Assembly (NCBI RefSeq): GCF_000744825.1 | Contig: NZ_JQMR01000001.1 | Span: 992,001 to 1,056,000 of the forward strand | Source of the DNA: Carnobacterium mobile DSM 4848 | Lineage (GTDB): Bacteria > Bacillota > Bacilli > Lactobacillales > Carnobacteriaceae | DNA length: 64,000 bases | Reading direction: 5' to 3' | Part shown: positions 1 to 64,000 of the stretch, piece by piece | How positions within the stretch are numbered: the stretch's first letter is position 1 | Layout of the letters: each line of letters starts with the position of its first letter | The notes under the pieces: model-generated | The model's database searches: none | What the model was told of the DNA's origin: nothing | The model's input: the letters and a program-made list of their open reading frames with translations, nothing else | Made by a program: the position numbers and the translations under genes

Positions 1-55
1 CTCAGCTTCCTTAATCAATGAGTGATTCAATTATCTTATCGTTGTCTCCAAACGA

Positions 56-1489
56 TTAAAGTTCTTCTTGTCCATTGTCTCCATACCAATCAAAATGAAA
101 AGTTCCACTTCTGTCTGTTCTTTCATATGTGTGAGCGCCAAAATAGTCTCTTTGTGCTTGAATGATATTAGCAGGCAAACTAGCTGCACGGTATGAATCA
201 TAATAAGCAATTGCAGAAGAGAATGTCGGAACAGGAACACCTGATTTTACAGCAATCCCAATAACATCACGAACTGCATCTTGATAATTTTTTGTAATGT
301 CCATAAAGTAATCATCCAACATTAAATTTTTCAGTTCTGGATTTTTATCATAAGCATCTGTAATTTTTTGTAAGAAACGTGCACGGATAATACAACCTGC
401 GCGGAAAATCTTTGCAATTTCTCCATATTGTAAATTCCAGTCGTATTCTTCACTAGCTGTCCGCATTTGAGCAAATCCTTGAGCATAACTCATGATCTTG
501 CTGAAATACAAAGCTTTACGAATATTTTCTACTAAAACCGCTTTGTCTCCATCAAATGAATACTCAGCTGGCTTTGGTAAAATTTCACTTGCGGCTACTC
601 TTTCTTCTTTCAAAGCAGAGATGTAACGGGCAAAAACGGATTCCGTAATCAATGGAAGAGGGACACCTAAGTCTAATGCACTTTGTGAAGTCCATTTACC
701 TGTTCCTTTGTTCCCCGCACGGTCTAAAATAATATCTACCATTGGCTTACCTGTTTCAGGATCTTTTTTTGTTAATGCATTAGCCGTAATTTCAATTAAA
801 AAGCTATCTAACTCGCCTTTGTTCCATTCAGCAAAAACTTCTGCCACTTCATCAACTGATAGACCAACCACTTTACGCAATACATCATAAGATTCAGCAA
901 TTAATTGCATATCTCCGTATTCGATTCCATTATGAACCATTTTAACATAATGACCGGCTCCATTAGGTCCAATGTAAGTTACACAAGGTTCTCCGTCTTC
1001 AGCAACGGCAGCAATTTTTTCTAAGATGGGCGCTACTAGATCGTAAGCTTCTTTTTGTCCGCCTGGCATAATTGCAGGTCCTAGTAAAGCTCCTTCTTCT
1101 CCGCCGGAAACTCCTGTTCCAATAAAGTTAATACCAGATTCGGCTAACTCTTCGTTACGGCGCATTGTATCTTTGAAGAAAGTATTTCCCCCATCAATCA
1201 ATACGTCTCCAGCATCAAGGTGAGGTAAAAGACCTTGAATTGTTGCATCTGTACCTTTTCCAGCTTGAACCATCAATAAAATCCGACGCGGTTTTTCTAA
1301 TGAAGCAACAAACTCTTCAATTGTATAGGTAGGAACTAATTTTTTATCTGGGTGTTCTGCCACCACTGCTTCTGTTTTTGATCCAGTTCGGTTAAAAATC
1401 GAAACAGTATATCCTCTACTTTCAATATTTAAAGCTAAGTTTTTTCCCATTACGGCCATGCCCACTACGCCAATTTGTTGTTTACTCAT
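56..1489 (-). CDS. gnd: 6-phosphogluconate dehydrogenase, decarboxylating
   Basis: This cytosolic enzyme converts 6-phosphogluconate to ribulose 5-phosphate and CO2 with reduction of NADP+ in the oxidative pentose phosphate pathway. The 477-residue protein has the usual full length. The N-terminal Rossmann motif [15 protein letters not shown] (residues 7-21) binds the cofactor, GNTFFKDT is near residue 100, and the catalytic segment [17 protein letters not shown] (about 177-193) supplies the conserved Lys and Asn. The all-helical C-terminal domain is complete and ends in the substrate-binding tail with [12 protein letters not shown]. It is a single gene divergent from corA. Family assignment is certain. 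Confidence 0.97.
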
Positions 1490-1919
1490 GCGTAAACTCT
1501 CCCCTCGGTACTCGATTTTCTTGTTACTTGTTATATTTCTTCTGTCTTTACTATCCTACCAAAAAAATCCTGAAATTAAAAGGAAGGAATGTCCGAGAAA
1601 AGTTATTTATCAGCTAATGCAGCCAACTAGTTCTCAACTTTTGCTGGCTATTTTTGTAGAGAATTTTGATTAGCCATTCGCCTATAAATTCCAGCTGCAT
1701 TCTTGGTCGCGTTTTGCTCCCTAACTTCTTCTTTAATTGTATTTAAGCATTATAGCTGATTATTTAAAGGAGTCTTCCATACAGTGTAAATTAACCCCAA
1801 TGTTTTCATTTAGCTGCCTTTTACTACCTGCTTTTATTTAAAATAGTGTATGATAAGCTTATCTAAGTAAATAAATTACATTTCTCTTAGATTTTTATTC
1901 TATCTCAAGGGGGATTATC
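1490..1919. other. Intergenic region between divergent gnd and corA
   Basis: No convincing gene is present in these 430 bases. It must hold the divergent promoters. A perfect 12-base palindrome (gataagcttatc) ends near 1862, just upstream of corA, and a weak hairpin followed by a T run lies near 1618-1655. I see no riboswitch I can name; in particular I do not recognise an M-box magnesium riboswitch upstream of corA. Confidence 0.4.
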
Positions 1920-2876
1920 ATGTATCAATCTTATCACACTGATTCTGACGGCAAAATAGTAGTAGATGAAAAAGACCAAATAACCGATTGGCTGCACGTG
2001 GCAAAGTCGACTGATGAAGAAATAGAACAATTGTCAAAAAAATTTCATTTCCCAAAAGACTTTCTTACAAGTGTAAAAGATCCTGATGAGGTTGCTCGAC
2101 AAGAAAAGTTGGGGATGGATCCGGCAAAAGAACCTAACTTGATTGTATTTAACTACCCTTATAAAGAAACAAATGAACTAGGGTATGATGAATACATAAC
2201 CATACCTTTGGCGATTATTCTAACTGAACATACTATTATTACGACTGCTGAAAAAACACCTTTTTTCATAGATAAAATGATTCGCAATCAAACAGATAAT
2301 CCAATAAATACAAAAAATCCGGAACAATTTGTCTTAGAAGTAGCTTGGCAAATCTCTTCTCTTTATATCTTTTATTTAAAAGAAATTGTCAAAAAAACAG
2401 AAGCAATGGAACAACAACTGACACGATCAACCGAAAATGAACAGCTTTTTGCTTTGATGTCGCTCCAAAAAAGTCTCGTTTACTTTAATTCTTCTATTGA
2501 GGCAAGTCATCCTATTTTTAATGAATTAAAAGAAATTGAAGTCTTTACACAGCATCCTGAAAATCGTAGTTTGCTGCATGATGTGATTGTCGAAAACCGA
2601 CAAGCTGAAGTAATGATCAAAGAAACCAACCAACTATTGACGCAAATCAGTGCTGTTTTTTCTTCCGTTATTTCTAATAATTTAAATAATATTATGAAAT
2701 TTTTGACTTCTATTACCATCGTTTTAACTATACCTACCATTATTGGGGGGCTTTGGGGGATGAATGTTAATTTACCTATTGACGATACACCTGGAGCTTT
2801 TTGGATTATGATGTTCTTGATTGTCGTGGTCAGTATCTTTACCACTTGGGTTTTGAAAAAACACAATTATTTTTAA
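1920..2876 (+). CDS. corA: CorA-family magnesium/divalent metal transporter
   Basis: This membrane channel imports Mg2+ and possibly Co2+ or Ni2+. The 318-residue protein has a long cytoplasmic N-terminal part rich in charged helices and two C-terminal transmembrane helices (about residues 258-280 and 292-313). The CorA signature GMN is present in the loop GGLWGMNVNLP just after the first helix, and the protein ends with a basic tail as usual for CorA. A strong ribosome site (aaggggg) lies 6 bases before the ATG. It is divergent from gnd and followed by a small membrane-protein gene. The family is sure; ion specificity is not readable from sequence. Confidence 0.93.
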   Translation: MYQSYHTDSDGKIVVDEKDQITDWLHVAKSTDEEIEQLSKKFHFPKDFLTSVKDPDEVARQEKLGMDPAKEPNLIVFNYPYKETNELGYDEYITIPLAIILTEHTIITTAEKTPFFIDKMIRNQTDNPINTKNPEQFVLEVAWQISSLYIFYLKEIVKKTEAMEQQLTRSTENEQLFALMSLQKSLVYFNSSIEASHPIFNELKEIEVFTQHPENRSLLHDVIVENRQAEVMIKETNQLLTQISAVFSSVISNNLNNIMKFLTSITIVLTIPTIIGGLWGMNVNLPIDDTPGAFWIMMFLIVVVSIFTTWVLKKHNYF

Positions 2877-2951
2877 AAACCACTTGATATTACGTCCTTA
2901 TTCAGGGTAAAATAGAGGAAATATACGCAATGAAAGTAGGCGAATCACCTC

Positions 2952-3083
2952 ATGGCGAATAAAAAAGATACTAAACAGATTTCGGCAACTAAAAAATGGA
3001 CCAAAGTTTTTGTTTGGGTCATGTTAGTTTCTATGCTAGGTTCCGGATTTATTTCTGTGATTTATACATTATTAGCTTCTTAA
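2952..3083 (+). CDS. Small single-pass membrane protein, DUF4044-like
   Basis: The 43-residue product has a lysine-rich N-terminus (MANKKDTKQ), then KKWTKVFVWVMLVSMLGSGF and one hydrophobic helix to the C-terminus. This layout matches the small DUF4044 membrane proteins found across Lactobacillales, whose function is not known to me. It is followed directly by a strong intrinsic terminator, which supports its being the last gene of the transcript that begins with corA or with its own promoter. Confidence 0.7.
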   Translation: MANKKDTKQISATKKWTKVFVWVMLVSMLGSGFISVIYTLLAS

Positions 3084-3090
3084 AAAAATA

Positions 3091-3127
3091 AACTTCATTG
3101 CTCACTTAGTGAGTAATGAAGTTTTTT
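3091..3127 (+). terminator. Intrinsic terminator after the DUF4044 gene
   Basis: The arms aacttcattgctca and tgagtaatgaagtt pair almost perfectly (one G-T pair) around a short loop and are followed by a run of T. A run of A on the other side means it could also stop transcription from the - strand. Confidence 0.85.
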
Positions 3128-3181
3128 AATGGTTCTATTATTTTTAGTGTTGGTAAGAAGAATGAGTCTATTCCACAACTT

Positions 3182-3390
3182 GAAATTTTCGGAGGAATAG
3201 CGGCTCCTTGCAGCCGTGTAAAGGATTCTTAAAAAACGAAGAACTGTGGGCATACGCCCAAGTGTATCATGTCTGTAAAACTGCTAAAGCAGCAACAGCC
3301 ATGACAAGGCTTGAAAGGCTGGAGACATGTAAGGCTCCAGTCGTTCCCATGGCTCTTGCAAGCAGACGCGTAAATTCCGGAGGAAATTTC
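3182..3390. ncRNA. Candidate structured non-coding RNA, family not recognised
   Basis: This stretch between the terminator at 3127 and recN holds many pairing segments that enclose one another. An outer stem is gaaattt (3182-3188) with aaatttc (3384-3390) plus ggaat (3194-3198) with attcc (3374-3378). Inside are hairpins cggct/agccg (3201-3216), ttctt/aagaa (3226-3243), tgggc/gccca (3247-3260), a 10-bp stem tcatgtctgt/acagccatga (3267-3304) that encloses ctgc/gcag, and ctggag/ctccag (3319-3340). Open frames here look like chance. Which strand is transcribed is unclear; on the - strand it would be the recN 3' region ending at the terminator at 3091-3127. I do not recognise it as 6S RNA, SRP RNA, RNase P RNA or tmRNA. 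Confidence 0.55.
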
Positions 3391-3433
3391 ATTATTAAGC
3401 ATGACCAACACAATTCGATAAAGAACCGTTTAA

Positions 3434-5146
3434 TTATATCAGTTGTTTGCTCTTTTGTGTTTTAGCTAGTTCTCGCAGCTCTTTTGCATGTTCTAATGTC
3501 AGCTTCGTAATTTCTGTACCGGCTAACATGCGGGCAACTTCTTCTACTTTCTCCTCTTCTTCCAAAGGTTCAACATGTGTTTCAGTTCGTTCATCCACTT
3601 CTGTTTTAGAAATAAATAGGTGATGATCGGCCATAGCGGCAACTTGTGGTAAATGAGTGATACATAAAACTTGTGAATGCATGGCCACCATATAAATTTT
3701 ATTAGCAATGGCTTGAGCTACACGACCGCTCACTCCGGTGTCTACTTCATCAAAAATAATACTAGTCAACCCTTGTGTTTTTGAGAATATAGTTTTCATA
3801 GCCAGCATCATTCTAGATAATTCGCCTCCAGATGCTACTTTCACAAGTGCTTTAAGTGGTTCTCCTAAATTAGCAGCAATATAAAATTCAACTTGATCAA
3901 AACCAATTTCGTGAGCATGGGCTGCATCGCTTTCTTTTTCTTGATTAAAGAAGCGTACTTCAAAGATTACTTTTTCCATAAACAATTCTTTTAATTGATC
4001 GTGGATGGCTGTTTCTAATTGTTTCGCCACGGCTTGTCTTTTTTTAGTTAACTCTTTTCCTTGTTGAATCAATTTTTCAGAAAGGCTGCTCAATTTTTTA
4101 ACTAATTGATTAACGTGATCTTCTCGGTTTTGCAATTGATCTAATTCAACTACGATTTTTTCATAATAAGTTTTGATTTCTTCAAAAGAATCCCCATATT
4201 TTCGTTTCATCTGATGAATTAATTCTAGCCTTTTTTCAATTTCATTCAATCGATCTTCATCGTAAGCTAGTTGATCCAATTCTCTTAACATATCACTGGC
4301 TAGTTCTTGTAGCTGAAAGTAACTATTCGCAATATTTTCAGAAAACTGTTTATAAGTAGTATCAATATCTTCAATTGTACTTATTTCTGTCATGGCACGT
4401 CCGATTAAATCAATTCCGTTGGTTTCTTCTCCTTGTAAAGCATCATAACTTTCCGCTAAAACAGACGTAATCTTTTGAAAATTAGTTAACAGATTTCTTT
4501 CTTCTAGTAACTCCTCTTCTTCTTGTTCACGTAACTCAGCCATTTCGATGTCATTAACTTGGAATTGAAGCATATCCAACCTTTGAGCTAATTCTTGTTC
4601 GCTATTTTGCCACTTATCATAAGCTGTTTTAGCAGCTTTATATGCCGCAAAAGTTACAGCATAAGCTTCTTTCATCTTTAACAATTCTTTGTCGCCAAAT
4701 TGGTCTAACATTTCCAAATGACGTTCTGGATTCATCAATTCTTGGTGTTCATTTTGTCCATGAATATCGATCAATGTTTCACCAATCAGTCGCAGTGTAG
4801 CAATATTAACTAAACGTCCATTAATACGGCAAACATTTTTACCGTTACGGTGAATATCTCGTTGAATAATTAATGTATCATCTTCTGTTTCGATATCATA
4901 TGTTTTCAATAATTCATAAGTGATGGGGTTACTTTCCATTGTAAAAAGTCCTTCCAGCACACATTTGTTTTCGCCATACCGGATAAATTCATTTGACCCG
5001 CGTCCGCCAGCCAATAAGCCGACTGCATCAATAATAATTGATTTTCCGGCTCCCGTTTCTCCTGTCAAGACAGTCATTCCAGATTCAAAGCTTAAGCTTA
5101 AATCATGAATGATGGCAAAATTTTTAATCGTCAATTCCTGTAACAT
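3434..5146 (-). CDS. recN: DNA repair ATPase RecN
   Basis: RecN is an SMC-like ATPase that acts at double-strand breaks in the nucleoid. The 570-residue protein has a Walker A motif GETGAGKS at residues 29-36, two long coiled-coil arms through the middle (about 150-390), an ABC signature VASGGELSRMMLA near residue 435 and a Walker B segment SIIFDEVDTGVSG. Length and architecture are complete. It lies downstream of argR in the same orientation, as in Bacillus. The - strand read past its stop enters the structured region at 3182-3390. Confidence 0.96.
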   Translation of the reverse strand: MLQELTIKNFAIIHDLSLSFESGMTVLTGETGAGKSIIIDAVGLLAGGRGSNEFIRYGENKCVLEGLFTMESNPITYELLKTYDIETEDDTLIIQRDIHRNGKNVCRINGRLVNIATLRLIGETLIDIHGQNEHQELMNPERHLEMLDQFGDKELLKMKEAYAVTFAAYKAAKTAYDKWQNSEQELAQRLDMLQFQVNDIEMAELREQEEEELLEERNLLTNFQKITSVLAESYDALQGEETNGIDLIGRAMTEISTIEDIDTTYKQFSENIANSYFQLQELASDMLRELDQLAYDEDRLNEIEKRLELIHQMKRKYGDSFEEIKTYYEKIVVELDQLQNREDHVNQLVKKLSSLSEKLIQQGKELTKKRQAVAKQLETAIHDQLKELFMEKVIFEVRFFNQEKESDAAHAHEIGFDQVEFYIAANLGEPLKALVKVASGGELSRMMLAMKTIFSKTQGLTSIIFDEVDTGVSGRVAQAIANKIYMVAMHSQVLCITHLPQVAAMADHHLFISKTEVDERTETHVEPLEEEEKVEEVARMLAGTEITKLTLEHAKELRELAKTQKSKQLI

Positions 5147-5186
5147 TTTATTTCACTCCTGTCAGCTTTTCTATAATTAAACTTAG

Positions 5187-5636
5187 TTAAATTAAACTGA
5201 TAAAATGATTTTTTAATTTTTTTGCTGACTCCGCAGAGCGACAAATGATCAAAACACTATCGTCGCCAGAAATCGTCCCAAAAATTTCTTCAAAATTTGA
5301 TAAATCAATTAAAGATCCCATAGCAAAAGCATTACCGGGAATCGTATGAAGCAGCAGAAAATAGTCTTGTATATCAACAGATACGAATGCATCTCTCATT
5401 AAGCGTTCTAATTTTTTGGATGTATCATACTGAACATCAGGCGGCAAACTATAGCGGTATCCTCCAGATAAAGCAGGAACTTTTACTAATTGGAGTTCTT
5501 TAATATCTCTTGAAATAGTAGCTTGTGTTACTTCAATACCCTTTTCCTCTAAAATACGCACGAAGTCCTCTTGCTTTTCAATTACATGATCTTGAATGAG
5601 ATTTTGTAATAATTGATGCCGATCCTTCTTCTTCAT
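5187..5636 (-). CDS. argR: Arginine repressor ArgR/AhrC
   Basis: This 149-residue transcription regulator senses arginine, represses arginine biosynthesis and often activates catabolism. Its N-terminal winged helix contains VTQATISRDIKELQL (about 36-50), the ArgR recognition helix. The C-terminal arginine-binding and hexamerisation domain contains GTISGDDSVLIICR. The gene sits between tlyA and recN in the conserved Bacillota order. A terminator upstream and a palindrome in its own promoter region suggest a separate, probably autoregulated transcript. Confidence 0.95.
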   Translation of the reverse strand: MKKKDRHQLLQNLIQDHVIEKQEDFVRILEEKGIEVTQATISRDIKELQLVKVPALSGGYRYSLPPDVQYDTSKKLERLMRDAFVSVDIQDYFLLLHTIPGNAFAMGSLIDLSNFEEIFGTISGDDSVLIICRSAESAKKLKNHFISLI

Positions 5637-5654
5637 ATTTTCACCTCAATTTAA

Positions 5655-5674
5655 TATTCAGTATAAATATACAT
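5655..5674 (-). promoter_or_regulatory. Possible ARG box upstream of argR
   Basis: The AT-rich stretch just upstream of the argR start holds a perfect palindrome gtata-aa-tatac (5661-5672) beside tattca, which resembles the A/T-rich ARG-box half sites bound by ArgR. Autoregulation is an inference from position and resemblance only. Confidence 0.4.
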
Positions 5675-5750
5675 TATTTTCTTTATCATACCCTACTTGG
5701 CACAGATAGAAAAGTAAATTATTACAAGGATTTTCGGTTGGATATCAGTA

Positions 5751-5794
5751 AAAACAAAAAAACAAACTTTGTATACGAATATACAAAACTTGTT
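5751..5794 (-). terminator. Intrinsic terminator after tlyA
   Basis: On the - strand, aacaagttttgtata pairs with tatacaaagtttgtt around a ttcg tetraloop and is followed by a T-rich run. It separates the nusB-to-tlyA gene string from argR. Confidence 0.8.
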
Positions 5795-5796
5795 TT

Positions 5797-6624
5797 CTAA
5801 TTGTGTTTGCTTGCAAATGTTTCATGAGCAGCTGCTACTGTTTCTTTAACTTTTACATCAGCAGCTTTAGTTCCAGTAGGTTTTCCAGACCATTTTAAAT
5901 GTGCTAAAAATTCAATGTTGCCTTCTCCGCCAGTAATCGGTGAAAAATCGAGCGCTTGAACATCATAACCCAAGGTAAGAGAAAAATGAAGGAGTTCTTG
6001 TACTATTTTCTGGTGAATATCGGAATCTCGGATAATACCTTTTTCTCCCACATCTTCTCGATTGGCTTCAAATTGGGGTTTGATTAAAGCTAACACGTCT
6101 CCATTTATGGCTATAATATCTTTTAACACAGGCAAAATTACGCGTAAAGAAATAAAAGAAACATCAATCGAAACCAGGTTAGGTTGACCTTTTGTAAAGT
6201 CCTTTAATGTACTATTTCTAAAATTGGTTTGCTCCATGACCACAACCCGCGGGTCTTGTCTTAATTTCCAAGCCAACTGATTGGTCCCTACATCTAAGGC
6301 ATAGCTCATTTTCGCTCCATGCTGTAAAGCAGCGTCTGTGAAACCGCCAGTTGAAGATCCTATATCCAATAGAATCTTATCTTGCACCCCTACATTAAAA
6401 ACTTTTATCGCTTTTTCTAACTTTAAACCTCCACGGCTGACATACCGTAGCTGTTCCCCTTTACACTTTAATTGAGTAGTCACAGGAATTTTTTCTCCAG
6501 CTGTATCAATTCGCTCGTTGTTATCGGTTAATACAATCCCTGCCATAATTGCTCGTTTAGCTTTATCAATAGAACTAAATAAACCTTGTTCTACGAGAAG
6601 GACATCTGCACGTTCTTTTTTCAT
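5797..6624 (-). CDS. tlyA: TlyA-family rRNA methyltransferase (YqxC)
   Basis: The 275-residue protein joins an N-terminal S4 RNA-binding domain (about 1-60) to an FtsJ-like Rossmann methyltransferase. The SAM-binding motif is DIGSSTGGFTDAALQHGA near residue 88, and later motifs SIDVSFISLR and LIKPQFEA are present. Family members 2'-O-methylate rRNA and were first described as hemolysins; the exact target here is unknown. It lies 15 bases downstream of ispA in one gene string. Bacillus often has dxs between these two genes; none is seen here. Confidence 0.9.
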   Translation of the reverse strand: MKKERADVLLVEQGLFSSIDKAKRAIMAGIVLTDNNERIDTAGEKIPVTTQLKCKGEQLRYVSRGGLKLEKAIKVFNVGVQDKILLDIGSSTGGFTDAALQHGAKMSYALDVGTNQLAWKLRQDPRVVVMEQTNFRNSTLKDFTKGQPNLVSIDVSFISLRVILPVLKDIIAINGDVLALIKPQFEANREDVGEKGIIRDSDIHQKIVQELLHFSLTLGYDVQALDFSPITGGEGNIEFLAHLKWSGKPTGTKAADVKVKETVAAAHETFASKHN

Positions 6625-6639
6625 AACTTCTTCCCCTCT

Positions 6640-7539
6640 TTACTGAACGGATAGTAAATCAAGCAAATCAAACAATAACTGACTATCCAATTCTTTATCC
6701 GCTTGCTTATACGCCATTTCAATTTGTCTCAAGTTTTCTTTAGCTTTTGTAATTTCGTTTCTTAAAGCTTCTTTTGCTCCTTCTAAAGTTAACAAAGCCG
6801 GATAAGTACTTTTACTTAAGACTGCATCCTTACCAGTCTGTTTACCTAATGTCTTTGTATCGCCGATCACATCAAGAATATCATCTAAAATTTGAAAAGC
6901 CAATCCAAAATGAGTCGCAAAATCAAGCAACAACCGTTCAACATCTGCTGAAACTTCAGCTATGAGCCCGCCTGCATAAACAGCAAACTTCAATAGTTCA
7001 CCTGTTTTTTTCTCATGAACAGCCTTTAAAGCTGCTAACGATAATGCTTGATTTTCTCCTTCCATGTCTTCTACTTGTCCAGCTACCATCCCATTTGGTC
7101 CTGCAGCTTGAGCCAAAGCTAGAATCAAGGCTACTTTTTTTGAAGCCGGCAATAAACTGCCAGCTAAAATTTCAAACGCTTGTGTCAGTAAGCCATCTCC
7201 GGCTAAAATCGCTATATCTTCGCCATAAACTTTATGGTTAGTAGGTTTCCCACGTCTTAAATCATCATCATCCATTGCAGGGAGGTCATCATGAATCAAA
7301 GAATAGGTATGAATAAATTCCAATGCTGCTGCAGCTTCGTAGCCTTGGCTTACTTCTCCACCGAGAGCTTGAATAGTAGCTAACAATAACAGTGGCCGGA
7401 TTCGTTTGCCGCCAGCAGTCAGCGAATAATGCATCGCTTGATGAAGTGTGCCATTTGAATTTGATTGTTCTTCTAAATAAGCGACAAGAACTTTCTCAAT
7501 TTGAGGTTTTTCTTTTTGCTGAAACAGATTAAATTCCAT
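6640..7539 (-). CDS. ispA: Polyprenyl (farnesyl) diphosphate synthase
   Basis: This enzyme condenses isopentenyl diphosphate with allylic diphosphates to make farnesyl (or geranyl) diphosphate for undecaprenyl and quinone side chains. The 299-residue protein has the first aspartate-rich motif in HDDLPAMDDDDLRRG (about 82-96) and the second, LDDILDVIGD, near residue 220, with lysines of the diphosphate site in between. It follows xseB closely, as in Bacillus. Chain length cannot be fixed from sequence alone. Confidence 0.94.
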   Translation of the reverse strand: MEFNLFQQKEKPQIEKVLVAYLEEQSNSNGTLHQAMHYSLTAGGKRIRPLLLLATIQALGGEVSQGYEAAAALEFIHTYSLIHDDLPAMDDDDLRRGKPTNHKVYGEDIAILAGDGLLTQAFEILAGSLLPASKKVALILALAQAAGPNGMVAGQVEDMEGENQALSLAALKAVHEKKTGELLKFAVYAGGLIAEVSADVERLLLDFATHFGLAFQILDDILDVIGDTKTLGKQTGKDAVLSKSTYPALLTLEGAKEALRNEITKAKENLRQIEMAYKQADKELDSQLLFDLLDLLSVQ

Positions 7540-7556
7540 TCGTTGCTTTCCCCCTT

Positions 7557-7793
7557 TTACTCTGTACCCTCTGCATTTTCAAAAATGGTTTCTGCTCCAT
7601 TTTCATCGACAATTTTTGTGAGTGTCTTTTCTGCATTTTGCAAAGTCTCTTTACAAACTTTACTCAACGCTACACCTTTTTGGAATTGGTCTAATGCTTC
7701 TTCTAAAGGAACGTCTCCTCTTTCCAGTTTAGTAACTATTTCTTCTAGTTGCTGCATAGCTTCTTCAAATTTTACAGTTTCTTTTGTACTCAC
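7557..7793 (-). CDS. xseB: Exodeoxyribonuclease VII small subunit
   Basis: The 78-residue protein has the family pattern of two helices with [19 protein letters not shown] followed by [13 protein letters not shown]. It binds XseA to form exonuclease VII, which degrades single-stranded DNA to oligonucleotides. Its start lies 2 bases after the xseA stop, so the two are translated together. Confidence 0.95.
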
Positions 7794-7795
7794 TT

Positions 7796-9130
7796 TTATT
7801 CCTCCATTTTGTTCACTACTTTTGCTTCAATACTGCCTTCATGTAAATGAATATGCACTAAATCTTCAACTTGAACTTGTTCTGCATTTTTAATAACTTT
7901 ATCGTCTTTTGTAATGTAGCTGTACCCGCGATTCATGATTTTTAACGGACTTAGATAATCCAACGACTGTACCGCGTAATCAAATCGCTTTACTTGATTC
8001 TCCATAAAACGATTCATTTCAGTTTGCAACTGTTGGTTCAGTGTTTGTAAGTCGTCTTGCTTTTGCTTTACAAGGTGGCTTGGATCACTCAACATCAGTT
8101 TGTAAGTCAATAAACTATAATGTTGCTTTTCGGTTTTTACTCTTTCTGACAATGAACGTGTCAAACGTTCTGAAAGAAAATCTAAATTTTGAGCGTATCC
8201 TTCATAAAGTCTCTGAGGCTGTTTAAAAATATAAGATTCTAGACTTCGATTCAACCGCTGACTCAGAACTTCTAATTTTCTTATATAACTTTGAATCAAA
8301 CGCAACCGCATTTGTTCTATTTTTAAAATTTCATCTGATAATAACGGTACGGACAATTCTGCTGCGGCAGTAGGTGTAGCTGCACGAACATCTGCCACTA
8401 AATCAGCTATCGTTGTGTCTGTTTCATGTCCGACTGATGAAATAATCGGCGTCTTCGCTTCAAAAATAGCACGGGCTACTTTTTCTTCATTAAACGGCCA
8501 TAAATCTTCAATCGACCCTCCGCCTCGCGCTATTATCATTGTATCAAAATCTCCTTTAGCTTCTACCAACTCAATGCTTTTAACAATATCGTCAGCAGCT
8601 TTAGTTCCTTGTACTAAAGTAGGAAATACAACCAATTGGACTATAGGATAGCGACGTTTGATCGTTGTCATGATATCTCGCACTACAGCACCTGAAGGAC
8701 TTGTAACAACCGCTATTTTTTTAGGAAATGTAGAAATCAGTTGTTTAGGTGCATCAAAAAGCCCTTCTTTTTTCAATTTTTGTTTCATTTCTTCTAAAGC
8801 TTGATACAAAGCTCCTATTCCATCGGGTTCCATGTGTTCAATGTACATTTGGTAATTCCCGCTTGCTTCATACAAAGAAATACGTCCGATAACTAAAACT
8901 TTCATTCCTTCTTCTGGTGTAAATTTCAACTTTTGATAAGCTCCTTTGAACATCATCGCTGAAATTTTTGCGCGGTCGTCTTTTATACTGAAATATTGGT
9001 GTGCATTAGGTCTATTTCTAAAGTTAGAAATTTCGCCGGTTAAATAAACACGTTCTAAGTAAGGATCTTGTTCAAACTTTCTTTTAATATATTTTGTCAA
9101 GGCCGTGACAGTTAAATAGTGTTCTGACAA
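7796..9130 (-). CDS. xseA: Exodeoxyribonuclease VII large subunit
   Basis: The 444-residue catalytic subunit begins with an OB-fold domain (about 1-100, with [11 protein letters not shown] and [18 protein letters not shown]). The nuclease domain follows with [29 protein letters not shown] and [20 protein letters not shown], all hallmarks of XseA. The C-terminal part is a long coiled coil that binds XseB. Length and order are normal. Confidence 0.96.
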
Positions 9131-9158
9131 ATAACCCCTCCTGACTTTTTATGCTGAT

Positions 9159-10007
9159 TTAGATTGTTTTTTGGGCACTTATAATTGTTTGGTACAATAA
9201 CATCGTAATCGTCATCGGTCCGACTCCGCCTGGTACAGGTGTCAAATATCCCGCTACTTCTGAGACTTCATCAGCTTTAACATCACCTATCAATTTTCCG
9301 TTTTGATCACGATTCATGCCAACATCGATTACCGCAGCACCTGGCTTAATAAAATCTTTCGTGACAAAGTGACCGCGTCCAATTGCCACAACCAAGATAT
9401 CCGCTGTTCGTGCGATAGCAGCTAAGTTTTTTGTTTTTGAATGAGCCATTGTCACTGTCGCGTCGTTCATTAATAATAATTGCGCCATTGGTTTCCCCAC
9501 AATATTACTACGTCCGATAACAACAGCTGTTTTCCCTGCTATCTCAATTTGATGGCGTTCCAATAGTTTCATGATTCCATATGGTGTACACGCAATTTTA
9601 TCAGGTTTCCCAATCAACAGCTTCCCCATATTGATAGGATGAAAGCCATCGATATCTTTTTTTGAATCAATCGCATTTAATATTTTCTCAGAATCGATTT
9701 GTTTAGGCAACGGCAATTGAACGAGAATACCATGAATCATCGGATCTTGATTGAAACGGTCAAGTTCATTTAAGAGTTGTTCCTCACTGATTGTATCTGA
9801 GTAGCGTTCTATTACTGAATGAAAACCTAAAGCTTGTGCACGCTTTTCTTTATTGCGTACATAGGTTTGACTAGCCGGATCTTCTCCAACTAACAGTACC
9901 ACTAGTCCGGGAATGACACCTTTCATTTTCAGCTCTTCAACCATAGCTTGCATTTCTTCGTTCATTTCAGCTGCTAGTTCTTTTCCGCTCATCATAATTG
10001 CACTCAT
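9159..10007 (-). CDS. folD: Bifunctional methylenetetrahydrofolate dehydrogenase/cyclohydrolase FolD
   Basis: FolD interconverts 5,10-methylene-, methenyl- and 10-formyl-tetrahydrofolate for one-carbon metabolism. The 282-residue protein has the active-site region [12 protein letters not shown] with the conserved Lys, the segment [11 protein letters not shown], and the NADP-binding motif [14 protein letters not shown] (about 164-177), ending with [15 protein letters not shown]. It sits between nusB and xseA, as in Bacillus, but a terminator separates it from nusB. Confidence 0.96.
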
Positions 10008-10117
10008 AGAAAACCCCGCCTTTTTCTGTCTAATTGACGCTCTTTAATTTCATTATGCTCATTTTACCATACAGATTCTTAATGTAGTATGGCTTTTATA
10101 CCTTTTTAATCTAAAAG

Positions 10118-10144
10118 AAAAAGAGGCCTATTCAGCCTCTTTTT
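10118..10144 (-). terminator. Intrinsic terminator at the 3' end of nusB
   Basis: The arms aaaaagaggc and gcctcttttt are perfect inverted repeats around a 7-base loop, and overlap the last codons and stop of nusB. The symmetric A and T runs make it potentially bidirectional. Confidence 0.8.
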
Positions 10145-10571
10145 CCTCTAACTCATTGACAATATTTGCTAATACTCCATTAACAAATTTTCTTGATTTT
10201 TCATCACTGTATAATTTGGTAATTTCAAGTGCTTCATTCAAAGCAACTTTTGCTGGTACATCTGGCACATACAGCATTTCAAAAATAGCAATGCGCATAA
10301 TGACTCTATCCGTTTTTGCTAATCGATCCATTGACCAATTTTCAAGATGACTTTGAATCTTCTCATCAATTTCTGCTTGGTACTCCACCACGCCGGTTAC
10401 CAATAAATCTAGGTAACTTGGCACTGAAACTATTTCTACTTCATCTGATAAATCTTCTGCACTTGTTAAAGCCTGTTGCATAGCTTCTTCAATCGTAAGA
10501 TCTTTATTAGCCGATAGTTGAAATAGAGACTGTAAAGCTTTTTCTCTAATTTCACGTCTAGTTAAACTCAC
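10128..10571 (-). CDS. nusB: Transcription antitermination factor NusB
   Basis: The 147-residue helical protein starts with LTRREIREKALQSLFQLS and contains the core segment RLAKTDRVIMRIAIFEMLY (about 84-102) with VALNEALEITKLYSDEKSRKF, typical of NusB. It binds boxA RNA with NusE/S10 to keep polymerase going through rRNA operons. Its start overlaps the end of the Asp23 gene by 4 bases. Confidence 0.95.
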   Translation of the reverse strand: MSLTRREIREKALQSLFQLSANKDLTIEEAMQQALTSAEDLSDEVEIVSVPSYLDLLVTGVVEYQAEIDEKIQSHLENWSMDRLAKTDRVIMRIAIFEMLYVPDVPAKVALNEALEITKLYSDEKSRKFVNGVLANIVNELEEKEAE

Positions 10572-10993
10572 TCTTCTTCACCGTCTTCGTCATCCAAACT
10601 AAACAAATCTTTTAATTCTGTTTTTTCCGGTACGATCCCTACAATATGGACGTTTACTTCTTTTAACTCGATATCAGTCATTTGAACTAATTGTTCGCGT
10701 ACTTTTTCTTGCAGTTCTAACGCTACTTTCGGTACTGAAACCCCATAGTTTAAATAACAATAAATATCGACCTTTAAGCCCTCTTCATCAGAGGTTAAGT
10801 GCACTCCTTTTTTATGATCTACGCGACCAAATAATTCGGAAACACCTGAAGTTAACTTGCCTTGCATTGCATAAACACCGGCTACTTTATTTGCAGCAAT
10901 CCCCGAAATGATTTCAATGACTTCTGGTGCCACTTCGATTTCGCCAAGAGTTCCTTTTGTCTCGTTTACTGCAAAATTTAATTCTTCAGCCAT
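10568..10993 (-). CDS. Asp23/Gls24 family envelope stress protein (YqhY-like)
   Basis: The 141-residue protein has the Asp23 core: LGEIEVAPEVIEIISGIAA, GVYAMQGKL, a charged VDIYCYLNYGVSVPKVA strand pair, and VNVHIVGIV. Bacillus YqhY occupies the same place before nusB and is linked there to acetyl-CoA carboxylase control; no accBC genes lie beside it here. The C-terminus is very acidic (LDDEDGEEE). Confidence 0.9.
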   Translation of the reverse strand: MAEELNFAVNETKGTLGEIEVAPEVIEIISGIAANKVAGVYAMQGKLTSGVSELFGRVDHKKGVHLTSDEEGLKVDIYCYLNYGVSVPKVALELQEKVREQLVQMTDIELKEVNVHIVGIVPEKTELKDLFSLDDEDGEEE

Positions 10994-11033
10994 AAGGCAG
11001 ACCTCCTAATTGGTTTTTCTCTAAAAAGTATTC

Positions 11034-11591
11034 TTATGCACGCGAAACGTATGAACCATCTTGGGTATTGACCACGATCATATCATCCACATTTACAAAA
11101 AATGGAACGTTAACATTTGTACCTGTTTCTAACTTAGCCGTTTTAGTTCCGCCTGAAGAAGTATCGCCTCGGATGCCAGGTTCAGTTTCTGCAATTCTTA
11201 AAATAACCGTGTTTGGCAATTCAACCCCTAATATTTCTGAGTTATACATCATGATATGAACTTCCATATTTTCTTTCAAATATTTTAGCTCTTCTGTAAT
11301 AGACTCTGCGGGCAGTTCAATTTGTTCATAGTTTTCTGAATCCATGAAAACATGAGAATCTCCGCTTTCATACAAATATTGCATTTTACGATTATCAATT
11401 TGAGCTTTCCCAACTTTTTCACCAGCCCGGAAAGTTTTTTCTTGAACCGCGCCATTTCTTAAATTTCTTAATTTAGAACGGACAAAAGCAGCACCTTTAC
11501 CTGGTTTAACATGTTGGAAATCGATAACACGCCAAATTCCTCCATCAAATTCAATCGTTAATCCTGTTTTAAAATCATTTACAGAAATCAT
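11034..11591 (-). CDS. efp: Translation elongation factor P
   Basis: EF-P relieves ribosome stalling at polyproline stretches. The 185-residue protein has the three beta-barrel domains of the family, with the domain I loop [12 protein letters not shown] placing Lys32 at the tip; this is the residue modified in many bacteria. The C-terminal OB domain includes the EF-P signature region near [13 protein letters not shown]. It is followed by the asp23-nusB pair. Confidence 0.97.
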
Positions 11592-11686
11592 TTAATTTTC
11601 CTCCTAGAATCGTTCCTATTTTCTGTTTCAGTGTATCATTTTTTCAAACAACTTCCTAATAAAAATTGTTCTGTTATCACTAATTT

Positions 11687-12748
11687 CTACAGAATAATCA
11701 GTTCTTTAGGCGAATGAACGATTACTTCATTTCCAAATTCTGTGATGACTAAATCGTCTTCTATCCGTACGCCTCCGATTCCCGGCAAATAAATACCCGG
11801 TTCGTCTGTGATCACATTTCCTGGAACAAATAATTTAGTGGCTGATTTTGAAACATTCGGTCCTTCATGGATTTCTAATCCAATACCATGTCCTGTTGAA
11901 TGACCAAAAGCTTCGCCATAACCGTAGCTTGCGATATGATCACGCGCCACAGCGTCTAATTCCACTCCTGACATTCCTGGTTTAGCAGCATCAATTACTT
12001 TTAATTGAGCTTCCAACGTAATTGCATAAATTTCTTTTAGCTTTTCATCCGGTTCTCCCACAGCAAAAGTACGTGTCATATCTGAAACGTATCCTTCGTA
12101 GTAACAACCAAAATCAATGGTAACGAAGTCGCCTGTTTCAATCAATTTCTGACTTGCTACACCGTGAGGCATAGCTGAACGAATACCGCTGGCTACGATT
12201 GTATCAAATGAAACCCCTGTTGCTCCTAATCCACGCATATGGAAATCTAGTAAATTTGCCACTTCTATTTCAGACATTCCTGGTTTGATCTCACCTAAAA
12301 TATATTGGAAAGCTGCATCAGAAATTGAACAAGCTTTTTTGATCGTTTCAATTTCAACATCTTCTTTGACTTCTCGTAATTCTTCTATTAAGTTTGAAAC
12401 AGGTATTAATTCACTTGAGATAACTTGTTCTAATAATTCAAATGTACTAAAAGTAACAAAGTCCTGTTCAAAACCAAGCGTTTCAATTTTATCTGCTTCT
12501 GCTATCCGCGCTACTTCATCATAAATAGGTCCACTATTTTGTACAATTTCAAATCCGACGGCTTGAGCAGCAGCTTGTTCTGTATAACGAAAGTCAGTTA
12601 TAAAGTAAGCAGTATGATGAGTGATCACACTTAATCCTGTAGTGCCGGTAAAATTGGATACGTAACGTAAATTATAAGGGCTAGTGATTAGTAATGCATC
12701 TAAGCCTCTTTGTCTCATGCCTTCTCTTACTTTTTTCAATCGAGACAT
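11687..12748 (-). CDS. Xaa-Pro aminopeptidase / dipeptidase (YqhT-like, M24B)
   Basis: The 353-residue protein has a creatinase-like N-terminal domain (about 1-125) and an M24 pita-bread catalytic domain. The dinuclear metal ligands are visible: Asp in TIDFGCYYEGYVSD, Asp in DMTRTF, His in GHSTGHGIGLEIHEGP, and Glu in DEPGIY and RIEDD. It removes or cleaves peptides next to proline. It lies directly upstream of efp, a pairing conserved in Bacillota. Confidence 0.93.
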   Translation of the reverse strand: MSRLKKVREGMRQRGLDALLITSPYNLRYVSNFTGTTGLSVITHHTAYFITDFRYTEQAAAQAVGFEIVQNSGPIYDEVARIAEADKIETLGFEQDFVTFSTFELLEQVISSELIPVSNLIEELREVKEDVEIETIKKACSISDAAFQYILGEIKPGMSEIEVANLLDFHMRGLGATGVSFDTIVASGIRSAMPHGVASQKLIETGDFVTIDFGCYYEGYVSDMTRTFAVGEPDEKLKEIYAITLEAQLKVIDAAKPGMSGVELDAVARDHIASYGYGEAFGHSTGHGIGLEIHEGPNVSKSATKLFVPGNVITDEPGIYLPGIGGVRIEDDLVITEFGNEVIVHSPKELIIL

Positions 12749-12840
12749 TCATCCTCACTCCTCATCTTTTAGTTTCTTGTTAAAACTAATTGTCGTGCAT
12801 AACTCAGCATAATTCAACCCATTATACCAAATTATGAATT

Positions 12841-12886
12841 AAAAAGAAATAACCCTCAGATTTTCCTAAGGGCTACTTCTTTTTTG
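12841..12886 (-). terminator. Intrinsic terminator of the comG operon
   Basis: On the - strand the arms aaaagaagtagccct and agggttatttctttt pair with a few mismatches and are followed by T residues. It overlaps the comGG 3' end and separates the com genes from pepP. Confidence 0.7.
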
Positions 12887-13297
12887 AGAGACCTGCTCAT
12901 TTTCAGTGTATTCTGCAGATTCGTATTCACTTGTGTCTTGTTCCGCCGTACCTGATACTGTTGAATCAGCAGGCATATCAACCGTAATAGACAGTTGCTT
13001 TAAAAATGATTTATCTGCTGTACCAGTCAATAAATAAGAGGTTCCGCTAATCTTTTTCACGCGTACTGTTCCAGTTTTGAAAGTAAAAAAAGCTTCTTGC
13101 AGATCAGGATCAATCGTTAACTGCTCTCTTAATTCTGCTTTAGATAGTTCTAACATGGTTTGGATCACATAATAATTTTCAGTTGTCTTCATTTGCTGCA
13201 TCTGATTTTTATAAATCCGAGCTGTGCTCATCGTAACGGTTGCTAATAGAAAAACAAAAATAACTACAGAAGGTAAAATAGCTCCTTTTTGATTCAT
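12866..13297 (-). CDS. comGG: Competence pseudopilus protein ComGG
   Basis: The 143-residue product is the last gene of the comG operon. It has a short charged N-terminus and a hydrophobic helix (GAILPSVVIFVFLLATVTMS) like a minor pseudopilin. It lacks a canonical prepilin cleavage motif, as ComGG proteins often do. It overlaps comGF by 4 bases. The call rests mainly on position and topology because ComGG is poorly conserved. Confidence 0.8.
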   Translation of the reverse strand: MNQKGAILPSVVIFVFLLATVTMSTARIYKNQMQQMKTTENYYVIQTMLELSKAELREQLTIDPDLQEAFFTFKTGTVRVKKISGTSYLLTGTADKSFLKQLSITVDMPADSTVSGTAEQDTSEYESAEYTENEQVSQKRSSP

Positions 13298-13851
13298 TTT
13301 TGCGGCACCTCAATCGTTTGAGCAAGGTTTATTTGGGCTGCATACGTTTCTTTGTTGGAAAATGTCACTTGTAAAATCAAAATATCTTCTTTTTTTGAAA
13401 AAGAAAATTTACTGACTTGCATCAATAACGGTTGGTAACCCCCCGCATCAGTAGTTTTGATAAACACCGGTTTCTTCAGATCTTTTTGATAAATAATTAT
13501 ACGTTGAACTTTTCCTACTGTATTTTTTTCTTCAAATCTTACTTTACTAGCCGTTACATCACTCAGTGCCAGCCCTTTGATTTCATATTCAAATTGATTT
13601 AGAAATAGCTGCCATTCTAGTTGGCGATCTTGAAAAGTTTGAGCGCGAATCGTTTGAAATTGGCCGATTGAAAAACTGATCAAGGAAACACTCAACATTA
13701 AAACGGACATACCAATAAGCGTTTCTAATAAAACAAACCCTTTACTGTTAAGGGAGATTGATTTTAGATGAAAGCAGTTCGACTGTTCGTTGGTGTTGAT
13801 TATCCCGGATGCAGATTTTCTTTTTTTGGCTGCTTTCCACAATAATTTCAT
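13294..13851 (-). CDS. comGF: Competence minor pseudopilin ComGF
   Basis: The 185-residue product contains SKGFVLLETLIGMSVLMLSV (about 36-55), a prepilin-like hydrophobic segment with the conserved Glu, then a globular part typical of ComGF. The start is unusual, because it puts 35 basic residues ahead of the segment and overlaps comGE by 104 bases. A strong ribosome site (aggagg, 8 bases before the ATG) supports it, and no ATG, GTG or TTG lies closer to the segment. Confidence 0.85.
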   Translation of the reverse strand: MKLLWKAAKKRKSASGIINTNEQSNCFHLKSISLNSKGFVLLETLIGMSVLMLSVSLISFSIGQFQTIRAQTFQDRQLEWQLFLNQFEYEIKGLALSDVTASKVRFEEKNTVGKVQRIIIYQKDLKKPVFIKTTDAGGYQPLLMQVSKFSFSKKEDILILQVTFSNKETYAAQINLAQTIEVPQK

Positions 13852-14095
13852 ATACGTTGCCTCCTGTTTGCCAAGAGGTATCTACTTCTTGACCAAGCGC
13901 AATTTTTTGTGATTGTTCATATCCAATTCGCACCATATCCACTGTCTTTTTTTCTTCTTTAATAGTAACGAGTAGATCTGTAACTACCGGCAGATAAACG
14001 CTGATACAAAGAGTGATGATCAAAAAAGCCGTTAAACTTTCTAATAAAACATATCCCTTTTGATTTAACCGTTTAATCCCAATGATAACGACCAC
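13748..14095 (-). CDS. comGE: Competence minor pseudopilin ComGE
   Basis: The 115-residue product carries the prepilin-like N-terminus NQKGYVLLESLTAFLIITL with Glu at position +5 after the Gly. It belongs to the DNA-uptake pseudopilus at the membrane. The start is uncertain, since a GTG overlapping the comGD end is the best in-frame candidate. It overlaps comGD by 23 bases and comGF by 104. Confidence 0.82.
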   Translation of the reverse strand: MVVIIGIKRLNQKGYVLLESLTAFLIITLCISVYLPVVTDLLVTIKEEKKTVDMVRIGYEQSQKIALGQEVDTSWQTGGNVYEIIVESSQKKKICIRDNQHQRTVELLSSKINLP

Positions 14096-14510
14096 TTCCT
14101 AACTGAAATACTAACCCATGCCGTATTCCATCAATATCAAAATACAAAGTGGAAAAACTTTGCAGATTTCCGCTGCCTCCATTAAAAATATATTGCTTGT
14201 TTGACGGTGTTGTTACATTTTCCGGTAACTGCAATTGATATGTCACTTCTTTTTCTGCTTCAGGAAACGTTCTAAAAGAAATCATGCCTTTCTTTGCCGA
14301 AACATCTATTACAGACCAATTTCCTGATAATACCGCATGATTTTGCGCCATTGTTATGCTGCTCTGCAAATCTTCAATAAATAATTGTGTTGCTGTATCT
14401 TTAATTATTTTTTGAGAAAATACTGTTGGAACACTTAACATCGTAGCTGTGATCAATAAGACTAAAAGCATTTCAATGAATACCATTCCTTGGCAATTTA
14501 ACCTCTTCAT
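14073..14510 (-). CDS. comGD: Competence minor pseudopilin ComGD
   Basis: The 145-residue product has the prepilin N-terminus NCQGMVFIEMLLVLLI, a class III signal with Glu+5, and a C-terminal globular domain. It follows comGC with a 4-base overlap. Its normal transcription from the promoter upstream of comGA is interrupted by the 47-kb prophage. Confidence 0.88.
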   Translation of the reverse strand: MKRLNCQGMVFIEMLLVLLITATMLSVPTVFSQKIIKDTATQLFIEDLQSSITMAQNHAVLSGNWSVIDVSAKKGMISFRTFPEAEKEVTYQLQLPENVTTPSNKQYIFNGGSGNLQSFSTLYFDIDGIRHGLVFQLGSGRYHWD

Positions 14511-14788
14511 GGACTAGTAGACTTAGCGCTGACTTTTCCGTTGCTTATTTCAAGTTTTTCATTTGCCTGCTTTAATTGGGCATCGCTTAGATAATCAGCA
14601 GCTTTCAATACTTCAAAATTAGGTGCTTTTTCATTTTGTTCCATCTCATATAATTCGACTTGAGTTTGTACAACGGTCACAAGTGCTTTCGTACCTTGGT
14701 TATCGACTTTTTGTTTTTGCTGTACTACATTTGGTATGATCAATAACATCAAAATTGAAATCACAAAAAGCACTAAAACCATCTCAAT
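14507..14788 (-). pseudogene. comGC: comGC, 3' part, separated by prophage insertion
   Basis: This is the distal part of the major pseudopilin gene comGC. From the 9-base core it reads IEM-VLVLFVISILMLLI and on to residue 107, the stop at 14507. The matching 5' part is at 62080..62130. Joined at the core the frame is intact and gives GFTLIEM-VLVLFVISIL, a perfect prepilin hydrophobic N-terminus. Integrated, this part has an ATG inside the core but no clear ribosome site, so it probably yields no functional pilin. Confidence 0.95.
14780..14788. repeat. Left attachment-site core of the prophage
   Basis: The 9 bases catctcaat occur here and at 62080..62088, and mark where host comGC sequence meets phage sequence. 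Outside the core the two junctions diverge at once. The crossover falls in the codons for Ile-Glu-Met of ComGC. Confidence 0.9.
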
Positions 14789-14819
14789 AATAGATATTCA
14801 ATATATTTAATTGTGCAAA

Positions 14820-14855
14820 AAAAGAACCTACCTATATAATAGGCGGGTTCTTTTT
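14820..14855. terminator. Bidirectional terminator at the left prophage end
   Basis: The arms aagaacctaccta and taggcgggttctt pair with a small internal mismatch and have A and T runs on both sides. It can insulate the left phage genes from transcription across the comGC junction in either direction. Confidence 0.7.
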
Positions 14856-14952
14856 CATTGTGAGTAGGATGACAATTTATTTTAACGTTTTTAAAGTTAA
14901 TTGATATTATCTGCATATATTATAAGTACCACATAAAAAAGGAGAATAATTT

Positions 14953-15192
14953 ATGGAAAAGAATTTGAAAGAACTGCATCCCGATTCATCAATGTTCCTG
15001 TTTGAAGATAATGGTTTAAGAATTGAAGCTTTTGGTTCAATTGATGGTCCTTATGTAAAAGTTAGCTATGAGGAACATCTATCCACCTATTCTTGCTACA
15101 ATGTTATGAAGGCAATTGTGCTTGCGAAAACATTGGTCAATGAATACAAAAATAAGATAAAATCTATTGAAGATCTTTTTGATGCACTTTAA
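14953..15192 (+). CDS. Hypothetical phage protein, 79 residues
   Basis: I do not recognise this small acidic protein. It has no membrane segment and no clear motif. A good ribosome site (aaaaaaggag) precedes the ATG, and a terminator follows, so it looks like a single-gene transcript on the accessory + strand at the left phage end. Confidence 0.6.
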   Translation: MEKNLKELHPDSSMFLFEDNGLRIEAFGSIDGPYVKVSYEEHLSTYSCYNVMKAIVLAKTLVNEYKNKIKSIEDLFDAL

Positions 15193-15211
15193 ATATAATG
15201 AATCATCCTTT

Positions 15212-15243
15212 TACCCTTACAGATTATTTGTGAGGGTATTTTA
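15212..15243 (+). terminator. Intrinsic terminator
   Basis: The arms taccctcaca-like sequence tacccttaca and tgtgagggta pair with one mismatch around a short loop, followed by tttta. It separates the 79-residue gene from the SOS-controlled operon. Confidence 0.7.
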
Positions 15244-15256
15244 ATATTCTGTTCGC

Positions 15257-15285
15257 TTTACAAATCGAACACTCGTTCGTATAAT
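15257..15285 (+). promoter_or_regulatory. SigA promoter with a LexA (SOS) box in its spacer
   Basis: A -35 tttaca (15257-15262) and a perfect -10 tataat (15280-15285) are 17 bases apart. The spacer contains cgaacactcgttcg (15266-15279), a perfect match to the Gram-positive LexA/DinR consensus CGAAC-N4-GTTCG. LexA bound here would block polymerase, so the three genes downstream should be induced by DNA damage. Confidence 0.9.
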
Positions 15286-15303
15286 AAATGTGAGGTGAAG
15301 GAT

Positions 15304-15567
15304 ATGAAGAAAAAGATGACTATACAAGAATTCAATCAGGACTACATGCTAATAAACGAGCAGCAAATGCTATTTGAAGACTATCCAGAAAAAGCACAAT
15401 TCGATTACATACGAAAGCACTGTTACCATGAAGAAAATATAAAGTTCACTATCAACTATATGGGAATGCTTTCTGATATCCGTATGGGAGAACCAGGAAG
15501 TCACAGAATGGATGGAGTTCCTTTTGGGTACAATGCTTTTAGATTCATTATTGAAGCGGAGGTATGA
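15304..15567 (+). CDS. SOS-controlled small protein, 87 residues, function unknown
   Basis: This is the first gene behind the LexA-box promoter. The ATG at 15304 has aggtg 6 bases upstream; a GTG 9 bases earlier is possible but badly spaced. The protein is charged, with FTINYMGMLSDIRMG in the middle. Phages often place YolD-like genes behind LexA boxes, and the size and strand-rich core are only loosely compatible with that, so I do not assign it. Confidence 0.65.
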   Translation: MKKKMTIQEFNQDYMLINEQQMLFEDYPEKAQFDYIRKHCYHEENIKFTINYMGMLSDIRMGEPGSHRMDGVPFGYNAFRFIIEAEV

Positions 15568-15656
15568 TTATGGATGACGTTTGGGGTTTGGGAGAAAGTA
15601 GTTTAGTCAATATAGAAAATGAAATAGAGAGCCTATTGAAGGAGGAACAATCATGA
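15564..15656 (+). CDS. Tiny coupled ORF, 30 residues
   Basis: Its ATG overlaps the stop of the gene before it (atga), and its own stop overlaps the ATG of the SSB-like gene (atga). This double coupling suggests it is translated or at least keeps ribosomes moving to the next gene. The acidic product contains ENEIESLLKEE, probably a short helix. Function unknown. Confidence 0.5.
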   Translation: MIMDDVWGLGESSLVNIENEIESLLKEEQS

Positions 15657-15964
15657 ATTTTGCTATTTTGACAGGTAAAGTTATTTCGGAAGTTAAAGTG
15701 ATCAATACGGAAAATGGCACTCCCCTATGCCGTTTCACGTTAGAAGTAGATGATCGCAAATTTAATTGTATAGTCGCTGGAATGAAGGCTTACAAATTTA
15801 TGTATGACGTCGAAGAGGATGCAGTCATTACTATCGAAGGAACTATCAATGATCGGATGCAGTTAGTTGTTCAGAAGTATGTGATTGAGTCTAGACCTAG
15901 CTATTTCGGGCAGATATTTGATTATAAAGGAAGAAAGATGCCACATAAGAAGGTTATGTTTTAG
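15653..15964 (+). CDS. SSB-like OB-fold protein in an SOS operon
   Basis: The 103-residue product starts NFAILTGKVISEVKV, continues CRFTLEVDDRKFNCIVAG and has ITIEGTINDRMQLVVQKYVI, the strand pattern of an SSB OB fold. It lacks the acidic C-terminal tip of a true SSB, and a separate full SSB gene lies at 45592..46077. A role in single-stranded DNA handling after DNA damage or during induction is inferred from fold and from the LexA promoter. Confidence 0.7.
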   Translation: MNFAILTGKVISEVKVINTENGTPLCRFTLEVDDRKFNCIVAGMKAYKFMYDVEEDAVITIEGTINDRMQLVVQKYVIESRPSYFGQIFDYKGRKMPHKKVMF

Positions 15965-16004
15965 ATAACTTGGTTTTATTTTTTTGGCGTTAAAGCAAAT
16001 TCCC

Positions 16005-16033
16005 TTTACATAGGTTTTTTCTACCTATATACT
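16005..16033 (+). promoter_or_regulatory. Promoter with inverted-repeat operator before the Panacea pair
   Basis: A -35 tttaca (16005-16010) and -10 tatact (16028-16033) are 17 bases apart. The spacer is bounded by a perfect inverted repeat, ataggt (16010-16015) and acctat (16023-16028). This is a classic place for autorepression by an antitoxin or antitoxin-toxin complex. Confidence 0.7.
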
Positions 16034-16099
16034 AAGGTTAATAATAGATTATTTATAAAGCAAACTAAAAACTAATAGCAATAAAAGGAGTTGACTGTG

Positions 16100-16630
16100 A
16101 TGACAAAAGATAACAACTACTTTTTTAAAAGCGTAGATGATCTTGTCACTCATTTAAAAACATTAAATCCGGATATCGGGCCACTTAGATTACAAAAAAC
16201 GTTGTATTTCCTCTATGCTTTTTATGGCGCAACATACGGTTCAATCAAGGCCGGCGATGGCATCTCAGAAATCAGTAGCAATACAAATTATCCAACTAGA
16301 CTTTTTGAGGGTAATTTCGAAGCTTGGCAATACGGTCCGGTTTTTAGAGAGGTCTATTTTAAAAACAAAGCAGGCAATTATGATGGTGTTGCAGATAAAA
16401 CAGAAACTGATTATAAAACTACTAAACAACAAGATGTAATTAAATTTGTTGATGGACTGGTGGAAGATTTGGACGAAATGAGTGATTTTGCGCTGGTAGA
16501 TAGAACTCATCAAGACGAAGCGTGGAAAAATAAATTCGATCAGGCTGATCCTCGTAAAAGCAGCGATATAGATAATGACGAACTTGTAGCAGAATACGTC
16601 AAAAAAATTGCTGAGACAAGTTCTATATGA
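16100..16630 (+). CDS. Panacea-domain (DUF4065, SocA-like) putative antitoxin
   Basis: The 176-residue protein has the Panacea pattern GPLRLQKTLYFLYAFYGATY near the N-terminus, a mid-segment FEGNFEAWQYGPVFREVYF, and a helical C-terminal part. Panacea proteins act as antitoxins that neutralise many unrelated toxins encoded beside them, often in prophages. The ATG at 16100 has ggag 9 bases upstream. Its stop overlaps the start of the following gene by 4 bases, so the two are co-expressed. The domain call is firm; the antitoxin role here is inferred. Confidence 0.8.
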   Translation: MTKDNNYFFKSVDDLVTHLKTLNPDIGPLRLQKTLYFLYAFYGATYGSIKAGDGISEISSNTNYPTRLFEGNFEAWQYGPVFREVYFKNKAGNYDGVADKTETDYKTTKQQDVIKFVDGLVEDLDEMSDFALVDRTHQDEAWKNKFDQADPRKSSDIDNDELVAEYVKKIAETSSI

Positions 16631-17361
16631 ACTCATTGTTTAAGCAAGTTTTAAATAATGATGCACATAAAGAGTCTGCTTCCATCCATAAAAAAGTATT
16701 GACGGAGAGTGCTTCTGCAAATAAAGAAGTGCTCTCTTCTTCCAGTAGCAAAAAAGTTTTAGATACTAAACCTAATTATTCAGCAGCTATTCAACAACCT
16801 GAACCTACTATAAAATGTAGATTATTCAAGGATAAGGTTTTTGATTCAATTGACATACCTAATGAAGAGTTTATAAATTTTCTTCCAGAAAAGCTTTTAA
16901 TAGATGATGACACTATAACCCAATTAAATATTATTGCTGAGGATGAAAGTTGCCTTCACAAAAATTATGATCGTCGAGAAGCTCCGCCAGTTGGTTATTA
17001 TGGATTACATAAGAATCATATATTAAATATTATCAGAGCGTATGAAAATAAATTCAACTGTAGTAGCAAAGAATTAGAAAATGCATTATTAGAAGGTAGG
17101 ATAAGAAAATCTACTCTACCTAGCGGTACATCTAAAGGCAAAACAAGAGTCATTTCTTTGTATGAAAAAGATATTGAAGAAAACCAATCATATTTTAATC
17201 TGCTTTTTATTGACCTTTATCATCTTTTTGTTCCTAGCGGACACGCCGGGCTTGATTCCGTGACGTCTTTAAAACGAACGTATAATGACTATAAACGTAA
17301 CCCCACTCATATCCACGAGATTTTAAAAAAAGAAAAGTTTACTTGGCATAATGAGTCGTAA
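16627..17361 (+). CDS. Putative toxin partner of the Panacea gene, unknown family
   Basis: I do not recognise this 244-residue protein. Residues 1-60 are low-complexity and Ser/Lys-rich, with a short motif repeated three times (HKKVL, NKEVL, KKVLD). The rest is a mixed alpha/beta domain with conserved-looking HKNYDRREAPP, GYYGLHKNHI and HLFVPSGHAG. It is translationally coupled to the Panacea gene and closed by its own terminator. Being the second gene of a Panacea pair, it is the natural toxin candidate, but nothing in it proves an activity. Confidence 0.6.
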   Translation: MNSLFKQVLNNDAHKESASIHKKVLTESASANKEVLSSSSSKKVLDTKPNYSAAIQQPEPTIKCRLFKDKVFDSIDIPNEEFINFLPEKLLIDDDTITQLNIIAEDESCLHKNYDRREAPPVGYYGLHKNHILNIIRAYENKFNCSSKELENALLEGRIRKSTLPSGTSKGKTRVISLYEKDIEENQSYFNLLFIDLYHLFVPSGHAGLDSVTSLKRTYNDYKRNPTHIHEILKKEKFTWHNES

Positions 17362-17368
17362 TATGTAT

Positions 17369-17405
17369 AAAAGACCTCCAACCATAATCGGCTAGAGGTC
17401 TTTTT
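17369..17405. terminator. Bidirectional terminator between the Panacea pair and the endolysin
   Basis: The perfect arms aaaagacctc and gaggtctttt end both the + strand accessory operon and the - strand lysis operon. A further tight hairpin with arms tggtcga and tcgacca lies at 17412-17427. Confidence 0.85.
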
Positions 17406-17440
17406 CTAAACTGGTCGATTTCGACCATGTTAGATTTATA

Positions 17441-18712
17441 TTATCTAAACAACGCTGCAAAAGTAGCTTTACCTACAATACCATCAACTTTCAACCCGTT
17501 TTTACGTTGGAATTCTTTAACAGCTTTTTCAAGTCCTTCTAAGAATATTCCATCGAATCCACCGACTTTGTAGCCTTTGCAGATTAATGTTGCTTGAATT
17601 AAGCGACTGATATCTCCGCGAGCACCTGGACGTACCGTGATGCAAGCATTTTCTGTCTTAGGTCCCCATGCGCCATCTTCATTTAATCCGGCTTTAAACT
17701 GTTTGTTTAATTCCATTTGAAGAGCTTTGATTAAAGCTTTTTTAGTTGCTTGACCCATTTTATTATCTACTTCTAACTTGCCGTAGAACCATCTATTTAA
17801 GAACATTTGCACACCCGCAACTGATTCTGACTGAGTTGTTGTTCCTGTAATAGCAGGTTTGGTTGTAGGGGTAGCTTTATCAGTATTGCCTCCGCCTGCT
17901 GTTTTAAACCCTTCTACGTCTTGTTCTAATAGCCAACCAGTGGCAACCTTTCCTTTACCGATCAAATAGGCTTTTTTAGAGCGAGATTTGCTAACTGGTT
18001 TAGAAGCTAATACATCATAGCGTTGTCCAATGACGAACGCCGGGATATTTGAACCTGTCTCCCATTGTTTAGCTTGTTTTCCCACCACTAATGTTTTTCC
18101 ATCAGGTTGTGGTGTAACTGTGTTTGGTACAGTTGGTGCTGGTGCCGAAACACCTTCTTTTTTCAACATTTCTTCAACTGTTTTACCTAATGACATATAG
18201 TGTGCGATTTTGCTAATGAAATAATCTTTAACAGAATTAACAGACTTACCGTGTAGATCCCACGAGCGGTGTGGACATGTTGTAGAAGAGAATTGTTTAT
18301 GCAACATAACCGTATTCCGATTAGGTTTCAATCCATAAAAATGGAAGTCTTCAGCTACTTGCCGTAAAACCATGTCTTCATTTAAAAGGAAATCTTTGTC
18401 TGAAATGATTCCGTAGTAACTTTGAACAACTTCATACCCTAAGAACCATGTGTTGCCTTCTGGATTTGCTGTATGCCATTCTTTGTTATTTGTGTTGTCT
18501 ACGCGTAGCATAGTTGTACGGTCTCCGTAATATCCAGCAAACCCTAAAGGTAGTTGTCCGCGGTTTTTGCGAGAAATAAGCCAAGGTAAGTATGCTTCTG
18601 CCGACATAGCGCCTGCATCGTTGTGAATTACTCCTCCTTTTGGCTTACCAGGTCTTTTACCAGCAATACCATTAATAACATCGTCACGATTAATTTTAAT
18701 AACTTCGCCCAT
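17441..18712 (-). CDS. Endolysin, N-acetylmuramoyl-L-alanine amidase
   Basis: The 423-residue lysin cuts the amide bond between N-acetylmuramic acid and the peptide stem at the end of infection. An Amidase_2/PGRP domain (about 15-170) shows zinc-ligand segments GVIHNDAG, MLHKQFSSTTCPHRS and the substrate strand WHTANPEGN. A linker and an SH3-like region (about 205-275) follow, then a peptidoglycan-binding domain at the C-terminus with GGFDGIFLEGLEKAVKEFQ and GIVGKATFAAL. It is the last gene of the late operon, 2 bases after the holin gene. Confidence 0.93.
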   Translation of the reverse strand: MGEVIKINRDDVINGIAGKRPGKPKGGVIHNDAGAMSAEAYLPWLISRKNRGQLPLGFAGYYGDRTTMLRVDNTNNKEWHTANPEGNTWFLGYEVVQSYYGIISDKDFLLNEDMVLRQVAEDFHFYGLKPNRNTVMLHKQFSSTTCPHRSWDLHGKSVNSVKDYFISKIAHYMSLGKTVEEMLKKEGVSAPAPTVPNTVTPQPDGKTLVVGKQAKQWETGSNIPAFVIGQRYDVLASKPVSKSRSKKAYLIGKGKVATGWLLEQDVEGFKTAGGGNTDKATPTTKPAITGTTTQSESVAGVQMFLNRWFYGKLEVDNKMGQATKKALIKALQMELNKQFKAGLNEDGAWGPKTENACITVRPGARGDISRLIQATLICKGYKVGGFDGIFLEGLEKAVKEFQRKNGLKVDGIVGKATFAALFR

Positions 18713-18714
18713 CT

Positions 18715-18981
18715 TTACATTCCCCCTTTAGATTCTTTATAAGTGTTGAATGCCCCAACGCTTGCCCAACCTGTTAAGAAGCCGGTCAGCAATGATTGAG
18801 CGAGTGGCAAGGCAAAGACCAAAGCAATAGCTCCGAATAGCACTACGCCTGTAAGTAAGGCAAATACAATAACCCAAATACCGGATAACTTGCTGTTTTG
18901 TTTCACTACTTCTGTAATTCCGGAAACAACCATGCTGCCTCCGATTGCTGATAAAATTAATGTGGTTAAAATTTCTTCCAT
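18715..18981 (-). CDS. Phage holin
   Basis: The 88-residue membrane protein has an N-terminal hydrophobic stretch (ILTTLILSAIGGSMVVSG) and further helices at about 34-54 and 58-78, with a charged C-terminus. Its size, topology and place directly before the endolysin match holins that open the membrane for the lysin. Confidence 0.85.
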   Translation of the reverse strand: MEEILTTLILSAIGGSMVVSGITEVVKQNSKLSGIWVIVFALLTGVVLFGAIALVFALPLAQSLLTGFLTGWASVGAFNTYKESKGGM

Positions 18982-18983
18982 GT

Positions 18984-19370
18984 TTAAATCTTCCTCTCTT
19001 TTTCTAATTCTCCGACACGTTTCTCAAGGTTTTCTACTTTTTCTTTTAAAGCTCCGTTTTCTTCAACCAATTGTTCTTTTTCAGCTTTTTCTCTCTTTAG
19101 CTGCCATTCCAAAGATTTGTTTTCATTCATCAACGTTTGATTCCGTTCTTCCGATTGACGATAAAGCCGGTACAATTCATCTATTTTGTTATCTTGTTCT
19201 TTTAATTCTTTGTTGATGTCTGCGCGTTCTTCTTGAAGCAATTTAATAAAATTTTGTTCGTTAACTTTTGTATTGTTTTTACCCGCAATAATATTTCCAA
19301 GAAATCCACCACCAATTAAAGTAGTGATCAACCCTAATATCTCGCGCCAGTATTCAATCAGAATAATCAC
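18984..19370 (-). CDS. Membrane-anchored coiled-coil protein of the lysis cassette
   Basis: The 128-residue product has one N-terminal membrane helix (ILGLITTLIGGGFLGNIIAG) and then a long, very charged coiled coil to the end. It lies between a polytopic membrane protein and the holin. Such proteins (XhlA-like in general layout) often modulate holin timing; that role is inferred from position. Confidence 0.65.
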   Translation of the reverse strand: MIILIEYWREILGLITTLIGGGFLGNIIAGKNNTKVNEQNFIKLLQEERADINKELKEQDNKIDELYRLYRQSEERNQTLMNENKSLEWQLKREKAEKEQLVEENGALKEKVENLEKRVGELEKERKI

Positions 19371-19713
19371 CTCGATAAAGTTGGATGTAACACAACCCAG
19401 CCATACCGATAGAAATGACGTAACTTGTGTTCGTTGTGGGACTGTTTAAATAAAACCAAGTGACCAATAGCCACATTAGCGCGATCCCAATTAATGATAT
19501 TTTTTTTACGTACTGCCATCTTGAAAGAAGCGAAACAACTTTCGTAATTGATAAAACGATCATGCACAATCCGACGTAAATATCAAAGCTGTCTTCAAAT
19601 AACTTCAAACGCTCAATCACGTTTTCGGCATTGTAAATCAGCAAAAAACCGAACCATGCTGTTACGAAACAAATCCAATAAGTCACGGCATAGTATTTTA
19701 TTGCGTTTTTCAT
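19354..19713 (-). CDS. Polytopic membrane protein of the lysis cassette
   Basis: The 119-residue product shows about four hydrophobic helices (about 8-27, 45-64, 70-88, 96-113) and short loops. It overlaps the coiled-coil gene by 17 bases and starts the lysis cassette. It could be a second holin or antiholin; I do not recognise a named family. Confidence 0.6.
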   Translation of the reverse strand: MKNAIKYYAVTYWICFVTAWFGFLLIYNAENVIERLKLFEDSFDIYVGLCMIVLSITKVVSLLSRWQYVKKISLIGIALMWLLVTWFYLNSPTTNTSYVISIGMAGLCYIQLYRGDYSD

Positions 19714-19738
19714 TCGACACCGCCTTTCGATAAAATAA

Positions 19739-19766
19739 AAAGAGCAACCCGGTTAGGAAGCTCTTT
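19739..19766 (-). terminator. Intrinsic terminator upstream of the lysis cassette
   Basis: On the - strand aaagagc pairs with gctcttt and is followed by ttttattttat. It lies between the membrane moron and the first lysis gene. Confidence 0.65.
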
Positions 19767-19774
19767 GGTAATAT

Positions 19775-19804
19775 AAAAAGGCTGCCCGAATGGACAACCT
19801 TTTT
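19775..19804 (-). terminator. Intrinsic terminator after the membrane moron
   Basis: The arms aaaaagg and cctttttt-type sequence ccttttt extend inward through ttgtcc and gggcag with wobble pairs. It overlaps the stop of the gene at 19803. Confidence 0.65.
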
Positions 19805-20171
19805 ATTGATATTTAAAAAATAATTTTAATGCTCCTACAACAACTCCTATAACAAATCCCTCAAGGCCTCTATCGAAAAGTTGTTTTCCAATATATATAT
19901 TTATATTCTCTGACGAATCATTCTTTTTTTCATTTATTCCAAGTGTTAGCAATCCCGCCCCCATACAACCAATTAAGATTCCCTCTATTGAAAGTATAAG
20001 ATTTATATCTCTAGAACCAAGAAAGAAAAGAATTGCTCCTACTGCTAATAATAATCCACCTATCTCTTTTTTATTGCAATGATTAGAGTAGTAAATACTA
20101 CTTTCTTTTCTTAACTTATCCATTATTTTATTACTTTTTTTATACTTTTTAAAGTCTTTACTATCTTTCAA
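19803..20171 (-). CDS. Small membrane protein, probable moron
   Basis: The 122-residue product has a basic N-terminus with many Lys, two central helices (about 37-55 and 60-78) and a C-terminal hydrophobic segment. It starts with TTG, 8 bases after aggag. It sits inside the late operon between tail and lysis genes with its own terminator, and is more AT-rich than its neighbours, so it looks like an added gene. Function unknown; superinfection exclusion is one possibility. Confidence 0.6.
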   Translation of the reverse strand: MKDSKDFKKYKKSNKIMDKLRKESSIYYSNHCNKKEIGGLLLAVGAILFFLGSRDINLILSIEGILIGCMGAGLLTLGINEKKNDSSENINIYIGKQLFDRGLEGFVIGVVVGALKLFFKYQ

Positions 20172-20238
20172 CTTTTATCACTCCTATTGTATATATACAA
20201 ACAATATCGGAGGATATACGAAAAACTTTAATTAGATT

Positions 20239-20484
20239 TTATTCTACGACTTCTTCAGTACGCACCATTTCATCTTCAACTTCATATACATCATTTTGAA
20301 ATTCAGTGACGTCTCGTCTCGCTTCAGTTTTATTAGTATTATATAGTTCAGCGTTTTGTACATATTGACTAACTTGTCCAACTCCTGTATTGCTTGGAAC
20401 TGTAGCTGATAAATTCATGACTGGTTGATCTCCGACAAAAGCTGTAGCATTTAATGTGATTGATTTTTGCTTATTTCTTAACAT
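20239..20484 (-). CDS. Hypothetical tail-region protein, 81 residues
   Basis: The start at 20484 is chosen because gaggagg lies 8 bases upstream and this places it 1 base after the DUF1617 gene. The product has an N-terminal strand-rich part (SITLNATAFVGDQPVMNLSA) and an acidic C-terminus. It resembles small proteins found after tail-fibre genes in A118-like phages. Function unknown. Confidence 0.65.
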   Translation of the reverse strand: MLRNKQKSITLNATAFVGDQPVMNLSATVPSNTGVGQVSQYVQNAELYNTNKTEARRDVTEFQNDVYEVEDEMVRTEEVVE

Positions 20485-20485
20485 A

Positions 20486-20959
20486 TTATTTTTCCTCCTC
20501 TTTTTTATCTTCATTTACTTCAAAAGCCTCTTCCAAAATCTCCATCAGCGTTTCGAAATCCTCATCACGTAATCCTTCTTTTCCGGTAAATTCGTCTTTT
20601 TCTAAAGCATCAAAAAAGGATTTTATTTTGGATTCATGTTCTACCAAATCAATTCCTATTTCTTCTTCATTCAATTCTTTAATCTGATCGTTTGCTTTCT
20701 TTTTAAGATGTGGGTCTTTTTCGCATTCGTCCAACCAAACAAAAGAATCGCCGTTGACTTCAAAGGTTCCATCTTCTTTTTTCTTGAAGAAGTCAGAACG
20801 AATCTCTTCTAAGTCTTCCGAATATTCCGTGTTCTTTTGACTCAATTGTTTTTGAAGTTGTCCCTTTCCGCGACGTGGCTTTCTGCCTTCAACGACGATA
20901 TTTTCTAAAGCTTGATAAACGGGAATGACTTCTTTATTTTTTAATTTGATTGTTTTCAT
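20486..20959 (-). CDS. DUF1617-like phage tail-region protein
   Basis: The 157-residue, highly charged helical protein begins IKLKNKEVIPVYQALENI, which matches the DUF1617 family found downstream of tail-tip genes in Gram-positive siphophages. It overlaps the tail gene upstream by 4 bases. Its role in the virion or in assembly is unknown. Confidence 0.7.
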   Translation of the reverse strand: MKTIKLKNKEVIPVYQALENIVVEGRKPRRGKGQLQKQLSQKNTEYSEDLEEIRSDFFKKKEDGTFEVNGDSFVWLDECEKDPHLKKKANDQIKELNEEEIGIDLVEHESKIKSFFDALEKDEFTGKEGLRDEDFETLMEILEEAFEVNEDKKEEEK

Positions 20960-23900
20960 GCTGCACTCTCCAGTTTCTCTATTTTTTGTTTGAGTAATTT
21001 ATTTTCTTTTTCTAAGACGGCTAGTCTCTTGTCGTGTTCATTTAAAAATCGATCATGTGAGTAAGTGATTTGGGTTAACTCCTGAACAGACCTTCCTGTC
21101 AAGCTAATCAATGAATACAAATCAACTGTTGTCTGGTCTTTAGAAAGAAGTTGCAAAGGTGCTTCATCAGTTATTAGCCCGATTTCTGATTCCCCATTTT
21201 TGATGTACTTATGGAATTTAATTGAACTTAAAAGGCTTAGTGCATTATCAAAATCGTTGATGTCGCTCTTGAATCGTCTTTCTGAAGAAACTTTGAAGTT
21301 GGAAGCCTCAACAGCATGGTATTGCTTCAAAGCTCTATCGGCTACTCTTATATTCCCATTTCGTGAAGGTTCGATATAAATGTGTGTGTCGTTTGTATTG
21401 GTCGTTCTAATCCAGTTCTCAATAATCTCCATGTCATTTACAGTTCCAGAAGTTTCGAAACTCCTTGCCTTTATTGGTCGCCATTCGCCTGTTCCGTAAT
21501 ACCTTTGCACCCGGAATGAATCATTAACATATGCCGTTAAATAAATTGAGTCACTTTCCAAGCGTTGTAAGGTCAGCCCAGCATTAGAGATAAATTGAAG
21601 ATACGCTTTATCACCTTGTAAGTGTAATGAGGTGTTTCGAGTATACCCGGTGTTCTCTGTTCCATGAGTAATAATGATACCTTCATCATGATAGTTAATG
21701 TATCGGGATCCCATTCCACCTCTAACGAATCTAATTTGACCTTGGGTTAGTACTAGATTACCGCCAGCTGATACAGGATTATAGAAGGTTTGCATTCCAG
21801 TATTTAGGTTTAAATCTAAATTAGCACCTCTTAAAGTTCCAGAAGTTATGCTGCCTGCATTTAAACCAATCACGTTCATAGTAGCTGCATTAAATATTCC
21901 GCCATTGATTTTATCAGCGCTGATTTCCACAGCTTTTACTGAATTGATAAATGCTGTTTTTGCCGTAAACCGCTGTACGTTTGCATCATTGATAAATATT
22001 TTATCAATCAAGGCCGTATCAGATTTGAGCATTGTTGAAGTAATGACATCGGACGTTAACATTTTCGTTCTTACAGTCGCTATGTCTGCAATAACTGCAT
22101 CTACCGAATGAACTTTCATTTTATTGATAAAAGCTGCATCCATATAAGTGTCGCCACTTAGCGTAATCTTGTTTGAAGCAATTAGAATTGATTCAGGACT
22201 TATGTTGATTTGGCTAATTAGTCTATTAGCATCTGCTACCTTTTCCCAAACTCCCCAGCTCGAGGAACCTCGCCGTTGGTAAACTCCTGATGCAGTGCTA
22301 AACGTTTGAGTAATTGCACCACCAGAACTATCAGACCACGGCACCTTAGTGGTTAACAGACCATAAGCATTATTGGAAGCGGGCAACGCCCCTATCACAT
22401 TACCGGACTTAAATTCTTCTACTGTTTGCTTTTTATAGTTAGTAAAATACCAACTTGGTAGCTGGTTATCATTGCGGGTATCTTTAACAGTTTTATCTAC
22501 CAATATAGCCTCTGTCACTTGCGAAGAAGTGACTCTTAAATTGATTTGTTCTCCTAGATTACTAATTTGACCAGTGTGTCCATTGACCAACGCAGTGGTT
22601 TGTGTCCACTGATTAGCTAGTTGAGTCACTTCTGTTTTGTCAGCTTTATTCCCTACAGTAGTCTGCAAACCTCTTACAGTAGCGTCTATTGTGGTAAACT
22701 GTTCTAGTGTTGCCATATCTTCTGGTGCAGGTGTCCAACCAGTGTCTTTTTCGCCTTCAACTACTTTTATTTCAAAATAAAATTCTCGGTTCCCAGAAAC
22801 TAAATTTTCATCAGCACTATAAAACAAAATTGTGTCAATAACTTGGCTTGTGTTTGTAAAAACATTAGTCACACTACCACCTATAGGCACTGTGAAAACA
22901 GTTCCAACTGCATTTCCGATACTAGTAGATGTCCCGCCCCTATCGTCTCTTGTAGAAACTAACACAGAATCGTGACTAACTACTTCCGTAACATACTCTC
23001 TGTAACCAATAGAAATAGTGTATTTTTGGTTCGGAAAAATAGGTTTACTCAATCTTTTTGTTACATACCTAGTTGTAGGCGATATTTCTATTTTTTTGGA
23101 TTCTAGTAGTAAGTTCCGCCCACCAATCTCCAAATTACTCAGATCAGAACTAACTTGAGTCAGTGCTAAATTCCATTGTGTAGAAGTAGCTGTCAACTGC
23201 GCCTGATTCACATAGCCCTTAGCAGAAACCAAACTATCAACTTGAGTAGAAGTCATACGCAAATCGATTTCTCTAGCATTAGTAGCGATAGATAATTCAT
23301 GTTGGTTAACTTGTTTCGTAACGGCATCAACTGTTGTTTTCTCCGCTTTAAAACTAACTGTTTTAGTCAACTCGTCCACATTAAAAGATAACGTATTAAG
23401 ATTATCTGTGGCCGTCTGCGCTTTTGTTAAAGCATCGATAGCGTTCTGTTTCGTTGTGTTTAAATCAATTTGCATGAAACCAACATCAGCAATGGATTGA
23501 TTAGCCCTGGCTACCGCATCGTTTGCTTTTATAACCGTATCAGCCACATCAGCTCTAACTATTTCTAGCTGACCGTTGAATTCGTTCGCTTTTTGTTCGG
23601 TGTAGGCTTTTGCGTCGGCAACTGATTGATCGAGTTTTTGTTCGGTTTCTATGCGGTCGGCGTCGGCTTGATTAATCACATCTTCGACTTCTTTAGCCAC
23701 TTTATCTATATCGGCAGTGGATATCTGAGGTTCCCAAAATAAAGAGCCGTCTGCACGTTTTTTATAGATTAAGATTTCCTTATCTGGACCAACTACTTTA
23801 AACCACAAGTCGCCTTCTTTTGGATTGGCCGGTTCGTCAATACCTTCATAAACAACGTTCCCACCAGCTGCATCAATTCGTGCGTGAATCCATTCAATCT

Positions 23901-24930
23901 TTTGCTGTAAAGGACTTTTATACTGGTAAGTGGCATCTGATTGAGTGACTGTCTCAGCACTACTTTTAGCAGACAAACCACCATTAAAAGATAGAGAGTA
24001 ACTAAGGTTAGGCGTTTTGAACTTATTCCCTTGTAAATCTTCAACTTCTATCCAATCACCAGTTTCTAATACTGGATTTCCTTGCCAATTTAAAGAGAAG
24101 GGATAATAATTTATCGTTTGAATCTTTTGATAAATTTTATCTAACAAAGTTTTAGTCATTACCCTGTTTTCTAAAATCACTTGATTCCCTGCTGTATTTC
24201 CACTTTGGATAACTGTGTCGCTATCATCCGTTGTACAACTAATTCCACCTAAACGAAAAAATACCTCGTTTTTTACGAGACCTTTTGAAAAATAATTATC
24301 AGGTGGTATAGCAAAGTTTGGATCAGATAGTGTTCTAATTTCTAATTTTCCGTAACGGTTAAAAGTAGCGAATCCTGCTTCAAACTGAGCGATTAAACCG
24401 ATTGCTTCCCGATACGTATACCCTTCTGGTTTGGCTATTATATCTGCATTTAAACGATCAAACGTATCAGCTACTTGAACACCAGCTTTATTGGCTATTT
24501 CTAGCGCAACTTCTCGAATAGCTGCTGGATAACTTAAAGACGACACATAAGCGCCGCCCAACATGACCATTCTATCCATACATTCGATTGTTGTTTTGTT
24601 ATTGTTGCGGTCCATTTCAATTGCATCATTGATAACGAAAACACCCATAGGCACGTATTCAATCTTTCCGTTAGCTAATTTAATACCAATTTCATAGGTT
24701 ACTTCATCCAATTCTTTTAAGCCTTCTACTAATTCACTAAACGTGATTTTAATAGAATTTGAATACGTTGATCCAATCGCAAAAACTTCACCTGATAAAC
24801 TTCCAGCATCATAATCAACAGAAATAACATTGTTGTTATCAAACGTTCGATTCCCAATTTTTATTCGTACATAAATGGTTCTTTCGTCTTTCATAAATGC
24901 ATTCTTTAATTCATTACTTACTGTTAACAC
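20956..24930 (-). CDS. Large tail-tip/receptor-binding protein with C-terminal S74 chaperone
   Basis: The 1324-residue protein begins with a tail-associated structural domain (MLTVSNELKNAFMKDERTIY). A helical, Asn/Thr-rich shaft follows, and a carbohydrate-binding-like module begins near residue 594 (NLEIGGRNLLLES). Near the end it has the S74 intramolecular chaperone motif SSERRFKSDINDFDNAL, whose Ser-Lys pair self-cleaves after trimerisation, and a final coiled coil (about 1290-1324). It should recognise the host surface at the tail end. Length is normal for a combined tail-tip and fibre gene. Confidence 0.88.
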   Translation of the reverse strand: MLTVSNELKNAFMKDERTIYVRIKIGNRTFDNNNVISVDYDAGSLSGEVFAIGSTYSNSIKITFSELVEGLKELDEVTYEIGIKLANGKIEYVPMGVFVINDAIEMDRNNNKTTIECMDRMVMLGGAYVSSLSYPAAIREVALEIANKAGVQVADTFDRLNADIIAKPEGYTYREAIGLIAQFEAGFATFNRYGKLEIRTLSDPNFAIPPDNYFSKGLVKNEVFFRLGGISCTTDDSDTVIQSGNTAGNQVILENRVMTKTLLDKIYQKIQTINYYPFSLNWQGNPVLETGDWIEVEDLQGNKFKTPNLSYSLSFNGGLSAKSSAETVTQSDATYQYKSPLQQKIEWIHARIDAAGGNVVYEGIDEPANPKEGDLWFKVVGPDKEILIYKKRADGSLFWEPQISTADIDKVAKEVEDVINQADADRIETEQKLDQSVADAKAYTEQKANEFNGQLEIVRADVADTVIKANDAVARANQSIADVGFMQIDLNTTKQNAIDALTKAQTATDNLNTLSFNVDELTKTVSFKAEKTTVDAVTKQVNQHELSIATNAREIDLRMTSTQVDSLVSAKGYVNQAQLTATSTQWNLALTQVSSDLSNLEIGGRNLLLESKKIEISPTTRYVTKRLSKPIFPNQKYTISIGYREYVTEVVSHDSVLVSTRDDRGGTSTSIGNAVGTVFTVPIGGSVTNVFTNTSQVIDTILFYSADENLVSGNREFYFEIKVVEGEKDTGWTPAPEDMATLEQFTTIDATVRGLQTTVGNKADKTEVTQLANQWTQTTALVNGHTGQISNLGEQINLRVTSSQVTEAILVDKTVKDTRNDNQLPSWYFTNYKKQTVEEFKSGNVIGALPASNNAYGLLTTKVPWSDSSGGAITQTFSTASGVYQRRGSSSWGVWEKVADANRLISQINISPESILIASNKITLSGDTYMDAAFINKMKVHSVDAVIADIATVRTKMLTSDVITSTMLKSDTALIDKIFINDANVQRFTAKTAFINSVKAVEISADKINGGIFNAATMNVIGLNAGSITSGTLRGANLDLNLNTGMQTFYNPVSAGGNLVLTQGQIRFVRGGMGSRYINYHDEGIIITHGTENTGYTRNTSLHLQGDKAYLQFISNAGLTLQRLESDSIYLTAYVNDSFRVQRYYGTGEWRPIKARSFETSGTVNDMEIIENWIRTTNTNDTHIYIEPSRNGNIRVADRALKQYHAVEASNFKVSSERRFKSDINDFDNALSLLSSIKFHKYIKNGESEIGLITDEAPLQLLSKDQTTVDLYSLISLTGRSVQELTQITYSHDRFLNEHDKRLAVLEKENKLLKQKIEKLESAA

Positions 24931-24943
24931 ATAACATCACCTC

Positions 24944-25309
24944 CTACTGTTCAATAAAGTTCATGGATAAACCTTCCCATTTCATTGACTTATATTTATC
25001 ACTCCAAGAATATGAAGGAGCTGTTCGATCTCCTACATAAAACGTTCCTGTTCTTTGGCCACCTGTCATTGCATCTGGATAGCTAACAGAAAAGAAAGGG
25101 GCATTGACTGCTTGTAGGATAGAAGATATTTCTCCATCGCTAAGTGATCCCCACTCTAATTCTATTTTGCGGATGCCTGTCCGGATAATATCTCTTGTCA
25201 TTTTCCCTCTAGCATTACGCGTAGATTCTCCATCTAGGTCCATCACACCAAAATTAAAAGATTTAGGAGCCTTGATTTGCACTCCATTTATCGCTAAACT
25301 TCCAGCCAT
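24944..25309 (-). CDS. DUF6711-like distal tail-region protein
   Basis: The 121-residue protein has LAINGVQIKAPKSFNFGVMD at the N-terminus and SVSYPDAMTGGQRTGTFYVGD later, a pattern seen in small proteins between tape measure and tail tip in A118-like phages (DUF6711). It is probably a distal-tail component, by position. Confidence 0.72.
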   Translation of the reverse strand: MAGSLAINGVQIKAPKSFNFGVMDLDGESTRNARGKMTRDIIRTGIRKIELEWGSLSDGEISSILQAVNAPFFSVSYPDAMTGGQRTGTFYVGDRTAPSYSWSDKYKSMKWEGLSMNFIEQ

Positions 25310-25324
25310 ATCTAAGACTCCTTT

Positions 25325-28300
25325 CTACATAATAATTTGTGGTTTACCTGTTTTCTTCGTTTGTTTATTGATACTCTTTATAGCGATTTTTCCAAATGTA
25401 TCAGAATCAACTACCATCGTTACTTCAATCGGTCCGCTATCTGAAGATTCTTGTTTTTCTCCTAAAATGACCGTTATAGCTTTCTTGAATGCTGAACTCA
25501 TTGAATCAGCCATGCTTTCAATATTTTCAGTAGAACCAGAACTGTCGAATGAACTGTCACCTAAAGCAAACGATTCATAAGAAGGCTGTAAAGCTGTTGG
25601 CATAGTCAAGTCACCAAAATCCATTCCCATGTAGTCTAACGATTGAGCGATTAATTCAAGCGCACGACTAGGTTTAGTTAGTGGGATGATCATTTCATCA
25701 TTGTTACCTTCGCCAACTCGAATCATTTGTTCTTGCCTGATTAAGCCGCCATTGTCATAGCCGTGACCATGACCAATAACACCTAACATGCTTGTGGAGC
25801 CATAGCGATTCTTAGCGTAATTGATAGCTGCTAAAGCGTTATCGTAACCATTGAATATATTTCCATGACCACTGTGTTTGTAGGCATTAAACGTAGCAGA
25901 AATGGTTTGTAATAACCCTTTTGCCAAGTCGCCGGTTCTGTTGTTAATATCTCCAATGTTTCCTTGGACAGCTTTTTCGTTTCCGCCGGATTCAGACTGA
26001 ACTTGTCTCAACCACGCGTTAGTGTATACAGCATTCGCTGGCAATCCGTTCATAGACAATGCTCTTTGAATCGTTGAGCGCCATCTTTCAACGCCTCTAC
26101 CTGCAGGTGCAGCAAGTCCAACTCCTGGTACCGTTTCTGGATTAATTGGACTTCCGTTTTTACGAACTTCATAGTGGACGTGTGGCCCTGTACTATCTCC
26201 CGTGCTTCCCATTAAGCCAATCTTTTGACCGGCTTTAACGTTATCACCACGAGAGACTAAGGCCTTAGACAAGTGAGCGTAGATGTAATCATAGACACCT
26301 TTTTGCATATTGACCCATGTTCCGTAACCACTACCTGATGGACCAGCTTGTTTAACCTTACCAGCTGTTTGTGCATGAATAGGATGGCCAATACCGCCGC
26401 CACCGCCATAATCGACACCAGCATGAAGTTTACGTTGTCCTGTAATTGGATGTGTTCTCCAACCAAAATCAGATGTCTTTACTAGACCTTGGAAGTTGAC
26501 TCCGCCACCTCCACCAAAAGCAAAGGCATCTTTTACCATTTGGATTGCTCCAGATGAAGCAGTAGAAATAGCCCCTTTAGCAATCGATAGTCCAGGATCT
26601 TTAACCTTGCTTAAGTTGGTAAATTTACTAATGGCGTTTTTAACTAATTCTTCTGGTTTTTTGACATAATCCCAAACATCTCCAGCTAGTTCTTTTGCAC
26701 CATTCCATTTTTCTGATAACCAATTACCTACTCCATTTTTATATTGAGGTATGATTTGTTCTTTAGCAGTTCGTGCAGCAGTTAAAACTTTTGTGTTAGC
26801 TGGCAAATCAACCATCATATTGCGGACTTTAGGGAACAAACCTTTAGTTCCGTCTGGTAGTTCGTAAGCCTCTTGGTAAGTTGAACCAGGAGCATCATTG
26901 ACTAAAGCGGGTCCTCCCGGATGTCGGTTTGTACCCTTAGCGTATTCCGGCACTTTCCACTCTGCTAGTTTTTTGTCTGAACCAACTTTGTCTAGTACCC
27001 AATTGACCCCTTTAATTGTTCCGTTCACACCTTTTCCGAGGGCATTAACTAAACCTTGTGACATTTCCTTAGCTGCTTTTTTTACGCCGTCAATTCCGTC
27101 ACGCAAGCCTTTGGAAATACGACCACCAAGATCTGAAGCCCAGCTTACAACTTGGTCAAACCCTTTTTTAGAACTATCTTTGATGTTAGTCATATATTCA
27201 CCCGTTCTATCTTTCATGACAGACCAGGCTATAATGGCATTATCTCTTGCATTTTGTGAGTTTTTAGACACCGAATCTTTCAAATCAGTAAATTTGGTTT
27301 TTGCAGCACCGCTAACTTCGCCAAATCTTGTAGAAGTGTTTTCAGACAATTCTTTCCACTTTCCAGATGCTGCATCATAAGCTGATTTTGCTTTTGTCGT
27401 GACTTTAGAACTGACTTCTTCCCAGGTATCCTTCGTCTTGGACCACACTTTTCCAAACCAGCTTACAGTAGCACCTGATACTTCTGTCCAGTTTTTGACT
27501 ACTGATTTTTTAGCTGCTTCTGTATTTTCAGATATCGTTTTACTTAAATTAGGGAATATTTTAGAAACTAATTTTCCTATGTTGCCAAAAACGCTTGAAC
27601 TGTTAACTTCTAGCTCGTCAAAATTAAATTTAGCATCATCTTTCGACTTTTTAGATCCACCAGTTATAAACTCGACGACACTTCCCCAAACTTTACCGCC
27701 TTTTTCTTTTAGATCTTTAAACTTTTCAAGTGTCTTGTCAGATAATTCAGCAAAAGCTTTTTTAGGATTTTCAACCGCATCTGCTAAGAACTTAAATCCG
27801 TCTCTTATACTTTCTAATTCAGCTACTAATTTTTTACCAACCCATTTACCCATAGGTTTTAATAAATTTTCCCAAAGCCAACTTAAGACAGGCTTGGCTC
27901 TTTCAATAACATTTCCTAAGAATCTGAACGCTTCAGAAATTGCATCAATAGCAACTGGTAATGCATTCTCTATGGCCCATTTAGCTATTGGAAGTAAAAT
28001 ATTTCGGTATAACCAACTTAAACCAGCACCGATATTGTCAACTACAGGACGGATATTTTTAAACAAACCAGCAATAGAAGATAGTAAAGGCGTAAAGTCT
28101 AACTTTTTGGCCCATTTCTCTGTTGCATCTGTCACATCATTGATATGCCCTAATATATCGCCTACAGTTCCTAAAATGCTGTCAAATATACTAGTGCCAT
28201 TATCTCCTTCTCTCCACGCTTTTTTTAGACCATCAGCAATGTTACCAATAGTTTTAAAAATGTTAGTGAAGATTTCTAAAAGATGTCCTGCGATTCGTTC

Positions 28301-30220
28301 ACCGTTGCCATTATTCCAAGCTTTTCTAAATGAAACGGCTATTTCATGTAGCAATTCAAGCACACCGTTCCAAGCATTGAAAATCGATTGGATAAGCTTC
28401 GTTCCTCGGTTATTATTATTCCAGGCATCTTTAAACGCTTTTGCAATATCCCCGATAATATTTAGAACATCCGCTAACAAAATCAATAAGTTTCCGACAA
28501 ATCGTTCTCCTGTTCCATTTGTCCAAACTTCCATGAAGCTCTTGCCTATGGAAGAAATCAATCCACCTACTTCGCTAAGTGCATATTTCCAGGCATCCAT
28601 GACCTTTTTTCCATGTTTATCCCAAGCTGCTTTGATCGGTGCGAATAAATCTTTTAGGACAGATTTAAATCGATCAGCAAAAGTATTTAGCCATGCGGGA
28701 ATACCTGGATCGGCAATCCCAAAATCAATCCCGTTAGCAGGACCTTTACCTGTTAAGCTGTCATCATCGGAATCTGTTTTAAAATCAAGAGTGTTAATCT
28801 CATCAAATCCAGCTAAGACGTTTTGGAACTTTTTGACTTTCTCTTTCGCTTTATCCGCATTCGCTCCCGTGTCACCCATAGCAGCTATATTTTCGTTTAA
28901 AGCACTAGCGCCCTTTTTAGCTGCGCTGTATGTGGTTCCGAATAAAGTAGCAATGAATGACGCCATATAGGCTGTTGCTTTAGATAACCATGAAATCAAA
29001 GCATTTAAAGCCGGCATCACTGCTGTATAGATTGGATAAAAAGCCGTGGCCAAATTTACTTTCACTTCATTTAGTGATTTAGAGAATTGTTCATTTGATA
29101 GAACAGCTTTACCCATATAAGAAGCCATTCCAGCAAAGGATTTATAAGCTAACCCGGCAATGAGCAATCTTCTTACAAATGAACGAAGTGTCTTGTTAAC
29201 AGAGTTGAATGGCTTATTCATAGATGGACCGCTTTTTGACATATTCCTGCTTGTTCGATTGAACAGGTTAGAGAACATCCCTAACTTGTTTCTGCTTTTA
29301 CCAATTGAATCTCCTACTTTGTCTACGTTTTTACTTGTAGCTTGGTAGTCCTCAGTAGAACCTAAAGTAGTATTTAATTTACTAATAACCGGACTAAGAG
29401 CCCTAGCCCTGTCCTGGGTCTTGGCATAAGCTTGTTGTAGATTGTCATTTTCTGCAATCAACTTATTCATGGCTGCCGTTTGCTTATCAATTAAAGCTGC
29501 TGTTTTAGCTGAAGACTTGGTTTCACCACTATCTTCAAACCCTTTACCAAAGCTACCTACAGGTTTTAGTTGATCGTTATAAGTAACTTGTAGATTCCTT
29601 ATTTTCGAACGCATGCTCTCGATTTGAGCTTCATTCTTGTCCATTGCAGTAGAAATGCCTTCTAATGATTTAGGCAACGAAATAAATTCCCGCCTCATGG
29701 TACGCGCTAGATTTTCAGCAGACGTTTGATACCTAGTCATAGCTGCTTGAGCGTTTGCTATTTGTTCATCAAATTTCACTACACCACTTGTATCGCCAAC
29801 GTTAGTAGCTGCTTGACGTTGCGTTTTAAGAAAGGCTAGCTTCTCTTGTTGCGACTTAGCTTGCATCATTTTTGCATTAATATCTTTAACGAGGGCATCT
29901 ACATCTTTGTTCACTTGTGTACGTCCTTTAGCAAAGCCTTTTGACATGCTTTTACCAACATTAGCAGAAGTTCTTTCGGTTACTTTTTCCATAACAGCCA
30001 TTTGTTTTTCCATTATGTTATTCATCTTTTCTAGCTGCTTCTCAATGTTCGTTGCACCTTTATCAATGTCCAGGTTCTTTTCTGTCTGGTCCATTGATTT
30101 ACCAGTTACACGTTCAATTTTTCCCATCATATTATTAATTGAAGGTAAAATTTTATCAATACCAGCTTGAACCTTCTCCGTATTCATCTCTAGCACGACT
30201 TGTAGTGTCTCTAAATCCAC
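25325..30220 (-). CDS. Tape measure protein with M23 peptidase and lytic transglycosylase domains
   Basis: This 1631-residue protein sets tail length and helps DNA entry. The N-terminal half is coiled coil, with a hydrophobic segment near 395-430 (ALNALISWLSKATAYMASFI). Two long repeats of about 70 residues share WxNGxGERxxGxLL near residues 560 and 630. An M23 endopeptidase domain with HAGVDYGG and HVHYEV spans about 1250-1370, and an SLT-type domain with QVQSESGGNEKAVQ lies near 1400-1470. Both can cut peptidoglycan during injection. Confidence 0.93.
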   Translation of the reverse strand: MDLETLQVVLEMNTEKVQAGIDKILPSINNMMGKIERVTGKSMDQTEKNLDIDKGATNIEKQLEKMNNIMEKQMAVMEKVTERTSANVGKSMSKGFAKGRTQVNKDVDALVKDINAKMMQAKSQQEKLAFLKTQRQAATNVGDTSGVVKFDEQIANAQAAMTRYQTSAENLARTMRREFISLPKSLEGISTAMDKNEAQIESMRSKIRNLQVTYNDQLKPVGSFGKGFEDSGETKSSAKTAALIDKQTAAMNKLIAENDNLQQAYAKTQDRARALSPVISKLNTTLGSTEDYQATSKNVDKVGDSIGKSRNKLGMFSNLFNRTSRNMSKSGPSMNKPFNSVNKTLRSFVRRLLIAGLAYKSFAGMASYMGKAVLSNEQFSKSLNEVKVNLATAFYPIYTAVMPALNALISWLSKATAYMASFIATLFGTTYSAAKKGASALNENIAAMGDTGANADKAKEKVKKFQNVLAGFDEINTLDFKTDSDDDSLTGKGPANGIDFGIADPGIPAWLNTFADRFKSVLKDLFAPIKAAWDKHGKKVMDAWKYALSEVGGLISSIGKSFMEVWTNGTGERFVGNLLILLADVLNIIGDIAKAFKDAWNNNNRGTKLIQSIFNAWNGVLELLHEIAVSFRKAWNNGNGERIAGHLLEIFTNIFKTIGNIADGLKKAWREGDNGTSIFDSILGTVGDILGHINDVTDATEKWAKKLDFTPLLSSIAGLFKNIRPVVDNIGAGLSWLYRNILLPIAKWAIENALPVAIDAISEAFRFLGNVIERAKPVLSWLWENLLKPMGKWVGKKLVAELESIRDGFKFLADAVENPKKAFAELSDKTLEKFKDLKEKGGKVWGSVVEFITGGSKKSKDDAKFNFDELEVNSSSVFGNIGKLVSKIFPNLSKTISENTEAAKKSVVKNWTEVSGATVSWFGKVWSKTKDTWEEVSSKVTTKAKSAYDAASGKWKELSENTSTRFGEVSGAAKTKFTDLKDSVSKNSQNARDNAIIAWSVMKDRTGEYMTNIKDSSKKGFDQVVSWASDLGGRISKGLRDGIDGVKKAAKEMSQGLVNALGKGVNGTIKGVNWVLDKVGSDKKLAEWKVPEYAKGTNRHPGGPALVNDAPGSTYQEAYELPDGTKGLFPKVRNMMVDLPANTKVLTAARTAKEQIIPQYKNGVGNWLSEKWNGAKELAGDVWDYVKKPEELVKNAISKFTNLSKVKDPGLSIAKGAISTASSGAIQMVKDAFAFGGGGGVNFQGLVKTSDFGWRTHPITGQRKLHAGVDYGGGGGIGHPIHAQTAGKVKQAGPSGSGYGTWVNMQKGVYDYIYAHLSKALVSRGDNVKAGQKIGLMGSTGDSTGPHVHYEVRKNGSPINPETVPGVGLAAPAGRGVERWRSTIQRALSMNGLPANAVYTNAWLRQVQSESGGNEKAVQGNIGDINNRTGDLAKGLLQTISATFNAYKHSGHGNIFNGYDNALAAINYAKNRYGSTSMLGVIGHGHGYDNGGLIRQEQMIRVGEGNNDEMIIPLTKPSRALELIAQSLDYMGMDFGDLTMPTALQPSYESFALGDSSFDSSGSTENIESMADSMSSAFKKAITVILGEKQESSDSGPIEVTMVVDSDTFGKIAIKSINKQTKKTGKPQIIM

Positions 30221-30574
30221 TTACTCACCTCCCATTCGTTTTCTTCTATCTCTTGTTGCTTTAATCTGCATAGCTTGCTGCATCATTAATGCTTTATCAG
30301 ATTGCCAATCTTCTAAATCTGGTTCAGGTTGTTCGATCTTTCTTACTTTTTCATCAACTAGATACGGATAATGTTTTTCTGCAGTCGGCATCTTGCTCGG
30401 ATCGTTGAATGCATACATATTCAATTGAGCTGATTTGTAGTCAAACATGGCTTTCTCTTTCAGTTCTGTCTCACGCTTACGCTTATTTGACTCAACTTGT
30501 GCCATAATCTCTCCAAAAGTCATCATCCAATATTCAGTAGCCGGGATTCCATAATCAATTGCTGCAGGTTCCAT
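30221..30574 (-). CDS. Gp15-like tail assembly chaperone extension, probably made by -1 frameshift
   Basis: The 117-residue frame (from an internal ATG) has EYWMMTFGEIMAQVESNKRK and is the Gp15-like part of a tail assembly chaperone. It has no ribosome site at this ATG. Its frame stays open upstream through TYERVTDLLND to the slippery heptamer at 30709..30715 inside the preceding gene. A -1 shift there would fuse 104 residues of the first protein to 162 residues of this frame (266 total). The fusion is inferred, and is usual for siphophage tail chaperones. Confidence 0.8.
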   Translation of the reverse strand: MEPAAIDYGIPATEYWMMTFGEIMAQVESNKRKRETELKEKAMFDYKSAQLNMYAFNDPSKMPTAEKHYPYLVDEKVRKIEQPEPDLEDWQSDKALMMQQAMQIKATRDRRKRMGGE

Positions 30575-30609
30575 ATCATTTAAAAGGTCTGTGACTCGTT
30601 CATAGGTTT

Positions 30610-31020
30610 TTACTCCAGAAGGCTGCTGTGTTCCTCTAGATTCGCTTCCGGTTCCTCTAGCAGTACCAATCCCCCATCTTGGTTCTCTTCTTCCGTCTCT
30701 TTCTTTCCGAAAAAACCGGCTTCATCCAGTAACTCTTGAATAATCGTCATTAGGTCAGTCGTGCTTTTACCAGTAGATAAATAGATATCCAACAAGTCGT
30801 ACATATCTGACTCTTTAATACCGTGAGTAGTATTTGCAGCATGTAGAATCAACAGCATTTCACCTGTTTTAGGGAATGTCATTTTTCCGTTGTCAATAAA
30901 AAGTGATAATAAGTTCTTATTTAATTTATTCTCAATTTGAACGATCGTCTTTCCATCTAGACGTAAAACCAATTCTTTTCCACCGAAATGAACTTTTTTC
31001 GTTTTTAATAAAGTAGCCAT
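30610..31020 (-). CDS. Tail assembly chaperone, short form
   Basis: The 136-residue protein begins with a strand-rich part (KVHFGGKELVLRLDGKTIVQIE) and helices to about 105, then an acidic tail after the slippery site. It coats the tape measure before tube polymerisation. It lies between the major tail protein and the tape measure, as expected. The stop at 30610 is for the unshifted product. Confidence 0.85.
   Translation of the reverse strand: MATLLKTKKVHFGGKELVLRLDGKTIVQIENKLNKNLLSLFIDNGKMTFPKTGEMLLILHAANTTHGIKESDMYDLLDIYLSTGKSTTDLMTIIQELLDEAGFFGKKETEEENQDGGLVLLEEPEANLEEHSSLLE
30709..30715 (-). other. Slippery heptamer T TTT TTC for -1 frameshift
   Basis: In the frame of the chaperone gene, codons ggt ttt ttc contain the X_XXY_YYZ heptamer t_ttt_ttc at Phe103-Phe104. 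The -1 frame is open from here to 30221. No search for a downstream pseudoknot was possible by eye. Confidence 0.75.
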
Positions 31021-31053
31021 GTATAATTTCCTCCAATTTTTATATAAAAATAA

Positions 31054-31079
31054 AGAAGACTAGAATAAACTAGTCTTCT
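31054..31079 (-). terminator. Terminator-like hairpin after the major tail protein
   Basis: Perfect 10-base arms agaagactag and ctagtcttct with a 6-base loop are followed on the - strand by ttattttta. It probably limits transcription from the highly expressed tail-tube gene into the chaperone and tape measure genes. Confidence 0.7.
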
Positions 31080-31109
31080 GCTAAATATGTGATTACTCCC
31101 TCGTCTTGC

Positions 31110-31158
31110 CTATTCCTCTTCAGGTTCTGGTTCGACTTCTTCGGGATCCTTAGGGTGC
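31110..31158 (-). other. Probable +1 frameshift region extending the tail tube protein
   Basis: The zero frame ends gca-ccc-taa. Shifting +1 from ccc to cct reads aag next and continues as KDPEEVEPEPEEE to a tag at 31110-31112. The extension is acidic and low-complexity, as in known C-terminal extensions of phage tail and capsid proteins. A proline ccc before a stop is a known kind of +1 shift site. Confidence 0.65.
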
Positions 31159-31629
31159 AGGCACAAAGTCAGGTCCTTTTGAGACCACGACAATAATTTG
31201 GAATGCCAAAGCGCCATTGATTTCAGCGCCGTTAAATACTAATGAAAATGCGCCTGTGAACGTAAATGATGTGCCATCCGGATAAGTGATTTTCCAATCG
31301 TAAACGGTATCCGTCTTTTCAGCTGCTTTCAATGTGTTAAAGATTGACTTCCGATACACTGCAGCAAATGTTAAGTTGTCTTGATCCTGCAGACCTTTAA
31401 TGTATTGACGTTTTGAGTCAGTTAATGTTGTTACGTCAACTTTTTCTGGTTCTGAACCAATGTCTGGAATAGAAGTTACTGATCCGATAGTTGTGAATGT
31501 TCCTGGTTCTGCACCAGTTGGTTTATAGCCTAATGTTGACCCTTTAGATAAAAGGCCTACTGGATCATCAGCAAACCGTTGTAAGTCCATTTTGGCTAGT
31601 TTTGTACTGTTTAATAATTGTTTTTTCAT
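31150..31629 (-). CDS. Major tail (tube) protein with Prp-type cleavage motif
   Basis: The start at 31629 has aggagg 8 bases upstream. The 159-residue protein forms the tail tube. It begins with a short basic leader ending KMDLQRFA (residues 13-20), the type of motif cut by Prp protease, then a beta-rich tube fold (TVYDWKITYPDGTSFTFTG). The last sense codon is ccc followed by taa; a +1 shift there would add 13 acidic residues. It lies after the tail-completion gene. Confidence 0.88.
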   Translation of the reverse strand: MKKQLLNSTKLAKMDLQRFADDPVGLLSKGSTLGYKPTGAEPGTFTTIGSVTSIPDIGSEPEKVDVTTLTDSKRQYIKGLQDQDNLTFAAVYRKSIFNTLKAAEKTDTVYDWKITYPDGTSFTFTGAFSLVFNGAEINGALAFQIIVVVSKGPDFVPAP

Positions 31630-31648
31630 GTTTGTATTCCTCCTGTTT

Positions 31649-32011
31649 CTATAGTTGATAGGTTTGTCTTGTTTCATTGTCTACAATTGCTTTAAATTCA
31701 CGAGTTACCCGAATTAATGAAGCTGTATTTGAATCTACTGCGTTCCCCACAAAGCCAATGCTCTTCATTTTTTCGGATACTTTCGAAACAATAGAAGTTA
31801 AGCTTGTGTCAGAATATAGATCAATCGTGACTGTCCATAAGGTTTGCAGTTCATTTTTATCTGCATCGATTGCATAAGGTGTTTGAGTTGTACGATAAAT
31901 AGCACTAGGAAATATCGTCCAAATCACTGGGTATTCCGTTGCCACTTTCTTAATCTCAGGTATTTCTTTCAATAAACTAACGATAATAGGCTTAATGTTG
32001 ATGACATCCAT
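31649..32011 (-). CDS. Tail completion/minor structural protein
   Basis: The 120-residue alpha/beta protein has ASLIRVTREFKAIVDNETRQTY at its end and IYRTTQTPYAIDADKNELQT in the middle. Size and position (between the HK97-gp10-like protein and the tail tube) fit the tail terminator or completion protein of siphophages. Its ATG overlaps the stop of the previous gene by one base. Confidence 0.72.
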   Translation of the reverse strand: MDVINIKPIIVSLLKEIPEIKKVATEYPVIWTIFPSAIYRTTQTPYAIDADKNELQTLWTVTIDLYSDTSLTSIVSKVSEKMKSIGFVGNAVDSNTASLIRVTREFKAIVDNETRQTYQL

Positions 32012-32556
32012 TATCTAAGCCCCTTTCTTAATCGATCTGTTACATGGCGCTTGACGATCTCTTCAGAATCTTTTGTTCCAGATTTTAAAGCTGGATAAAG
32101 CCAAGGTCTAGCAGGTTGTCCGCTTGTTTTGTAGAATTCTTTTCCTTTGATTGTGATCTTAAACATGCCATATAAAGCAGTTAAGTCTTGATCAACTGAA
32201 TCAACAGGAAAGAACCAAGGCGTTTGCGTGTAAACAGGATAGATACCTTCTGGTAAGTTTTTTTGAGAAGCTTCTCCATTCGGTCCAGTTCCGAATTCTC
32301 TAAAGATTCCAGTTTTTTTATCTGTCCATACACGCCCGGTACTGCTACCTTTTCCGTTAGTAGCTACTTCTGTTTTTAAACTTCCAACTAGCTCACCGCT
32401 AGCGTGTTTCACACTTGAAGCAAGGTTACTTTCTGCGTCTCCACGAACCAATTCGACTAATTCTTCATTGGCACTTTCAACAGCCTTAGAAACCAAATTA
32501 GGTATTGATTTCATTTGCTGATTAAACTTACCTAAACCTTTAATTTCTACACCCAT
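32011..32556 (-). CDS. HK97 gp10-like head-tail joining protein
   Basis: The 181-residue protein starts VEIKGLGKFNQQMKSI, has EFGTGPNG in the middle and ARPWLYPALK near the end, the usual features of the HK97-gp10/minor capsid family involved in neck assembly. Confidence 0.82.
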   Translation of the reverse strand: MGVEIKGLGKFNQQMKSIPNLVSKAVESANEELVELVRGDAESNLASSVKHASGELVGSLKTEVATNGKGSSTGRVWTDKKTGIFREFGTGPNGEASQKNLPEGIYPVYTQTPWFFPVDSVDQDLTALYGMFKITIKGKEFYKTSGQPARPWLYPALKSGTKDSEEIVKRHVTDRLRKGLR

Positions 32557-32560
32557 TGCA

Positions 32561-32887
32561 TCAAATCCTTTTAAGCGTGATATTCAAGTGAGTAGAAAAA
32601 GGTTGGATGGAAATCACTTCATAATCAGGCTTTTCTTTTTTATCAACGTATAGACAAATGCCGTCTTTTTCTTGGATGTTAGTATTTCCTTGATACTTAC
32701 AAACTTTGACATAAGGCAATTCTGAACCATAAAGAGTAGCTGCAATCTGCCCACCGGCACTTTGTACGTTCATTCTAAGCTCAATAGCTTCATCTGAATA
32801 ACCTTTGATAGAATTACCCTCATCATCCTCAATCTCTTGCCACCGCTTCAAATAGACAGTAGAAAGGTCACGTTCTCTTAGTCTCAT
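32561..32887 (-). CDS. Head-tail stopper / minor capsid protein
   Basis: The 108-residue protein is strand-rich (LPYVKVCKYQGNTNIQEKDG, DYEVISIQPFSTHLNITLK), like phage head closure proteins of the SPP1 gp16 type. It overlaps the connector gene by 4 bases. Function is inferred from size and gene order. Confidence 0.7.
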   Translation of the reverse strand: MRLRERDLSTVYLKRWQEIEDDEGNSIKGYSDEAIELRMNVQSAGGQIAATLYGSELPYVKVCKYQGNTNIQEKDGICLYVDKKEKPDYEVISIQPFSTHLNITLKRI

Positions 32888-33216
32888 GAAAGTTTCCTCG
32901 CTCTCGCTACTCGATAGCTGTTTAATTGACTGCGAATCTTTTTAGGAATCCCTTCTTCAAAAGATTGAGAGACGCCACCTTCTGACCGTGACGTCTCTCC
33001 TTCAGTATCTCTTTGATTAAACCGTATTTTTGCTAGATCACGAACACTAGAAGCCATACCGATGTCAAGATCTGTTCGATTACAATAGTTCAAAGCTTCT
33101 TGTTCCGCGTCGTTGAAATCATCTCTTAACAGCTCTGCTTCATCAGACAGTACTTCGATTTCTTTATATCTTCTCAATAAAATATTAAATTGTTTTTCTG
33201 AATCATATTTTTCCAA
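32884..33216 (-). CDS. Head-tail connector (adaptor) protein
   Basis: The 110-residue helical protein (DEAELLRDDFNDAEQEALNY, MASSVRDLAKIRFNQRD) fits the gp6/gp15-like connector family. The TTG at 33216 is preferred because aggag lies 8 bases before it; a GTG 9 bases upstream sits on the ribosome site. It follows a SAP-like gene by 11 bases. Confidence 0.72.
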   Translation of the reverse strand: MEKYDSEKQFNILLRRYKEIEVLSDEAELLRDDFNDAEQEALNYCNRTDLDIGMASSVRDLAKIRFNQRDTEGETSRSEGGVSQSFEEGIPKKIRSQLNSYRVARARKLS

Positions 33217-33227
33217 TAGGACCACTC

Positions 33228-33545
33228 CTATTCTTCACCGTCTTTAGCTAATGCTAGTAAATCGTCTTTCTTAGCATCTTCATCAAAAGGCACGCCATTT
33301 TTACTTAAGTGAACTTTAAGCTCTTCTTTGGTGTACTTATTTAGTGGCTTATCTTCATCAGCTTCTTTCGTATTCTCATCCATAATGAAAGGAACTTTTG
33401 AACTGTTGTTGTTTGTTCTTAAAGTTTCTAATTCTTCTTCAGTTACTTTTATCGAACTATCTTTATGTGGAAAAACATCTCCAATATTATATAAACGATC
33501 ATTGTCTCTATGGTGCACAAACCTATTAATAACTTTGTCGCTCAT
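33228..33545 (-). CDS. Phage structural-region protein with C-terminal HeH/SAP-like motif
   Basis: The 105-residue acidic protein ends in a helix-extended-loop-helix segment YTKEELKVHLSKNGVPF followed by AKKDDLLALAK. Such motifs often bind nucleic acid and are common in small proteins after capsid genes. The gene upstream carries a related C-terminal motif. Confidence 0.65.
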   Translation of the reverse strand: MSDKVINRFVHHRDNDRLYNIGDVFPHKDSSIKVTEEELETLRTNNNSSKVPFIMDENTKEADEDKPLNKYTKEELKVHLSKNGVPFDEDAKKDDLLALAKDGEE

Positions 33546-33560
33546 TAGTTATCGTCCTTT

Positions 33561-33821
33561 CTACTTAGCGGCTTCTAGCAATGCAAGCAAATCATTTTTA
33601 GTTGCTGCAGCTTCGTATTCAATTCTTTTTTCATCAAGCAAAGCTTGCAGCTCTTCTTTTTTTAATTTACTTACATCTTCGGGTTTATCAATATCAGAAG
33701 TTTCTTTGACAACAGAAAAAAGCGCATCGTTATGATCCTCTTTCTTGATTTCGAACTCTTCTCCAGCTTCATGACGTTCTCCATCATAAAATACCGGCAT
33801 GTCTTTAACTTTAACGATCAT
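33561..33821 (-). CDS. Phage structural-region protein with C-terminal HeH/SAP-like motif
   Basis: The start at 33821 has ggagg 8 bases upstream. The 86-residue protein starts MIVKVKDMPVFYDGERHEAG and ends with LKKEELQALLDEKRIEY and TKNDLLALLEAAK, a motif related to that of its downstream neighbour. Its N-terminus fits small head proteins found after major capsid genes. Function unknown. Confidence 0.65.
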   Translation of the reverse strand: MIVKVKDMPVFYDGERHEAGEEFEIKKEDHNDALFSVVKETSDIDKPEDVSKLKKEELQALLDEKRIEYEAAATKNDLLALLEAAK

Positions 33822-33840
33822 ATCCAAATCCTCCTCTTAT

Positions 33841-34908
33841 TTATGCGATTGGTTGAGCTTGGAACACTTCATCAGCAGCTGCGAATGAAGGCAAGGCTAC
33901 AGTAACAGCTTTTTCCCATGTAGAAACTGGGTCAGCACTTTCTTCGTACACGGCAGTAAAGACATTACCAACCATGCTAGTATCGATTGAAGGGTCACGA
34001 GACAAGCGGTTTTCTTCTGCTGTAGGCCCATAGATCGTTTCTCCTAACAAATCATCGTTAAACATAACAAATTTGTTTTCAGGGAAGTAGCGAGCTTTTG
34101 TATAGCTGCCATCTTTATTTTGTTTCCGGTACTTTTCATCATAGGTGCGGATAACTGGCATTCCGTTAGATTGCATAAATGCGTCTAATTCAGCACGAGT
34201 CAATACTTTGCCAGTGTCGCTGCCAAATACAGAAGCTTTCACTTGAGGATGGCGTAGCAAAGCATTCAATACCTTTTTAGAGGTCAATGCACGAGTTGGA
34301 GTTGTGTCCATCGCTTCAATCCAACGATCAATGTCTTCTAAAGGTTTAGCTAGGGGATCTGTCCATAAATCTGTACCAGACAATGCTTCTTTATGATCAG
34401 CTGGCACATTATAGTCAATGGTTGCATCTAAGCCATTTTCATTGATTTTAATTTTACCGTTAGCTAATACTTCCATACGCATTAACTCTGTACGGGCATT
34501 CACTCCACGAACCAATACATCTAAGTCATTAAATACTTGGCTCATCAAGTATTGTTGTTCTGCTGGTGTACGTGGATTTTCCAACGCAATGATATCTTTT
34601 TCTTTCAACTGCATTTTACGTTTGATCAATGCCAATTCCAGAGTTGCTTTAGCAGCCTGACGAGAACCAATTTCAGATTCAGTATCGAATGCATGTACAG
34701 AAGCAATGATTGGTGAGCTTCCGCCACCTGTAATTTGTTCCAACTCTAAGCTTTGTGTTTTACGTGCTGGGAATAATGTTTCTCCTAACAAAACAGGGAG
34801 TTCACGGTTACGCGTGTAGTCCAACACTTCCTTTTGGTTAAATAGATCTAAAATACTTTTAGCAGCAAAACGCTGTAAATTCATTTGAAAATATTTATTT
34901 TTCTTCAT
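33841..34908 (-). CDS. Major capsid protein (phage capsid E-like) with Prp-type cleavage motif
   Basis: The 355-residue protein builds the icosahedral head. It begins YFQMNLQRFA-AKS (cleavage motif at residues 9-15), then LPVLLGETLFPARKTQSLEL and later FVMFNDDLLGETIYGP, which match the major capsid protein E family of HK97 fold seen in A118-like phages. The ATG at 34908 is preferred over an upstream TTG that lies on the ribosome site. It follows a small head protein and the scaffold. Confidence 0.88.
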   Translation of the reverse strand: MKKNKYFQMNLQRFAAKSILDLFNQKEVLDYTRNRELPVLLGETLFPARKTQSLELEQITGGGSSPIIASVHAFDTESEIGSRQAAKATLELALIKRKMQLKEKDIIALENPRTPAEQQYLMSQVFNDLDVLVRGVNARTELMRMEVLANGKIKINENGLDATIDYNVPADHKEALSGTDLWTDPLAKPLEDIDRWIEAMDTTPTRALTSKKVLNALLRHPQVKASVFGSDTGKVLTRAELDAFMQSNGMPVIRTYDEKYRKQNKDGSYTKARYFPENKFVMFNDDLLGETIYGPTAEENRLSRDPSIDTSMVGNVFTAVYEESADPVSTWEKAVTVALPSFAAADEVFQAQPIA

Positions 34909-34935
34909 AGTGTTAATTTCCTCCTTCAATCCGTC

Positions 34936-35250
34936 TTAGCGGTATTTGATTTCTTTCATTGCTATTTTTGCTTCTTCAGATGGCTCAACTGGTAATCGCT
35001 CAGCAATTACATAGCCTTCGACGATAACGCCTACTGGTTGAGGTCCATCAGTCACATCAACTGGGTTAATAGTGATACCTTCCGCCGTTGCATCATTTGC
35101 CGGGAAGACACTTCCTGCCGGTAAAATTTTGCGACCATCATTACCTGCAGTTGCTATTGACGTTTCTGCTTGTTTAGTAAAGCTGATGAAATGTGCGCTT
35201 CCCATAAAATTAATTTCTTCTACTGTTTCTCTTTTTCCTACATAGACCAT
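34936..35250 (-). CDS. Probable head decoration or capsid accessory protein
   Basis: The 104-residue beta-rich protein (GRKILPAGSVFPANDATAEG, PQPVGVIVEGYVIAERLP) lies between scaffold and major capsid genes. The PAG-S-FPAND pattern is that of decoration-like proteins placed at this position. Function inferred from position and fold pattern. Confidence 0.68.
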   Translation of the reverse strand: MVYVGKRETVEEINFMGSAHFISFTKQAETSIATAGNDGRKILPAGSVFPANDATAEGITINPVDVTDGPQPVGVIVEGYVIAERLPVEPSEEAKIAMKEIKYR

Positions 35251-35266
35251 TATTTATTTCCTCCTT

Positions 35267-35938
35267 TTAATCCCAAAATGATTTAGTTGCTGGTTTTGAT
35301 TGTTCGTTTAATTGTTTGGCCATTGCTTCACCTTGGCTAATAGCTGTGCTTGTGTTTCCGGAGCCTGGTACATCAGCTGATTGAGCTAATCGCTTATTTA
35401 CACCATCTTCAACTGATTTACGGAATGCTTTTTCAATAGCATCAATAGAAGCATTACAAGAATCTGCATCGGTAAATACGACAACATCAATCAATTCTTT
35501 TGGCAGTTCTTTCTCAGCTAGTTTTTCCAGTGATTGAGCACGCAATTCACGACGAGTGATATCCGCTTCACGTTCGTTGATTTTCTTCAAACGTTCTTGC
35601 TCTTCATGTTCTGCTTTTTGATCAGCAGTCATTTGAGCCATCTTTTCGGCTTCAGTTTTAGCAGCTTCAATTTTAGTTTGAGTATCTGCTTCCCATTTAG
35701 CCCGCGCTGTTTCTAAAGCTTTAGCTGTGCGTTTATCGAAATAGCTGTCACGTTCCGCTTCTGTTGCAAACGTTAAAGGTTCGCCACCTTCTCCGCTAGA
35801 CGTATTTGGATCACCTCCGCCTTTATCTCCTTCGCCGCCTCCTGTTCCAGGATCGTCACCATCAGCGAATAGTTGGAGTTTAAAAGGCATCAAATTTTTA
35901 CTATTTAATAAGCTTTCTTTTAAAGACATTTTTGGCAT
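35267..35938 (-). CDS. Capsid scaffolding protein (DUF4355-like) with Prp-type cleavage motif
   Basis: The 223-residue protein has a leader ending MPFKLQLFA (cleavage motif, residues 17-25), a Gly/Asp-rich linker, a long charged helical coiled coil (about 60-140) and a C-terminal part. This is the layout of DUF4355 scaffolds that assemble inside the procapsid and then leave. It lies before the head protein and major capsid genes. Confidence 0.82.
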   Translation of the reverse strand: MPKMSLKESLLNSKNLMPFKLQLFADGDDPGTGGGEGDKGGGDPNTSSGEGGEPLTFATEAERDSYFDKRTAKALETARAKWEADTQTKIEAAKTEAEKMAQMTADQKAEHEEQERLKKINEREADITRRELRAQSLEKLAEKELPKELIDVVVFTDADSCNASIDAIEKAFRKSVEDGVNKRLAQSADVPGSGNTSTAISQGEAMAKQLNEQSKPATKSFWD

Positions 35939-36113
35939 GTTGTTTCTCTCCTTTTTAGCCCATGAACATTTACCCTTACATCAGCAAATTGCATCCCATG
36001 CACACCATTAAGGCCCACACACAACGATTATTGCTTTTCGATATAAGTTATTAAACACTCACACACTTATGTTTTCTAGTTGTTCTTTATGACGTCCGCA
36101 ACAAGAAAAAGGA

Positions 36114-36147
36114 CAATAAAAATAGCCGTTACCGTTTTGGTAGCGAC
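36114..36147 (-). terminator. Terminator-like hairpin upstream of the scaffold gene
   Basis: The arms gtcgctacc and ggtaacggc (on the - strand) pair with one mismatch and are followed by tatttttattg. The rest of the 35939..36214 gap shows no gene. Confidence 0.55.
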
Positions 36148-36214
36148 TTTCTTAAAAAATATATGTTTTTATAAATGAAAACGTTATACTAACTACATAT
36201 AGGGAGGTGATAAA

Positions 36215-36712
36215 ATGGATTATTGTAAAATGATTTTAGCTGAACATATGGTAAGGACAATCATTAACAAACATGGTAAACAAAAATTTAATATGCTATT
36301 TAAAATGGATGGCATCTTATATACAGGTCAGTTCTTAAGGTACGAAGATTACGAACAACCACATACATTACGTTTCAATGCTATGTGGGGATACGATAAA
36401 AATCATGATGCTTTTACTATTGAGCATAGCAGCACTTTACAAACAATTAGGAGTTCTTTTTTTGAATTTGCTTTTGGACCTGAAAAATCTGGAGCCAATG
36501 TAGAAAGTTATGTTGCTTATCCAGATTTGGTTTTACGTGATATCATATCTTTTGTAGAACAATACGATGCAGAGTTTTTAAACCCAATTGTAAAAGATAC
36601 AAATTGTATATATAACCTTAAAAATATCAACACTGGAATGACAATTGATTTCTATATGCTTTCTGAAGAAAATATGTTTCCTGTTTCGTTAATCAAGCAA
36701 GAACAAGAATAG
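36215..36712 (+). CDS. Hypothetical + strand moron within the head-gene cluster
   Basis: The 165-residue protein is not recognised. It lies on the opposite strand to all neighbouring late genes, with a strong ribosome site (gggaggtg), a -10-like tatact upstream and its own terminator. This single-gene cassette layout is that of a moron expressed from the prophage. The soluble product has several aromatic residues (LRFNAMWGYDKNHDAFTIEH). Superinfection or host-fitness roles are possible but unproven. Confidence 0.65.
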   Translation: MDYCKMILAEHMVRTIINKHGKQKFNMLFKMDGILYTGQFLRYEDYEQPHTLRFNAMWGYDKNHDAFTIEHSSTLQTIRSSFFEFAFGPEKSGANVESYVAYPDLVLRDIISFVEQYDAEFLNPIVKDTNCIYNLKNINTGMTIDFYMLSEENMFPVSLIKQEQE

Positions 36713-36722
36713 TATGTTTTTT

Positions 36723-36750
36723 AATACCGTCTCTTCGAGGCGGTATTTTT
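36723..36750 (+). terminator. Intrinsic terminator of the + strand moron
   Basis: The arms aataccgtct and aggcggtatt close around a cttcg loop and are followed by ttttta. Confidence 0.8.
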
Positions 36751-36778
36751 AGTTTAATTATTTATTCTTATCAGTCTG

Positions 36779-37030
36779 TTAATTTATGATGTCATAAGTT
36801 TTTTCAAAAATATCCGGCTTGCATGGATAAAACTCTCCATTTACACCTTTGATAATGTAGTCACCTAAAGAAACGTACATATTTCCCTCTAATGTTTGGA
36901 TGAAATATTGATTTTTATTAGGATCATAAACAAGCCACTTACCTACAAAATCTTGAACTTCAAAGATATTAGAACCATCCTTTTTTAACCTAACTACATT
37001 AATTACTAATGGTTTCTTTCTAGCTTTCAT
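36779..37030 (-). CDS. PGDYG-like small phage protein
   Basis: The 83-residue protein contains the core [20 protein letters not shown] followed by IFEKTY, the signature of the PGDYG family of unknown function, common in phage genomes. A second, diverged member is at 40558..40839. Confidence 0.75.
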
Positions 37031-37048
37031 TTACTCACTCCCATTCAT

Positions 37049-37198
37049 TTAAAATAATAACGTTCCTAACAAAGCTACAATCCCAAAACAAACAATGACA
37101 ACCATCCCAGAGCGTAACTGATCATTTTCTCTCTCGCCAATTGCTCCAAACATGCCAATAAAGGTGATTAAAGCAATAAAAACCCGTACAAATATCAT
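37049..37198 (-). CDS. Small membrane protein, 49 residues
   Basis: The frame starts MIFVRVFIALITFIGMFGAI and has a charged loop (GERENDQLRSG) and a second helix to the end, so two membrane passes are likely. Aggtga lies 5 bases before the ATG. Function unknown. Confidence 0.55.
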   Translation of the reverse strand: MIFVRVFIALITFIGMFGAIGERENDQLRSGMVVIVCFGIVALLGTLLF

Positions 37199-37207
37199 TT
37201 AATCACC

Positions 37208-37405
37208 TCACAATAATTTTAAATTAGGTTTCCCATCGATGTCTTTATCAATCTTGCTGTCAAAAGAGTCATACGTATCAATGATTCTTTGCTCCATTGC
37301 CGTAGGGTTATTTTTATACCGCAAATAGCTGACCGCATTCGCTATACCTTCTATAAAGTCAGAAGTAGGCTCAATATCGGTTATAGATATTTCAATATCA
37401 ATCAT
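37208..37405 (-). CDS. Hypothetical phage protein, 65 residues
   Basis: A small acidic soluble protein with a good ribosome site (aggaggtccat before the ATG) downstream of the putative immunity gene and its terminator. I see no motif. Confidence 0.55.
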   Translation of the reverse strand: MIDIEISITDIEPTSDFIEGIANAVSYLRYKNNPTAMEQRIIDTYDSFDSKIDKDIDGKPNLKLL

Positions 37406-37428
37406 ATGGACCTCCTAAAAAAAGTGTA

Positions 37429-37466
37429 CAAAAATAGCACCTAGCTCATTTATTTGGCTACGTGCT
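37429..37466 (-). terminator. Intrinsic terminator after the putative immunity gene
   Basis: On the - strand, agcacgtagc and gctaggtgct pair with one mismatch and are followed by atttttgt. Confidence 0.75.
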
Positions 37467-37469
37467 GTT

Positions 37470-37646
37470 TTATGCATTTGATTTTCTTATTACTTTTTGA
37501 ATATCTTCAATACCAATGTCCTCGAAAACCGGTTCGGTAGCAGAAGGACTGACATCAATCATAAAATGTGTTTCGTCATATTGTTCAATCAACGTTCCTT
37601 TTCTGCCATCTTTTAAAAGAACATCATCATATACTTTTATTTTCAT
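37470..37646 (-). CDS. Putative immunity protein for the MuF toxin domain, 58 residues
   Basis: The ATG overlaps the stop of the MuF gene (atga), so the two are coupled. The product KIKVYDDVLLKDGRKGTLIE followed by strands looks like a small SH3/KOW-type barrel similar in pattern to DUF4926 proteins, which I recall as neighbours of DUF6883 genes. An immunity role is inferred from coupling and from this pattern. Confidence 0.6.
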   Translation of the reverse strand: MKIKVYDDVLLKDGRKGTLIEQYDETHFMIDVSPSATEPVFEDIGIEDIQKVIRKSNA

Positions 37647-39370
37647 CCTTTTGCCTCCTCTATAAAGGTAGTTGTTAAATGAGTACTTTCTCCATTAACT
37701 AACCAAGCGGTCTTTAAATTGACTGGCTCTTTATTTTTATTATATAGAATCATATTCACTTCATATCGTGAACCATATTTGTTGTCGCCTTTATGGATTG
37801 ATGGATAATTTTTAGCATTAGCAATGATTTCATCTTTAAATTCACTGTAGTTTGATAAGTCATATCCAAGTTTAGAAGTTATTAGTTTTCCTTTCGGATA
37901 CCCTGTTTCACTATTTCGATCAAATAAATAATTTACGAATTTAGAATCATCTGCTTTTACTACTTCAGCGTTTGGTAACTTTAACTCCGGATTACTTTTA
38001 AGCTTCATTCTACGATTATAATCTGTTTTAATAAGCTTATAATCCCTGCCCTCATTATACTTCATATCTTGGAAATCATCTAATGTTTTAGGTGTATTTT
38101 CCGGACCAATAACTGATTTATAACGATTGAATTGTTTTAAGTCTGCGTTAAAGTTCTTAACTTTCTTTCTGGCTAACTGTAAATCCTCTTTACCGTGCTG
38201 ATCAATTAGCATCTGCTCCCATTTCTTATAGGAATCCGCATGAGATATTTCAAATTGTTTACCTGAGATTGGATCATTAGCGAATCGTTTCCCGCTTAAT
38301 GTCTTTTCGTTAAACCATGCTCTAGCAACTGATCTACACCAAGGGTGGAAGGGCGGATAGTTTACATTTACTTTCGCTTCAGATACTTTATACTTCTCTC
38401 CATCTTGATCCTGACATAACTTAGACGTTCGTAAATCTAAGGTGGCCACAATGACATAGTACTCAACACCTTGTGCTATCCAACCTTTGAGCTTTCCTTG
38501 CCCGGCCATATAGTTTGCTTCAGTTCTGATTAAACGTCTTGCTACACCCCTAGAAACGTCAAAAACCTTTTGTATCTCTTTGACCATATCTCTTTCAGAC
38601 ATACCTGTCATTGCTTCAACGGTAAAAAGTTCTTCTAATTTCCTGGCTAATAGATCCGTGTCATTCCAAATTCGTTTTGAATAGTTAGAGCCTTGCCAAT
38701 TCGTATCGAGAACGTTCCGGACTTGCTTAGTAGACATTTCTTTGAATTTAGGAATGTCTTTTTCATCTTTAAGTTTAATCGTTTTAATTTTCTTATTCGT
38801 TTCAGAATCTCTGAGAACAATAAATGAATCTGCATCATTAAATGTATAAGTTGGGTACCGGCCATCATCATATAATCTTAAAGCTGATTCAGACTTGCCA
38901 ATGATCGCTTCAGCACTCGCTTGATTGTAGGATTCTTTGATGACATCAATATAGTAATCAGTATACCGCCTAAGCTGCACATCTGCTACTTGTTTAGATA
39001 CCAGATAAGACTTTGCCTTCAAGTCTTCTAATCGAGTGATACGACTCTTAACTGCTAACCCGGTTAAATAGTTTTGCATTTGTTCTTTAACATCTAAGTT
39101 TTTTACAGTTTTGATAAGAGAGCTTAATTCTGCAATTTCATTTGGACTAGCTGAAGTATTTAGTATCTGTTTAACATCTGCTTCTGATAAATCAGTTTTA
39201 GCAAGATAGCGCCTGTATATCTTTTTAACTTCATCCGTTAAATAAGACTGTGCTTTTTGATAGGACTTCATGACTTTGTTTTCAATGACATTCAACTCAT
39301 CATGAACCTTTACATCTTGATCAATCGCTCGTCTATCCCAGTAAGGCAGCTTCTTTTTCTTTTTGGTCAT
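37643..39370 (-). CDS. MuF-family minor head protein with C-terminal DUF6883 toxin-like domain
   Basis: The 575-residue protein has a helical N-terminal head-morphogenesis region and a MuF domain (about 275-350) with TEANYMAGQGKLKGW, ATLDLRTSKLCQDQDG and YPPFHPWCRS. After a linker (350-460) a separate domain spans 464-573 with KLPNAEVV, LGYDLSNYSEF, GSRYEVNMILYNKN and LKTAWLVNG, which matches DUF6883. MuF proteins with variable C-terminal toxin domains are known in temperate phages of Bacillota. The MuF part is expected for SPP1/A118 heads; the toxin part is an addition. Confidence 0.85.
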   Translation of the reverse strand: MTKKKKKLPYWDRRAIDQDVKVHDELNVIENKVMKSYQKAQSYLTDEVKKIYRRYLAKTDLSEADVKQILNTSASPNEIAELSSLIKTVKNLDVKEQMQNYLTGLAVKSRITRLEDLKAKSYLVSKQVADVQLRRYTDYYIDVIKESYNQASAEAIIGKSESALRLYDDGRYPTYTFNDADSFIVLRDSETNKKIKTIKLKDEKDIPKFKEMSTKQVRNVLDTNWQGSNYSKRIWNDTDLLARKLEELFTVEAMTGMSERDMVKEIQKVFDVSRGVARRLIRTEANYMAGQGKLKGWIAQGVEYYVIVATLDLRTSKLCQDQDGEKYKVSEAKVNVNYPPFHPWCRSVARAWFNEKTLSGKRFANDPISGKQFEISHADSYKKWEQMLIDQHGKEDLQLARKKVKNFNADLKQFNRYKSVIGPENTPKTLDDFQDMKYNEGRDYKLIKTDYNRRMKLKSNPELKLPNAEVVKADDSKFVNYLFDRNSETGYPKGKLITSKLGYDLSNYSEFKDEIIANAKNYPSIHKGDNKYGSRYEVNMILYNKNKEPVNLKTAWLVNGESTHLTTTFIEEAKG

Positions 39371-39425
39371 TAGTCACTATCCTTTCTGGGTAAAATAAAA
39401 AGGACTCTAACTTAATCCTCTTATC

Positions 39426-40229
39426 TTACTTACCTTGTTTAGCTTTACTCCACTCGTTTTTTAAATATAACCTCATAATATTATTCAACTTATAGAGATA
39501 GTTTTTATATTCATTAGATGGCGTAAGAAATACTTTTATTTTTTTGTCAATATTACTTACTTGGCTTTTAGCATTTAAGTTTATATATTTATGTTCTTTT
39601 ATAGTCATCACTTCTCCGGAGTCTTCATCCATTACTTCGTACGTATCATATTCTTGTTCTGGAAATTCATACATTTCATTCATAGCATTATTTCTAGATT
39701 GCTGTAAGTTATCTAGGATTTTAGAGTTTATATTTTCATAGTACATTTCAAAGTACTCAAATAGCACCTGTAGATATGTAACTATATATTCATTTTTAAA
39801 ATCGTTGTTAACTGTGTTAAATAATTTTGCGACAGCGTCTTCGCTCAATCCTATCGTGTTGTCTTCTTTAATAAAAACTTCTTTAGAAAAATCTGAATTG
39901 TTATTGTTTTCATCAGGTCCAAAGAACAATATTAATAATTCAGTTTTCTCTTTTATTTTTAGCATAATATCCGATGAATCATTTTTCTGATTTTTATCGA
40001 ATAATTTGTAATACAGAATTAACAACTCCGATGTTTCTCTTCTAACTTCTTGAATCCACTCAATTCTTGCTTTTGAAACAAGATCCGCTTTTATTTTTTT
40101 GTTATTCATATAAATGGTAACAATAATATTAACACCAACCAATATTAAACTTACTATAGATACTCCAACACTTATAAATTCCAATTTTCTATACTCCTTT
40201 TTTTCTTGAATTATATCCTTTATAGACAT
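39426..40229 (-). CDS. Single-pass membrane moron with cytoplasmic helical domain
   Basis: The 267-residue protein has one membrane helix near the N-terminus (FISVGVSIVSLILVGVNIIV, about 18-38) then a large helical cytoplasmic part beginning SKARIEWIQEVRRETSELL. That R-W-I-x-x-V-R motif after a membrane helix recurs in uncharacterised membrane proteins of accessory loci. It is inserted between the Prp and MuF genes, where other phages have nothing, so it is probably a moron. Superinfection exclusion is a guess. Confidence 0.6.
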   Translation of the reverse strand: MSIKDIIQEKKEYRKLEFISVGVSIVSLILVGVNIIVTIYMNNKKIKADLVSKARIEWIQEVRRETSELLILYYKLFDKNQKNDSSDIMLKIKEKTELLILFFGPDENNNNSDFSKEVFIKEDNTIGLSEDAVAKLFNTVNNDFKNEYIVTYLQVLFEYFEMYYENINSKILDNLQQSRNNAMNEMYEFPEQEYDTYEVMDEDSGEVMTIKEHKYINLNAKSQVSNIDKKIKVFLTPSNEYKNYLYKLNNIMRLYLKNEWSKAKQGK

Positions 40230-40249
40230 AAAAAGAAAAGGAGGTTTTA

Positions 40250-40561
40250 TTAAATATTATTTATTACTACGTTATCTGGATACTCTTCTTGTATTCCTTC
40301 TAACGAAAGTAACATCGAGTTCAAAAGAATATTACTATATGCAGTTGGTTCTTTAATCTCCACGCTTGTAAATCCGTGACTTACCGTAGTATCAAAAGTT
40401 GCATCAGTTAAAACTTCTATTCCATTAATCGTTCCAACAACTAATGCTGACACAGCAGCACAAACCACATCGCGTCCAGAAGGAGCATAACCAGCATGAC
40501 CCTCTACTTTGAAAGAAACGATCTCGCCTTTGTCATTCCTGTTAAAAGTTGCTTGAATCAT
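40250..40561 (-). CDS. Prp-family cysteine protease (ribosomal-processing protease homologue)
   Basis: The 103-residue protein has the Prp core EGHAGYAPSGRDVVCAAVSA with His22 and Cys34 in the positions of the catalytic pair of Staphylococcus aureus Prp. Host Prp trims the N-terminus of ribosomal protein L27 after LQFFA and, in phage 80alpha, trims capsid and scaffold proteins at the same motif. Here the gene is in the head cluster, and three structural proteins carry LQxFA leaders, so it is probably a dedicated maturation protease. Confidence 0.85.
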   Translation of the reverse strand: MIQATFNRNDKGEIVSFKVEGHAGYAPSGRDVVCAAVSALVVGTINGIEVLTDATFDTTVSHGFTSVEIKEPTAYSNILLNSMLLSLEGIQEEYPDNVVINNI

Positions 40562-40839
40562 TCTGCCACCTTCTCATATAACGTTTCAAAGTAAGTGCCA
40601 TTCATGACAATATATCCCTCATCAGTTCGAATGATATAATCACCAAAAGAAGCGCGTTCTGTTCCTTTCATCGTTTGGACGTATAATCCTTTGATTTCTA
40701 CCCTTTCAGCAAATTCTTCTACTTCTCCAACCATTAAGTGATCTTCTCCAACAAAAGATAAAACTTCATTCAGGATTTCTTTCTGGATTTGAATCGCATC
40801 AATAATTTCTTTCTTAATCTTCTGATACTTCATCTTCAT
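40558..40839 (-). CDS. PGDYG-like small phage protein
   Basis: The 93-residue protein contains ERASFGDYIIRTDEGYIVMN and FETLYEK, a diverged PGDYG pattern. It overlaps the portal gene by 26 bases and the Prp gene by 4. Function unknown. Confidence 0.68.
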   Translation of the reverse strand: MKMKYQKIKKEIIDAIQIQKEILNEVLSFVGEDHLMVGEVEEFAERVEIKGLYVQTMKGTERASFGDYIIRTDEGYIVMNGTYFETLYEKVAE

Positions 40840-42217
40840 CCTCCTCTGGTTCGTCGTCTAAGTTATCGTGACTAGCACCTGTACCGCCCATTTTATTGGC
40901 TAATTCAATGTTTTGTTTCTTTTGATCAATCAGTTTCTTGATTTCTTCGCCCGGATCATCAATATCTGGCAGCCATGAAAGAAGAGTTTCTAAAGGTAAG
41001 ATTTCAACCGCCTTAACAATTTGATCGATGATATCACTTGTGTTGATTGGTAAGTTAGGTTTGATTTTGATTTTAGCCCCACTAGCATCAACATTTCCAC
41101 CTTTTACATTCAATACATTAGCCATCAATTGTAGCCTTTGTCGCAATCCTTTAGTCATGTAGCGTGATTTAATGGACATCAACTGTAGCAGACCAAACAA
41201 TTTATATTTCATAGCCTCTCCACTAATGTTCCCAGCAAAGTTCTCGTCATTCATGTTAGGCACATAAGTGACCTTATGAATATTGTCCTCGATTGATTTA
41301 GAAAGCAGCTGGACCTGAGACTCATCGAAAGTCTTAGTCAGCCATTCAGCATCCGCTCCATCTTCTCCTTTGCCAGGAGCCTCAATCAAACCATCTTTGA
41401 CACTACCTTCCAATGTAAACCCATAGATAATAAGCAATGCATCAATGAAAGCTTCCTTGTCGCTTATTCGGTCACTCTGTAGCACGTTGTATGCATCAAC
41501 CAAAGTGATAGCTTGCTCAAAGTCACCTTGCTTTTCTTCATTGTTACGGTACTCAATGACTTGTACACCTCCGAAGTATTGAGGTACTGCTTTGTCGATT
41601 GTCACATCAGTTAAGGCTAAATCCTTCGCTTTACGTGTGATGATAGTCTTAGGTGTGTAAATATTGAACAACCATCCAATCAACTTGCCGTTTAAATCAA
41701 ATTTCTTGTAATAATGAACGGCAAATAAAGGATTCTTTTCAATCGTGTCATCTGTTACTAAGAAAATACCCCGCGGATCTACAACTTTAATTCTTGTTTC
41801 AGTTTTGTTTTCCTTACCTGGAACTTTTCTTAGGTAAATTAGTTCTAAAGCAATACCGAAAACAGATAAGTCTTTCTCCAATTCCGTATCATGAGAAACA
41901 ACGTCCATTTCTTCGTATGCTTCTAAAACTGGATTAATATTCTTATCCTTTCCGGAACTGTATGAGATAGGATTTCCAACTAAGAAGCCAACATTCATAT
42001 CCGTCACATACTTAGCATGATTGACCATCACTTTATTGTTTTTCGTATTTTCATTATCTAGCTTTCGTTCCAACACTTCATGTTTACCATCATAATAATC
42101 TGATAGCTTTTGAAGTCGTTCTAATTCTTTTTGATGCTGATCTATGCAGTATTTTAAAACAGCGGTAGAAGGATTGTTGATATCTCCTGCCAATTCTCTA
42201 TCAATTGCTATCGCCAT
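40814..42217 (-). CDS. Portal protein, SPP1 gp6-like
   Basis: The 467-residue protein forms the dodecameric ring through which DNA enters and leaves the head. It shows the family pattern: LQKLSDYYDGKHEVLERKL near the N-terminus, NHAKYVTDMNVGFLVGNPIS, and a stem/clip region with YVPNMNDENFAGNISGEAMK. It lies directly after the large terminase gene. Confidence 0.92.
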   Translation of the reverse strand: MAIAIDRELAGDINNPSTAVLKYCIDQHQKELERLQKLSDYYDGKHEVLERKLDNENTKNNKVMVNHAKYVTDMNVGFLVGNPISYSSGKDKNINPVLEAYEEMDVVSHDTELEKDLSVFGIALELIYLRKVPGKENKTETRIKVVDPRGIFLVTDDTIEKNPLFAVHYYKKFDLNGKLIGWLFNIYTPKTIITRKAKDLALTDVTIDKAVPQYFGGVQVIEYRNNEEKQGDFEQAITLVDAYNVLQSDRISDKEAFIDALLIIYGFTLEGSVKDGLIEAPGKGEDGADAEWLTKTFDESQVQLLSKSIEDNIHKVTYVPNMNDENFAGNISGEAMKYKLFGLLQLMSIKSRYMTKGLRQRLQLMANVLNVKGGNVDASGAKIKIKPNLPINTSDIIDQIVKAVEILPLETLLSWLPDIDDPGEEIKKLIDQKKQNIELANKMGGTGASHDNLDDEPEEDEDEVSED

Positions 42218-42228
42218 GGTTTACCTCC

Positions 42229-43521
42229 TTATCTTATGCCGTATTTAGACTTCTTACCGGTCTTAGCTTGTTTCTTGAAGATAACTTTGAATACAAAGTA
42301 TCTTAGTGCATCTGCACAGTGGTCATGCTCTTTAATTGGTTTATCTGTTCCGCTAAGAGCAGCCTTTTCATCCCAAACATATGATGCAAACTCTTTAAAT
42401 AGGTGTTTGCACTTACTCGTAAATTTGATTGTTCCTTCATTCATAGCTGTTTGTGTTGCTCTTATTCCGTCTAATACATCATTCTTAGCTCTTTCGACTG
42501 TAAAGCCATCATTCCGTAATTGGGCAATAAAAGAGGCAGCAGAAGGGTCAACGATAATCGTTGGCTTTCTGTCGCCTACAAACTCTCTTAAATCATCACT
42601 GTATTGTTTATCTGTTTTTTGCTTGCTGCTTTCTCGCCCGCTATGATAATACTCATCTAAACAATACCAGGTGCCTTTATACCGTCCCCATAACAAGAAG
42701 ACTGTTGGGTTTTGAGTCCCATAGTCAATTGACACATAGTACTTATCGCACACAGCATCTTCTGGTAAGTCTTCCACCATGGTATCTTTATCAAAGTTAT
42801 CGTAAATGATTCCTTCCGACATCACCCACATACCTAAGATGAAACGCAAATAAAACACACCAGAATACATGCGTTTATAACGTTCTTTCACTTTATCCGA
42901 TAAAGAAGGGTTGTCGTCCATCGTAAAGTGGATGTGAAGAGCGTTCTTTTCGATTAGCTTATCTATCCACTCTAATTTGAACCAATGATACGGGCCTTCC
43001 GGGTTCATGTTAAACCAAAGCTTTGCGCCTTCAACCGAACAACGCGCTGTTGCTTGGTCAATAAATGATTTCGGCATTAATGCTGCTTCATCAAAAAAGA
43101 ACCCTGCAGCTGTTAGCCCTTGGACTAAGTCTTGTGAGGATTCATCTTTACCACCAAATAAGAAATAGTGGTTTGTTTTTCCTTTTTTAGTTATTTCAAG
43201 AATATTATCGCTTCGTAAATCTTTAACCTTGTATCCTCTAAAGAAAAGAATTGTTTTGAGTAGATTAATAACATTCCGTCTTAGAGATCCAATGGTTTTA
43301 CCGGCTATCCCGAACTGTTGGCCATCAAATGACTGCATGGACCAGATAATATAGGACAATGACATAATCAACGTTTTACCTGCACGAACAGAACCATCAC
43401 ATATAATTGCATCTTTCTCTTTATGCTTTGGATGTTCCCACCAACTTAACACTTGAAGCTGCTTAGTAGAGAACGGGCTGAATATAAAAGTTGCACGTTT
43501 CCGTTTAAATCTAGTCTTCAT
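42229..43521 (-). CDS. Terminase large subunit (PBSX/Terminase_3 family)
   Basis: The 430-residue packaging motor has an ATPase domain with GSVRAGKTLIMSLSYIIWSM (Walker A, about 43-50) and FFDEAALMP (Walker B). The C-terminal nuclease domain has SIDYGTQNPTVFLLWG and later DHCADALRYFV, acidic residues of an RNase H-like fold. Length and motifs are complete. It overlaps the small subunit gene by 11 bases. Confidence 0.95.
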   Translation of the reverse strand: MKTRFKRKRATFIFSPFSTKQLQVLSWWEHPKHKEKDAIICDGSVRAGKTLIMSLSYIIWSMQSFDGQQFGIAGKTIGSLRRNVINLLKTILFFRGYKVKDLRSDNILEITKKGKTNHYFLFGGKDESSQDLVQGLTAAGFFFDEAALMPKSFIDQATARCSVEGAKLWFNMNPEGPYHWFKLEWIDKLIEKNALHIHFTMDDNPSLSDKVKERYKRMYSGVFYLRFILGMWVMSEGIIYDNFDKDTMVEDLPEDAVCDKYYVSIDYGTQNPTVFLLWGRYKGTWYCLDEYYHSGRESSKQKTDKQYSDDLREFVGDRKPTIIVDPSAASFIAQLRNDGFTVERAKNDVLDGIRATQTAMNEGTIKFTSKCKHLFKEFASYVWDEKAALSGTDKPIKEHDHCADALRYFVFKVIFKKQAKTGKKSKYGIR

Positions 43522-44308
43522 CCGGCCACACCTCTTTGTTTGTGACCATGCCTTTTATAGCATCCATGAAGCCATCATCTTCAATTATCTCATCATCAAA
43601 ATCGCCGTTTTCAGCTTTAACTCTGTATAACTGGGCTTTAGTTAGTTCTAAACCAGTTTGCATTTGGTCTAACTTCAATCTTCGTTCATCGGCTTCATCA
43701 GCAAAAGAAATAAACTGTTTGATGAGAGAGCGCAACTCACTCATGGCTCTTGATTGAGCATTCATAAAAGTGACTTGTTTATCCCAGGCGAATTGAACAG
43801 TGAAGGTTTCTCCGCCGCCAGATTCGCCCCATGATTCGCCAGTTTTTTCTTTGGTCATATCGTCTTGATCTTGAACAAACATAATCTTCTGCGCTCTTAT
43901 AATGGCGGTATATTGGAACATGATTGAATCCCAAAGCATGTCTGCTTGGTCTCTATTTTGAATGGCTTCCATAATCTCTTGTGATTCTTCAGGAAGCCAT
44001 TTAGCGAAGAAGCCATGAGTTACGGCATTCTTATTTCCTTTGGGAGCACTGCCGCCTTTGTTACCAACAGCATTTTGATTACGTAATTGTCCACCTTTTT
44101 TCTTAGACGTAGTTAGTGGAGTACTCCGTTCGTTTGATTGGAGTACTCCACTTGTTTTTTCTAACCATTTATCTTTAGATTTCCATCCGCCGACTGTTTT
44201 TTCTGAGATACCTAATTGTTCAGCAATTGTTCTGTTTTTGATAATCCCGTTATGTTCTTTGAATATTTCAAAGGCCTTATCACGGTTTGGGCTTCTTGAC
44301 CTAGCCAT
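43511..44308 (-). CDS. Terminase small subunit (PBSX-like)
   Basis: The 265-residue protein has an N-terminal helix-turn-helix region (NRTIAEQLGISEKTVGGWKS) for recognising the packaging site, a basic Gly/Asn-rich linker (GNKGGSAPKGNKNAVTHGF) and a long helical oligomerisation domain. Such linkers are typical of this family. The packaging site often lies in or beside this gene. Confidence 0.9.
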   Translation of the reverse strand: MARSRSPNRDKAFEIFKEHNGIIKNRTIAEQLGISEKTVGGWKSKDKWLEKTSGVLQSNERSTPLTTSKKKGGQLRNQNAVGNKGGSAPKGNKNAVTHGFFAKWLPEESQEIMEAIQNRDQADMLWDSIMFQYTAIIRAQKIMFVQDQDDMTKEKTGESWGESGGGETFTVQFAWDKQVTFMNAQSRAMSELRSLIKQFISFADEADERRLKLDQMQTGLELTKAQLYRVKAENGDFDDEIIEDDGFMDAIKGMVTNKEVWPDED

Positions 44309-44357
44309 TCATTTGCACCACCTCACTCATTCGTGTTTGTTTTGTAATTTTATGTAT

Positions 44358-44381
44358 TAAAAAAGACCTCAATCGAGGTCT
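44358..44381 (-). terminator. Intrinsic terminator between a small gene and terS
   Basis: Perfect arms agacctc and gaggtct with a 4-base loop are followed on the - strand by tttttt. Confidence 0.8.
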
Positions 44382-44407
44382 GAACTTAAGGCAATTCTTT
44401 TTTGTGT

Positions 44408-44734
44408 CTATAATTCAATATAATCAAGCTTTTCGTATCCCATTGTTTTTAGTTCCTTTAGAACATCTTTTAGTTTTTTTAATTTTATTTCATTATAATT
44501 ATGAGTCGACAAAGCGAATCTTAAATATTTATTAAAGCTATCAAGTTCGTTTTCATCTAAATAATACGTAAACCTATCCTTAATATCATGATTCAATGCG
44601 TATATATTATTATTGTGGCAATATACAAGGCTATCGTACTTCGGCAAGTGAATTCCACCAAATACAATAATTAAATACTCTTTTTCAGTATCTTTTAACA
44701 AAGCATTAATGTCGTCAATAGCAATTTCATTCAT
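44408..44734 (-). CDS. Hypothetical phage protein, 108 residues
   Basis: The ATG at 44734 has ggag 8 bases upstream and a tataat a little before that. The protein is soluble and AT-rich coded, with YLIIVFGGIHLPKYDSLVYC. It is isolated between two terminators at the start of the late operon, so it looks like an added gene. Function unknown. Confidence 0.55.
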   Translation of the reverse strand: MNEIAIDDINALLKDTEKEYLIIVFGGIHLPKYDSLVYCHNNNIYALNHDIKDRFTYYLDENELDSFNKYLRFALSTHNYNEIKLKKLKDVLKELKTMGYEKLDYIEL

Positions 44735-44763
44735 TAACTTACACTCCTTTTTTTCATTATACC

Positions 44764-44793
44764 AAAAACTCCTACAAATTAATGCAGGAGTTT
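44764..44793 (-). terminator. Terminator after the late regulator gene
   Basis: On the - strand aaactcctgca pairs with tgtaggagttt (one wobble) and is followed by ttgg after a T run. It ends the early transcript after the RinA-like gene. Confidence 0.65.
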
Positions 44794-44857
44794 CCAAAAG
44801 GAGGCATTTGATTCAATATTCCACACTACCATTTTATCACTTTTTAAGTTTCAAAGT

Positions 44858-44894
44858 GTTGCATTTTGTTGCAACACGTTGCATAGTGTTGCGG
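44858..44894. repeat. Four direct repeats of gttgca at exact 10-base spacing
   Basis: Gttgcatttt, gttgcaacac, gttgcatagt and gttgcgg follow each other with a strict 10-base period, so the core appears on one face of the helix. They lie between the late regulator gene and the first late genes. An inverted repeat cacttt/aaagtg (44838-44858) adjoins them. A regulator binding site or packaging-related site is plausible. Confidence 0.7.
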
Positions 44895-44897
44895 TTT

Positions 44898-45302
44898 TCA
44901 TTCTTTTATCGCTTTATCCAACACATTTCTGAATGTTTTAAGTATTTCTTTCCTCCAACGCCACAAATTACTACGATCTGTTTTTAATTTATCAGCGATT
45001 TCATTGTCTTTTACACCAAATTCTCTATAGAAATAAAAATCTTCCATCACTTTTCTTTTATCCAAAGACATGTTGGCGTATGTTATCTTGATAGAAAAAT
45101 ATATTTTGTTTGCTAATGTTTCATTATCTACTAATTGCATGACGACAGACTCAGTTGGATTCGTTACAAAGCCACTCCTTCCGCCGCCCGTATTTGTGTC
45201 TTCTAGTTTAAACGGGGCCATTATGCCTTCTTCAGATATCTCACTTTTTAGATAACGAAAATTAAACAAAAATGTTTCTAAATCTTTGTCAGTGTATTTC
45301 AA
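44898..45302 (-). CDS. RinA/ArpU-like late transcription regulator
   Basis: The 134-residue protein ends with a sigma-70 region-4-like helix-turn-helix (YFYREFGVKDNEIADKLKTD then NLWRWRKEILK) and has an N-terminal part like the ArpU/RinA family, which controls late gene transcription in phages of Bacillota. Its position at the end of the early operon just before terminase is typical. Confidence 0.8.
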   Translation of the reverse strand: MKYTDKDLETFLFNFRYLKSEISEEGIMAPFKLEDTNTGGGRSGFVTNPTESVVMQLVDNETLANKIYFSIKITYANMSLDKRKVMEDFYFYREFGVKDNEIADKLKTDRSNLWRWRKEILKTFRNVLDKAIKE

Positions 45303-45315
45303 TCACTTACCCTCC

Positions 45316-45519
45316 CTATTCAAAATCTACTGGTTCACCTTTTCGCATCTTCTCTGCAAAGTCAATATATCTATAGCCTATCGTTTCCATGATGTCGGTT
45401 ATACGAGCGACCTGCTGAAAAGCTAAAACCCCTTCGTTTGTTAGCTTTTCAAGTTTTTTACTTTCTTGAGTGAGTAAAACATTCAATTGTTCTAGTGTAA
45501 ATTGATCGTAGTTAATCAT
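45316..45519 (-). CDS. Hypothetical phage protein, 67 residues
   Basis: A small helical protein (LEQLNVLLTQESKKLEKLTN) at the end of the early operon. It has a good ribosome site. No known family. Confidence 0.55.
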   Translation of the reverse strand: MINYDQFTLEQLNVLLTQESKKLEKLTNEGVLAFQQVARITDIMETIGYRYIDFAEKMRKGEPVDFE

Positions 45520-45591
45520 AATTAACCCTCCTGATGATTTTCGTTGTACCAGTTACCTTTTAATATCATTATCGGTCATTTAGTCCCTCTA

Positions 45592-46077
45592 TTAAAACGG
45601 TAAATCATCTTCATCGATATCCATTGGCTGACTGCTCTTCTCAAACGGATCGCTTTGCTTTTGATAATTGTTATTCGTTCCATAGTTGCTTGTGGTGCTA
45701 CTTTGATTCTGTTGCTGCGTATTTGTCTGCTGACCTGTTGAAGTTCCGCTATTCGCTTGCTTTGTGTCCAATAATGAGAAAGAATCAACAACTACCTCTG
45801 TCACATAAACTCTTTTTCCGTCTTTATCATCATAACTCCTTGTTTGAATTCTGCCTTCTAATCCGACCATAGAACCTTTCTTCGTATATTTCGCCATATT
45901 TTCTGCTGATTTCCGCCAAATTACGCAGTTGATGAAATCTGCTTCTCGTTCGCCTTTTTGGTTCGTGAATTGTCTATTGACTGCCATCGTGAAAGATCCA
46001 ACTGCTGTTCCGTTTCCTGTATAGCGTAAATCAAGTTCCTTAGTCAGTCTTCCAACTAAAACGACTCTATTGATCAT
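45592..46077 (-). CDS. ssb: Single-stranded DNA-binding protein
   Basis: The 161-residue SSB has the OB fold ([55 protein letters not shown]), a Gln/Asn/Ser-rich linker (about 112-148) and the acidic tip [10 protein letters not shown] that docks partner proteins. It coats ssDNA in phage replication. Its ATG overlaps the stop upstream. Confidence 0.95.
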
Positions 46078-46268
46078 TCCGCATCCTCCTCAACAAACAT
46101 TGGGTAGATAACAACAACCTGAGTTTCTAAATCTGTTGATTCAAATTCTCGTGTTATCGTCTGATTTACGCCACTCACGTCGATCAAATAACCTTTACCA
46201 TCGCTTATAGTTACTTCCATATTATTAGGCAAAGTTGACAAATACTCTTTTAGCTCCTTTACTTTCAT
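46074..46268 (-). CDS. Hypothetical early phage protein, 64 residues
   Basis: The product [20 protein letters not shown] plus strands resembles small early phage proteins that lie beside SSB genes. It overlaps both neighbours by 4 bases. Function unknown. Confidence 0.6.
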
Positions 46269-46453
46269 TCAGCATCCTCCTTAGGTATATAAATGAGCTT
46301 TATTCCGAACTCGCTTCCCTTTAAATCAACATGAGGGATGATATTTACAACAGTTTGGATTTTGTGTTTGTTTGTTTCTATAAAGCTTTCAATGCCTTTT
46401 TTAGCGTTTTGCAAAGTGTCAGATAATATTATTTCTGTTTTTGTTCCGCTCAC
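46265..46453 (-). CDS. Hypothetical early phage protein, 62 residues
   Basis: A small alpha/beta protein ending [11 protein letters not shown], coupled by a 4-base overlap to the next gene. The last residues (EDAE) match those of its neighbour, hinting at shared module ends. No known function. Confidence 0.55.
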   Translation of the reverse strand: MSGTKTEIILSDTLQNAKKGIESFIETNKHKIQTVVNIIPHVDLKGSEFGIKLIYIPKEDAE

Positions 46454-46464
46454 AATATTTCCTC

Positions 46465-46635
46465 CTAATATTTCTTAAATATTTCTGCTAAAAATTTTAT
46501 GCTCTCTTGAATTTTTTCCAATTCATTATGAACGAACATATCTTGTGTATCTGATTTTTCATAAATATCATCTAGAATCAATTGAATAACTCTTAAATTG
46601 TGTTTAATAATTCGATCGCTTTTAGTTGATATCAT
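46465..46635 (-). CDS. Hypothetical helical protein, 56 residues
   Basis: The frame starts MISTKSDRIIKHNLRVIQLI and is helical throughout. The ATG has aaggagg upstream and overlaps the stop of the previous gene by one base (taatg). Function unknown. Confidence 0.55.
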   Translation of the reverse strand: MISTKSDRIIKHNLRVIQLILDDIYEKSDTQDMFVHNELEKIQESIKFLAEIFKKY

Positions 46636-46964
46636 TAAACAACCTCCTTGTGATAACCGATATACTCTTCTAATACTTCCTCGTATTTCTCCATAAATTT
46701 AAACCGTTCTTGGTGCAGATTATCGCTCCAGCTCGTCAGTCTATCTAGCTCTTTCATCTGCCGATAACCTTTGACCATCTCGTTATAATAAAATTCAGAG
46801 TCAGCTGCTGCTTTCCAATGTCGTTGCGTTCGTACGCTTTTCCCATCCAACGAATTTTCTGAACGTCTTTCTTCTGCTCGGTTTTTAGCTTTCTGATCTC
46901 TTTGAATTTTAGTGACTATCTTTTTCAAAATTACGTCACAGTACATTTTTACTAAGTCGGTCAA
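46635..46964 (-). CDS. Hypothetical early phage protein, 109 residues
   Basis: A charged helical protein (KIQRDQKAKNRAEERRSENS; HQERFKFMEKYEEVLEEY). It starts with TTG 8 bases after ggagg. No known family; possibly nucleic-acid binding from its basic stretch. Confidence 0.55.
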   Translation of the reverse strand: MTDLVKMYCDVILKKIVTKIQRDQKAKNRAEERRSENSLDGKSVRTQRHWKAAADSEFYYNEMVKGYRQMKELDRLTSWSDNLHQERFKFMEKYEEVLEEYIGYHKEVV

Positions 46965-47030
46965 CTATAATTCCTCCCTGTGGTGTTCTTCGAATTCCGG
47001 AAACAGCCAGTCTAGTAGTTTGGTTAGCAT
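46965..47030 (-). CDS. Possible tiny ORF, 21 residues
   Basis: The frame MLTKLLDWLFPEFEEHHREE has aaggag 8 bases before the ATG and ends one base before the TTG of the next gene. It could be a real amphipathic peptide or only a coupling ORF. Confidence 0.35.
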   Translation of the reverse strand: MLTKLLDWLFPEFEEHHREEL

Positions 47031-47233
47031 GGTGGTCGCTCCTTGTTTAATTCCCACTCTACAAGAACTTTGGTAACCTCTAATTCTTCCTTCCAACTAA
47101 GAAGGTTGTATGCATTGCTTGCTTCGCCGTCAATGTAACTGACAGCATTACTTAATTCGTTTATTACACCAAACCTACTTTTTTCTACATTATTCTTTAA
47201 CCATTTCAATACAGCTTCTTGGTTTCTATTCAT
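47024..47233 (-). CDS. Hypothetical early phage protein, 69 residues
   Basis: The ATG at 47233 overlaps the previous stop (atga) and has gagggg 8 bases upstream. The protein has NRNQEAVLKWLKNNVEKSRF and YNLLSWKEELEVTKVLVEWE, a pattern seen in small early proteins of lactic-acid-bacteria phages. Function unknown. Confidence 0.6.
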   Translation of the reverse strand: MNRNQEAVLKWLKNNVEKSRFGVINELSNAVSYIDGEASNAYNLLSWKEELEVTKVLVEWELNKERPPC

Positions 47234-47487
47234 CCCTTCCACCCCTCAATCGAATCTGTGCCAGACAATTCTTCCAAAGAATACAAACCCTCAGGATTCT
47301 CAAATAATCCTATACACTCTTCTGCCTTTGCCATGATTACTTGATAGCCTATATCCTCTTCTGATAACTCGTCATTATTGTATAAATAATTTTCTGCATA
47401 TTTTTTATGTTTTTTATATGCTTCTAAACAGAACACATAGTCCCCTATACAGACTAAACCATCTTCTTTATCCCATACTATCCACAT
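47230..47487 (-). CDS. Hypothetical early phage protein, 85 residues
   Basis: The ATG at 47487 overlaps the stop of the DUF1642 frame (taatg). The protein starts MWIVWDKEDGLVCIGDYVFC and ends DSIEGWKG, the last residues matching the DUF1642 end (LIEGWKE) at DNA level too. Function unknown. Confidence 0.6.
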   Translation of the reverse strand: MWIVWDKEDGLVCIGDYVFCLEAYKKHKKYAENYLYNNDELSEEDIGYQVIMAKAEECIGLFENPEGLYSLEELSGTDSIEGWKG

Positions 47488-47959
47488 TATTCCTTCCACC
47501 CCTCAATCAACTTCATCGCTTCGTCTTCTGGTAGTTCTGTTTTGTAAACCGTGCTGTCGTAGTTTTTGACGATTACTTGTAAGGTTTTTGGTGATTCGAT
47601 TGTGTAGCCGTAGAGCCACGCACGAGCAAAAGTTCCTGATGTTCATCGCTATCGCGACCAACGTGTAAATAATCATTAACCTTCGTTGACAAAGTTGACA
47701 TATGGTTAATTGCTCTTGAGAGTGTCCATCCATGTTTTTTACAAAATTCTATATAATCAGCCACAAACTGCGGAATCTCAACAAGTTGAGTGGTTCGTTC
47801 GTTTTCTGCACATACCACTTGTTCTGGTTCGTCTAGTTGATCGATTAGTTCTAACATACCTTCAATTGCTTGCCATCTTCCTAGATGATACTGCTCTCGA
47901 TAGTGTGGTTTATCACCTTTAACTTCTTCTATATGGTTAATCAAATCTTGTTTATTCAT
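47487..47959 (-). pseudogene. DUF1642 family phage protein, frameshifted
   Basis: Two frames together make one DUF1642 protein. The first 109 residues or so run from 47959 through IPQFVADYIEFCKKHGWTLS to HQEL. The family continuation FARAWLYGYTIE and the end EAMKLIEGWKE are in another frame. One T missing from the run of four at 47628..47631 explains the break. As written the product stops at 47573 after 128 residues. This may be a real mutation or a sequencing error in a homopolymer. Confidence 0.8.
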
Positions 47960-48145
47960 TTAATCGTCCTCCTCCAACGGTATCGCTATCCGTCTGTTTA
48001 CTGCATTTTTAGCTCTTTTTTGATAACTCGGGTATTGATAAAACAAGATAGTCTGCTTTGTCACGTTCAAAGCTTCAGCACATTCTTCTGCGGTTCCGAT
48101 GCATAATAGATCATCGCCTTTATAGACAGCGTACTCTTGGCTCAT
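47960..48145 (-). CDS. Hypothetical early phage protein, 61 residues
   Basis: The product MSQEYAVYKGDDLLCIGTAE continues ECAEALNVTKQTILFYQYPS, a small helix-turn-helix-like pattern common in early regions of enterococcal and listerial phages. Its ATG overlaps the previous stop by one base (tgatg). Confidence 0.65.
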   Translation of the reverse strand: MSQEYAVYKGDDLLCIGTAEECAEALNVTKQTILFYQYPSYQKRAKNAVNRRIAIPLEEDD

Positions 48146-48369
48146 CACTCTTCGCCTCTATCTGCGACTAAAAATACCACCGATACGCCTAGCACCTTAG
48201 AATAATCAGCTAAGGTCCGTATATTCATCCCGCGTTTTCCAACCTCAACTTCTCTGACGATCGCTGGCGGAATCAACATACGTCTAGCTAACTTTTCAAC
48301 CGTCATCCCTTTCTCTTTACGATAATAAGCAACATTTGAACCGACAATATCCATTATATTTCTGCTCAT
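48145..48369 (-). CDS. XRE-family helix-turn-helix protein, 74 residues
   Basis: The start at 48369 has aggagtg upstream. The protein contains an XRE fold (NVAYYRKEKGMTVEKLARRM then IPPAIVREVEVGKRGMNIRT). It is probably a small transcription regulator of the early operon. An upstream in-frame start would overlap the methyltransferase gene without a ribosome site. Confidence 0.7.
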   Translation of the reverse strand: MSRNIMDIVGSNVAYYRKEKGMTVEKLARRMLIPPAIVREVEVGKRGMNIRTLADYSKVLGVSVVFLVADRGEE

Positions 48370-48412
48370 GTAATCACTCCTTGTCTGTTTTATTCTTCCT
48401 AAAATACGATTT

Positions 48413-49216
48413 TTAAATACCCATTTCCAGTTGTTCGCTTTTGATAATATGTTCAACATTCAACATTGTTTCTTTGGATTTTTCGTAAAAATCTTTTTCG
48501 ATTTCAAAACCATAGCTATTTCGATTTAGCTCATAAGCAGCTCTTAGTGTAGAACCACTTCCAGCGCAAGGATCAATGACTACATCTCCCTCGTCTGTAA
48601 AAATTTCGATCAATTCTTTTATAACATTTACAGGTTTTTGAGTAGGATGAACTCTTGGATATTCTTTTTTGCTATCACGTTTCCATTCAAACCAATTTTT
48701 TATCATTTTACCTTTCACATCTTCGGTTTTTCCGTTTCTGAACTTAGGTAACTTGTCACGATAAAGTACTACAGCGTGCTCAGTTGCTCCAACTATTTTC
48801 ATGTTTGACTTTAAAACTTGTGAACTGGTATTTTTTATAAAAAATAGTGGATAAGATTTTGCGAAACCATATTTCCTTCCATATTCCTCAACCATTGGCA
48901 TTTGCTGGTAAGAACAAAATACAATCATAGCTGGAGCTTGATTTTTTTCTTTTGGTTCTTTTTTTAATAATTTACTGCAAAAGTGCATGTATTCAGCTAA
49001 ATTGAAATTCTCGTCTGTTTTAAAAAAAGAAGTGTTCGCTAACTTACTTTCGCCATTCTTATTATCTCCGCCAACGTACCATTGATTACTTGAAGCGTAA
49101 GCGTTGTTCCCTAGGTTGTATGGGATATCTGCTATTACCAGTTGTGCTTTTGGTATGTTATATCTTTTATAGTTTTGAAAATGATCTCTGTATAATTCCA
49201 TTTTGATGTTATTCAA
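48413..49216 (-). CDS. Orphan DNA methyltransferase (beta-class, N4/N6)
   Basis: The 267-residue protein has motif IV ADIPYNLG near the N-terminus and motif I DPCAGSGSTLRAAYEL near the C-terminus, the order of beta-class amino-methyltransferases, plus PTQKPVNVIKELI. DIPY instead of DPPY is seen in phage relatives. The TTG start at 49216 overlaps the previous stop (ttga) and has ggagg 7 bases upstream. No restriction gene is beside it, so it most likely protects phage DNA. Confidence 0.85.
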   Translation of the reverse strand: MNNIKMELYRDHFQNYKRYNIPKAQLVIADIPYNLGNNAYASSNQWYVGGDNKNGESKLANTSFFKTDENFNLAEYMHFCSKLLKKEPKEKNQAPAMIVFCSYQQMPMVEEYGRKYGFAKSYPLFFIKNTSSQVLKSNMKIVGATEHAVVLYRDKLPKFRNGKTEDVKGKMIKNWFEWKRDSKKEYPRVHPTQKPVNVIKELIEIFTDEGDVVIDPCAGSGSTLRAAYELNRNSYGFEIEKDFYEKSKETMLNVEHIIKSEQLEMGI

Positions 49217-49545
49217 TTTAATTCCTCCAATAAGCATTCTAATAGTTTAATATCTCCAATAATCCCAATAAGAGATTCTTCATCAAAATGTTCTGTTGCA
49301 TCTGCTTTTTTACGATAGAGACTAGCAAGCATGTCATCGATACGATCCCTTACTTCAATACCAGTTAACGCAATGACATTGATCTTTCTCAATTCTTGAA
49401 TCGTTAAGCTATCAGCTCTTTTAGTCCGAATAGACCGCATATATGCCTTGTCATCTGCTAAGCCTCTTTTTTTATCCGGATCAACTGTTTCTGGAAAAGT
49501 GTCGTTCTTTTCTTGTCCAATCCATGACCGCCTAGTTCGTTCCAT
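49213..49545 (-). CDS. Hypothetical early phage protein, 110 residues
   Basis: A helical protein (IRTKRADSLTIQELRKINVI; GDIKLLECLLEEL) between RecU and methyltransferase genes, coupled to the latter. No known family. Confidence 0.55.
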   Translation of the reverse strand: MERTRRSWIGQEKNDTFPETVDPDKKRGLADDKAYMRSIRTKRADSLTIQELRKINVIALTGIEVRDRIDDMLASLYRKKADATEHFDEESLIGIIGDIKLLECLLEELN

Positions 49546-49555
49546 TTGTTTTCCC

Positions 49556-50137
49556 TCACTTGTCTAAAAAGTTTAATCGACCATTCAAATAACTGACTTC
49601 ATACCCTTTGATGTCTGCCTGGTTAACAGATTTCTTTTTATAAATGAACTCCATGTCATTCCAGATAGACCAAGGTATCTTGTAAAAGTTTTTCATCTCA
49701 AAACTGACTAACACAAAGCACTCAGCACCTAATTGATTATGGTTCTTAAAGTTCTCTATCTGCTCATCACTCAATCTGTTTTTAGCAATGCTCTTTCCGT
49801 TTGTATGCTTTGCTTCGAAGATGATAGTCTGTCCACCATGTAGAACTCCTTTAAAGTCCGGTTGAGCTTGTTTTTCGAATACAGCTTTGAATATGGCTTT
49901 CTTTTTATCCAAGACACTCAGAACCTTCATGGGTTCCGGTGTCTTTTGAATATCTGCTATTCCTTTTTGCCGATAATACCTGCAGCTTGATTCAATGATA
50001 TTTTCAAAGTATTGACCGTTGCATTTTGCTGCAGCGCCTTCAGTTCGTTTCTTTTGGTTACCAGTTGTTTCAGTTAATGGTTGTTTTGCTTTTAATCGAG
50101 ATCCATTTGGGTAGTTTTTAGGGATAAATTTAGTCAT
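49556..50137 (-). CDS. recU: RecU-like Holliday junction resolvase
   Basis: The 193-residue protein has the RecU pattern: YPNGSRLKAK at the N-terminus, FENIIESSCRYYRQKGIADI, the catalytic QPDFKGVLHGGQTIIFEAKH with Asp, Glu and Lys of the nuclease core, and DEQIENFKNHNQLGAECFVL. It resolves recombination intermediates before packaging. The ATG at 50137 overlaps the previous stop (atga). Confidence 0.9.
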   Translation of the reverse strand: MTKFIPKNYPNGSRLKAKQPLTETTGNQKKRTEGAAAKCNGQYFENIIESSCRYYRQKGIADIQKTPEPMKVLSVLDKKKAIFKAVFEKQAQPDFKGVLHGGQTIIFEAKHTNGKSIAKNRLSDEQIENFKNHNQLGAECFVLVSFEMKNFYKIPWSIWNDMEFIYKKKSVNQADIKGYEVSYLNGRLNFLDK

Positions 50138-50418
50138 TGATTTGTGTTCTCCACATCTTCTTGCAGCTGCCATTTCAGCCCTTCATTCTGCGAAGACAGC
50201 AACTGAATCGTGTTGTCTTTCTCATGCAGTTTAATATCTCTCTCCAACAACAAGCCACCATAGCTTTTCAAATCAGCATTCAGTTTGCTTATTTCCGCCT
50301 CATTCTCATCAATTTCCTCTTTCAAACTGTCTTTTTCCGCTCCACCGATAACTAGAGCTGCTAACAAAATAGCAATTAACAACATTTCCAAAATATTACC
50401 TACCGTCTTTTTAGTCAT
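50134..50418 (-). CDS. Membrane-anchored coiled-coil protein, 94 residues
   Basis: One N-terminal membrane helix (ILEMLLIAILLAALVIGG) is followed by a charged coiled coil to the end. Function unknown; layout resembles small phage membrane proteins of early operons. Confidence 0.6.
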   Translation of the reverse strand: MTKKTVGNILEMLLIAILLAALVIGGAEKDSLKEEIDENEAEISKLNADLKSYGGLLLERDIKLHEKDNTIQLLSSQNEGLKWQLQEDVENTNQ

Positions 50419-50662
50419 TCTTTTCCCTCTCTTTCAAATAGTTTTCTGCAGTTTTATCCCAATCAATCTTTTTACCGTTGAACGTATCCACGATGCGGCA
50501 AAGGATTAGAAATATGTTTTCAGATCTCTTGTCCGTAACCTTACCGCCCTCAGCTACATGCTTCCTCATTTCATCTTTAATCGATTCAAGATAGTTAGCT
50601 GGTAGTCCATCCGGTAAAGGATAGGCTATGATTTCATTTGCCCAATTCTTCAGGATATTCAC
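50411..50662 (-). CDS. Hypothetical early phage protein, 83 residues
   Basis: A soluble helical protein (ANYLESIKDEMRKHVAEGGK; NIFLILCRIVDTFNGKKIDW) whose start overlaps the DnaD-like gene by 29 bases. It may assist replication by position, but no family is recognised. Confidence 0.55.
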   Translation of the reverse strand: MNILKNWANEIIAYPLPDGLPANYLESIKDEMRKHVAEGGKVTDKRSENIFLILCRIVDTFNGKKIDWDKTAENYLKEREKND

Positions 50663-51626
50663 CCCTTGCTAGTTTTTGGAATTCTTCTTCTTTTTCTGCT
50701 GTCCATTCAGATTTAGTTTCAGGAGGCATGTATTCTTCTTGCGCCCAATCTGGGAGTGTTTCTTTTCTAACCGGTTGTTTAGAGTACGAAGGCTTCTTTT
50801 TATTTTGGTTAGCAAAAGCAACATCTTCCGCTTCAACTTGATCTATGGTTCTAATGTTCTTTTTATCCCAGTTTTTCATGATGCCTTCAGCATATCTAAA
50901 ACCCTTTTGATCAATAGCAGCTCTTCTCATAGCTTCAATCACTAACTCTTCACTTAAATCATCAATCCAATAATCAATTGATTGCATAGTTGTTGGATTT
51001 TCTACACCAAAGTTGTTTTGATAAAATTCATGAGCATTTATTTTAGATATAGGATCAGCAGCAGGAGTATTTTTTTCTTCTGTACTACTGTTGTTTACTT
51101 TAGTTTTATTTACTTTACTTTCCTTTACTTTACTTTGTGTACTTGATTCTTGAATAACCCCAGTAGTTCCTTGATTAACTTGTGTTCTTTCTTGATTAAC
51201 CCTTTTAAAGGTCATTTTAGGACACAAAGACATTACTTCATCCTTTTCAATCAATAGGTATTCTTCAATAATTAGCCCTACTTTTCTTTTTCCTACAGCT
51301 GTAAAGAAACGCTTTTGTATGCCATCGCTAGTAAGAATTTTGTGCTGATCAAATAGTTCTTTATCGAATAAATCATATTTAACGCAATCGTTTATGATGT
51401 TTTTCAGTGAATTACTATCAATTCCAATACGTTTCGCCATGAGTAACTCTTCTTTTTCTTCCCATTTGTAGTAAAAACCAACACTATAAATTTTCATAAA
51501 TATTTTAATTACTGAAGCAAATCCAGTAGGACCATAAAGGCTTTCAATCAACTGAAATTTGTCATCATAATCTGAATCAACGTCTAAAGGGAAATAACTT
51601 AGTCCTTCTTTTATCGGCCTTGCCAT
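50634..51626 (-). CDS. DnaD-like replication initiation protein (Lin1244/Lin1753-type N-terminus)
   Basis: The 330-residue protein has a winged-helix N-terminus (FPLDVDSDYDDKFQLIESLY, FASVIKIFMKIYSVGFYYKW) of the Lin1244/Lin1753 family and a DnaD-type C-terminal domain (ISKINAHEFYQNNFG, IDYWIDDLSEELVIEAMRRA). Between them is a low-complexity Lys/Ser/Asn linker encoded by direct repeats that may be the origin. No phage helicase, loader or primase was seen, so it probably recruits the host ones. Confidence 0.88.
   Translation of the reverse strand: MARPIKEGLSYFPLDVDSDYDDKFQLIESLYGPTGFASVIKIFMKIYSVGFYYKWEEKEELLMAKRIGIDSNSLKNIINDCVKYDLFDKELFDQHKILTSDGIQKRFFTAVGKRKVGLIIEEYLLIEKDEVMSLCPKMTFKRVNQERTQVNQGTTGVIQESSTQSKVKESKVNKTKVNNSSTEEKNTPAADPISKINAHEFYQNNFGVENPTTMQSIDYWIDDLSEELVIEAMRRAAIDQKGFRYAEGIMKNWDKKNIRTIDQVEAEDVAFANQNKKKPSYSKQPVRKETLPDWAQEEYMPPETKSEWTAEKEEEFQKLARGEYPEELGK
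51094..51137. repeat. Aaagtaaa iteron-like repeats inside the initiator gene
   Basis: On the - strand the unit aaagtaaagtaaa occurs twice and aaagtaaa once more within 44 AT-rich bases, encoding the linker KVKESKVNKTKVNN. Iterons inside the initiator gene are a known form of phage replication origin. Confidence 0.55.
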
Positions 51627-51641
51627 CGCCTTAGCTCCTTT

Positions 51642-52337
51642 CTAAGCGATATAAACCGGCACGCCAGTTATCGCCTGTATTTCCTTTTTAAACCGTTCTG
51701 CATCTGCATTCGAACTCGATAGATGCAGCAGCCATACTTTTTTCAATTGGCTCATATCATTTGATTCTATAAAGTGTTTGACGTTTTCTAACTCAAAGTG
51801 ACTTCTTACAATCCGCTTTCTTAGGAAGTTACCAATTTGGCCTGTTTCAACATTTTCGTTTAGAATATCGATTGAATAGTTGCATTCAATCATCAAGTGT
51901 GTGATACCAGGTAGCTTGTACTTGATGTAATAAGTGTCTGTCGCAAACAATAACTTGTCACCATGTTTCGATTGAATGAAGAACCCTAGTGGTTCATTTA
52001 CATCGTGTTGTACATCAAACGGTAGAACCGTCCAGTTCCCAATATTTTGCTGATTTAAAGCTTTTAAAGTCTTTATGCGGTAACTAGGTAGTCTCAAAGC
52101 TTCTTGCGTACCTGCGCTTAAAAACACATCAATTCCAGTCTGATTAATAACGTTCATCGCGTATTTACTATGGTCACCATGTTCATGAGTGATGAGGCAG
52201 CCATCAATCGACTGCCAATCAACATCTTTCATATTTTTTAAATGAATTCCGGCTTCTAACATGAGAGAACGCTCGCCATCAGATATCACATAAGCATTCC
52301 CTGCGCTGCTAGAGCCATATGACTTAATCTCAATCAT
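51642..52337 (-). CDS. MBL-fold metallohydrolase
   Basis: The 231-residue protein has the metallo-beta-lactamase motif THEHGDHSKY (residues 50-59), a later LFATDTYYI with the bridging Asp, and IVRSHFELENVKHF. It resembles YycJ-type MBL proteins placed beside recT in lactic-acid-bacteria phages. A nuclease role in recombination is possible but unproven. Confidence 0.8.
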   Translation of the reverse strand: MIEIKSYGSSSAGNAYVISDGERSLMLEAGIHLKNMKDVDWQSIDGCLITHEHGDHSKYAMNVINQTGIDVFLSAGTQEALRLPSYRIKTLKALNQQNIGNWTVLPFDVQHDVNEPLGFFIQSKHGDKLLFATDTYYIKYKLPGITHLMIECNYSIDILNENVETGQIGNFLRKRIVRSHFELENVKHFIESNDMSQLKKVWLLHLSSSNADAERFKKEIQAITGVPVYIA

Positions 52338-52339
52338 AA

Positions 52340-53242
52340 TTAGAAACCTGGTTTCACTTGATCGATAGGTGGTGTTCTAACATCGAAAAGAGCTTCTTGT
52401 TGTGCATCTTCGCTTTCAGGAACAGCATTAGCTTGTTTCATTGCTTTCTTTTGTTCTTTCGGTTCGTCTTTAAAATCAATGACTTGCTGATTAGCGTTAC
52501 TATCAATTTCTTCTTGTACATCTTGAATAGGGCTAACATCTTTTCTCTCGTTGTCATATTCGTTTTCAGTTGATTGATTAATTGCTTCAATGAGAAGATC
52601 ACTATCATCACTTGTATTAATGATATTTTTAGCCGCACGATTGATAACAGTACGTTTTGCCATTTCTTGAGGGAATTTATTTTGAACGTTTTTTGTTTTC
52701 CCTTGGCTCCAAGCAGCTTCGACTTCTTTTCTTGTCATGACAGTTAACACTTGCTCGCCATCTTCTTTTTCAATGATGCAATAAACTCCTTTAATCTCAT
52801 TATCTCGATTCTCAAATTTGGTCTTATGTTCTAACAAAACTTCACGACCTTTAACGATACCTAACGTAAATTCATCACCTTCATAGATTACGTTAGCCCA
52901 GACGTCTTTTATATTATTCAATCGTTTGAGAACCATTTGCGTGCCGAAATAAGAACGATTCAACTTCAATTGATCTCCATAAGGAATGAAATAACATTGT
53001 GTTTTAGCTGGACTTAAACCCTGCGTCACCATATTTAGCAAAGAGTTAGCAATTGAATCAGGTGTACATTTTTCTAATAAATTCCCTGAATTGCTATTTG
53101 TCATTGCGAAGAAAGCCGATTTTAAAGCATTGCTAGGATTATAGTTTTGTGGCAGCTGCAATCCCTCTTCTTTTAAAACCTTTATTTTTCCGCCTACTTG
53201 ATCTGTAATATCCTTTTGCATAACTGCTAAATTGTTTGACAT
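52340..53242 (-). CDS. recT: RecT-family single-strand annealing protein
   Basis: The 300-residue protein has the RecT core: LEKCTPDSIANSLLNMVTQG, SPAKTQCYFIPYGDQLKLNR, YFGTQMVLKRLNNIKDVWAN and MAKRTVINRAAKNIINTSDD. It anneals complementary ssDNA for phage recombination. The variable acidic C-terminus is normal. It lies directly after the SbcC-like gene (stop and start adjacent). Confidence 0.93.
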   Translation of the reverse strand: MSNNLAVMQKDITDQVGGKIKVLKEEGLQLPQNYNPSNALKSAFFAMTNSNSGNLLEKCTPDSIANSLLNMVTQGLSPAKTQCYFIPYGDQLKLNRSYFGTQMVLKRLNNIKDVWANVIYEGDEFTLGIVKGREVLLEHKTKFENRDNEIKGVYCIIEKEDGEQVLTVMTRKEVEAAWSQGKTKNVQNKFPQEMAKRTVINRAAKNIINTSDDSDLLIEAINQSTENEYDNERKDVSPIQDVQEEIDSNANQQVIDFKDEPKEQKKAMKQANAVPESEDAQQEALFDVRTPPIDQVKPGF

Positions 53243-55297
53243 TTATTTTTCCTCCTCGATTTTCAATGTTTTTTGACCTTTTACAGCATTCAATTTAATT
53301 AATTGGAAGTTAACATCTAACTCTTTCGTTAACCCTTCAGCGTTATCAATGAATACAGGAGCACTGACTCCTTTCAACCTTGTTAATGTATTAATGATGT
53401 CAAGACCGGCTTCCATTCGTTCTCCATTACTCGCATCACTGAAATTGATACCATGTAGCAATGGATCACATGCTTCTTCTAAGGAACCATTATTTTTAAT
53501 TTCAAATAATTTGAAGGTTACTAGTTTAAATTCAGCATTAATTTTGTCTGTTAGAAGAGAAACTTTAGCTTTTACAAAATCATTTAATAATCCGATTTGG
53601 TATTCGATTTGTCCTCCTCTGACTGCTAGAGCTTTTTGCTGCTCAATTAATTCATTTTTTCGTTCTTCTTGCTTAGCTGCTAGAACAAATTGATATAAGT
53701 CACCATTGATTTGATTGATTGCAGATTTCAGTTCTGTAATTTTGGCTTGCAGGTCATCCACGCCGCTTTGATAAGACTTGTTCATCGAATTGATTTCTTC
53801 TTGGACCGCATTGACCATTGCTGTTCCTTCTGTATATTCTTTTGTTTCTTCGAATGGAGCTGCTTTAGATTGCAACTCTTTAACCGTTTGTTGAATCTGT
53901 TCATATTCTTTTTTCGCTTCATCTCGTTTTAACTCGAGTTCACTAACTTCTTTTTTCATTTCCTCTTTTAGTTGGATAGATTCTTTTTCAAGTTGGTCTT
54001 TATGGCTGTTCAATTCATCTAATTCTTTTTTAACTGAAGCTAATTTAGCGGTTAACTCTTTTCCTTTTTCGTTAATGCCTTCCAGTTCAGTTGCTTTGTT
54101 CGTGTTAAAAGCCATCTTTTCTTGTTCGTAATTCTTTTTGATTGTTTCCTTTTTATCTTCCGGATAATCTTGGCCACAATACTGGCAAGACGTTGCGTGT
54201 TCATCAAATTCAAGAAATACTTCAGAAGCAATGACCATGTAGGACTCTCTTAAATCACTAATTGTTTTTTCTGTTGCAGCTATTTCCTCTTTTTTCGCTT
54301 TGATGGCTAATTCAGATTCTTTCAGTTCTTTTTCTTTCGGGTTTCGTTTTGCTTCGTTTTCTTTTGCTAAAAATGCGTTTTGTGCATCCATCGCTTTTTC
54401 AAACAAGTTTTGTTTAGTAATTTGTAGGCCGTCTATTTTTCCGTTTTGTTTCGCTAAATGTTGGCTTCTTAATGTTTCCAATTCAGCTTGCAATGTTTTG
54501 ATATCCGCTTGTTTCGTGACTACTGCACTGCCGTTTTTAATGCTGCTGATCTTAGCTTGAAGTTGATCGATTTCTTTTTCAGCTTTCGCCTTATCAGTTT
54601 TGAGCGTTTCGCGGTCTAGATTACTTAAATCAATTACATTACGGTCAGCTTCATCAATCCGAACATCGACTTCTTTTTGTTCTTGTTTATTTTTTGGTCG
54701 TTCTTCCATTAGTAGAGCGCGTTTATCATCTACGCTATAGTTACCAAGGATCTCAATTAACGGAGCCAATTCGTCTTTGCTTTCGATTACTTCCATATCT
54801 GACAAGTCGACCACTAAATCGAATAGCAAGGCTCTACGTGCTTTTTTATCCATCTTTTCAGCGACATAATAGATACTCGTTATTTGTTTGAATGTTTCTT
54901 CATCAATAATTTCAGCAATTTTCTTGTTGTAATCTTTTTGAAGCATCTTAACGCCGTCTACTCGATAAGTTGATGTATAACCTTTCGCTTTGCCTGCTCC
55001 TACCTTAGCCATTCTGGAAAAAGTGATAGGGTTGCCTGAAACAGCCAATTCTAGAATGACTTCTGTTTCCAAGTGTTCAATCGGCTCGTTATTTTCATCT
55101 AAGGGCATGAATTTGAAATCACTTAGATATTGGCTATTTTTACCGAAGATGGCCCACATAAAGGCATCAAATAAAGAAGTCTTTCTTGTTCCGTTTTCTC
55201 CAAATACAGCTAGGTTTTGACCGTCAACTTTAAATTCAAATTCTTTAAATCCTCGAAAGTTCCGTATTTTCATGTTGTTTAATTCAATTCTTTTCAT
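53243..55297 (-). CDS. SbcC/RecN-like AAA ATPase with zinc-hook-like motif
   Basis: The 684-residue protein has an N-terminal P-loop GENGTRKTSLFDAFMWAIFG (about 33-52), long coiled coils around a CQYCGQ hook (near residue 373), and a C-terminal ABC half with SNGERMEAGLDI and PVFIDNAEGLTKE (Walker B). The Gly before the Walker A Lys is Arg here (GTRKT instead of the usual GTGKT), which is odd for an active ATPase. It heads the recT-MBL gene string and may drive end processing in place of a RecE-type exonuclease. Confidence 0.85.
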   Translation of the reverse strand: MKRIELNNMKIRNFRGFKEFEFKVDGQNLAVFGENGTRKTSLFDAFMWAIFGKNSQYLSDFKFMPLDENNEPIEHLETEVILELAVSGNPITFSRMAKVGAGKAKGYTSTYRVDGVKMLQKDYNKKIAEIIDEETFKQITSIYYVAEKMDKKARRALLFDLVVDLSDMEVIESKDELAPLIEILGNYSVDDKRALLMEERPKNKQEQKEVDVRIDEADRNVIDLSNLDRETLKTDKAKAEKEIDQLQAKISSIKNGSAVVTKQADIKTLQAELETLRSQHLAKQNGKIDGLQITKQNLFEKAMDAQNAFLAKENEAKRNPKEKELKESELAIKAKKEEIAATEKTISDLRESYMVIASEVFLEFDEHATSCQYCGQDYPEDKKETIKKNYEQEKMAFNTNKATELEGINEKGKELTAKLASVKKELDELNSHKDQLEKESIQLKEEMKKEVSELELKRDEAKKEYEQIQQTVKELQSKAAPFEETKEYTEGTAMVNAVQEEINSMNKSYQSGVDDLQAKITELKSAINQINGDLYQFVLAAKQEERKNELIEQQKALAVRGGQIEYQIGLLNDFVKAKVSLLTDKINAEFKLVTFKLFEIKNNGSLEEACDPLLHGINFSDASNGERMEAGLDIINTLTRLKGVSAPVFIDNAEGLTKELDVNFQLIKLNAVKGQKTLKIEEEK

Positions 55298-55351
55298 GCT
55301 TTTTCTCCTTTTGTGTGATATGATTTAGACAAATATATTTTCGTAAGCGCG

Positions 55352-55567
55352 CTAATTGGGATTGCACTCCTGATTAGCTTTTTTTATTTTCTCTATTTCT
55401 TCTCTTAACTGGTTCCTCTCATTCATGTAAAAATCTAGTTCCGTTTGGTTTTTGATGTAGTTAATGTCTCCTTTCTCTATTAATCCGTTGATGTGGTCCG
55501 TTAATATCTCAATTCGATTTGTGAAATATTCGATCCATACATTTTTAGTCGGTTCAGTTTCATTCAT
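55352..55567 (-). CDS. Hypothetical early phage protein, 71 residues
   Basis: A charged helical protein (FYMNERNQLREEIEKIKKAN) coupled to its upstream neighbour by a 4-base overlap. No known function. Confidence 0.55.
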   Translation of the reverse strand: MNETEPTKNVWIEYFTNRIEILTDHINGLIEKGDINYIKNQTELDFYMNERNQLREEIEKIKKANQECNPN

Positions 55568-55752
55568 GAGTTCACCTTCTTTATTATTAAAGGTTCTGGA
55601 TAAAGCTTTTTTATCACTCTTGTTTTCGTTATTTCTGGATTTTTATTTGATTCTTCGCTCGGGTACTTATCTATTAAAAACTGATGGACCATCTCTTTGG
55701 TTTCTCCTAATGCATATCGTTTCTTACTGATTTCGCCGATTGCTTCGTACAT
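55564..55752 (-). CDS. Hypothetical early phage protein, 62 residues
   Basis: The ATG at 55752 is preferred because gagg lies 8 bases upstream and it follows the zinc-ribbon gene; a TTG at 55818 would lie deep inside that gene. The protein is basic at its end. Function unknown. Confidence 0.5.
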   Translation of the reverse strand: MYEAIGEISKKRYALGETKEMVHQFLIDKYPSEESNKNPEITKTRVIKKLYPEPLIIKKVNS

Positions 55753-55765
55753 TTGCCATTCCTCT

Positions 55766-55876
55766 TTACTCAATTTTTTCGCAATCTTCACAAGTTCTTG
55801 GATAACCCACTTCTTCAAAGTCTTCCATCCAGGAGCCGCACACTTGACAAACTAATCCATTCAATACGTCTTCCAT
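55766..55876 (-). CDS. Small zinc-ribbon protein, 36 residues
   Basis: The frame has two CxxC pairs (LVCQVCGSW and RTCEDCEKI), enough for one zinc. Its ATG directly follows the stop of the previous small gene. Such tiny zinc proteins are common in phage early operons. Confidence 0.6.
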   Translation of the reverse strand: MEDVLNGLVCQVCGSWMEDFEEVGYPRTCEDCEKIE

Positions 55877-56011
55877 TTAAATCATCCCTTCAATTTTTAT
55901 TACATTAGCCTGATAGCCTAAGCTAACCAACTTGTTCCTGAAACCATACGCTTGCTCTATGCTGTAAGCTGTAGCTATTGTGGGTAAATCTGTTGATGTT
56001 ATATAGAACAC
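55877..56011 (-). CDS. Small early phage protein, 44 residues
   Basis: It starts with GTG, 9 bases after aggagag. The product (FYITSTDLPTIATAYSIEQA) ends exactly where the zinc-ribbon gene starts. Function unknown. Confidence 0.5.
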   Translation of the reverse strand: MFYITSTDLPTIATAYSIEQAYGFRNKLVSLGYQANVIKIEGMI

Positions 56012-56014
56012 TGA

Positions 56015-56167
56015 TTACCACTCTCCTAATAAGCCTATTGTGAATAATGGCTGTCCTGTTTCATCGCTGCACACTTCAATCCCACCAATTTTAAAAGCTT
56101 CTTTAATCCAATAGTCAGGCCGTTCATGGTAAGAACTTTCTGGAATCTGTTCTGCTGCTCTGTTCAT
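56015..56167 (-). CDS. Small early phage protein, 50 residues
   Basis: The frame NRAAEQIPESSYHERPDYWI continues to LFTIGLLGEW and keeps the tight gene spacing of this operon (3 bases to the next GTG). Aaggaggaat precedes the ATG. Function unknown. Confidence 0.5.
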   Translation of the reverse strand: MNRAAEQIPESSYHERPDYWIKEAFKIGGIEVCSDETGQPLFTIGLLGEW

Positions 56168-56206
56168 TATTTATTCCTCCTTCTAATTTTTTCACCACGT
56201 AACTTC

Positions 56207-56401
56207 TTAATTCCCCCACACATAACCAGTTTCGATCCCACCGGCTATTCCAATTAACATCAACAAAATAATCAAACCGATAATTGAGGCGCTATTTGTT
56301 AGATCTCCATTTTCATCAAATACTTTAAATTTGTTCCGCTTGTTTTTGATATAAACATTACGGCTAGACCAGATTAATTTTTTAATCATTTCTAATGACA
56401 T
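56207..56401 (-). CDS. Small membrane protein, 64 residues
   Basis: The ATG at 56401 has ggagtg 6 bases upstream. The product has a basic, soluble N-terminal part and one membrane helix (SIIGLIILLMLIGIAGGI). An upstream in-frame start lacks a ribosome site. Function unknown. Confidence 0.55.
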   Translation of the reverse strand: MSLEMIKKLIWSSRNVYIKNKRNKFKVFDENGDLTNSASIIGLIILLMLIGIAGGIETGYVWGN

Positions 56402-56499
56402 CCAACTCACTCCTTTATTAGATAGATAATTAATTTTGATATGATAATCACTCCCGAATAAAAAGAAATGATTAGGAATAGTTTGAACAAAATACTTAT

Positions 56500-56655
56500 T
56501 TAAATGACCTCCTCTTTTTTCCATTCTCTTTCTTCAGTAGAAGATTGAAAAACAGCAAAAACTTTATCTGAAAATTCTTTTGGAAGGACAAAACCTTCCA
56601 TAGTGTCTAATTCAGTACCATCTCGCAAAACGTTAATAACTTTGTACTTAGGCAC
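56500..56655 (-). CDS. Small early phage protein, 51 residues
   Basis: It starts with GTG, 6 bases after ggagtg. The product PKYKVINVLRDGTELDTMEG continues FVLPKEFSDKVFAVFQ, a small strand-helix protein. Function unknown. Confidence 0.5.
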   Translation of the reverse strand: MPKYKVINVLRDGTELDTMEGFVLPKEFSDKVFAVFQSSTEEREWKKEEVI

Positions 56656-56671
56656 GATCTACACTCCTTTT

Positions 56672-56869
56672 CTATTTGCTCCTAAATTCATCTAGCCCAA
56701 TTCCTAACGCATCAACTATTTTACAAATGGTCTTGAATCTTAAATCGCTCACTCTTCCACTTTTCAGTTCATAAAGAGTATTTTGAGCAATACCAGATTT
56801 TTTCGTTAATTCGTAAATAGTTATGTTCTTGTCTTCTAATTGATTATTTATTTTTTTCCATAAATCCAT
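56672..56869 (-). CDS. XRE-family regulator, 65 residues
   Basis: The ATG at 56869 has aggagg 6 bases upstream. The protein is a compact HTH (ITIYELTKKSGIAQNTLYEL, SDLRFKTICKIVDALGIGLD). It is transcribed away from two palindromic sites at 56885-56931, which are its likely operators, opposite a short + strand gene pair. Confidence 0.8.
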   Translation of the reverse strand: MDLWKKINNQLEDKNITIYELTKKSGIAQNTLYELKSGRVSDLRFKTICKIVDALGIGLDEFRSK

Positions 56870-56884
56870 AAACACCCTCCTGAA

Positions 56885-56938
56885 AACACTGTATAATGTG
56901 TTATTTAATATTTAACGCACAATATATTGTGTTATAAT
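56885..56938 (+). promoter_or_regulatory. Two palindromic operators and a + strand promoter
   Basis: Aacactgtataatgtgtt (56885-56902) and cacaatatattgtg (56918-56931) are related palindromes. The second lies in the spacer between tttaac (56912-56917 region) and tataat (56933-56938), the promoter of the + strand gene pair. The neighbouring XRE protein is the likely binder. Confidence 0.65.
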
Positions 56939-57007
56939 ATAATTATATAAATCGACTAATCTACCAACTGAGATTTATATAAAATAAACTAAGTGAGGTG
57001 ATTGTAT

Positions 57008-57211
57008 TTGTCTAAAAAAAGTGGACTAACCATAAAATCTAATGGATTAGGTAAAGCATTATCAAATCCAGAAAAGATTGCTAAAGATATGTTGAAGCAA
57101 GGTGGATCATTTGAAGTGAAATGTCCTAATTGTGGAAAACAATTCAAAGCGAAAGTTGGATTGAATTTATGTCCTCACTGTAAAAAAGAAATTGATTTCA
57201 AAATTAAATAG
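57008..57211 (+). CDS. Small zinc-ribbon protein on the + strand, 67 residues
   Basis: The TTG at 57008 has gaggtg 7 bases upstream. The C-terminal half has CPNCGKQFKAKVGLNLCPHC, a four-cysteine zinc ribbon. It lies on a short + strand island inside the - strand early operon, behind a palindrome-controlled promoter. Confidence 0.65.
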   Translation: MSKKSGLTIKSNGLGKALSNPEKIAKDMLKQGGSFEVKCPNCGKQFKAKVGLNLCPHCKKEIDFKIK

Positions 57212-57260
57212 TTTCTTATCAGCAAGTGGTCTGCTGAAATACTGATAAGGAGGTGATTAA

Positions 57261-57446
57261 ATGAGTAAAACTGATAAAGAATTAGCTATAGACGTTGCTA
57301 AAGCGCTTATAGAAGCTAACTCTGTAAAATTTGGAGTCGGCCCTAACAATGTTGCTAAACAAACATATGGTTTAAATCTAGAATCAATTCAAAATGTAAT
57401 TAAAGGAGTTTATACAACCCTTCAAAATTTGCCTGAGGAAAAATAG
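57261..57446 (+). CDS. Hypothetical + strand phage protein, 61 residues
   Basis: The product KTDKELAIDVAKALIEANSV continues with KQTYGLNLESIQNVIKGVYT. It is helical and similar in kind to small proteins found near repressor genes in Listeria and Carnobacterium phages. A hairpin upstream may mask its ribosome site. Its 3' end overlaps a - strand gene. Confidence 0.6.
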   Translation: MSKTDKELAIDVAKALIEANSVKFGVGPNNVAKQTYGLNLESIQNVIKGVYTTLQNLPEEK

Positions 57447-57567
57447 AAATTGTTACAGCAATTTCATATTTGTCTTTTAGAGCTTCTAACTCATTTAGAA
57501 GCTCTTTCGCTTCTTCAAAAGTCATTACTTGAATTTCGATGTTAAGAATTATCTTTTGTTCCTTCAT
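57400..57567 (-). CDS. Small early protein, 55 residues, candidate directionality factor by position only
   Basis: Ggagg lies 8 bases before the ATG, 2 bases after the antirepressor stop. The product KEQKIILNIEIQVMTFEEAK is strand-helix. It overlaps the + strand gene at 57261..57446 tail to tail. In TP901-1 the excision factor gene lies two genes after the Cro-like gene, which is this position, but no sequence match supports it. Confidence 0.5.
   Translation of the reverse strand: MKEQKIILNIEIQVMTFEEAKELLNELEALKDKYEIAVTISIFPQANFEGLYKLL
57479..57509. terminator. Terminator of the + strand pair, inside the 55-residue - strand gene
   Basis: The arms agagcttct and agaagctct pair perfectly with an 8-base loop, followed by ttcg and a T-rich run on the + strand. 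Confidence 0.55.
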
Positions 57568-57569
57568 GG

Positions 57570-58286
57570 TTATACCTCCATTTCAATTTGATTATTTAAA
57601 TGTTTAATCTCAAATGACAGTTCCATCGAAGGTGCCCACATAGCAGCTATCTCCATTGCTTCTTCAAATCTCAACTTTGGAATTTCTTCATAACTAGCCA
57701 CTTCAAAGTAATTTTTGATTTCTCTCCAGTGTTCTGAAACAGCTACTCGGTATAGTTCTTTATACGCGTTTGATTTCTTTCCTCCTACAGCAGCCATCAC
57801 ATTTGCTTTAACTAGTTTTGATAATTGAGATTTTTGCAGTCTGCTTAGATCGATTTCTTTTTTTAGTCCTTCTACATCATTTGAAACAGTGTTTAAACGT
57901 TGCTTGATTTCCTTTTGTGTTTCTAAAGTGGCAATCATGATGTCTTCTTGGGACATCGAAGTTTGGTAACTTCCTGTTTTTCTGATTGAAGGCAATACTT
58001 CGCTTGTTACCCAACGCTTGAATTTTTTTGCATTAGGAAGTTTTGATTTAATGATTAGGCTATATAGACCTGATTCATTGATAATTGTCACCTCTCTATT
58101 TTGACCTGCCATAACGATTCGTTCGGTCAGCTTGTCATCCTCATCTACGTGATCTTTTAATGCTTTTGGTGAATTTGAGTAACCTAGCAAATCTGATACA
58201 TCTTTTCCAATAAACCATGGTTGGCCATCAATTAATTGGGTTCTTACTTCGTTGCTTTCGAAATTGAATATTTGTAGATCGTTCAT
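57570..58286 (-). CDS. Phage antirepressor (BRO-N with ORF6C-like C-terminus)
   Basis: The 238-residue protein has an N-terminal BRO domain (LIDGQPWFIGKDVSDLLGYS, EVTIINESGLYSLIIKSKLP, FKRWVTSEVLPSIRKTG) and a helical C-terminal domain (SRLQKSQLSKLVKANVMAAV) like ORF6C. It follows the Cro-like gene and probably counteracts the CI repressor or regulates early genes. Confidence 0.88.
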   Translation of the reverse strand: MNDLQIFNFESNEVRTQLIDGQPWFIGKDVSDLLGYSNSPKALKDHVDEDDKLTERIVMAGQNREVTIINESGLYSLIIKSKLPNAKKFKRWVTSEVLPSIRKTGSYQTSMSQEDIMIATLETQKEIKQRLNTVSNDVEGLKKEIDLSRLQKSQLSKLVKANVMAAVGGKKSNAYKELYRVAVSEHWREIKNYFEVASYEEIPKLRFEEAMEIAAMWAPSMELSFEIKHLNNQIEMEV

Positions 58287-58544
58287 TTAACTTACCTCCC
58301 GTCTATTTTTAATTGTATAACTTAAAGTTGACTCACAGTTAAAAAAAATATTATCTCTCGATATGTTATAAATTTTGCTAAACGCATTTGCGAATTTAAT
58401 AGGCGTATCATCTGGATGCTGTTCGTAGTATGCAACCTTCTGTCTAGTGACTTTCTCACCTAAAATTGCTGACAACGCTTCAGCTGCTTCTTCTTGTTTC
58501 ATTCCAACATTAACTCTAGCTGCTGCTAAGGTTATTCTTAACAT
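58287..58544 (-). CDS. Cro/MOR-like XRE regulator
   Basis: The ATG at 58544 has aaggaggtg upstream. The 85-residue HTH protein (RITLAAARVNVGMKQEEAAE, VTRQKVAYYEQHPDDTPIKF) is the first gene of the lytic transcript, divergent from the CI-like gene. A repressor-operator-like palindrome lies inside its 3' end. Confidence 0.8.
   Translation of the reverse strand: MLRITLAAARVNVGMKQEEAAEALSAILGEKVTRQKVAYYEQHPDDTPIKFANAFSKIYNISRDNIFFNCESTLSYTIKNRREVS
58317..58331. promoter_or_regulatory. Distal CI-type operator in the end of the cro-like gene
   Basis: Ataacttaaagttga matches 13 of 15 bases of the palindrome at 58574..58588. It lies about 257 bases away inside the last codons of the Cro-like gene. 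Its use as an operator is inferred from the match. Confidence 0.55.
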
Positions 58545-58573
58545 ATAACTCACCTCCTTGGTTACATAATAAT

Positions 58574-58588
58574 ATAACTTAAAGTTAT
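58574..58588 (-). promoter_or_regulatory. CI-type operator within the lytic promoter
   Basis: Ataacttaaagttat is palindromic around its centre base. On the - strand it fills the 17-base spacer between ttgact (-35) and tattat (-10), the promoter of the Cro-like gene, so repressor binding would shut lytic genes off. Confidence 0.75.
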
Positions 58589-58634
58589 AGTCAATAACTT
58601 TGTACAACTTTCTAAAACTTTTTGTTGTGTTTTT

Positions 58635-58652
58635 TAAACTTTAAGTTATACT
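58635..58652 (+). promoter_or_regulatory. CI-type operator overlapping the repressor promoter
   Basis: Taaactttaagttat (58635-58649) matches the other palindrome and overlaps the -10 tatact (58647-58652) of the repressor gene, whose -35 is ttgtgt 16 bases upstream. Repressor autoregulation is likely. Confidence 0.65.
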
Positions 58653-58685
58653 ATAAATATAAACTTCATTATAAGGAGCAAAAAA

Positions 58686-59075
58686 ATGACTAACGAAAAC
58701 GAAACAAAAATTCCTCAACAAATTACATTACTTCGTTCAAGGTTCGGATGGACTCAACAAGAATTAGCAGATAAAATCGGCTTTTCTAAACAAACTATCT
58801 CTAATTGGGAGACAGGATTGAAAGTACCTCGTATGGGAGCAATACAAAAGATGGCAGATTTGTTTGGTGTTTCGATAAGTTTTATTATTGACGGTGATGA
58901 AAACACTCCTGAATGGGCTGATGAGAAAGATATTTTAGATTTAAAGGATATGTTAGAAAATAATGTAAATATGGCTTATGGTGGCGAAGAACTAACTGAT
59001 GAAGAAAAACAAAGGGTTAAAGATGTTTTAACAGGAATATTTTGGGAGAAAAATAAGCAAAGAAAGGATAAGTAA
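58686..59075 (+). CDS. CI-like phage repressor
   Basis: The 129-residue protein has an N-terminal XRE helix-turn-helix (SRFGWTQQELADKIGFSKQT then ISNWETGLKVPRMGAIQKMA) and a short acidic C-terminal part, without a LexA-type self-cleaving domain. It maintains lysogeny by binding the palindromic operators upstream. Because it cannot self-cleave, the metallopeptidase gene immediately downstream is a natural candidate for its inactivation. Confidence 0.87.
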   Translation: MTNENETKIPQQITLLRSRFGWTQQELADKIGFSKQTISNWETGLKVPRMGAIQKMADLFGVSISFIIDGDENTPEWADEKDILDLKDMLENNVNMAYGGEELTDEEKQRVKDVLTGIFWEKNKQRKDK

Positions 59076-59078
59076 TCT

Positions 59079-59510
59079 ATGGATCAAAGAATTTTGCAGC
59101 TTATTAAAGAATTGTACTTGAGATATAACTCTTATAATCCTTTTGTTCTTTCCGAATTATTAAACCTGGAAGTTAAATATGTATCCTTTGGAAATAGTCC
59201 TCTTGGTCAAGTCGCTTACATTTATGAAACGCCTATCATTTTATTAAACGAATATCTAAAAGACAGTAATGAAAGGTTTTTCGTTTGTGCCCATGAGTTA
59301 TACCATGCGCTGGAACACACAGACTTATCGAGCTATTATATTTCTAACAGGATCGCTAAAAATAAAATGGAAACAGAAGCAAATACATTTGCTACCATTA
59401 TTCTATTTAATGATTTTATCGAAAATAACCAGTTTCTTCCTGAGTCTTTTGACTCCCTTGCTCATACATATGGTTTTCCGGAAAGCTCCAAAATGATTTT
59501 AGGAATATAG
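59079..59510 (+). CDS. ImmA/IrrE-family metallo-endopeptidase
   Basis: The 143-residue protein has the zinc motif AHELYHALEH (HExxH) and the downstream acidic segment METEANTFATI. ImmA-type proteases cut phage or ICE repressors upon DNA damage. It starts 3 bases after the repressor gene, the usual pairing. Confidence 0.88.
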   Translation: MDQRILQLIKELYLRYNSYNPFVLSELLNLEVKYVSFGNSPLGQVAYIYETPIILLNEYLKDSNERFFVCAHELYHALEHTDLSSYYISNRIAKNKMETEANTFATIILFNDFIENNQFLPESFDSLAHTYGFPESSKMILGI

Positions 59511-59530
59511 CTTAGCTTAGGAGGTAAATA

Positions 59531-59842
59531 ATGACATTTAAAGAATTTTTAGAATATATAAACGAAAATTTAAGCGGAAAGAGCACTTTTTATGAAAAAG
59601 CAATGGAAGACCAATTAGCTCGCAACGGAAGACGTGCTCCTGCTAAACGGTGGAATGAAACGAAGATAGATCGAGCAATTGATAAGATGTGGGTTGAATT
59701 AGTTCGCAATATTTATGATAAGTTTAAATCTACCATCAATTCTAAATCATCTGACCCTTACCAAGGATGGATTGATTTTATGAACAAAAATGAATCTCTA
59801 GAAAAGTTAGATGAAATGATTGTCGATCTAGAATTCGAGTAA
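59531..59842 (+). CDS. Hypothetical lysogeny-module protein, 103 residues
   Basis: A helical protein (KAMEDQLARNGRRAPAKRWN, IDKMWVELVRNIYDKFKSTI) in the lysogeny operon after ImmA, with ggaggtaaat before its ATG. A weak hairpin follows. Function unknown. Confidence 0.55.
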   Translation: MTFKEFLEYINENLSGKSTFYEKAMEDQLARNGRRAPAKRWNETKIDRAIDKMWVELVRNIYDKFKSTINSKSSDPYQGWIDFMNKNESLEKLDEMIVDLEFE

Positions 59843-59939
59843 AAAAATAACCCTAATAACTGCTGGAACAGTTCTAGGGCTAAGTTCTATCTCTTCTATC
59901 TCAAATAAATTATAACATATTTTATTGGAGGAGTTTAGA

Positions 59940-60506
59940 ATGAAGAAAATTATTGGTTTGCTATTAGCATCAAGTTTTATTTTAGTAGCATGTGATGACA
60001 CGTCTAATGCTTCAAATGACACTGAAACAATTATTACCGAAAAGTCTTCTGAATCATCAAGCGAACTTACACAAGCCGAATGGGTAGAACAATACGGACC
60101 TGAAACTGCTACATATGAAGACGAGACGTTGACAACTCAATATGGTACCTTCGGTTTCAAGGAATCAGATTACACAGAAAGCCTTGATGGATCTCCAGTA
60201 GTGATTGTTAGATTCGATTACACAAATACAACAGATGAGAATCAAAATATAGAGTCTTTGATATGGGACTATTTTGACGGTAAACAAGTTTTTGAGAATA
60301 CTACTGAAGCAACTGGATATTTGATTATGGATGAAGAGGAACCTTATTACGACGAATATAATAATACTCAAGTAGAAATAAATCCTGGTGCTACTGTTTC
60401 TGGCGCTTATGGAATAACGTTGAAAGATAATTCAGTTCCTTTGACATTGGATTTTAAAGATGAAAATGGAGAAGTAATCGGAACCAAAGAATTTGTATTA
60501 GAATAG
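59940..60506 (+). CDS. Phage-encoded lipoprotein, DUF5067-like, candidate superinfection exclusion factor
   Basis: The 188-residue protein has a lipoprotein signal MKKIIGLLLASSFILVACDD with lipobox LVAC, an acidic Ser/Thr-rich linker (about 22-45), and an Ig-like beta domain (VVIVRFDYTNTTDENQNIES, INPGATVSGAYGITL) like DUF5067. Placed between ImmA and integrase, it sits where phage TP-J34 has its exclusion lipoprotein Ltp. It would be anchored outside the membrane in the lysogen. The exclusion role is inferred from position and type. Confidence 0.75.
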   Translation: MKKIIGLLLASSFILVACDDTSNASNDTETIITEKSSESSSELTQAEWVEQYGPETATYEDETLTTQYGTFGFKESDYTESLDGSPVVIVRFDYTNTTDENQNIESLIWDYFDGKQVFENTTEATGYLIMDEEEPYYDEYNNTQVEINPGATVSGAYGITLKDNSVPLTLDFKDENGEVIGTKEFVLE

Positions 60507-60569
60507 AAAACAAAAAGAACACCCCTGCCCTCGCCAAAGTTTAGGAGTGTCCAACAAACAAAAATTAAC

Positions 60570-60603
60570 CTAAAATAGGTCTCTTTTCTATGTCCTATTT
60601 TAG
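60570..60603 (+). promoter_or_regulatory. Long inverted repeat before the integrase gene
   Basis: Perfect 10-base arms ctaaaatagg and cctattttag are separated by 14 bases, ending 21 bases before the integrase ATG. It may be an operator or an attenuator; there is no T run after it. A weaker hairpin (acacccct/aggagtgt) lies just upstream and may end the lipoprotein transcript. Confidence 0.5.
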
Positions 60604-60624
60604 CACAAATAGGAGGAATTTTAC

Positions 60625-62058
60625 ATGAAAAAAGTAGCAATATACGCTAGAGTTAGTACCTTGAATCAAGCGAAAGAAGGATATTCGATAGATGGTCAAA
60701 TAAATGCTTTAACCAAATATTGCGAAGCTATGGATTGGAAGATTGTTGACACCTATACTGATGCTGGATATTCTGGCTCAAGTATTGATAGACCAGCCAT
60801 GAAGCGAATGCTTTTAGATATCGAAAACAAAAGATTAGACGCTGTTATCGTTTATAAATTAGACCGGCTTTCAAGAAACGTCCAAGATACTTTGGACTTA
60901 ATAAAAAATGTTTTTAATGAGAATAGCATTGATTTTATTTCACTTAGCGAAAATATTGATACTTCATCAGCAATGGGTGGGTTGTTTTTAACACTTTTAT
61001 CCGCTATTGCTGAATTCGAACGCGAACAGATAACCGAGCGCATGCATATGGGGAAGGTTGGACGAGCGAGATCTGGAAAACCGATGGGATGGACAAGGCC
61101 GCCATTTGGGTACACTTATGCTGATGGAAATTATATTGTCGACGATTTTAAAGCATTGATAATTAAAAAGATATATAAAGAATACCTTTCTGGAACTTCT
61201 ATTACGAAATTGAGAGATAAACTAAACGAAGAGGGACATATTGGAAAAGACATCAAGTGGTCTTACCGTGCTGTCCGACTTATTTTAGATAATCCTGTTT
61301 ATGCTGGTTACATAAACTTTAAAGAGGAAGTTTATAAAGGTAATCATAAGCCCATCGTCTCAAAAGAAACTTTTGATAAAGTGCAATTAGAATTAGATAT
61401 TCGTCAAAAGCAAGCTTACGCTAATAATAACAACCCTCGTCCTTTCCAAGGGAAATATATGTTAAGTGGCTTAGCTCGGTGTGGCTATTGTGGTGCGCCT
61501 TTAGAATCAACGTTAGGCAACATACGTAAAGATGGTACAAGACTTAAAAAGTATCAATGCATGAATCGAACTGTTAAATTAAGAACGACTAATTATAACA
61601 ATAATAAAAAATGTGTTTCAGGTTTTTATCACATGAATGTACTAGAAGAATATGTAGTAGATGAAATATCTAAGCTTCAAATGAATCCTAAAACTGCTTT
61701 TGAACAAACAGAAACAAAAAGTGAAGATCATACTGAAATTTATGAACAAAGGATAATCAGCATCGATAAGAAAATAAATAAATTATCTGATTTGTATATG
61801 AATGATCTTATCAGTTTAGAGGATATGCAACTTAAAGCTAAATCTTTAAAAGATGAAAGAAGTAATCTGATAGATAAAATTTATCGTTCTGAAAATAACC
61901 TTAAAAATATAAAAAAAGAAAAAGCTCAAACCTACTTGGATAATTTAGAAAAGAATATAAACGAAGAAACTTATGAGAATAAAAAGAAAATTATAAATAT
62001 CTTGATTGAAAAAGTTTATGTGAAAGCTGATGAAATCAAGGTTAATTGGAAGTTCTAA
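60625..62058 (+). CDS. int: Large serine integrase, TP901-1 type
   Basis: The 477-residue recombinase has the resolvase domain with catalytic Ser11 in YARVSTLNQAKEGYSIDGQI, VIYKLDRLSRNVQDTL-type helices (KLDRLSRNVQDTLDLIKNVF) and SAMGGLFLTLLSAIAEFERE. The recombinase domain (about 150-270) and a zinc ribbon follow (ARCGYCGAPL, KYQCMNR, KKCVSG), then a long coiled coil for synapsis control. It closely resembles TP901-1 integrase in layout and motifs. It ends 21 bases before the attachment core. Confidence 0.96.
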   Translation: MKKVAIYARVSTLNQAKEGYSIDGQINALTKYCEAMDWKIVDTYTDAGYSGSSIDRPAMKRMLLDIENKRLDAVIVYKLDRLSRNVQDTLDLIKNVFNENSIDFISLSENIDTSSAMGGLFLTLLSAIAEFEREQITERMHMGKVGRARSGKPMGWTRPPFGYTYADGNYIVDDFKALIIKKIYKEYLSGTSITKLRDKLNEEGHIGKDIKWSYRAVRLILDNPVYAGYINFKEEVYKGNHKPIVSKETFDKVQLELDIRQKQAYANNNNPRPFQGKYMLSGLARCGYCGAPLESTLGNIRKDGTRLKKYQCMNRTVKLRTTNYNNNKKCVSGFYHMNVLEEYVVDEISKLQMNPKTAFEQTETKSEDHTEIYEQRIISIDKKINKLSDLYMNDLISLEDMQLKAKSLKDERSNLIDKIYRSENNLKNIKKEKAQTYLDNLEKNINEETYENKKKIINILIEKVYVKADEIKVNWKF

Positions 62059-62079
62059 CTAAACATATTTACTATACAT

Positions 62080-62088
62080 CATCTCAAT
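62080..62088. repeat. Right attachment-site core of the prophage
   Basis: Second copy of catctcaat, joining phage sequence on its left to the 5' part of comGC on its right. Confidence 0.9.
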
Positions 62089-62130
62089 TAAAGTGAAACC
62101 GTTATCATTTAACTTTTTTTGTTTTCTCAT
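62080..62130 (-). pseudogene. comGC: comGC, 5' part (17 codons), separated by prophage insertion
   Basis: The ATG overlaps the comGB stop (taatg). The reading MRKQKKLNDNGFTLIEM is a complete prepilin leader and start of the pilin helix. Read on into the phage it adds MYSKYV-type residues and stops at 62059, giving a 23-residue peptide. The rest of the gene is at 14507..14788. Confidence 0.95.
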
Positions 62131-63203
62131 TACACGATCCCCTCCATCATTGAAAAACTGGGCAGTAATAAAGCTAAGTAAATACATAAAATAAAGAAAG
62201 CTACCAAAAGGAAAATAAATGGCTGAATCCAGCCAAGCATTTTTTGCAATTGGTGTACCATACGTTCCTGGCAATCTTCAGCATAAATAGCCAGTTCGCT
62301 TGCTAATTGACTAGTCGCTTCTCCATGCAAAATAATCAAACCCAATTCTTTGTTGAAAAACGGCCATTCACTCATGGATTCTTTAAAATTTAAACCTGAT
62401 TTTAGTTTTTCTTCCATTATACTGGCTACTTCCCGCATTAAAGCGGTTGTTTCTTTTGCTTGCATCAATTCAATTATTGCATTCATTTGATACCCGCTTT
62501 TAAGCAATTGACTCCATTCGTAACTAAAAAAGTGAGTATAGTACAACCGCAATAGATTGCTAGCCAATGGAATTTTCATATAAAAAGTAGCTTGTTTGAT
62601 AGCTGACCATCTTTTTAATTCTCTGAAAATCAGTATAAAAATGAGTAAGCAAACTAGTCCGGAAATCAATAATATAGTAGGGAATTCTTCTATGAATCCT
62701 ATCGCAAATCGATTGATCCATGAAAGGTTGCGAGCAGATGTATCATAAAGTTGCTGGAAATTTGGTAATAAAACCAAACGCATAGCAATTAAAATTCCTA
62801 TCATAAAGACCATCAAAACCAATGGATATTGTAATAACCTGAATAGTTGCTTTTTTTGTTTATTTTTAGCGTCTAAATACTGGCCGCTTGAATAAAGTGC
62901 TTCTGCGAACCGACCATGAATCAGGGATAAATAAACTTGGGTAGATACACGTTCAGAAAAACCAAGGCTTTTGATAATTTCATCAAACCGTTCCCCATTT
63001 TCTAATTGTTTCAAGATTATTTGAATCCACTGGTTTTCTTTCGGCATGATCGTTGCTAAAAAAAGCAAGGCTTCCCTTAAGGTGAAGCCTTCTTGAATTA
63101 ATGAAGCTAATTTCATTAAAAATGATGCTTGCACAGCTATCAGGGGTACTTTATGGGATTTGGTATTTTTGAAAATTTTTTTTAGTAATAAAACCATAAG
63201 CAT
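62130..63203 (-). CDS. comGB: Competence secretion membrane protein ComGB
   Basis: The 357-residue polytopic protein is the PilC/GspF-type platform of the DNA-uptake pseudopilus. It has FLMKLASLIQEGFTLREALL, long membrane helices near 110-135, 160-180 and 325-350, and the duplicated GspF domain pattern (ELMQAKETTALMREVASIME). It overlaps comGA by 53 bases and comGC by 1. It remains upstream of the insertion, so it can still be transcribed with comGA. Confidence 0.92.
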   Translation of the reverse strand: MLMVLLLKKIFKNTKSHKVPLIAVQASFLMKLASLIQEGFTLREALLFLATIMPKENQWIQIILKQLENGERFDEIIKSLGFSERVSTQVYLSLIHGRFAEALYSSGQYLDAKNKQKKQLFRLLQYPLVLMVFMIGILIAMRLVLLPNFQQLYDTSARNLSWINRFAIGFIEEFPTILLISGLVCLLIFILIFRELKRWSAIKQATFYMKIPLASNLLRLYYTHFFSYEWSQLLKSGYQMNAIIELMQAKETTALMREVASIMEEKLKSGLNFKESMSEWPFFNKELGLIILHGEATSQLASELAIYAEDCQERMVHQLQKMLGWIQPFIFLLVAFFILCIYLALLLPSFSMMEGIV

Positions 63204-64000
63204 ACGCCTTTCTCAATAAACAGTTGAATGATCTGGATGTATTTTCCGATGATTCTTCAAAAGAAAAATCAGCAGATAGACAATGCTGCAACTGCTTTTT
63301 CGCTAGTACTTCATAAATAACTGCTCGTTTCTCATAGATGTCTAAATGTGTACAGTTAATTTGACAATCTCCTTCACAAAAAGGGCAGCTTTTTGGAATT
63401 AATTTTTGGAAAATCACTCCTAAAAGAGTTTGCTTCAGCTGCTCCATGCTTACACCAAGTTCTAACAGCCGGGAAAGTACGCCTACAGCATTTTTTGCAT
63501 GAATACTGGCAATCATCAAATGACCTGTAAGGGCTCCGCGCATTACCATTTTTGCCGTTTCTTCGTCTCGAATTTCGCCAACAATCAATGTATCTGGATG
63601 GTGTCTTAAACTCGACCTTAGCAGACTCTCATAAGAAATCCCAGCTTTTTCATTGATTTGTGTTTGTAAAAAAGCTGGTTCTTCTATTTCTATGGGGTCT
63701 TCGACTGTGATAACTTGTTGTTTATTTTCAGAATGGCAATCACGGATCAACTGGTACATTGTCGTTGTCTTTCCTGAACCAACTGGGCCTGAAAATAACA
63801 GTAATCCACTTTTAAAACGGACCAAATCGGTCATTTCCTCAACTTCTTGTTGAAAAAAAGCAGTTTGTTTTAAGGTTCCCATATTATTTTGAATTAATAA
63901 GCGGATCACCAAAGATTCTTGACCACGGAAATTAGTGATTGTTGAAAAACGTAAAGCTTGCTTTTTTTTGTTTATCTTTATTTGAACAGAACCGCTTTGG
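63151..64000 (-). CDS. comGA: Competence ATPase ComGA, 5' end beyond the window
   Basis: The visible C-terminal part is a secretion ATPase of the GspE/PilB family that powers pseudopilus assembly. It shows Walker A FSGPVGSGKTTTMYQ, the Asp box ITVEDPIEIEEP, Walker B TLIVGEIRDEETAKM and the His box GHLMIASIHAKN, with a zinc-type CPFCEGDCQINC. The frame stays open to the window edge (IKINKKKQALRFSTITNFRG), so the gene is partial only because of the window. Confidence 0.94.
   Translation of the reverse strand, partial: QSGSVQIKINKKKQALRFSTITNFRGQESLVIRLLIQNNMGTLKQTAFFQQEVEEMTDLVRFKSGLLLFSGPVGSGKTTTMYQLIRDCHSENKQQVITVEDPIEIEEPAFLQTQINEKAGISYESLLRSSLRHHPDTLIVGEIRDEETAKMVMRGALTGHLMIASIHAKNAVGVLSRLLELGVSMEQLKQTLLGVIFQKLIPKSCPFCEGDCQINCTHLDIYEKRAVIYEVLAKKQLQHCLSADFSFEESSENTSRSFNCLLRKAYAYGFITKKNFQKYQIP

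What the first reader, a model, noticed from the sequence alone, without database searches (positions are those of the whole stretch)
40250..40561. Phage carries its own Prp protease plus three structural proteins with LQxFA leaders
The Prp homologue keeps His22 and Cys34. The scaffold (FKLQLFA), major capsid (MNLQRFA) and tail tube (MDLQRFA) all begin with a 15-25 residue leader ending in the motif that Prp cuts in ribosomal L27. Phage 80alpha relies on host Prp for such cleavage. A self-encoded enzyme with three matched substrates, including a tail protein, suggests an autonomous maturation system.
Basis: partly seen in the sequence, partly recalled or inferred. Interest (0 to 1): 0.8.

Follow-up and report, generated by a model that had tools for sequence, protein, structure and literature searches.

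The report
Phage-encoded Prp protease with leader substrates
This prophage carries its own copy of a bacterial ribosome-processing protease beside virion genes that bear the protease's cut site, and relatives show that this is a widespread phage system, sometimes in bacteria that lack the host enzyme.

Summary
The window's 103-aa ORF is a Prp-family protease with His22, Asp31 and Cys34, near the portal gene. Scaffold, major capsid and tail-tube proteins start with predicted leaders of 24, 14 and 19 residues ending LQLF|A, LQRF|A and LQRF|A. The host keeps a separate Prp and a long L27.

The module is widespread. In IMG/VR, 56 of 56 Prp-anchored loci with at least 4.5 kb downstream carry one to three such leaders; 4 of 74 host prp loci do (L27 excluded). 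Three results suggest that the phage enzyme cuts them. (1) Two genomes have no other Prp, yet their prophages pair a Prp with LQRFA leaders; Prp-less prophage regions have LQxFA in 0 of 20 cases in Prp-less hosts and 6 of 17 in Prp-positive hosts. (2) P2 is mostly aromatic/His in 0 of 25 protein clusters with own Prp, but in 8 of 9 without. (3) Leaderless homologues start at or near the predicted mature N-terminus.

Parts are known: host Prp cuts 80alpha proteins, a tail leader was noted in phi13, and phage Cp-1 encodes a related capsid protease. No cleavage was measured. I call it a new variant of a known kind.

The parts
40250..40561 (-). phage-encoded Prp-family cysteine protease, 103 aa; predicted catalytic His22 and Cys34
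   Evidence: Pfam PF04327 1.8e-29; AF2 pLDDT 87; Foldseek best hit 7kld S. aureus Prp, TM 0.90
35267..35938 (-). scaffolding protein (DUF4355/Gp46-like), 223 aa
   Evidence: PF14265 9.4e-25, phrog_172 3.5e-53
35867..35938 (-). scaffold leader, 24 residues, predicted cut KLQLF|A
   Evidence: start by RBS; cut site inferred from the published Prp motif
33841..34908 (-). major capsid protein (Phage_cap_E), start by RBS at 34908
   Evidence: PF03864 5.1e-44; start
34867..34908 (-). capsid leader, 14 residues, predicted cut NLQRF|A
31150..31629 (-). tail tube protein (Phage_tail_3), start by RBS at 31629
   Evidence: PF08813 6.9e-11, phrog_158 1.2e-24; start
31573..31629 (-). tail tube leader, 19 residues, predicted cut DLQRF|A
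40814..42217 (-). SPP1-type portal protein; prp lies just downstream, separated here by one 93-aa ORF
   Evidence: PF05133 7.6e-102
37643..39370 (-). minor head protein with Mu F domain, downstream of prp (one 267-aa ORF lies between)
   Evidence: PF04233 3.8e-12; gene order

Best explanation
The ORF is a dedicated virion-maturation protease of the Prp family. Shown by sequence: family, active-site residues, predicted fold, position near the portal, and the three leaders. Inferred: it cuts between Phe and Ala of the LQxF|A leaders on three abundant self-assembling virion proteins (scaffold, capsid, tail tube) during assembly, and frees the phage from dependence on the host L27-processing enzyme. 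The residue before the cut Phe (P2) has moved away from the aromatic/His residues that phages without Prp use, so the phage enzyme probably has a partly separate specificity.
For: Prp-anchored IMG/VR loci (77 of the best 80 of 257 relatives, capped list): 71 of 77 have at least one downstream leader, and 56 of 56 with >= 4.5 kb downstream (27 with three, 20 with two, 9 with one; 44 distinct Prp proteins); control host prp loci have a non-L27 leader in 4 of 74. Portal-anchored loci (best 80 of 237; the portal model was itself built from Prp-carrying phages, so Prp frequency is biased upward): 71 of 80 have Prp; after 95% de-duplication and >= 7.5 kb downstream, leaders in 22 of 23 scaffolds, 20 of 23 capsids and 16 of 23 tail tubes of Prp+ phages. 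His22, Asp31 and Cys34 in 129 of 129 distinct phage-locus Prp hits, no residue filter applied. Prp-less hosts: G149 and G188 hold only the prophage Prp, with leaders; 0 of 20 other portal-bearing regions there have LQxFA, against 6 of 17 in Prp+ hosts, Fisher p 0.005. P2 aromatic/His: 10 of 173 unique leader strings with own Prp, 35 of 38 without; by majority within 40%-identity clusters 0 of 25 against 8 of 9, p 5e-7. Sister pair: phiFL3A-type L152 (Prp+) and L173/L178 (no Prp) share 91% of portal and 93% of capsid; without Prp the capsid site is LQYFA instead of LQIFA and the tail leader is gone. P2 agrees within a phage: 55 of 88 pairs, mean 24.5 and maximum 39 in 5000 shuffles. Leaderless homologues begin at or near the predicted mature N-terminus: tail MDFAGLLSKG, MATFAGLLSKG, capsid MTTIADLF.
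Against: No cleavage measured. This host has its own Prp. P2 Leu, the commonest P2 with own Prp (77 of 173), is also common in host L27 (48 of 120), so specificities overlap. Counts are not corrected for phylogeny beyond clustering. A looser motif occurs in 7 of the 20 Prp-less-host regions and 9 of the 17 others; I judged the extra hits chance by residue, size and depth. In 80alpha, cleavage is dispensable (PMC5744158). Leaders also occur without own Prp (80alpha-like: two leaders in 73 of 80 loci, Prp in 0 of 80). Six of 77 Prp loci showed no leader, all with < 4.5 kb downstream; one (L086) had 4.1 kb. Two Prp+ phages (L198, L200) have leaderless capsids, and half of the tail tubes of Prp+ loci before de-duplication lack a leader (32 of 64).
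Confidence: 0.82

Rival explanations
1. Host Prp does the cutting; the phage copy is redundant, a dosage supplement or a relic.
For: 80alpha-like phages carry leaders and no Prp (0 of 80 with Prp, 73 of 80 with two leaders); the window's host has Prp and a long L27; P2 Leu is shared with host L27.
Against: Prophages with leaders in hosts with no other Prp; LQxFA in 0 of 20 Prp-less prophage regions of Prp-less hosts; P2 split; His, Asp and Cys kept in 129 of 129 distinct phage-locus Prps.
Confidence: 0.12
2. The leader is chiefly an assembly signal, and Prp acts as a leader-binding chaperone; the cut matters little.
For: In 80alpha the scaffold leader is essential but need not be cut, and uncleavable capsid is viable (PMC5744158, passages). 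The review discusses a chaperone role of Prp in ribosome assembly (PMC9405229, passages).
Against: Catalytic residues are kept in 129 of 129 distinct phage-locus Prps; the motif up to P1' is kept on unrelated capsid and tail families.
Confidence: 0.2
3. The phage Prp mainly acts on host L27 or on host translation during infection.
For: Same family and partly shared motif.
Against: It sits in the head module near the portal and accompanies virion leaders in 56 of 56 loci with enough sequence; it occurs where host L27 lacks the motif (G149).
Confidence: 0.05

Closest known systems
Host Prp (MEROPS C108, YsxB) acting on L27 and on phage 80alpha capsid and scaffold
   Same: Same family and predicted fold, same active-site residues, same LQxF|A site (PMC9405229 and PMC5744158, passages)
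   Different: Encoded by the phage near the portal rather than between rplU and rpmA; the tail tube is a further predicted substrate; P2 mostly non-aromatic
phi13 major tail protein leader
   Same: Leader LNLQHF|A on a tail protein (noted in PMC5744158)
   Different: phi13 has no Prp of its own
Phage Cp-1 protease (orf13, identification of the orf recalled), same MEROPS clan CR
   Same: Phage-encoded, removes an N-terminal piece of the major head protein (PMC12445089, passages; original 1998 paper not read); weak profile similarity, hhalign probability 80%
   Different: No LQxFA in the first 60 residues of the Cp-1 head protein; the passages seen name only the head protein
HK97-type prohead proteases
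   Same: Similar gene position near the portal and similar role in head maturation (both recalled)
   Different: Different fold (recalled); here a tail protein is also a predicted substrate

Membership tests
Prp family (PF04327 / MEROPS C108) | profile match above curated cut-off | tested here: met
   102 bits against 27
Prp family (PF04327 / MEROPS C108) | catalytic His22 and Cys34, with Gly21, Gly29, Asp31, Ser38 | tested here: met
   window; relatives: (Ser38 is Thr in 12 and Ala in 1 of 129); roles of these residues from PMC9405229
Prp family (PF04327 / MEROPS C108) | Prp fold | tested here: met
   AF2 model, 7kld TM 0.90; predicted, not solved
Prp family (PF04327 / MEROPS C108) | cleaves between Phe and Ala of LQxF|A | not testable with these tools
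   needs biochemistry
Ribosomal-processing Prp (L27 maturase) | gene between rplU and rpmA | tested here: not met
   near the portal; the host copy is at the L21-L27 locus
Ribosomal-processing Prp (L27 maturase) | NCBIfam equivalog cut-off | tested here: inconclusive
   79.7 bits against 135; the host's own copy also misses it, 110.2
Cp-1 type protease | sequence relationship to Cp-1 orf13 | tested here: inconclusive
   hhalign probability 80%
HK97-type prohead protease | sequence family of such proteases | tested here: not met
   only PF04327 and phrog_4478 matched at E <= 0.001

The most novel reading that the evidence does not exclude
Firmicutes phages come in two states of one proteolytic maturation code. 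Host-dependent phages carry leaders with aromatic/His P2 that suit host Prp; autonomous phages encode their own Prp and carry non-aromatic P2 leaders on scaffold, capsid and tail tube. Gain or loss of prp is followed by re-coding of the sites and by gain or loss of the tail leader, and autonomy opens hosts that have lost Prp.
Probability: 0.55. Interest if true: 0.75.

Novelty: new variant of a known kind. Interest (0 to 1): 0.62.

Why it matters
If right, a phage gene that records call only 'peptidase' or 'ribosomal protein, domain DUF464' is a maturation protease of many Firmicutes phages, with substrates readable from sequence. The two-state P2 code gives a natural system for enzyme-substrate co-evolution. 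It also shows how phages could live in bacteria that have lost Prp, and it bears on Prp as an antibiotic target, since prophages could supply a second enzyme (inference).

Tried and rejected
Considered and rejected: chance motif (62 of 338 against a shuffled mean of 2.3); recent capture of this host's gene (phage and host copies are not neighbours in a tree of 63 phage and 46 of 102 host rows; the phage label needs 5 changes against 35 in shuffles, but few columns leave many forks open); two INPHARED hits that look like Prp phages but are bacterial prp-L27 loci (L041, L042). A link between Prp residue 42 and P2 was looked at and not claimed: Gln42 goes with Leu/Met-like P2 (39 of 42), but acidic 42 with Arg/Lys (9 of 12) comes mostly from one clade. 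The genome-contig scan returned host prp loci: 59 of 80 by an L27 rule, and all 74 with >= 4.5 kb downstream have an L27 leader. The 80alpha and A7 scans returned near-identical 80alpha-like phages; the A7 loci were not analysed. The first scaffold model also matched L27 through the leader, so leader-trimmed models were used for the scaffold and tail counts.

In some searches I took 20 of 25 portal places in Prp-less hosts (the 5 weakest left out) and 46 of the 47 Prp-less genomes; I gave 48 of 104 Prp+ genomes and took all 17 places (one region cut short at 4.5 kb). In one search, 44 of 63 phages (those with two or more leaders) were used, and its shuffle slots do not strictly separate the three proteins. 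In one search, TTP-anchored loci without a visible Prp and Prp-less leaders with < 3.5 kb upstream were dropped; a few chance ORFs remain on both sides (two of the three non-aromatic Prp-less strings, from L463 and L464). In one search, 5 of 125 host L27 ORFs were set aside because no motif was found in the first 30 residues. The residue conservation came from sequences picked by a residue pattern, so, without that filter, is cited instead.

Full report
What is there. The window holds a prophage in a genome of 2.63 Mb that is probably a member of the Lactobacillales (inferred: order-mates include lactobacilli). ORF 40250-40561(-) encodes 103 aa that match Peptidase_Prp at 1.8e-29 and phrog_4478 'peptidase'. 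Its AlphaFold2 model (pLDDT 87) is closest to the S. aureus Prp-substrate complex 7kld (TM 0.90). The host has a second, chromosomal Prp between L21 and L27, and its L27 begins MLKMNLQFFA. The two Prps are 49% identical in the alignment.

Leaders. Scaffold, capsid and tail tube begin with leaders of 24, 14 and 19 residues when starts are set by the best-looking ribosome-binding sites, ending LQLF|A, LQRF|A and LQRF|A.

Generality. Named phages with a Prp next to the portal include Enterococcus phiFL3A, Brochothrix BL3, Oenococcus phiS13, Lactococcus PLgT-1 and TP712 and Latilactobacillus TMW 1.1447 P1, with leaders on one to three of scaffold, capsid and tail tube. In IMG/VR, 71 of 77 Prp-anchored loci have a downstream leader, and 56 of 56 with at least 4.5 kb downstream (44 distinct Prp proteins); host prp loci have a non-L27 leader in 4 of 74. 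Of 80 portal-anchored loci, 71 have Prp; that share is biased, because the portal model came from Prp-carrying phages. After de-duplication to 25 (23 Prp+), leaders are on 22 scaffolds, 20 capsids and 16 tail tubes of the 23. The apparent scaffold exception reads LQLF|T and one of the three capsid exceptions LQRF|G; the other two, L198 and L200, are truly leaderless. The capsids belong to different families (PF03864, PF20036, PF25209, PF05065), and in a mixed alignment of nine capsids the leader residues N, L, Q and F are four of only ten invariant columns. His22, Asp31 and Cys34 are kept in 129 of 129 distinct Prps of phage loci.

Who cuts. In family f9, 104 of 151 genomes have a Prp match. 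f9 is probably Lactobacillaceae: its host Prps group with a named Limosilactobacillus and Lactobacillus. G149 and G188 have only a prophage Prp, and 8 congeners have none at E <= 10. L21 and L27 are neighbours with no ORF between them in both; the G149 L27 begins MLEKLQNLIKLAHHKGGG, without the motif, and the G188 L27 begins MEMHNLQFLAHHKGGG. G149's prophage is about 70% identical in DNA to Oenococcus phage phiS13 over 12 kb, so its host is probably Oenococcus. Its three leaders all end LQRFA; G188 has two, also LQRFA. In Prp-less hosts, 20 other portal-bearing regions without Prp have no LQxFA leader. In Prp-positive hosts 6 of 17 have one, each on one scaffold-sized protein of 211-249 aa (three of the six matched the scaffold model), with P2 Tyr or Phe; p 0.005. 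A looser motif hits 7 of 20 and 9 of 17 regions. These portals are distant from the window's, and host genera are few, so this is support, not proof.

Site code. P2 is Phe, Tyr or His in 10 of 173 unique leader strings of phages with their own Prp and in 35 of 38 without. By majority within clusters of 40% identity this is 0 of 25 against 8 of 9; at 60% and 80% identity it is 0 of 63 against 19 of 20, and 6 of 120 against 28 of 29. Three 40% clusters hold proteins from both kinds of phage; in the two capsid clusters, printed in full, the Prp-less members have Tyr, Phe or His and 11 of the 12 others do not. Host L27 has Phe in 65, Leu in 48, Tyr in 5, Met in 1 and Arg in 1 of 120, so Leu is common ground but Arg and Lys are rare or absent there. 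In the close pair L152 (Prp+) and L173/L178 (no Prp), portal 91%, scaffold 90% and capsid 93% identical, the capsid site differs (LQIFA against LQYFA) and the tail leader is absent where Prp is absent. P2 agrees within phages more than expected (55 of 88 pairs; mean 24.5, maximum 39 in 5000 shuffles), relatedness not corrected. In S. aureus Prp, Phe42 contacts P1-P2 (PMC9405229 section 17). Position 42 is Ile, Val, Phe or Leu in 95 of 102 host Prps and Gln in 20 of 63 phage Prps; no firm rule was found.

Origin. Phage Prps form several clusters apart from host Prps (5 label changes against 35 in shuffles), with poor resolution.

Literature. Host Prp cuts 80alpha capsid and scaffold; the scaffold leader is essential while cutting is dispensable; the motif was noted on the phi13 tail protein (PMC5744158, passages). 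The Prp review says 80alpha lacks its own protease and names a Cp-1 enzyme as the other clan CR member (PMC9405229, passages and sections 11 and 17). A 2025 review places Cp-1 in the same clan and says it removes 48 residues of the head protein (PMC12445089, passages). Passages were also seen in PMC6893505, PMC8569155 and PMC11476376. In the listings of ten searches of the held open-access library and the passages opened, I saw no description of a phage-encoded Prp with LQxFA leaders. The key 2015 and 2017 Prp papers are not held, so prior description there cannot be excluded.

Verdict. The best reading is a phage-owned Prp maturation system, new as a variant, with cleavage and dependence still to be shown.

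Noticed in passing
window 14507-14782 and about 62058-62130: The prophage, with a serine recombinase at 60625-62058, seems to sit inside a comGC-like pilin gene (N-terminal FTLIEM on one side, VLVLFVISIL on the other), next to T2SSF and T2SSE genes. The comGC identity is recalled; the left fragment has only a weak, unrelated Pfam match.
   Followed up: partly
L281-L283, L285, L287, L388, L389, L391, L392, L395, L437, L439-L449, L451, L452, L454-L456, L458: Genomes of family f9 without a host Prp keep an N-terminal extension on L27, some with NLQ[LMF]F; no ORF lies between L21 and L27 in the six listed. This disagrees with the statement that all species with long L27 encode Prp (PMC9405229).
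   Followed up: partly
L053, L073, L083, L100: Phages with Prp upstream of the capsid gene and a leader on that capsid, but no scaffold leader seen; for L053 the capsid is HK97-type PF05065 and gene order was checked.
   Followed up: partly
L406: phi13 has an annotated head maturation protease of its own and a Prp-type leader on the tail protein, with no Prp.
   Followed up: no
L041, L042: Two records in the phage collection hold a bacterial prp-L27 locus.
   Followed up: partly
window 40558-40839: A 93-aa ORF between portal and prp with only weak matches to PHROGs of unknown function.
   Followed up: no
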